Position numbers and translations under genes: made by a program
Notes under the pieces: model-generated
Databases searched by the model: none
What the model was told of the DNA's origin: nothing
Seen by the model: the letters and a program-made list of their open reading frames with translations, nothing else
Part shown: positions 1 through 21,864 of the stretch, in pieces
Layout of the letters: every line of letters starts with the position of its first letter
Numbering within the stretch: position 1 is the first letter of the stretch
Origin: a virus
IMG/VR virus record: IMGVR_UViG_3300028864_000107
Span: 1 to 21,864 of that record
DNA: 21,864 bases
Reading direction: 5' to 3' (one strand)

Positions 1-138
1 CTCGTCTGGTGTCTTTCTAACTATGGAACTATGGACCTGCCGAATCGTAGTTGGGTATGGTATGGCAATGACGACCATCAAACATTCGTGTTCAACAACG
101 AGTCTGACGCCACGCTATTTATTCTGAGGTGGAAATGA
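1..138 (+). CDS. LRWK-array unit U1, small paralogous phage protein (5' partial)
   Basis: The gene is cut by the left window edge; reading frame 1 is open from base 1 to the TGA at 136-138. The visible 45 residues contain the family's Trp-Cys pair near the start (VWC) and end in SDATLFILRWK, the C-terminal signature shared by nearly every gene down to 2662. The function is unknown. The last codons (CTG AGG TGG AAA TGA) also supply the AGG Shine-Dalgarno and the ATG of the next gene. It is the first visible member of the array, which probably extends further left. Confidence 0.85.
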   Translation, partial: LVWCLSNYGTMDLPNRSWVWYGNDDHQTFVFNNESDATLFILRWK

Positions 139-314
139 GTAAATCGTTCGTTGGCGTTAACCTTCTTGACAACCATCATCTGATCGAGATGTCGGACTGG
201 TGTAATGCGAATACTGGCGCCTGGTCCTGGAATATAGGTATGGACACCTCAGTTGAATTTAAGTTCGACCACGAGCAGGATGCTGTGTTCTTTGCGCTGA
301 GGTGGAAATCATGA
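135..314 (+). CDS. LRWK-array unit U2, small paralogous phage protein
   Basis: This gene encodes 59 residues. I chose the ATG at 135, which overlaps the previous stop (ATGA) and lies 5 nt after the AGG of GAGGTGG; the in-frame GTG at 129 lies inside that ribosome binding site and is unlikely to be used. Family marks are SDWCNAN near residue 17 and QDAVFFALRWKS at the end. The protein is small, has no membrane segment, and is rich in Trp, Asp and Glu. Its function is unknown. The gene is translationally coupled to both neighbours. Confidence 0.85.
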   Translation: MSKSFVGVNLLDNHHLIEMSDWCNANTGAWSWNIGMDTSVEFKFDHEQDAVFFALRWKS

Positions 315-604
315 TAACAATTCCTTACTCTAAGCGTGTGTCGTCGGGGGATATGATTGATTATTTTACGCTCGATATTGGAGGATGTCTTAACCCTGTT
401 GCGGTGTTTGATGATTCGCCGTGGAAGGCAGAAATTTATCAAGTGCAAATCATTCATGGAGGTGAGCTCGATGGTTACCTCGGGTTGATCGGGCACAATG
501 CGGAGAAGCACGTGTCGTGGTCTATTGCTCCTGGCGGGGGGTGCCTCTACATCGAAATGATTCCTCCTTCCTGTGAAACTGCTGCATTGTTGGTGCTGTC
601 GTGA
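311..604 (+). CDS. LRWK-array unit U3, divergent and possibly degenerate member
   Basis: This gene encodes 97 residues from the ATG at 311, which overlaps the stop of U2 (ATGA) and has GAGGTGG upstream. It sits in register in the array but is longer and lacks the Trp-Cys pair. Its end reads CETAALLVLS where siblings read D-A-x-L-F-x-L-R-W, so the RW dipeptide and the embedded ribosome binding site are both gone. It may be a decayed or repurposed unit, or an unrelated gene inserted in the array; the ETAALLVL remnant favours common descent. The function is unknown. Confidence 0.7.
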   Translation: MITIPYSKRVSSGDMIDYFTLDIGGCLNPVAVFDDSPWKAEIYQVQIIHGGELDGYLGLIGHNAEKHVSWSIAPGGGCLYIEMIPPSCETAALLVLS

Positions 605-819
605 TAGAATATACTGAAATTGAGTTAACTAACTTGATAATATCAACTCAGCAAGGGGCTGACGCCTGGTGTGAAGAATATGTCGGAATGTATGGGCGAG
701 ACGAAACCGGCAAGATTGAGCATTGGGCAGTGCGGTACGGTCCAGACTACGGTGATCGAACTTATATATTTGCTCGAGAGCAAGATGCTGTAATGTTTGC
801 GCTGAAGTGGGCGAGATGA
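601..819 (+). CDS. LRWK-array unit U4, small paralogous phage protein
   Basis: This gene encodes 72 residues. The start is the GTG at 601, overlapping the previous TGA (GTGA); no good Shine-Dalgarno precedes it because U3 has lost the AGG-TGG codons, so re-initiation after U3 is the likely route. Family marks are ADAWCEEY near residue 22 and EQDAVMFALKWAR at the end, with Lys replacing the usual Arg in LRW. An acidic/aromatic central segment (DRTYIFARE) precedes the signature. The function is unknown. Confidence 0.8.
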   Translation: MIEYTEIELTNLIISTQQGADAWCEEYVGMYGRDETGKIEHWAVRYGPDYGDRTYIFAREQDAVMFALKWAR

Positions 820-1010
820 TGGCAGTTACATTTATCAACCTCGAATTTCTAACTCCTGAAGAAGGGATGGAAATATTCCAATGGTGCAGCGATCAATTCG
901 AAGATTCACAATGGGGTAAGGCAATCGTAGGCAAACAATTCATCAAATTCTATTTCAACTACGAGAAAGACGCAATGCTATTCACGTTACGTTGGGTGAA
1001 CAGATGGTAA
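816..1010 (+). CDS. LRWK-array unit U5, small paralogous phage protein
   Basis: This gene encodes 64 residues. The ATG at 816 overlaps the previous stop (ATGA); a second ATG at 819 is equally possible. Marks are FQWCSDQF, then SQWGKAIVGKQFIKFYFN and EKDAMLFTLRWVNRW. It is the closest sibling of U6: both have WC followed by a W-G-K segment and KDAMLF. The Arg of LRW is CGT rather than AGG, so the next gene must use another ribosome binding site (GGGTGA before 1004). The function is unknown. Confidence 0.85.
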   Translation: MMAVTFINLEFLTPEEGMEIFQWCSDQFEDSQWGKAIVGKQFIKFYFNYEKDAMLFTLRWVNRW

Positions 1011-1201
1011 CCGAAATAACGATCAACATTGATCTGCCTCGCACCAGTAACGGGCAGTATCTAGAAATGATTCGATGGTGTGGAGAAAACTTCGCTGATA
1101 ATACCTGGGGAAAGACAGTGCTTGATTACAAGACTATGCAATTTCATTTCAGAGATGAGAAAGACGCGATGTTATTTGCGCTAAGGTGGGCCGGGCAATG
1201 A
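1004..1201 (+). CDS. LRWK-array unit U6, small paralogous phage protein
   Basis: This gene encodes 65 residues from the ATG at 1004, overlapping U5 by 7 nt; an upstream in-frame TTG at 992 falls within the conserved end of U5 and is not needed. Marks are MIRWCGENF, NTWGKT and EKDAMLFALRWAGQ. Similarity to U5 along its whole length suggests a recent tandem duplication. The CTAAGGTGG near the end restores the AGG Shine-Dalgarno for U7. The function is unknown. Confidence 0.85.
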   Translation: MVTEITINIDLPRTSNGQYLEMIRWCGENFADNTWGKTVLDYKTMQFHFRDEKDAMLFALRWAGQ

Positions 1202-1422
1202 CCCTCATTAACCACAGAACTGTCGTTTATATTCGCACATCTAAGGCTGTAAAGAAAGAAATAGAACTCTGGTGCGACGAAACTTTCGGGAAACGAGGCC
1301 ACTGGAAGGAACCGATGAACACCAAGCCGTGGTATGTTCGACGTAGCATCGGACTCGACGAATACGAATTTTCTTTTACTACCGGAGCAAACGCTTCAAT
1401 GTTCATACTGAGGTGGAAATGA
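1198..1422 (+). CDS. LRWK-array unit U7, small paralogous phage protein
   Basis: This gene encodes 74 residues from the ATG at 1198 (ATGA overlap with U6). Marks are IELWCDETF near residue 24 and NASMFILRWK at the end; Asp of the DA pair is replaced by Asn. A basic/aromatic middle (WKEPMNTKPWYVRRS) makes it longer than its neighbours. It ends in CTGAGGTGGAAATGA, giving both the ribosome binding site and the start of U8. The function is unknown. Confidence 0.85.
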   Translation: MTLINHRTVVYIRTSKAVKKEIELWCDETFGKRGHWKEPMNTKPWYVRRSIGLDEYEFSFTTGANASMFILRWK

Positions 1423-1649
1423 TAGTAAGAACAAGAAACACAGAACGGTCTGGTTACGAGATGGACAGGATGTGGGAATGGATTGTATCCACATTCGGAT
1501 TTCCTACCCCGGCACTCCCCGGTGTGTGGTCGTACGGTCGAAGCATTGACCGTACCGGGACAACGGTTGTGAGCAGTACCTGGGACATAGAATGGATTGA
1601 TTTTCAACGCGACTGTGATGCTACGTTATTCATTTTGAGGTGGAAATAA
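1419..1649 (+). CDS. LRWK-array unit U8, second subfamily (MWxW type)
   Basis: This gene encodes 76 residues from the ATG at 1419 (ATGA overlap). Instead of the WC pair it has RMWEWIVSTF, followed by WSYGRS, IEWIDF and CDATLFILRWK. These features are shared with U12 (MWTWLIETF, WRYGKK, MEWIEF, ADATLFLLRWR) but not with the other units, so U8 and U12 form a subfamily although U9-U11 lie between them. The function is unknown. Confidence 0.85.
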   Translation: MIVRTRNTERSGYEMDRMWEWIVSTFGFPTPALPGVWSYGRSIDRTGTTVVSSTWDIEWIDFQRDCDATLFILRWK

Positions 1650-1840
1650 TGGAAGGCAACAATATTCGCGTTACGCTCACGGCTCTAGGTAACGACCCGA
1701 ATTATTTTGAGATAGTAAATCAATGGTGTCGGGAAAATGTCAGACCATATGACTGGGAGCATTCTAATACTACTGAACTCAGAGGCTACTATTTCCACAA
1801 AGAAGAAGATGCGATGCTGTTTATACTGAGGTGGAAATGA
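1649..1840 (+). CDS. LRWK-array unit U9, small paralogous phage protein
   Basis: This gene encodes 63 residues from the ATG at 1649; stop and start share one base (TAATG), with TTGAGGTGG upstream as ribosome binding site. Marks are VNQWCRENV near residue 26, LRGYYFHKEEDAMLFILRWK at the end, and an aromatic strand just before the signature as in siblings. The function is unknown. Confidence 0.85.
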   Translation: MEGNNIRVTLTALGNDPNYFEIVNQWCRENVRPYDWEHSNTTELRGYYFHKEEDAMLFILRWK

Positions 1841-2031
1841 GTTCCGTCTATATTTTAATTCGAGGGCAAGAACATTTTGACAGCATTTCGGCCTGGTGCA
1901 ATCAGTCGATATCCGGAAACTGTTCTATCACTCCGATGTATGGCGATCATTGGGCAGATGTTGTTAAAACCTGGGTATACGATTTTGATAGTGATGCCGA
2001 TGCTACCCTATTTACGCTGAGGTGGAAATGA
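1837..2031 (+). CDS. LRWK-array unit U10, small paralogous phage protein
   Basis: This gene encodes 64 residues from the ATG at 1837 (ATGA overlap, CTGAGGTGG upstream). Marks are ISAWCNQSI near residue 20 and DADATLFTLRWK at the end, preceded by a W-V-Y-D-F strand. The upstream in-frame GTG at 1831 lies within the ribosome binding site and is rejected as start. The function is unknown. Confidence 0.85.
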   Translation: MSSVYILIRGQEHFDSISAWCNQSISGNCSITPMYGDHWADVVKTWVYDFDSDADATLFTLRWK

Positions 2032-2256
2032 AATATATTGAAGTGATAGTAGATACTAAGACTAACGCTCAACGACTAGAAATGAATGTCTGGTGCAATG
2101 AGGTTTTCGGCAAAAGCTGTCGCGTTATTGATGATGTTATTTACTTTTCTGATAGTAACGTGTGGACCTGGCGCGCCGGACCAAAAATTTGGCTACCGTA
2201 CCTATGTGTTTTTGCGAGAGAAAGATGCTGTCTACTTTGCATTGAGGTGGAGATGA
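2028..2256 (+). pseudogene. LRWK-array unit U11, frameshifted (fused to U12 in the present frame)
   Basis: From the ATG at 2028 (ATGA overlap with U10) the frame is family-like through NVWCNEVFGKS. It then reads into a non-family sequence (FARERCCLLCIEVE) and runs straight into U12, giving an open frame of 150 codons to 2480. In the frame one base further on, bases 2188-2256 encode FGYRTYVFLREKDAVYFALRWR and stop at TGA 2254-2256, exactly where a sibling would end. Removing one base near the A5/T3 run at 2183-2190 restores a 75-residue unit. The cause is either a real mutation that makes a U11-U12 fusion, a sequencing error in the homopolymer, or (less likely) a +1 shift during translation. 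Confidence 0.7.
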
Positions 2257-2480
2257 AACGAATACCTACAAGAAATGACGAGCGAACTGTCGACGAAATG
2301 ACCGAGATGTGGACGTGGCTAATCGAAACATTCAAGAAACCCGGGTACAAGAATAGTTGGCGATACGGCAAAAAAGAAGACTGGGTCGGCAGCACGTTTT
2401 GTTCCGGACCGTTCGAAATGGAATGGATTGAATTCGATAACGATGCTGATGCTACGTTATTCTTGTTGAGGTGGAGATAA
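2253..2480 (+). CDS. LRWK-array unit U12, second subfamily (MWxW type)
   Basis: This gene encodes 75 residues from the ATG at 2253, which is preceded by TTGAGGTGG and overlaps the ancestral stop of U11 (ATGA). It is a close relative of U8: EMWTWLIETF, WRYGKK, FEMEWIEFDND and DADATLFLLRWR. Because of the U11 frameshift the same frame is open upstream to 2028, so it may also be made as the C-terminal half of a 150-residue fusion. The function is unknown. Confidence 0.8.
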   Translation: MKRIPTRNDERTVDEMTEMWTWLIETFKKPGYKNSWRYGKKEDWVGSTFCSGPFEMEWIEFDNDADATLFLLRWR

Positions 2481-2662
2481 TGCAAAATGATGACGAAGAA
2501 CTACATATCGAGATCGAAGATCCGAAAGTATCGTTTGCAATAATTGACGCCTGGTGCTTTCAAAGCTTAGAATCTTGGGGATTTATGGGTGACGGGCACT
2601 GTCGAACCTACTATTTCAAGCGTAAGCAGGATGTTTTGATGTTTCGATTACGGTGGCTGTAA
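2480..2662 (+). CDS. LRWK-array unit U13, last visible member
   Basis: This gene encodes 60 residues from the ATG at 2480 (TAATG overlap, TTGAGGTGG upstream). Marks are IDAWCFQSL and CRTYYFKRKQDVLMFRLRWL. This is the terminal unit: no gene overlaps its end, and its LRW arginine is CGG instead of AGG, as expected if AGG in the other units is kept for ribosome binding. The next gene starts 63 nt later behind its own promoter. The function is unknown. Confidence 0.85.
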   Translation: MQNDDEELHIEIEDPKVSFAIIDAWCFQSLESWGFMGDGHCRTYYFKRKQDVLMFRLRWL

Positions 2663-2672
2663 CGAATTTCGG

Positions 2673-2720
2673 TTGACTTTTGACCGCAACGACTGTATAA
2701 TTGCTGTATTGAATAAGGAG
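2673..2720 (+). promoter_or_regulatory. sigma70-type promoter and RBS for rnlA
   Basis: TTGACT at 2673-2678 and TATAAT at 2696-2701 are separated by 17 bp, which is near-consensus for host sigma70. A strong ribosome binding site AAGGAG (2715-2720) sits 5 nt before the ATG at 2726. The segment GTATAATT-CTG and the AAGGAG spacing recur at the promoter before 7071. Confidence 0.85.
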
Positions 2721-2725
2721 TATCC

Positions 2726-3907
2726 ATGAACTATCAGTTTCCGGTAATCAACAACATTTCGCAAGTGCTGCCTTTGATCGCAGAGCGCAAGGAATTCATC
2801 GTTGCTGTGAAGGATGGCTACACGGTCGTCAACTACGTGGTTCAAATGTCCGACACGTTTCCTCCTGTTGTATCAGAGGCGGAAGCTATCTTGCGCGAAT
2901 TGCGAGGTCTGATCTTTGACAACGTAACTGGCAAGGTTATTGCTCGCCGCTACCAGAAATTCTTCAACGTCAACGAGAAGGAAGAAACGCAAGTTGGCCT
3001 TGTTGACTTTGCTCAATCGCATGTGATCCTGGAAAAGCTGGATGGCTCGATGATCACTCCGATCCCTGTGAACGGCGAAATCCGCTGGGGAACGAAGATG
3101 GGCTGCACGGACGTTGCTAAGCCTGTTGAAGAGTTTGTTGCGGCTCGCCAGGAATACACTGAACTGGCCGACGACTTGATCGACGCAGATCAAACTCCGA
3201 TCTTCGAATGGTGCTCGCGTCAGCAAGCCATTGTTATCGACTATCCGGAAGACATGCTAGTGTTGACGGCAATCCGCGACAACGTTACTGGTGAATACGC
3301 GTCGTACGACGAGATGATCGAAACTGGTTTTACGTACGGTATCCCTGTTGTTAAGGCGTACCAAGGAACTGCTGCGAACATGCAGGAACTGATCGACAAG
3401 ACTGGTCCGCTGGTTGGCTGCGAAGGTTTCGTTGTGCGCTTCGACAATGGAATGATGCTGAAGTGCAAGGCGGAGGACTACATGCGCAAGCACAAGGCTA
3501 AGGACACGCTGGGCCGCGAAAAGAACGTGATCGAACTGATCGTAACTGAAAAGATGGACGACGTGAAGGCGTTCTTGGACGCTGGCGACTTGGCTCGTGT
3601 TGCGGCGTTCGAAAAGGCGTTCTGGGATGGTATGCAGGTTACGGCGCTGATGCTCGAACAGTTCCGACGACAAGCTGCGGTGTTGTCGCTGGATGTCGAC
3701 AAGCGTACCTACGCTGTTGAATTTGTGCAGAAGCAGGACAAGAAGCTGGCTCCGTTCCTGTACAAGATGTTCGACGTAAACGAATTGGCTCTGCCGCTGC
3801 TGGTGAAGGATGTTGCTTCGTCGTGCGGTACTGCTGCTCGCGTTGAAGAAGCGCGTTGGATTTTTAACGCGAACTGGGCTGCTCCGGCAGTCATCGAGGA
3901 GGACTAA
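2726..3907 (+). CDS. rnlA: RNA ligase, T4 Rnl1 (RnlA) family
   Basis: This 393-residue protein is slightly longer than T4 Rnl1 (374). Nucleotidyltransferase motif I is EKLDGS with the expected AMP-accepting Lys104. The upstream RGLIFD (about 60-65) and RYQKFFNVNE (75-84) match the Rnl1 pattern 'KFFNxNE'. IRDNVTGEYASYDE (183-196), motif IV EGFVV (233-237) and motif V LKCK (245-248) follow in order. The C-terminal region with AAFEKAF and DKRTYAVE resembles the Rnl1-specific domain. In T4 the enzyme reseals tRNAs cut by host anticodon nuclease, in concert with polynucleotide kinase/phosphatase; no PNK is visible here. Codons are dominated by CTG, AAG, GGC and CGC/CGT, unlike the AT-richer neighbours. 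The gene has its own promoter and strong ribosome binding site. Confidence 0.93.
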   Translation: MNYQFPVINNISQVLPLIAERKEFIVAVKDGYTVVNYVVQMSDTFPPVVSEAEAILRELRGLIFDNVTGKVIARRYQKFFNVNEKEETQVGLVDFAQSHVILEKLDGSMITPIPVNGEIRWGTKMGCTDVAKPVEEFVAARQEYTELADDLIDADQTPIFEWCSRQQAIVIDYPEDMLVLTAIRDNVTGEYASYDEMIETGFTYGIPVVKAYQGTAANMQELIDKTGPLVGCEGFVVRFDNGMMLKCKAEDYMRKHKAKDTLGREKNVIELIVTEKMDDVKAFLDAGDLARVAAFEKAFWDGMQVTALMLEQFRRQAAVLSLDVDKRTYAVEFVQKQDKKLAPFLYKMFDVNELALPLLVKDVASSCGTAARVEEARWIFNANWAAPAVIEED

Positions 3908-4068
3908 TGGACTCTTGCGTGAAGGAGCTGGTGATTGAAGCTCTAGCAAACTGCGATCCAGCAAAAATGACTCCGTTGTCGAGTTCGGTAGATAACGGCG
4001 ACGGAGTCAACATTCCGTTGGAATTCGCTGAACAGTTGATCAAACTTGTAACCAAACGAAAGGATTGA
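3907..4068 (+). CDS. small hypothetical protein
   Basis: This 53-residue protein starts at an ATG that shares its first base with the rnlA stop (TAATG). Ribosome binding could use GAGGAG at 3896-3901 inside the end of rnlA. The protein begins MDSCVKELVIEALANC and ends FAEQLIKLVTKRKD: two predicted helical segments around a Ser/Gly-rich linker, with no recognisable domain. The next gene's ribosome binding site (AAGGA, 4059-4063) lies in its last codons, so it sits in the same transcript as rnlA. The function is unknown. Confidence 0.7.
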   Translation: MDSCVKELVIEALANCDPAKMTPLSSSVDNGDGVNIPLEFAEQLIKLVTKRKD

Positions 4069-4069
4069 A

Positions 4070-4306
4070 ATGACTCAGAATTTGATAGCAGCCTACGTGT
4101 TCCTTGGACCGTTTGTGTTTATGTATGCCTATGTGCAACTGGTTCGCACATTCAGCGCAGTCCACGTGACAGAATTGCTTATTATGGTCATCTGTGCCAT
4201 TATTCCATTGCTCAACATCGTCATCCTATTGGCGCTGGTGATCCAGGTGTGTGACTTCGGGGACATTTTCAACAAAGTGGTATTCAAACAAAAGGAAGAC
4301 AAATGA
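4070..4306 (+). CDS. small two-helix membrane protein (LIPxxN family, copy 1)
   Basis: This 78-residue protein has two hydrophobic segments (about 5-27 and 35-62). The second contains IIPLLNIV, a variant of the L-[IV]-P-x-[LVI]-N motif found in three more proteins of this operon. The short hydrophilic tail NKVVFKQKEDK resembles the tails of the copies at 4303 and 5432 (DKVLFKK, NKVVFRK). It probably sits in the host inner membrane; its role is unknown (membrane interference such as superinfection exclusion is only a guess). Confidence 0.8.
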   Translation: MTQNLIAAYVFLGPFVFMYAYVQLVRTFSAVHVTELLIMVICAIIPLLNIVILLALVIQVCDFGDIFNKVVFKQKEDK

Positions 4307-4551
4307 CTTGGACCATTTATTTGCTCACAGTGATTTTAGCATTTCCATTGTTGACGTACGGAGCTCGATTTATCGACGACGTTACAACGGATCGTCTGAT
4401 TAACATTGCTGCCATTTCGTTGATCCCGTTCTTGAACATCATTTTTGCAGTGGTCGCCCTGTTGGTCGCGTTCCTTGATCACGCCGAATATTGGTTACAG
4501 AAACGCATTGACGCGGATAAGGTACTTTTTAAGAAGATCGGAAAACTATGA
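4303..4551 (+). CDS. small two-helix membrane protein (LIPxxN family, copy 2)
   Basis: This 82-residue protein starts at an ATG overlapping the previous stop by 4 nt (ATGA). Membrane segments lie at about 4-22 and 34-60, the latter with SLIPFLNIIF. The tail is DKVLFKKIGKL. The N-terminus MTWT-Y is identical in pattern to the copy at 5432, its closest relative. It is an inner-membrane protein of unknown function, co-translated with both neighbours. Confidence 0.8.
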   Translation: MTWTIYLLTVILAFPLLTYGARFIDDVTTDRLINIAAISLIPFLNIIFAVVALLVAFLDHAEYWLQKRIDADKVLFKKIGKL

Positions 4552-4775
4552 CCTGTAAATGTGGCAGTGATCGAATTGTTTCGATCAACGGAAAAGTCAG
4601 CGATATGTGCAGTATGCGACAAGGCGATGTACGTCACGAAGGTTGCGTTATTGACGGCATGGGCATCGGATCAGGCGATTATCTGAAATTCAGCTATTGC
4701 CTGGACTGCGGACGAATCCAAGGATTTACCCCGGTGGCCGACTTGGTAGACGCCATCGAAGACTACACCTCGTAA
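4548..4775 (+). CDS. zinc-ribbon-like small protein
   Basis: This 75-residue protein overlaps the previous gene by 4 nt. CKCGSDRI at the N-terminus (Cys3, Cys5) and YCLDCG (Cys51, Cys54) suggest a metal-binding ribbon; a conserved-looking acidic tail (VADLVDAIEDYTS) follows. Proteins of this general shape are common unknowns in large phages. The function is not assignable from sequence. Confidence 0.75.
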   Translation: MTCKCGSDRIVSINGKVSDMCSMRQGDVRHEGCVIDGMGIGSGDYLKFSYCLDCGRIQGFTPVADLVDAIEDYTS

Positions 4776-4796
4776 TTCACAAACAGAAAGAACTGT

Positions 4797-5435
4797 ATGC
4801 AACTCGAAAATCTGCCAATTGGGCTATTTGTTATTATCTTGCTAGCAATTTCGGCCATCGTATTGCTGGTGAGAATCAGGGTCCATGTCCGACGTAAAGA
4901 TCTGTCTATCATTGACCTAGCGCAATTTATCGCTGCAAGTCTAGTGCCGGTAATTAATCTGATTTGGATCACAATTACCGTATACTCCGAATTTGAATCA
5001 ACCTGGGACAACATGGTGGTTATGAAGAGCATAGACAGCTCAACAGGCGGATCAATGTTTGGGTTTATAAAGTGGATTGATCGTTACGAGTATGAAGTAA
5101 CGGCACTCAATCAATTCTTTGCAGTGCGACGAGTTCAGAAAAGATTTAACAAGGTAAAGAACATCAAATATCTGAATTTGCAGCGCGGAAGAATCTCGTG
5201 GCTAGATCGGTCCAACGGAGATTTCAACGAATGTTTGTCTACTAGTCATGAACACGCTGTAGGTAGAATGATCACTGCCGGGCTAATCGATCTTCCTGCG
5301 GTAGGGTCGGCTAGTCCAGTAACTCTCATGGATCTCGTCGATATGCTGCGGCTTTCGGAAACAGACGTCGGACAACGAGATCTGCTGCTAACTGCAAAAG
5401 AATGGCTTATTTTGAAAGGTAAGGCTCAATCATGA
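4797..5435 (+). CDS. fusion of LIPxxN membrane module with a soluble domain
   Basis: This 212-residue protein has membrane segments at about 7-26 and 42-63, the second with SLVPVINLIW, i.e. the operon's recurrent L-[IV]-P-x-[LVI]-N helix. After a linker (64-97) comes a soluble domain (about 98-212) with FFAVRR, SWLDRSNGDFNECLS and LLLTAKEWLILKGK. The free-standing protein at 5884-6225 has the same three landmarks in the same order (YYAIRR, YWHPRNYDYFNCCLS, VLLKAKEYYLLKRK). The present gene therefore looks like a membrane-anchored version of that domain. The start is the ATG at 4797, 21 nt after the previous stop, with only a weak AGAAAG upstream. The function is unknown. Confidence 0.8.
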   Translation: MQLENLPIGLFVIILLAISAIVLLVRIRVHVRRKDLSIIDLAQFIAASLVPVINLIWITITVYSEFESTWDNMVVMKSIDSSTGGSMFGFIKWIDRYEYEVTALNQFFAVRRVQKRFNKVKNIKYLNLQRGRISWLDRSNGDFNECLSTSHEHAVGRMITAGLIDLPAVGSASPVTLMDLVDMLRLSETDVGQRDLLLTAKEWLILKGKAQS

Positions 5436-5668
5436 CATGGACTATGTATTTTGTATCAATACTATTTTCATTTGCTGCGATGTTTTGGTGGCTCATTTCG
5501 GTCAATGATGTTAGGGTGAAAGACCTTGCGCTGGTCGCAACAGTATCACTGATTCCGTTCGTGAACTGTTGTGCTGGATTTGTCTTTCTCATCTTGCGGT
5601 GTGTTCTCTGGTTTGACAATTTTGACAACAAGAGCAACAAAGTTGTTTTCCGGAAATGGGGATCGTAA
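5432..5668 (+). CDS. small two-helix membrane protein (LIPxxN family, copy 3)
   Basis: This 78-residue protein overlaps the previous gene by 4 nt (ATGA). Membrane segments lie at about 4-24 and 33-58, with VSLIPFVNCC in the second; the tail NKVVFRKWGS parallels the other copies. It is the closest relative of the protein at 4303 (shared MTWT-Y start). It is probably an inner-membrane protein of unknown role. Confidence 0.8.
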   Translation: MTWTMYFVSILFSFAAMFWWLISVNDVRVKDLALVATVSLIPFVNCCAGFVFLILRCVLWFDNFDNKSNKVVFRKWGS

Positions 5669-5887
5669 TTGGCTACTGATGTTATCGGACGAGAAATTAG
5701 AGTAGACGACTTTGTCTTCTACTACAATTCTGTCTATCAGGTGCTGTCGGTCGGGAAGACCGGAGTCCGTGCGATAATTTACCCGAAGTCCAAAACGTCT
5801 CGCAGTAGGGCAATGTCGTCACATGAATGTTGCGTATTGCCTAAGGAAGAAGTGTTGTTTCGAATTTTGAAGAATGGTAAGCTATGA
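5669..5887 (+). CDS. hypothetical protein, SH3-like/beta-rich, TTG start
   Basis: This 72-residue protein is the only plausible frame between its neighbours. The start is the TTG at 5669, directly after the previous TAA, with GGGGAT upstream as weak ribosome binding site; no ATG or GTG lies nearby in frame. VIGREIRVDDFVFYYNSVYQ followed by VLSV-K-G-V-AIIYP suggests a small beta barrel, a shape common among phage unknowns. The next gene overlaps its stop (ATGA). The function is unknown. Confidence 0.65.
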   Translation: MATDVIGREIRVDDFVFYYNSVYQVLSVGKTGVRAIIYPKSKTSRSRAMSSHECCVLPKEEVLFRILKNGKL

Positions 5888-6225
5888 AAACTGAGATTGT
5901 TGAGATCGAAGGGTATTACGCTATTCGACGGTCGTATAGGAAATTTGGGATATTTCCCACTTGTGATTTTGCGTCTTTGACGAATAGGACGCCGTATTGG
6001 CATCCGCGTAACTATGACTATTTTAACTGTTGCCTATCTAAGGACCTCGATAAAGTTCGGTGCTTGTTGGCAGAATTTGGATATAGCACAGGGACTCCAA
6101 TTCTCGGTAACGAAATTATCAATTCGATCGAGCTATTCAACATGCACAAGATAGCAAAAACTGATGAAGGAATGGCAGACGTTCTGCTGAAAGCAAAAGA
6201 ATATTACCTGTTGAAAAGGAAGTAA
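5884..6225 (+). CDS. free-standing copy of the soluble domain fused at 4797-5435
   Basis: This 113-residue protein starts at an ATG overlapping the previous stop by 4 nt. It contains YYAIRRSYRKF (11-21), YWHPRNYDYFNCCLS (38-52) and VLLKAKEYYLLKRK (100-113), which align with the C-terminal domain of the membrane fusion protein at 4797. No hydrophobic segment is present, so it is probably cytosolic. The domain itself is not recognised; a small host- or phage-binding module is possible but is only inference. Confidence 0.75.
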   Translation: MKTEIVEIEGYYAIRRSYRKFGIFPTCDFASLTNRTPYWHPRNYDYFNCCLSKDLDKVRCLLAEFGYSTGTPILGNEIINSIELFNMHKIAKTDEGMADVLLKAKEYYLLKRK

Positions 6226-6226
6226 C

Positions 6227-6538
6227 ATGGAGAATCTCATTATGCCAGAAACAGACGGTGTTGACCAGTACGAAGAAGTTGCTGCTGAACTTCTATCGAA
6301 TATTTTCGGCATTACGAGATTCGCTATTAGCGATATTTCGACGTTGTCGGATTTTTCATTGAGCTGTATGCCAGGAGGATTCGACTACGATATGATGTCG
6401 TATGAAGAACTCTGCGACTATACCGACACGCTCATGTTCGACAAAATTTTCAAGACATACGGCATTCTCACCTCGCCTAACATGACGATTCTCGAAGTGT
6501 GTCGGCTTATTTGCCATCCAGCAGCTACCGTTCACTGA
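6227..6538 (+). CDS. small acidic hypothetical protein
   Basis: This 103-residue protein starts at an ATG preceded by AAAGGA (6215-6220). It is acidic and predicted largely helical (EEVAAELLSNIFGITRF, then TILEVCRLI near the end). The overall helix pattern and size faintly recall acyl-carrier-like folds, but the Ser attachment motif is not recognisable, so I do not assign that function. It is cotranscribed with the genes around it. Confidence 0.7.
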   Translation: MENLIMPETDGVDQYEEVAAELLSNIFGITRFAISDISTLSDFSLSCMPGGFDYDMMSYEELCDYTDTLMFDKIFKTYGILTSPNMTILEVCRLICHPAATVH

Positions 6539-6539
6539 C

Positions 6540-7022
6540 ATGAAAGTACCGACCCTCACTGACATCCAGACTGCTGTCTTTGCACGGTATCCTTTCCACT
6601 GCACTGACTGTGGGACATTGTGCGATTTTAGAAATCCTAACTTCGAATACACTATCCCTGGCGGAAATCGTGTGATGCTGCATAACTCGTCGTTTACTGA
6701 TTGCTTATGCGGTAAATGCCTCGCTAAGAGAATCGCTGCCTGGTTTGCAAATCCAACAGACCGATTCGGCGAACCTGATGCTAAGCCTGGCATCTGTGAT
6801 ACGTGTAAAACTGAGAAGGTGGTAGCCGGCTCTATCTCTGCTGCTGATTTTTCAGTTGACTGCCGATTTGGCTCGCAATGGTGGAACGGGCATTGGATCT
6901 GCTGTGACTGTCTTTCTGCTACAGCAATCAACGGCGCACAAAATTCCGGAACAATGGCTAGCATCAGCGGGGAATATTTTGCAATCAACGAGGCGGGCGC
7001 CAGAATTCGCCAGAAGACTTGA
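6540..7022 (+). CDS. double zinc-ribbon-like protein
   Basis: This 160-residue protein begins 1 nt after the previous stop. Four CxxC-type knuckles are visible: CTDC (21-24), CLCGKC (55-60), CDTC (86-89) and CCDC (121-124). This suggests two zinc ribbons, one per pair. Between them lie Arg/Trp-containing segments that could bind nucleic acid or protein. It is the last gene of the operon, and its TGA lies inside the -35 box of the next promoter. The function is unknown. Confidence 0.75.
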   Translation: MKVPTLTDIQTAVFARYPFHCTDCGTLCDFRNPNFEYTIPGGNRVMLHNSSFTDCLCGKCLAKRIAAWFANPTDRFGEPDAKPGICDTCKTEKVVAGSISAADFSVDCRFGSQWWNGHWICCDCLSATAINGAQNSGTMASISGEYFAINEAGARIRQKT

Positions 7023-7066
7023 CCTCCTATAAATATTCGTGTATAATTACTGCAATAGGTAAGGAG
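7019..7066 (+). promoter_or_regulatory. sigma70-type promoter and RBS for the gene at 7071
   Basis: TTGACC (7019-7024) and TATAAT (7042-7047) are 17 bp apart. A strong AAGGAG (7061-7066) lies 4 nt before the ATG. The element GTATAATTACTG matches the promoter before rnlA (GTATAATTGCTG). A TATAAATA at 7028-7035 inside the spacer resembles a T4 late -10 box, so early and late transcription could both start here, although that box may be chance. Confidence 0.8.
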
Positions 7067-7070
7067 CATC

Positions 7071-7484
7071 ATGGACCAAACAGATTTGGAGCAATGGGTT
7101 GACATTTTCGACAAGGCGTTGACAAGTCGTGACCCTATAGTGAAAGAGCAACTGAGCAAGCTGCTTATGATTGCGGCATTGGCGACTTCAGATTCATCAG
7201 CAGCTGAGCGTGGACCATTCCGTTCAATGCTGGAAGAAATGGCAGACATGCGTTGCGAGATTCGAAATATCCAATCCAACATTAATCGTAACGATCAATA
7301 CCGCAGCCAATTTGCCGACCAGCAAGATTACATGTCAAAATATACAAGCATGGCGCGGCAAGATATGATGAAGAAGATGGCGATGCCGTCTATCAATATC
7401 AGTGAGTTTTGGTCTACTGCTGAAGAAAAACATAAGATCATCGATTCACTCAAAAAAAGCGGTAACAATGGTAATATCAAGTAA
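7071..7484 (+). CDS. hypothetical helical protein
   Basis: This 137-residue protein has a strong ribosome binding site and its own promoter. It is predicted almost entirely alpha-helical (LEQWVDIFDKAL, MLEEMADMRCEIRNIQ) and has a Met-rich stretch RQDMMKKMAMP (about 103-113). No domain is recognised and no membrane segment is present. The following gene overlaps its stop (TAATG), so the two are translated together. Confidence 0.75.
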   Translation: MDQTDLEQWVDIFDKALTSRDPIVKEQLSKLLMIAALATSDSSAAERGPFRSMLEEMADMRCEIRNIQSNINRNDQYRSQFADQQDYMSKYTSMARQDMMKKMAMPSINISEFWSTAEEKHKIIDSLKKSGNNGNIK

Positions 7485-8305
7485 TGGGTAGACGTCACTA
7501 CTCATCGTCGAAGCCGTTTACGTGGTTGCGTAAAAAGGTATTCAAAGTCAATAAACCCGTAGCTCTCGGTTGGGGGCAATGGGATAAATGGGATGCTGAT
7601 TTGAAGAAAGATAGACCAGTTGCATTCTTCTTTACTGAAACACTGCCGGAATGGGTCGAATGGATCCCAAATCATAGTGTTGAATACCTCGACAATGTGC
7701 GTTGCTGGTGCTCAAACTATTTTGGTAATACTCACGGACTGCAATCTACGTTATCGAAAGGTAAATGGCACGAGTTCGAGGAGCGTGTCTTATTTAGTAA
7801 TTTTGATGCGTTCATTGATTTTATCGAATGCGAAGAAGCATGGAACCATATCGGATGGTCTGACAAAGAACAAGCTGCACCTTACAAACTTCCGTGGCAC
7901 CAGCGTCACTGGTATACACGTTGGGGTAAACGGTGGCGCTGTGCGCAAGCAGGGATTGACCATCTCAAGTGGGAGATGACGCTGCAAGAGGATGGAGTTT
8001 ATTCTCATCAGGCAATTTCGGCTGTAGAGAAAATGACCCTCTATACCTGGTGGAAAGATATACGCCCAGCTCGAGGCAGGGAGTGGGATGAAAGTGGGTT
8101 CCAGGCATTTTGGGACGCAATGGATCTCAAGTATGGTGGGCACGGCGAGTGGTTATGCTTTGGCACTAAATCGTTGACCGCAGAAGAATCAAAAATATAT
8201 GACGAGTTGTCAGCTAAGAACGAAGAACTAGAGAAGCAGCACGAAGAAGAAGATGACGAAATGCTCATTCGCTTAATTCGTATCCGTAGGGCTCTTTGGA
8301 CGTGA
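7484..8305 (+). CDS. Trp-rich hypothetical phage protein
   Basis: This 273-residue protein starts at an ATG sharing a base with the previous stop. It contains 21 Trp residues, many in W-x-x-W arrangements (GWGQWDKW, EWVEWIP, HWYTRWGKRW). A motif VAFFFTETLPEW lies around 47-58. The C-terminal part (about 228-255) is a charged probable coiled coil (EESKIYDEL, NEELEKQHEEE). I do not recognise a family function. Its last 33 bases are overlapped antisense by the HNH endonuclease gene. Confidence 0.8.
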   Translation: MGRRHYSSSKPFTWLRKKVFKVNKPVALGWGQWDKWDADLKKDRPVAFFFTETLPEWVEWIPNHSVEYLDNVRCWCSNYFGNTHGLQSTLSKGKWHEFEERVLFSNFDAFIDFIECEEAWNHIGWSDKEQAAPYKLPWHQRHWYTRWGKRWRCAQAGIDHLKWEMTLQEDGVYSHQAISAVEKMTLYTWWKDIRPARGREWDESGFQAFWDAMDLKYGGHGEWLCFGTKSLTAEESKIYDELSAKNEELEKQHEEEDDEMLIRLIRIRRALWT

Positions 8306-8974
8306 TTTATATGGTCCTCTTTTCTTACCTAACTTAGAAGCAGACATTTTTGCTCGTGTTTTGTCTGTTGCTGTTTGATTCGCTCGGCTGTCCGATATTT
8401 TCTTTTTTGTTACCTCAGTCTGAGAATGACCCAATCTACCTTTGTATGCGGTAGACCTGTTTATTTTTTGTTCTTCTGACCATACTCGCTCTTTTGCGCG
8501 ATCAGATAACTTTTCTTTATGAGACTCAGAAAAACTTCGTCCCAGGTAATACCCGTCAGGAATAGTCGACGAAATTGCAAGCAGCAGATTCGCTGTCCCA
8601 TTAGTGTACCATTTATTGCCATTGGCCTTACCAGTAAGTTGTTTAGCTAGCGACTCACGTAATTTAGCATATACCGTTGATTTCGGTAAATACCTAGATT
8701 GGTACTGATTACCGGGCTCTATCATTCGACTAAAGGCGTAACACATCTTTCGTTTACTGTCGCCAACAAATATTTTAGTAAGTAGCCAATGACATAAGAA
8801 ATGTTCTCGAGCTGTTAGTGTAGCGAGATTAGTTGGGTCTTTAGCAACTTCCGGAAATATAGACTTAGGCAGGATATGATGTTTTTCAGTGTATCCAGTG
8901 ATAGAACGGCTAAATGCTCGTTGACAAATGTTTGAATACCATGTATAATACTTATTGTTTAACATAATTGGCAT
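8273..8974 (-). CDS. HNH homing endonuclease with NUMOD-type C-terminus
   Basis: This protein has 233 residues from the ATG at 8974, or 230 from the second ATG at 8965. The HNH nuclease core is EKHHILPKS (30-38, His32/His33), N49 and EHFLCHWLLTK (57-67). The region 121-146 (KWYTNG to GYYLGR) and short helix-turn-helix-like segments (SESHKEKLSD, GHSQTEVTKKKISDS) match the DNA-binding NUMOD3-like tails of phage homing endonucleases. It is a free-standing mobile gene inserted antisense between phage genes, overlapping the end of the 7484 gene. No Shine-Dalgarno is evident; the start lies in a hairpin with a late-promoter-like box. No intron or intein is seen. Confidence 0.9.
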   Translation of the reverse strand: MPIMLNNKYYTWYSNICQRAFSRSITGYTEKHHILPKSIFPEVAKDPTNLATLTAREHFLCHWLLTKIFVGDSKRKMCYAFSRMIEPGNQYQSRYLPKSTVYAKLRESLAKQLTGKANGNKWYTNGTANLLLAISSTIPDGYYLGRSFSESHKEKLSDRAKERVWSEEQKINRSTAYKGRLGHSQTEVTKKKISDSRANQTATDKTRAKMSASKLGKKRGPYKSRPKSPTDTN

Positions 8975-8988
8975 ATTGTATTTATGCC
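8970..8988 (-). promoter_or_regulatory. hairpin with late-promoter-like box at the HNH start codon
   Basis: Read on the minus strand, GGCATA (8988-8983), loop AATACAA, TATGCC (8975-8970) form a perfect 6-bp stem. The first ATG of the endonuclease lies in the 3' arm. The 5' arm and loop contain ATAAATAC (8985-8978), matching the T4-type late box. A transcript started from that box would lack the 5' arm. This is an inference from sequence only. Confidence 0.5.
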
Positions 8989-9027
8989 AACCATGCTTAT
9001 CCGATTGATCAAAATTAGGAGAAACTT

Positions 9028-9366
9028 GTGGACGTAATCGTTACTGCAATCATTATTGGATTTCTCGCTTGGATGCCGATCAAATTCATCGCAATGTTCT
9101 GGAAGAATTACACGATCTTCAAGAAGTTAGAGATTGCTAAACGAATTGTCGATAGTACAATGATGGTTCGAATCGACGAGGTTAAATACGAGGACAATGA
9201 GAGTTTAATCCTCGTATTTAACGCAGTCAACGACCAATTCATTACCCAAGGCACAAACAAAGAAGTCTGCGAATATATCTTCAACAAGTTCAAAACTAAG
9301 AACATATTTTTAGTTGCGGCTGACGGGTCAGCAACACAGATGTTAAAACCTGCTGAATCAGAATAG
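9028..9366 (+). CDS. membrane-anchored hypothetical protein
   Basis: This 112-residue protein starts at the GTG at 9028, 5 nt after AGGAGA (9017-9022). One N-terminal transmembrane segment (about 5-24, VTAIIIGFLAWMPIKFIAMF) is followed by a basic stretch and a soluble alpha/beta domain (YEDNESLILVF, NKEVCEYIFNKF). It is probably anchored in the inner membrane with the C-terminal part in the cytosol. A 23-bp segment at 9214-9236 is almost repeated in the structural gene at 10587. The function is unknown. Confidence 0.8.
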   Translation: MDVIVTAIIIGFLAWMPIKFIAMFWKNYTIFKKLEIAKRIVDSTMMVRIDEVKYEDNESLILVFNAVNDQFITQGTNKEVCEYIFNKFKTKNIFLVAADGSATQMLKPAESE

Positions 9367-9384
9367 CCAGCTAAATAAGTTATT

Positions 9385-9420
9385 AGGAGGTCATTACAAT
9401 TGACAACAAATAAGCAATGA
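9385..9420 (+). promoter_or_regulatory. RBS plus possible 6-codon leader peptide coupled to the IF-1 gene
   Basis: The strong AGGAGG (9385-9390) is 26 nt from the IF-1 ATG, too far to serve it directly. It is 9 nt from a TTG at 9400 that opens a mini-frame (MTTNKQ) ending at TGA 9418-9420, which overlaps the IF-1 ATG as ATGA. Ribosomes could initiate on the mini-frame and re-initiate on IF-1. Confidence 0.5.
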
Positions 9421-9629
9421 AGGAAGAATGCCTGCGTTTTGAAGGCACTGTAGTTGAAGTGCTACCAGCAGCAACATTTCGTGTAGTCTTAGAAAACGAA
9501 CACAAGATCCTCGCTCATCTTGGCGGTAAGCTACGCAAAAACAGTATCAACATCCTGTTAGGCGATAAGGTACAAGTGGACGTTTCAGTTTACGACATGA
9601 CACGCGGAAGAATCACTTATCGGCTCTAA
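9417..9629 (+). CDS. infA: translation initiation factor IF-1 homologue
   Basis: This 70-residue protein is close to the 72 of E. coli IF-1. It matches the IF-1 OB-fold along its length. [20 protein letters not shown] (8-27) corresponds to [34 protein letters not shown] (29-42) corresponds to [34 protein letters not shown] (44-63) corresponds to [20 protein letters not shown], and the end is GRITYRL. Bacterial IF-1 binds the 30S A site with IF-2 and IF-3 and tunes start-site selection; a phage copy would be expected to act on host ribosomes. The start is the ATG at 9417; TAA at 9411-9413 blocks any upstream extension. The end is overlapped 17 nt antisense by the GIY-YIG gene. Confidence 0.9.
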
Positions 9630-10365
9630 ATTTTACCCATCGAAGTTTTTGGTAATCACTTAAACATGTAGGGCAAGCATACATAGATCGACGGTGGACA
9701 TCTGGCACTTGTTCGAATTCACCGTGGCACGGGCAAATTATTTTCATCGGCGTTGTCATGTTGACAAATGATGATGCATCGTATGAAAATTTATTGTTGT
9801 GCTGCAATTGTGCATCTTGTATAAATTTAGTGTATCCTGTTTTAGTCTTGCTTGCGCCTCGTTGTGACTTACTGCATTGTGGACATCCGCAGCCAGCTAA
9901 ATGGTCCATAGGTTTTTGATTCCATTCGCCGTGAATAGGACACACTATAGTGACATGCGTGTGGGAATTTTTATATTTGACCCGAACATAAGAATATTTA
10001 TTTTTGTGTTTTTTATTAGCTAAGTCGATAAACTCTTGTATTGAACGTTTGTTGACTGATCCAATAAATCTCGGCTTGCCGTAATAACACGACTTGTTTA
10101 GTAGCAACGAGTTATCCCAATATTCGTGTATTGTTTGTTGCTCAAAATCATATGCATCGTTGCCAGATAGAAACTCAGCGATAATCTGCCATTCGAAATC
10201 GTCAAACATAGGATTTACCACTTTTGACGAAGTTCGGTATATAAATAAATCGACATCGGACGGTAACGAATTCGCCTCCCTATACCCGATATAAATTTCA
10301 CCAGTTACTTTATGTGTGCCAAAATAAACATACGGCCGTACTTGTGTTGAGTGATAAATAATCAT
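9613..10365 (-). CDS. GIY-YIG homing endonuclease with two Cys/His DNA-binding repeats
   Basis: This protein has 250 residues from the ATG at 10365, preferred over the TTG at 10407 because the GIY core then lies near the N-terminus and AAAGGG precedes it. [19 protein letters not shown] (11-29) is the GIY-YIG pair, and [18 protein letters not shown] (73-90) carries the probable catalytic Glu75. Two related zinc-binding repeats follow: FIDLANKKH to CPIHGEW to GCGCPQC (112-164) and FIQDAQLQH to CPCHGEF to CPTC (181-234). It is a free-standing endonuclease, antisense to the surrounding genes, with its 3' end overlapping the IF-1 gene. Confidence 0.9.
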
Positions 10366-10419
10366 ACTGACATTGCCCTTTAATGTTAGAGTAGTTGGGG
10401 ACGCCAATCCCGCGAACTA

Positions 10420-10445
10420 CACTTATTTATGCCGGATTATTTATC
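10420..10445 (-). promoter_or_regulatory. late-promoter-like boxes upstream of the GIY-YIG gene
   Basis: On the minus strand GATAAATAATCC (10445-10434) and GCATAAATAAGTG (10432-10420) both contain the ATAAATA core of T4-type late promoters and point towards the endonuclease start at 10365, leaving a leader of about 50 nt. Weak evidence: AT-rich 7-mers occur by chance. Confidence 0.35.
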
Positions 10446-10554
10446 CCGTGGTCGAATCACCTACCGTCTGTAACATTCAATCCCACACCTAGTTTAATGC
10501 TGTTTCTAGCATTAAATTCGCACGACTGAACGGTTGACCCATTTTTGCGATCCT

Positions 10555-10567
10555 GATAAATACTTTA
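10555..10567 (+). promoter_or_regulatory. late promoter candidate for the structural operon
   Basis: GATAAATACTTTA lies 19 nt before the ATG at 10587. The identical 13-mer occurs at 19519-19531 before another structural gene, and T4 late promoters have TATAAATA followed by CT-rich bases. Conservation at two structural-gene starts supports a phage late box. It is followed by AAGGA and AGGA ribosome-binding purines. Confidence 0.65.
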
Positions 10568-10586
10568 ATAAGAAGGATCAGGAAGA

Positions 10587-11288
10587 ATGGCACAACAAAT
10601 CATCAATATCGGGGCAAATCCATCTGACGGCACAGGTAGCCCGTTACGTGAATCGTTCGACCGAATCAACAAAAACTTCACAGAATTATACTCAGGTAAT
10701 ATTGCTCCACCGACAGGCGGAAATACTACACCTACTGGGTCAACAGGGGTAGTCACGTCAGTTGCTGGTAAGGTTGGCCCAGTAAAATTGTATGTCAATG
10801 ACGTTAATGGCGCAGTATCGCAAAATTATGTTGACAGCAAAGTTGGTGAATTAGTATTCGACGCAGTCAACGACCAGATTGTTGATCTAACCGCAGCAAC
10901 CCCGGCTATAGTCGACGATATGCGCGTCTTAGCTGCTTCAATCCAGGCAGACAGTGGATATTACGTCGGGCTTGTAGATCAGTTATCAACAAAGCTATCA
11001 ACAACCAACGGCGGCACAATGCTCGCACCGTTACGTTTGAATGCTGATCCAGTAGTTCCAACTGAAGCTGCTACGAAACAATATGTTGACGCTAAAGTAC
11101 AAGCGAATACTACAGCGATCAATACGCTGGCAGCTGATGTCTACACTAAAGCCGAGATGATTCAGATCTTACTAAATATAACAAACAACACAAACGATTA
11201 CGGTTCTATTGCGCCGATTACTGTAGATAATTACGGATCAATAACAGATGCAGTGACAGACATCGAAGATTACGGGGGTATCAATTAA
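10587..11288 (+). CDS. virion structural protein, short fibre/baseplate type
   Basis: This protein has 233 residues. The N-terminus INIGANPSDGTGSPLRESF (6-24) followed by INKNFTELY is a motif shared with the big fibre at 13044 and typical of T4-like structural proteins that dock to the baseplate or tail. The middle has TEAATKQYVDAKV, a common fibre segment. The C-terminus has repeated DYGSI/NYGSI/DYGGI elements, also seen in T4-like virion proteins. It begins the structural operon behind a late-like box. The exact place in the particle cannot be told from sequence. Confidence 0.8.
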   Translation: MAQQIINIGANPSDGTGSPLRESFDRINKNFTELYSGNIAPPTGGNTTPTGSTGVVTSVAGKVGPVKLYVNDVNGAVSQNYVDSKVGELVFDAVNDQIVDLTAATPAIVDDMRVLAASIQADSGYYVGLVDQLSTKLSTTNGGTMLAPLRLNADPVVPTEAATKQYVDAKVQANTTAINTLAADVYTKAEMIQILLNITNNTNDYGSIAPITVDNYGSITDAVTDIEDYGGIN

Positions 11289-11794
11289 TGGCATTCTATC
11301 CGACTTACCTTTATATGAAACAACATTCTGTAACCGGAAAACTATATTTTGGAAAAACAATTTTGACACACGATAAGATGTTAACATATTCTGGTTCCGG
11401 TAAGATTTGGAATTATCATTTACGAAAACATCCAGGCGAAGTGTTGACTATTTGGTATTGTTTGTTCTTCGATAAGGACGAATGCATGAAAACTGCTATA
11501 GGATTGTCTGAAATAGCAAATATAGTTGAGTCGACGGAATGGTATAATCTCAAAAAAGAAACAGGTATTGATGGCGGCCCTCTGCCAGTGCATCTAAGAG
11601 AGGCAGCGTGGAAGAAAACGTCAGCAACAATGACCGGGAAAAGCAAAACCCCCGAACATATTGCTAACGCAGCCTTAGCACTAACAGGCAGGCATCATTC
11701 TGAACAACATAATGCTACGCAGTCATTAGTTAAAAAAGGTATTCCGTGGTCGTCGGCCAGAAGAGAAGCACAAAATAAAAGGAAAATAGCATGA
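11288..11794 (+). CDS. GIY-YIG homing endonuclease nested in the fibre operon
   Basis: This protein has 168 residues. YLYMKQHSVTGKLYFGKT (7-24) is the GIY-YIG core as in T4 Seg proteins, followed by YSGSGKIWNYHL (34-45), a probable catalytic Glu in LSEIANIV and the IDGGPLP segment. MTGKSKTPEHIANAALALTG (about 114-133) and GRHHSEQH are NUMOD3-like DNA-binding elements. The gene is in the same orientation as the structural genes and is joined to both by overlapping stop/start codons (TAATG at 11286-11290, ATGA at 11791-11794). It is therefore translated in the structural operon although it is a mobile element. Confidence 0.9.
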   Translation: MAFYPTYLYMKQHSVTGKLYFGKTILTHDKMLTYSGSGKIWNYHLRKHPGEVLTIWYCLFFDKDECMKTAIGLSEIANIVESTEWYNLKKETGIDGGPLPVHLREAAWKKTSATMTGKSKTPEHIANAALALTGRHHSEQHNATQSLVKKGIPWSSARREAQNKRKIA

Positions 11795-13044
11795 GTCGAC
11801 AAGTTCAATTACGTGGTGGAACCACAGCACAGACCGCAGTATTTACAGGCGCAAAAGCAGAGCTCACAGTAGACAAAGATCTCAACATCCTAATTCTGCA
11901 TGACGGTGTTACCCCTGGTGGTATCAAGATTGCATCACAGGCATACGCCGAAGCACACGGTGCAGGCGGTGGTGTTGGCACAGTAGGACCGAAGGGTGAT
12001 ATGGGACCACCAGGGCTCGATGGTGCTAAGGGCGACAAAGGCGATAAGGGTGACCAAGGCATCCCAGGAACCGCAGCCTACAAAGGCGATATTGGTCCAA
12101 AGGGCGATTACGGCGATACTGGGGCCAAGGGCGATAAGGGTGACAAGGGCGACGCTGGACCAAAAGGCGACCAGGGCGATCAAGGTGTCCCGGGAGTTAG
12201 CAATGTTCCTGGACCAAAAGGCGACCAAGGCGACCAAGGGCCGGCAGGTACTCAAGAAGGTCCTCCGGGTCCTCCAGGTGAGCAAGGCCTACAAGGTAAC
12301 CCAGGACGCGATAGCACAGTCCCAGGACCAAAGGGTGATCAAGGCGATCCGGGTGCCACAGGAGCCAAAGGCGACAAGGGCGATGCTGGGCTGCAAGGGC
12401 TGCCAGGGCAAGATGCTAACACAGGTGACATCTTCTTCACTGGCACCACGATCGGAACGCGATATACAGATCAAAGCATCGACATTGTCCCAGACGGAAT
12501 TGGCGAGGTCCATATCTCCGCTAACGTCGGTATCGAAAATCTTAACCCAGAGTATTCACTCCACGTAGGTAATGCTACTCAGTCAGAAAGCACTGGTGAC
12601 GTTGGCTTCAGCTTCAACGATGCTGCTACAACGAATCGCTACTCAGGAACTGCCAGCATTGGTTGGTCCTGGTTTAACGGTATCGACAAAGGCAACAATC
12701 AGGTGTCACCGAAGCACGCCGTGTTTGGTATCTTCAAGCACGGTTCACCAGCAACACCGTGGCTAAGCTTTGATGCTCTTACTCCAGCCAATGCGGTAGT
12801 TTTTGCGCCGGCAACAGGCGACGCAATCTTCACAGGTAAGGTAGTCGCTACAGCTGGCGTTCAGTTTAGCGACGGATCAGTCCTGAATACAGCGAAGGCA
12901 GAAATCCCAGCCACAGCAGAAGGACACGCCGGAGATTTAGCCGGAATGGTTGCTTTTGGTCCAGGTTTCCTGTATTACTGCACGGCTGATTACGACGGCA
13001 CAACGCCGATATGGACGCGCACCCCACTAGGAGCAAGCTGGTAA
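11791..13044 (+). CDS. collagen-like tail fibre with Mtd-like N-terminal domain
   Basis: This protein has 417 residues. The N-terminus VQLRGGTTAQTAVFTGAKAE (5-24), then LTVD and ILHDGVTPGG, matches the trimerising N-domain of phage receptor-binding proteins such as Bordetella phage Mtd. Residues about 66-207 are Gly-X-Y collagen repeats rich in GPKGD and GDKGD, interrupted at several points. The rest (208-417) is a beta-rich tip domain with SIGWSWFNG and QFSDGSVLNTA, and the end is GFLYYCTADYDGTTPIWTRT. It probably forms a trimeric receptor-binding or whisker fibre. It overlaps the upstream endonuclease by 4 nt and the next fibre by one base. Confidence 0.88.
   Translation: MSRQVQLRGGTTAQTAVFTGAKAELTVDKDLNILILHDGVTPGGIKIASQAYAEAHGAGGGVGTVGPKGDMGPPGLDGAKGDKGDKGDQGIPGTAAYKGDIGPKGDYGDTGAKGDKGDKGDAGPKGDQGDQGVPGVSNVPGPKGDQGDQGPAGTQEGPPGPPGEQGLQGNPGRDSTVPGPKGDQGDPGATGAKGDKGDAGLQGLPGQDANTGDIFFTGTTIGTRYTDQSIDIVPDGIGEVHISANVGIENLNPEYSLHVGNATQSESTGDVGFSFNDAATTNRYSGTASIGWSWFNGIDKGNNQVSPKHAVFGIFKHGSPATPWLSFDALTPANAVVFAPATGDAIFTGKVVATAGVQFSDGSVLNTAKAEIPATAEGHAGDLAGMVAFGPGFLYYCTADYDGTTPIWTRTPLGASW
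11986..12411 (+). repeat. collagen Gly-X-Y coding repeats
   Basis: Short tandem DNA repeats of the type GGCGACAAGGGCGATAAGGG encode Gly-X-Y triplets in the fibre at 11791. Several blocks (GPKGDQGDQG, GAKGDKGD) recur almost unchanged, so slippage and recombination could change the fibre length. Confidence 0.85.
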
Positions 13045-16000
13045 TGGCAGAATTATCCACATCATTAGTCAACATCGGGCTATCGCCGAATGACGGTACA
13101 GGTGACAACATTCGTCGAGCATTCGACATCACGAATCACAATGTCACCAACATCGCTACGTTTTTGGCACTGAACCCAGAATTCACAAACATCACAGTCA
13201 TCGGCACGGTTGCTACTGATTCGCTCACATCGAACTACGGGTCATTCTCTGACCAGGTGATGATGACTGGCAACATCGCAAGCACAAGCACTACCTCCGG
13301 CGCCTTAGTGGTTACTGGTGGCGCTGGCTTTGGCGGTAATATCAATGTAGGTGGAAACATCAATGTAGGCGACGACTTACGGGTTACTAACGATATCGTT
13401 AGCGGCACTGTTACAAGCGGATTGCTGACCTCCACCGGCGACTTAACGGTTGTTGGCGATGCTCACGTTATCAAATCGCTAGACGTTGGTGAAGACGTCG
13501 TCATTCAAGGTAAGCTCACAGTTCACGGTAATGTCACAACAGTCACTACCTCTGAGTTCGTCGTGCGTGATCCGATCATCGAAATAGGTGGCGGCGAAGA
13601 TGCGAACGGTAATCCGATTTTACTAACCAGCGACGACGGCAAAAATCGTGGTATCCAATTCTACTATTTCGACACTCCTACCCTAGAACAGCGTACTGGA
13701 TTTATGGGATTTAGCCCTAGTGACAATAGGTTCATCTTCTATTCGAATATTGCTGGAACTTTAGGAAATGCCGTATTTAATGATATCAATGCTAACATAA
13801 CATCGATTGGTACTAGCCACTTCGATAATGTTACTATTGGCAATGCAACGGTCTCCTCTGGTATTTACGGTCCAATTAAGACGCCGGCTCAACCAAGTAT
13901 TACATCATTAGGTATCATCTCAGCGTTGCATACGACAGGGAATGTTACAGTCAATAACGGTACGATAAATCTCAACAATGGGGACATTAACCTGCCGGCA
14001 GGGCGCAACGTGTTCGTCGACGGTGTTGCAGTCGCATTAAGCTCACAGGCGTTTGTTGGGGGATTAGTCCCAAACTCTACCTTTTTTAACAGCGGAGAAG
14101 ATAGCACTTCATCAACTACCGGTGCAGTACGAATTAACGGTGGATTAGGTGTTAGTGGCAATGTTTTTATTGCCCAATCGCTAACTACGTCAACATTCAA
14201 CGCGAATACATTAGGCGGTACGCTAACGACAGCAAACCAGCCAAACATAACCACCGTCGGCACACTCGGAAATCTAACGGTTACGAACAGCATCTACTCT
14301 AGCACTGCTAGCGTCAACAATTTAGTCGCAGCGAACTCGATCGATGCTACGGTTATCACTGCGTCACTTGGACTAGGTGGAAAACTAACTACTCCGGCAC
14401 AGCCCAATGTTACGAGCCTAGGTACATTGTCCTCGTTGTCTGTAGGTGGCAACATTGTTATGACTGGCAGCAATATTTTAGCTGGATCTACTAACGCTGC
14501 ATTTAATCAGGTAACAGCTAATAGCTTCGTTGGTAATGTTACTGGTTCAGCAACAACGGTTAGTGCGGCTTCCCAACCAGCAATAACATCAGTCGGGACA
14601 CTATCATCGTTACACATATCGGGAACAGCAACAGTTGGGAGCTTAGACTCTGGAACTGGCATCATTAAAACTGACGGAAATATTGTTACTACCACAAACG
14701 TAATAGGCTCTTCGTTATACGGTCAGTTGATGACTAACTCTCAGCCAAACATTACTTCAATAGGCAGTTTGTCGTCTCTGAACGTAAATGGCACAACAAC
14801 CCTGGACGGATCAACCTCAGTCGCAGGATTTTTGAACGTAGGCAACGCGGCATCTTTTTCGGGAGATGTTACTGCCGGTTCGTTTACTACTTTAGGCTCA
14901 GTTACTGCTGGAACATTTGTTGGTCAGATAACAGGAACTTCATCAAATATTGCTAACCAGGCTAATTCAGCTACGATTAATTCGACCTCATTGAACATTC
15001 CGGGTAACATCGTACTACGAGATGCTTCGGGCAATTTTAGTGCCAATACCATAACTGCTTCGTTGTCTGGTAATGTTATTGGATCAGCAACAACCGTTAC
15101 GGCATCGGCACAGCCAGCAATAACATCAGTCGGCACATTGTCGAGCCTAGCAGTTATTAATGGTGTGTCGGCATCTACATTTACTGGCTCGGGGGCAGGT
15201 CTTACGTCAATTCCTAATTCTGCATTAGCAGGTGGCGGTGATGTAACGATCGGGTCAACAGTTATCCTACTTGGCGGAACAAGCACCACGTTAAGCGGGT
15301 TGACATCAGTTACAGCTGGTTCATTCATTGGCAATCTTTCTGGATCGGCAGCGACCGTTACGGCAGCAGCACAACCAGCGATTACTTCAGTTGGCACATT
15401 GTTGAACCTAACTGTATCGGGAAATATATCAGCTTCGGATTTCAACGGGACAACTAACGGTACACATATCGGGAGCGTTATCGGGTCGGCAACTACCGTC
15501 ACAGCCGCAGCTCAACCAGCGATTACCTCAGTTGGAATATTAACTTCTATCGCCACTAGCGGTAATGCAACAATAGGCGCAGATCTGGTAGTTAACGGCA
15601 ATCTAGCAATTAACGGCACGACTACAACCATCAATACTGCAACGTTAAACGTGACCGACTTAAACATAACGGTTGCCAAAAACGCTGTCACTCCAGCAGC
15701 AGCGAATGGTGCGGGTCTATCTATTGCTGGTGCAAATGCGTCATTGATCTACAACAATGTTACTGACGGAATGGTATTCAACAAGCGGGTTGACGCTACA
15801 TCGTTCTACGGTTCGGGAGTTGGATTAACGTCAATTCCTAATTCGGCAACTACAGCTACGTCAGTAAATACTCCGAATACTATTGTCTCTAGAGATGCTA
15901 GCGGAAACTTTGATGCTGGCATAATTACTGCGACTGCAACAAGTGCTCAATATGCTGACTTGGCCGAAATGTATCAATCGGATGCGCAGTATGATCCGGG

Positions 16001-16328
16001 AACTGTACTAGTATTTGGCGGAACATATGAAGTCACAACTACGGGGCACCAGGCTGACGTATCAGTAGCAGGGGTCGTATCAACTGCTCCGGCATATTTG
16101 ATGAACATTGATGCTAAACACGCAGTGGCCGTAGCATTACGAGGTAAAGTTCCAGTTCAAGTAATGGGAGCGGTACGAAAAGGTGACCTGCTGGTTACGA
16201 GCTATGTACCTGGGTATGCAATGAGTATAGGTACTAGCACCGAGGTTTCAGCGGTTGCAGTTTTTGCGAAGTCATTAGAAGAAAATCTTGCCGAAGGTCA
16301 AAAAATCATTAACGCGGTCATCATCTAA
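13044..16328 (+). CDS. large repeat-containing tail fibre with conserved C-terminal domain
   Basis: This protein has 1094 residues from the ATG at 13044 (TAATG with the previous stop; AGGAG at 13029-13033). I prefer this over the ATG at 13011 because the N-terminus then begins like the protein at 10587. The N-terminus VNIGLSPNDGTGDNIRRAF is the shared docking motif. Between about 280 and 840 lie eight copies of a unit containing QPxITSxGTLSSLxVxG. The C-terminal about 130 residues (QYADLAEMYQSD, PGTVLVFGG, VAGVVSTAPAYLMN, AVALRGKVPVQV, GDLLVTS) are a conserved tip domain found in many large-phage fibres, related in pattern to peptidase-G2-like/chaperone tips. It is a structural fibre, probably adsorption-related. 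Confidence 0.88.
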   Translation: MAELSTSLVNIGLSPNDGTGDNIRRAFDITNHNVTNIATFLALNPEFTNITVIGTVATDSLTSNYGSFSDQVMMTGNIASTSTTSGALVVTGGAGFGGNINVGGNINVGDDLRVTNDIVSGTVTSGLLTSTGDLTVVGDAHVIKSLDVGEDVVIQGKLTVHGNVTTVTTSEFVVRDPIIEIGGGEDANGNPILLTSDDGKNRGIQFYYFDTPTLEQRTGFMGFSPSDNRFIFYSNIAGTLGNAVFNDINANITSIGTSHFDNVTIGNATVSSGIYGPIKTPAQPSITSLGIISALHTTGNVTVNNGTINLNNGDINLPAGRNVFVDGVAVALSSQAFVGGLVPNSTFFNSGEDSTSSTTGAVRINGGLGVSGNVFIAQSLTTSTFNANTLGGTLTTANQPNITTVGTLGNLTVTNSIYSSTASVNNLVAANSIDATVITASLGLGGKLTTPAQPNVTSLGTLSSLSVGGNIVMTGSNILAGSTNAAFNQVTANSFVGNVTGSATTVSAASQPAITSVGTLSSLHISGTATVGSLDSGTGIIKTDGNIVTTTNVIGSSLYGQLMTNSQPNITSIGSLSSLNVNGTTTLDGSTSVAGFLNVGNAASFSGDVTAGSFTTLGSVTAGTFVGQITGTSSNIANQANSATINSTSLNIPGNIVLRDASGNFSANTITASLSGNVIGSATTVTASAQPAITSVGTLSSLAVINGVSASTFTGSGAGLTSIPNSALAGGGDVTIGSTVILLGGTSTTLSGLTSVTAGSFIGNLSGSAATVTAAAQPAITSVGTLLNLTVSGNISASDFNGTTNGTHIGSVIGSATTVTAAAQPAITSVGILTSIATSGNATIGADLVVNGNLAINGTTTTINTATLNVTDLNITVAKNAVTPAAANGAGLSIAGANASLIYNNVTDGMVFNKRVDATSFYGSGVGLTSIPNSATTATSVNTPNTIVSRDASGNFDAGIITATATSAQYADLAEMYQSDAQYDPGTVLVFGGTYEVTTTGHQADVSVAGVVSTAPAYLMNIDAKHAVAVALRGKVPVQVMGAVRKGDLLVTSYVPGYAMSIGTSTEVSAVAVFAKSLEENLAEGQKIINAVII
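13870..15560 (+). repeat. eight fibre repeats (QPxITSxGTLSSL units)
   Basis: Repeated coding units lie around 13890, 14238, 14400, 14573, 14743, 15112, 15375 and 15517. They share the protein pattern A-x-QP-[AN]-[IV]-T-S-x-G-T-L-S-S-L. The last three are most alike at DNA level (CAGCCAGCAATAACATCAGT and close variants), consistent with recent expansion. Confidence 0.75.
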
Positions 16329-16330
16329 CT

Positions 16331-19300
16331 ATGTCAAAAATCACGTGGTCAACACCAAAAGGAGCAATTGCTACAGTTAAAGAAGGCAATTACTTTGAAT
16401 ACCAGCTGTTTGCAAAAGATTCACAAGAGCTGCCGATAACCTACACCCTTATTTCGGGTACATTAGGCAGTGGGCTGCAACTGTTTAAGTCTGGGTTGAT
16501 TCAAGGTGTGCCTACTCTTGAATTCGCGTCGGCAGCTTCTACTTACCTGCAAGTATTTACGGTTAGGGCCACTAACACTAATGGCTCTATTTCTGACAGG
16601 ACATTCAGCATCACCATCAATGAGCTGGCTAGTCCAACTATCATTCCAGAAGAGGACGTTGTACTTGTCGTATATGATGGTGTTTTTGTAGATATGCAGC
16701 TAGAGGCGATCGAACTTAACCCGTCAGCAACATTAACGTGGACCCAAGCTGGTGGCGAACTTCCGCCAGGATTAATGCTTACTGCACAAGGTCGGTTATT
16801 CGGCAATCTTAAATCATTCTCCTCTGCTGAGGCTCAGGCTATTATTGGGTGGGCTAATACCCCGTTCGATGCTACTATATGGGATTCGCCTACTGCACAG
16901 ACGCAGACTCGAACTTACCAATTTAAGGTCATGGTATCAGACGGCGTACGAATCGACAAAACCAATTACATCATCAAGGTTCAAGCCAAATCCTTGTTTA
17001 CGGTAGACAATACTTCCATTATGGCAAACGATGGCATAATCACTGTTGACACCGATAACAAGCACCTACCATATATTACTACAATACCAGAAAATCTTCC
17101 AGAACAACGGCAAGACAGTAACTTTGCATTCAGGATTGAAGGAGAAGATCTGGACGGCGACGAAATTTGGTTCAGCATGATTACATATGGCCAGGCAGAA
17201 TTCGACCAAGGTCCGACCTTAGATCGGCCAAACACGCCCGGCGTCCCCGGTGATCCGGCTCACCCTGCTGATTTAGACGACGAATCATTGCTACCTGTGG
17301 TGCCATTTGACTATTACGGGTTTGACCAAGAAGGGCAATCATTGCCACCAGGCATCGTGTTAGATCCAAAAACTGGATGGCTAACAGGTCACCTAGCTGC
17401 TCAAGTAGAAGATAAAAAGACCTATTCATTCACTGTGTTCTGCTACAAGAAGCAATATCCAGATTCTAAGAGTAAACAGGTAACATTTACTCTAACAGTG
17501 TTAGGCGATAGAAATAATGTCATCACCTGGGTTACTCCAGAAGATTTAGGCAATATCAACAACGGATCCATAAGTGAAATTTCAATTGTAGCAGTATCCA
17601 GTCTAGGTAAGAAACTGAATTATCGACTAGTCGAGGGGACTCGTCAACCTGCAGAGATTTATTCGTACAATTATCCAGGATCGCAGTATGATGGTGTTAT
17701 AGAATATACACCGCCAAAAGCAAGAAGCCAATTACCACAAGGTCTCAAATTATTACCAGATGGTCTCATTGTCGGTAGAGCTGCATTTGATTATTTTTCT
17801 CTAGACACCGGGGCTACAACTATAGACAAGAATGTTACTGAGTTCGACAACGAATACGAATTTAGCATTACAGCATCAAACGAATTAGACGGGTATAAGC
17901 CGGCTACAGTATATTCGACGAAAACATTTAAGCTCAAAGTTCACAATTGGAATCTAACACCGTATGAGAATATCTATCTGCGGGCCCTACCTAACCGGGA
18001 CCAAAGAATTCAATTCGCTAAATTGATAGATGACGCGACAATTTTCCCAACAGAGCTAATATATCGCCCAAGTGACGAGTGGTTCGGTAAGGCGAAGGAC
18101 ATTAAATTCTTGTTTGCTGCTGGTCTCGCCCCGTCATTAGCAGGAACCTACGTCAATGAAATGAAGCACAATCATTACAACAAAGTGCTGAATTTGAGCA
18201 ATGTTAAGACCGCAGTTGCGCTTGATGAAAACTTCAATGTTAAGTATGAGGTTGTATATGTTGCAGTTGAGGATGCTCTAACAGAGAATGGTAAATCCCC
18301 AGCAATCTCTATGAATCGATCTACGCAAGTCAAGCCGCCATATAACACTATGCCATTCACTACGATCTATCCTAACAGCCTGGACAACATGAAGGCAGAG
18401 GTATCAACTGTCGGATATGCTAACAAAGGAGCATTGCCTGGTTGGATGATCAACCAACAAGAAAATGGTCGCGTATTAGGATTTACACGGGGCGTGGTTC
18501 TAGCTTACACTAAGCCTGGTGCTAGTAAGTTGATTGCATTTAGATTGTCAAAACACGACGTAAGCTTCAATAAAATCGACTTTATTGCAGATAGGTATCA
18601 GCTCGACCACACCCTCAGTAAAAATTTCGACATTGCAACGAAGGAATTTATCGAATCGAAGGAAACTACGTTTGATCGATTGCCGCAGACGCAATGGCCA
18701 AACGCCGGATCTGTAGATTTTGCATTTACTATCCCGTTCAACGAAATTAACGGCAGAACCTTAGAATATATTGCCAGAATGGGCGGCATAGAAGGAGCCA
18801 CAATCAAAACAGGCCAACGTGCTATTTTCTACATTCAACGAAATTATTCTGTGCCAGCAGTCGACGATTTTGCAATTACTAAGGATTTATTCGGAGCCAA
18901 TGGATTTGATTACTATAGCTTCAACTATGGCACTGTACCAAAACAATATGATCCGGAAGATTTAGAGTACGGGTGGCATTTCGAATCCGGGGCGTTCGGT
19001 GCTGAATTATATTCAGAGGGGGTGTATTCTGGAGTATCTCCATATCACGTAAATTACACCAGACCACCATATCAGGTTCCTCCGGTCGTGTATCCAGAAG
19101 CCACGTATTACGACGACGGACAATATGCTGAATCATCGATTGTTCCCGGATTCGAGAAGCACGCTAATAACCCTGCTATTCCTAACATGAGGAGTGGTAT
19201 ATGGGAAATCAACGTATCCGAGGACAAGCTAGTCACTTTAAATTTCGTCAACACTGTCAATCCTATGGAATATGTTACAGTTGGTGGTGGTGGTTATGGT

Positions 19301-19519
19301 GGGACAAAACTCCAGTACAATACCGCTGTAACCCCACCATTCGAAGCTGGACTTGGACCGCAATCATTTACTTTGCTATCTAACAAAGTAGCATTAGCAG
19401 GTGACTCTACGCGGTTCGATGGTGGGGCTACAAGCTTTTACAGCAACAAAGACGAGTATGCAGGTCCGGGAGTACGAGATGCATTCTTGAAATTTCCTAA
19501 GCACGGAATTTACAGATAG
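16331..19519 (+). CDS. large structural protein with Ig-like (He_PIG) segments
   Basis: This 1062-residue protein starts at an ATG 2 nt after the previous stop with no strong ribosome binding site, so it is probably coupled. Three segments have the putative-Ig/cadherin-like signature: LPPGLMLTAQGRLFGNL (about 144-160), LPPGIVLDPKTGWLTGHL (338-355) and LPQGLKLLPDGLIVGRA (468-484). Each is followed by a strand such as YQFKVMVSD or YSFTVFCY. Residues about 540-1062 show no recognised domain but are aromatic-rich, with a Tyr/Pro-rich stretch near 900-950. It is probably a fibre or baseplate-attached adhesin. The stop codon abuts the late-like box of the next gene. Confidence 0.8.
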   Translation: MSKITWSTPKGAIATVKEGNYFEYQLFAKDSQELPITYTLISGTLGSGLQLFKSGLIQGVPTLEFASAASTYLQVFTVRATNTNGSISDRTFSITINELASPTIIPEEDVVLVVYDGVFVDMQLEAIELNPSATLTWTQAGGELPPGLMLTAQGRLFGNLKSFSSAEAQAIIGWANTPFDATIWDSPTAQTQTRTYQFKVMVSDGVRIDKTNYIIKVQAKSLFTVDNTSIMANDGIITVDTDNKHLPYITTIPENLPEQRQDSNFAFRIEGEDLDGDEIWFSMITYGQAEFDQGPTLDRPNTPGVPGDPAHPADLDDESLLPVVPFDYYGFDQEGQSLPPGIVLDPKTGWLTGHLAAQVEDKKTYSFTVFCYKKQYPDSKSKQVTFTLTVLGDRNNVITWVTPEDLGNINNGSISEISIVAVSSLGKKLNYRLVEGTRQPAEIYSYNYPGSQYDGVIEYTPPKARSQLPQGLKLLPDGLIVGRAAFDYFSLDTGATTIDKNVTEFDNEYEFSITASNELDGYKPATVYSTKTFKLKVHNWNLTPYENIYLRALPNRDQRIQFAKLIDDATIFPTELIYRPSDEWFGKAKDIKFLFAAGLAPSLAGTYVNEMKHNHYNKVLNLSNVKTAVALDENFNVKYEVVYVAVEDALTENGKSPAISMNRSTQVKPPYNTMPFTTIYPNSLDNMKAEVSTVGYANKGALPGWMINQQENGRVLGFTRGVVLAYTKPGASKLIAFRLSKHDVSFNKIDFIADRYQLDHTLSKNFDIATKEFIESKETTFDRLPQTQWPNAGSVDFAFTIPFNEINGRTLEYIARMGGIEGATIKTGQRAIFYIQRNYSVPAVDDFAITKDLFGANGFDYYSFNYGTVPKQYDPEDLEYGWHFESGAFGAELYSEGVYSGVSPYHVNYTRPPYQVPPVVYPEATYYDDGQYAESSIVPGFEKHANNPAIPNMRSGIWEINVSEDKLVTLNFVNTVNPMEYVTVGGGGYGGTKLQYNTAVTPPFEAGLGPQSFTLLSNKVALAGDSTRFDGGATSFYSNKDEYAGPGVRDAFLKFPKHGIYR

Positions 19520-19531
19520 ATAAATACTTTA
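19519..19531 (+). promoter_or_regulatory. late promoter candidate for the gene at 19553
   Basis: GATAAATACTTTA is identical to the box at 10555-10567 and lies 21 nt before the ATG, with AAGGA between. Together the two copies define a likely late box of this phage. Confidence 0.65.
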
Positions 19532-19552
19532 TCACACTTTAAGGAATTAACA

Positions 19553-20443
19553 ATGTCTTCAAATATAAATCCATCTAACATAAATGGTAGTTATCCAGTA
19601 GCAGGTCAGGACAATGACAGCCAAGGATTCCGCGATAATTTCACTAACATTAGAAATAACCTCACCTATACCAAATCCGAAATCGAAGATTTGCAGAACA
19701 AGGTAGTGTTGACGGCACCGTTAACTGGTAGCACTTCCACTATTGTAACAAACAACCTGTCAGGTGTAGGTTTGACTGGCGCTGTGGTTGCAGAATTTAC
19801 CGAATTAGCCAATGTTAATTCAGACGACACTGTCACTAATATGCCCGTCGATTTCACTAAAGGACATTTACACCAGTATAGCAATCTAATTGGCAGCGTT
19901 GTTCTAGATTTAAACTGGGGTGCAGTAGTTTCTGGGCAATACGCCAAGATGAGACTGTGGGTTAAAATCCCAAACACTTCCTATACTGTGACTTTCCCTG
20001 CGTCAGTAACAGTTGGACTAGATCGTATCTTAGGAATGGCCGGACATCTATTTACTGCTCCGACGGTTGGCGAATACGTCTTCGAATTCAGCACAGTAGA
20101 TGCTGGATCTAATGTTGTAATCAGCCCAGTATCAGCGCCAGTAACTGTAATCGAGCAAGGAACTGATGTTGTACTGCCAGGGAATGCAGCTAGTATCTCC
20201 ACTGCGGTCACTACGTTTTCAACTACTGTGGCTTCTACTGCTACTCTCAGCGCAGGTCGAGAAGATCAGGTTAAATCGTTAGTGGCGACTAGTATCGCTG
20301 GAAATATGGTATTCACTGTAGCAAATCCAGGTTGGGGCGGTCTCGGGCATATCACGTTTGCTACTACTGGCTCTGCCTGCACGCTGCGGTATGTCTCCGG
20401 AAAATGGTACTGCACCGGCAACAACGGGGCAGCGTTCGCTTAA
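19553..20443 (+). CDS. virion structural protein (T4-like/cyanophage type)
   Basis: This protein has 296 residues, with AAGGA ten bases before the ATG. The N-terminus NINPSNINGSYPVAGQDND followed by SQGFRDNFTNIRNNL is a pattern I associate with structural proteins of T4-like marine phages, and parallels the docking motifs at 10587 and 13044. The C-terminus GNMVFTVANPGWGGLGHITF and LRYVSGKWYCTGNNG resembles the end of capsid- or fibre-associated proteins of the same group. It is beta-rich with no catalytic motif. It probably decorates the tail or baseplate. Confidence 0.75.
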   Translation: MSSNINPSNINGSYPVAGQDNDSQGFRDNFTNIRNNLTYTKSEIEDLQNKVVLTAPLTGSTSTIVTNNLSGVGLTGAVVAEFTELANVNSDDTVTNMPVDFTKGHLHQYSNLIGSVVLDLNWGAVVSGQYAKMRLWVKIPNTSYTVTFPASVTVGLDRILGMAGHLFTAPTVGEYVFEFSTVDAGSNVVISPVSAPVTVIEQGTDVVLPGNAASISTAVTTFSTTVASTATLSAGREDQVKSLVATSIAGNMVFTVANPGWGGLGHITFATTGSACTLRYVSGKWYCTGNNGAAFA

Positions 20444-20458
20444 CCATAATATTTGCTT

Positions 20459-20499
20459 TTCCTAGGTAGTTCTGCTATTGTTAAAAGACTACCTAGGAA
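20459..20499 (+). promoter_or_regulatory. 12-bp inverted repeat covering the RBS of the gene at 20508
   Basis: TTCCTAGGTAGT (20459-20470) and ACTACCTAGGAA (20488-20499) are perfect complements with a 17-nt loop. The AGGA of the right arm is the only Shine-Dalgarno-like element before the ATG at 20508. No U-tract follows, so it is not a typical terminator. A weak promoter-like pair (TTGCTT 20453-20458, TATTGT 20475-20480) overlaps it, so an operator function is also possible. Confidence 0.6.
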
Positions 20500-20507
20500 C
20501 TTACGCA

Positions 20508-20666
20508 ATGAATCACCAACACCATCCAGACTTAGAAGATCAACTAGCATCCATCCTCCAAGAAGAAATTTGGAAGGAAATAACCGCAGAAACTGGCGAA
20601 ACCAAAGCTGACCTAGATCGGTCGATCATCGAACAACTCATAAAGTTACACGCCAAAAATGAATAG
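20508..20666 (+). CDS. small hypothetical protein
   Basis: This 52-residue protein starts at the ATG at 20508, 9 nt after the AGGA within the inverted repeat; the in-frame TTG at 20478 falls in the hairpin loop and is unlikely. The sequence is helical and acidic (LEDQLASILQEEIWKEITAE, then ADLDRSIIEQLIKLHAKNE). The next gene overlaps its end by 8 nt. The function is unknown. Confidence 0.65.
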   Translation: MNHQHHPDLEDQLASILQEEIWKEITAETGETKADLDRSIIEQLIKLHAKNE

Positions 20667-21012
20667 AATAGTCGGAGTGCTAGAAGCGTTTTCTGACCAG
20701 GGTACAGAAGGTATCTGCTGGGCTATCATCGATAATGATAAGACTGGCCCCGAATCGTTGTTATCTGTGAACGACGGGGATTATCTATTTGTCGAAGACG
20801 GCAACGGTGGCATCGACTGGGAGGGCACGATCAGCCTCCGGACTGACACTAACCTAGAACCATACCCGTTCAATGATCGTGGTGATCATTGGCAGCGCGT
20901 CAAAAATTGTACGGTGCACGGTCTACAGGAAAATGTTGAGCCTAACGTATGGTTCGAATGGTTTGCTATGAATCGTCCGGCAGTGTTAATCAAACATCCG
21001 GCAGGGTTATAA
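20659..21012 (+). CDS. conserved-looking hypothetical phage protein
   Basis: This 117-residue protein starts at an ATG overlapping the previous gene by 8 nt. It begins IVGVLEAFSDQGTEGICWAI and continues with NDGDYLFVEDGNG and VHGLQENVEPNVWFEWF. This pattern recalls an unassigned family common in large myoviruses, predicted beta-rich. No catalytic motif is evident. The following gene starts in its stop codon (TAATG). Confidence 0.75.
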   Translation: MNRIVGVLEAFSDQGTEGICWAIIDNDKTGPESLLSVNDGDYLFVEDGNGGIDWEGTISLRTDTNLEPYPFNDRGDHWQRVKNCTVHGLQENVEPNVWFEWFAMNRPAVLIKHPAGL

Positions 21013-21278
21013 TGGGACTCGGGCCGCCAGTTTGCCAGCACTGCCAGGTTATCGGAATTTGCTTAGACACGCCTGTGCCGATCATTAGAACCGAGCAGAC
21101 TACTACGTTCAATAAAATGACTAGTTGGATTTGCCCTATTTGCGGCAATACAGATCTTACTGAGCACGCTGGTATGGGCGGTGTAGAGAGTTGGAAGAAA
21201 TACAAAGACAACGAGAAATTCTTGTCGTTTATGTTAGACAAGCCATATGACTATGAACGAAACCGAAGAATTAGTTGA
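21012..21278 (+). CDS. zinc-ribbon-like small protein
   Basis: This 88-residue protein starts at the ATG at 21012, which shares a base with the previous stop (TAATG) and has CAGGG upstream; the ATG at 20949 would overlap the neighbour by 64 nt and is rejected. VCQHC (Cys8, Cys11) and ICPICGN (Cys41, Cys44) form a probable zinc ribbon. The tail is charged (ESWKKYKDNEKFLSFM). The function is unknown. Confidence 0.75.
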   Translation: MGLGPPVCQHCQVIGICLDTPVPIIRTEQTTTFNKMTSWICPICGNTDLTEHAGMGGVESWKKYKDNEKFLSFMLDKPYDYERNRRIS

Positions 21279-21549
21279 ACCGGAACCAGAGTTCTGGACC
21301 ATACTGAAGACGCCGTACGTCCGACGCGAGCAGTTCTCGCCAGTGACATTGTTGCTGGTGTGTGACGGGTATTCTTCGATCTACTCGTTTCAAGGAGTAT
21401 ACCCAATCTATTCAGCTAAGGTGCTCGTCAACGATAACGGGAGAATAATCACCACCGCCGAATATGTAGTGTCAGTGATGGGGACAGAAGGCAGGGTGAT
21501 GTTTAATACACCACCACGAGCCGGGACGTTCATCACAGTTTATTTTTAG
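21247..21549 (+). CDS. small protein with fibre-like beta domain (EPxFWTILKTPY family, copy 1)
   Basis: This protein has 100 residues from the ATG at 21247 (a second ATG at 21253 is also possible). It overlaps the previous gene by about 30 nt and no clear ribosome binding site is seen, so the start is uncertain. EPEFWTILKTPYVRREQ (about 14-30) is repeated nearly exactly in the partial gene at 21792. The C-terminal half (VLVNDNGRIITTAEYVVSV and VMFNTPPRAGTFITVYF) resembles the small beta modules of phage tail proteins. The function is unknown. Confidence 0.7.
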   Translation: MTMNETEELVEPEPEFWTILKTPYVRREQFSPVTLLLVCDGYSSIYSFQGVYPIYSAKVLVNDNGRIITTAEYVVSVMGTEGRVMFNTPPRAGTFITVYF

Positions 21550-21559
21550 GAGGAAAGAA

Positions 21560-21802
21560 ATGTCAGTACATCCACTAATCGGAGACCTGTCAGAGATGAC
21601 AGATGCAATTCTCCACGAGAAATTTAACGATCTGTCGAAGCGATTAAACGCAGCCTACCGAATGGGCTACGGCGATGCGGCACGTCAGTTGCAAATGTTT
21701 ATGAACGATTATCAAGCTGAAATCAATCGTCGTAACGAAAAGATGATGGCTGCAATGGCTAGCAAGAATCCAGAATTTAAGAATATCATTGATGTTGGCT
21801 AA
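21560..21802 (+). CDS. small helical hypothetical protein
   Basis: This 80-residue protein has a very strong ribosome binding site, AGGAGGA (21548-21554), overlapping the previous stop, 5 nt before the ATG. It starts MSVHPLIGDLSEMTDAILHE and continues with two long helices (LSKRLNAAYRMGYGDAARQL, YQAEINRRNEKMMAAMA). The HPLIGDLS start followed by a helical pair resembles an unassigned small protein of T4-like marine phages. The function is unknown. Confidence 0.75.
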   Translation: MSVHPLIGDLSEMTDAILHEKFNDLSKRLNAAYRMGYGDAARQLQMFMNDYQAEINRRNEKMMAAMASKNPEFKNIIDVG

Positions 21803-21864
21803 GAAACGTGCTAAACTAAAAGAGCCTAAGTTCTGGACTATACTAAAGACTCCATACAGGCATC
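21792..21864 (+). CDS. EPxFWTILKTPY family, copy 2 (3' partial)
   Basis: The frame opens at the ATG at 21792, overlapping the previous gene by 11 nt, and runs off the window. The visible residues include LKEPKFWTILKTPYRH, matching EPEFWTILKTPYVR in the gene at 21247. A TTG at 21795 is an alternative start. Only the N-terminus is visible; the function is unknown. Confidence 0.65.
   Translation, partial: MLAKKRAKLKEPKFWTILKTPYRH

Follow-up and report, generated by a model that had tools for sequence, protein, structure and literature searches.

Here, we describe a row of small paralogous viral genes and propose, with moderate confidence, that it is a polycistronic unit in which the end of each gene provides the ribosome-binding site of the next. 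The row would consist of single-domain paralogs belonging to one phage family and sharing a ferredoxin-like beta-alpha-beta-beta-alpha fold. The computations show the last helix (D-A-x-x-F-x-L) to be structural, and the final Leu codon together with the codons for R-W to double as the Shine-Dalgarno (SD) sequence of the following gene (yTG AGG TGG), 8 nt ahead of its overlapping ATGA start. Each gene thus terminates in its successor's ribosome-binding site. Duplication, loss and swapping of units may also take place at this motif, host RNA polymerase would transcribe the row early in infection, and the units may each bind a different host or rival target and together serve as a toolkit for host takeover or counter-defence.

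The window (the whole stretch of DNA analyzed, one strand of an IMG/VR virus record, 21,864 bases) opens with 13 tandem units that cover positions 1-2662, all on the + strand and overlapping by 1-7 nt, mostly as ATGA. The array probably extends upstream of the window, since its first unit is cut by the contig end. The features are as follows, with E values from the family HMM:

1..138 (+): u01, 5' end cut by the contig end, ending ...ESDATLFILRWK
135..314 (+): u02, 59 aa, ending ...EQDAVFFALRWKS, E 5e-15
311..604 (+): u03, 97 aa, degenerate or divergent, C-terminus ETAALLVLS without RW, no match to the family HMM (E<1e-3)
601..819 (+): u04, 72 aa, GTG start, ending ...EQDAVMFALKWAR, E 1e-12
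816..1010 (+): u05, 64 aa, ending ...EKDAMLFTLRWVNRW, E 6e-13
1004..1201 (+): u06, 65 aa, modeled as beta-alpha-beta-beta-alpha with pLDDT 92, E 7e-18
1198..1422 (+): u07, 74 aa, ending ...GANASMFILRWK, E 3e-11
1419..1649 (+): u08, 76 aa, modeled with the element order of u06 with pLDDT 88, nearest paralog of u12, E 5e-9
1649..1840 (+): u09, 63 aa, ending ...EEDAMLFILRWK, E 2e-14
1837..2031 (+): u10, 64 aa, ending ...DADATLFTLRWK, E 3e-11
2028..2256 (+): u11, open frame running on into u12 because of a frameshift at the A5 run 2183-2187, tail out of frame ...EKDAVYFALRWR
2253..2480 (+): u12, 75 aa, ending ...DADATLFLLRWR
2480..2662 (+): u13, 60 aa, final unit, with CGG for the tail Arg and no coupled gene next
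126..132 (+): GAGGTGG, both the L-R-W codons of u01 and the SD of u02
299-305, 1410-1416, 1637-1643, 1828-1834, 2019-2025, 2244-2250 and 2468-2474 (+): further exact copies of GAGGTGG
2673..2701 (+): sigma-70-type promoter TTGACT-17-TATAAT (11/12), closing the array and preceding the RNA ligase 1-like gene
2726..3907 (+): T4 RNA ligase 1-like gene (PF09511, E 5e-30), downstream neighbor outside the array

The original prediction of 13 tandem paralogs with a constant tail and a variable body was confirmed by this tiling and by a DNA pattern for DA-x-L-F-x-L-R-W, which matched eight times in the window, always within the array, and never in 100 dinucleotide shuffles. A family HMM built mostly from contigs other than the window matched 11 tiled window frames at E<1e-3, the merged u11/u12 frame counted among them, and the tail is present in every unit except u03. 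DNA shared between units is clustered in the final ~50 nt of each gene. The count of 13 units holds for the tiling but must be qualified for the truncated u01, the tail-less u03 and the frameshifted u11; likewise, of the W-C pair described near residue 20, the W stands, but the second position is C, I, L or K. A megablast search of the window against INPHARED gave no match.

Several other genes in the window were noted. A gene at 9417-9629 (+) matches translation initiation factor IF-1 (PF01176, E 5e-21) and phrog_30201, and 11791-13044 (+) encodes a tail fibre with collagen repeats, whose N-terminal domain is that of the Major tropism determinant (Mtd; PF18454, E 1e-8); a diversity-generating retroelement of a Bordetella phage targets Mtd. 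Two homing-endonuclease-like genes (8273-8974 and 9613-10365; phrog_655 and phrog_681) lie on the - strand, opposite the array, and the frame at 11288-11794 (+) is GIY-YIG-like by eye.

To place these units in a wider family, a degenerate nucleotide pattern of the tail was used to draw 36 stretches from IMG/VR, and an iterated profile identified 254 members (E<1e-3) across about 35 loci in environmental phage contigs. Long and variable rows of family genes occur in many other giant phages, with up to 38 whole-record profile matches in one 607 kb record, 33-34 in each of two contigs of ~460 kb and 36 in a 154-kb contig, in which 45 members were counted within 18 kb and many more frames ending in LRWS fell below threshold. 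Family subtypes are common to distant contigs. Among isolates, Sinorhizobium phage Phosso (469 kb) carries 32 profile matches, dispersed and annotated as hypothetical, and Agrobacterium phage Atu_ph07 carries five. Comparison of 94 members with PHROGs, Pfam and NCBIfam returned best values of 0.007 and 0.015 in the first two, for one member each, and nothing in NCBIfam; profile searches with the window units and these 94 members, PDB sequences included, gave only isolated weak single-member matches. No description of the family was found in the literature, and by sequence comparison it appears to be an undescribed family, unnamed in the libraries searched and defined here by its DAxxFxLRW tail.

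Across 84,980 genomes of bacteria and archaea, the strict tail pattern found nothing, and a looser one returned 26 stretches, 24 of which were discarded as chance matches. The remaining two hold family-like frames in bacterial assemblies (L106 and L095; a Sphingomonas MAG contig and a 160-kb contig of Microvirga aerilata) that are possibly phage contigs. Yoloswag and phiM12, to which fold matches had pointed, were rejected as carriers for want of a family-profile match, and no array was found in the RNA-ligase relatives L004 and L005. Some units elsewhere carry additions: L053 4393-4851 and L025 4724-5059 (array-strand coordinates) have N-terminal extensions that look like part of a P-loop (GGRQTGKS, GRGAGKS), as though pieces of other genes had been captured, and a basic MNSxQRRKAKR-like N-terminus occurs on a subset of units common to L047, L048, L041, L053 and L027. 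A non-family gene, cluster Ab (...YKRKVWVVWGTGFHMEP...), lies inside or beside arrays in ten contigs, among them L008, L012, L025, L027, L041, L047, L051 and L052.

Structure prediction gave one fold for two dissimilar units rather than the unrelated folds that would have undermined the paralogy. The model of u06, built with 94 family rows, is beta-alpha-beta-beta-alpha (pLDDT 92.3), and that of the divergent, Cys-less u08 has the same element order (pLDDT 87.6) with a long, mostly coil insertion between strands 2 and 3, although the two models have family rows in common and are not fully independent. Both are predicted to be one ferredoxin-like domain, so that the variable cores would be loops and surfaces upon it. 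The conserved positions are hydrophobic or aromatic (helix 1, W26; strand 2, W36; strand 3, F50; helix 2, F59, L61 and W63), as expected of a protein core. Against the PDB, the best VIA-align Z of 6.6 was tied with many unrelated chains and Foldseek E values never fell below 0.1; the neighbors (ACT, EF-G, NikR, AcrIF5 and others) were set aside as guides to function on account of these tied, middling scores. The fold is a common arrangement and uninformative on targets. In the BFVD viral library, the matches were uncharacterized phage proteins with TM up to 0.83.

What sets the constant tail is best seen in its codons. Those for L-R-W, yTG AGG TGG, contain GAGGTG, complementary to the 3' end of 16S rRNA, and the next ATG most often lies 8 nt past the first base of AGG. 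An overlap of -4 nt was found at 85 of 145 family junctions, and GAGGTG stands ahead of 71 of 145 starts that follow family genes versus 5 of 84 that follow other genes. Start/stop overlap combined with an SD inside the upstream gene is the signature of a translationally coupled operon, and both are present here. Arg is encoded by AGG in 93/141 tails that a coupled gene follows, compared to 1/11 uncoupled tails (Fisher p 3e-4); within the bodies of the same proteins, AGG accounts for 96/1118 Arg codons (p 2e-51), though paralogs share ancestry and these tail codon counts are not independent events. Predicted pairing with the anti-SD was also stronger than in synonymous recodings (-6.3 observed versus -4.0 kcal/mol; 131 junctions, p 3e-17; synonyms drawn uniformly, not weighted by usage). 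The motif is not obligatory, since a scan found no SD at 49/145 family junctions in tiled arrays; L020, L037 and L011 never use AGG for this Arg.

Conservation of the tail for protein reasons alone, as part of the fold or as a shared docking peptide with the SD likeness as a by-product, would account for the near invariance of W and F in the alignment and for the retention of W in 18/21 uncoupled units. Yet it is disfavored by the Arg codon choice just described, and it sits poorly with the dispersed members of Phosso, whose HMM-aligned tails keep F (33/34) and L (28/31) but relax R (9/28) and W (15/25); in array tails aligned in the same way, R and W are kept in 108/156 and 142/154, respectively. 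We therefore regard a protein-only origin of the tail as quite unlikely. Instead, codon choice, anti-SD pairing and the relaxed R and W of Phosso indicate two separate causes, with D-A-x-x-F-x-L held by the fold as the last helix and R-W held largely because the following gene has its ribosome-binding site there. The original reading of the whole tail as a protein signature thus survives for the conserved last helix but only in lesser part for L-R-W.

Related phages keep the order of units but differ in their number. At one locus, flanked by a SWIM-like gene on one side and a conserved small gene on the other, L048, L020 and L034 hold 13, 6 and 2 units, respectively, which bears out the expectation of a variable number of tandem paralogs and contradicts a fixed single copy elsewhere. 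The contigs L049 and L031 are near-identical over most of the region, and one complete unit differs between them (4669-4857 in L049), with both endpoints in TTGAGGTGG, within a shared GAGGTGG; this single clean case is the pattern that recombination at the shared tail would give. Between the same contigs, some single units have diverged among nearly identical neighbors, and one L049 unit is broken by a stop, as u11 in the window is by its frameshift. Pooled dN/dS of orthologous family units ranged from 0.23 to 0.36 across comparisons, showing that they are mostly under purifying selection; units are therefore retained, and variety comes from their turnover. Variety thus looks like the product of birth-and-death and unit swapping rather than of fast change within units, so that the proposed "diversifying" toolkit stands as to variable bodies and variable number, but not as to rapid change within a unit. 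We tentatively suggest, as a possible though less likely reading, that selection has made the L-R-W/GAGGTGG joint a boundary between cassettes. As each unit supplies the ribosome-binding site of its successor, units could be inserted, lost or swapped there with immediate translation, and giant phages would thereby have a modular stock of binding proteins that can replace one another.

The intergenic gaps of the region with the largest array (L047) contain six perfect TTGACA-17-TATAAT promoters and two with one mismatch; by comparison, 17 kb of coding sequence from the same region holds two with no more than a single mismatch. In T4-type phages, such promoters drive immediate-early genes. On this analogy, we infer early expression for the promoter-bearing arrays and, by extension, for the window array, whose own upstream end lies off the contig. 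The proteins are small, many, non-enzymatic-looking, individually conserved, often gained or lost, and under early promoters, which points to binders of host or rival factors that would make up an early host-takeover or counter-defence toolkit. The notion of an early accessory toolkit fits the variable unit number and the strong host-type promoters at L047. Tandem layout does not seem essential to function, since Phosso members are dispersed.

Two other accounts of the row must be weighed against this one. The units might belong to the virion or take part in its assembly, or they might be the subunits of a single complex with many parts, with the tail as an assembly tag; tail-fibre and baseplate-related genes do lie further along the window, and the common helix could pack as an interface. 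However, the largest array has perfect early promoters of the host type, one locus varies between 13, 6 and 2 units, broken units are tolerated (u11 and the L049 unit with a stop) and the Phosso members are scattered; all this speaks against such a role, which we consider very unlikely. Largely neutral birth-and-death of small paralogs, biased toward duplication at the repeated tail and leaving few functional units, would draw on the same broken units, as well as on the variable counts and the clustering of repeats at tails, but it is at odds with the low pooled dN/dS of orthologous units and with subtypes common to distant contigs, and is in our view unlikely. These findings put a name to a numerous family, so far without one, that accounts for a noticeable fraction of the small genes annotated as "hypothetical" in giant phages, offer a clear case of a conserved protein tail that is partly an RNA signal, and give a concrete joint for the growth and change of such rows. 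If the units do act in host takeover or counter-defence, each array would offer dozens of small binders ready for screening.

Overlapping, translationally coupled genes are textbook, and the junctions described here share the mechanism of ATGA start/stop coupling, with overlap and an SD in the upstream end; they differ from ordinary coupling in that the SD is a recurrent C-terminal peptide motif along a whole row of paralogs. Read as cassettes, the units would resemble an integron array in being modular, but the joint would instead be a ribosome-binding site that also codes for protein. The small proteins of the jumbo phages Phosso and Atu_ph07 belong to the same family and carry the helix motif DAMLFKLxW, but occur singly or in short runs, with R-W relaxed, and are annotated only as hypothetical proteins. 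Two proteins of "Uncultured Caudovirales phage" in BFVD (A0A6J5L7H3 and A0A6J7WGT2) have the same predicted fold (TM 0.80-0.83, 23-28% identity), but have no described function or arrangement, unlike the array units. For lineage-specific multiplication of a small domain, a precedent among jumbo phages is already known in Bacillus phage G, in which a zinc ribbon has expanded to ~35 copies (PMC7824862); that expansion concerns another domain, and the portion of the source drawn on here mentions neither a coupled tandem row nor a dual-coded tail. Compared to these systems, the new element is a recurrent protein tail, common to a row of paralogs, that also serves each following gene as its ribosome-binding site and coincides with a unit breakpoint.
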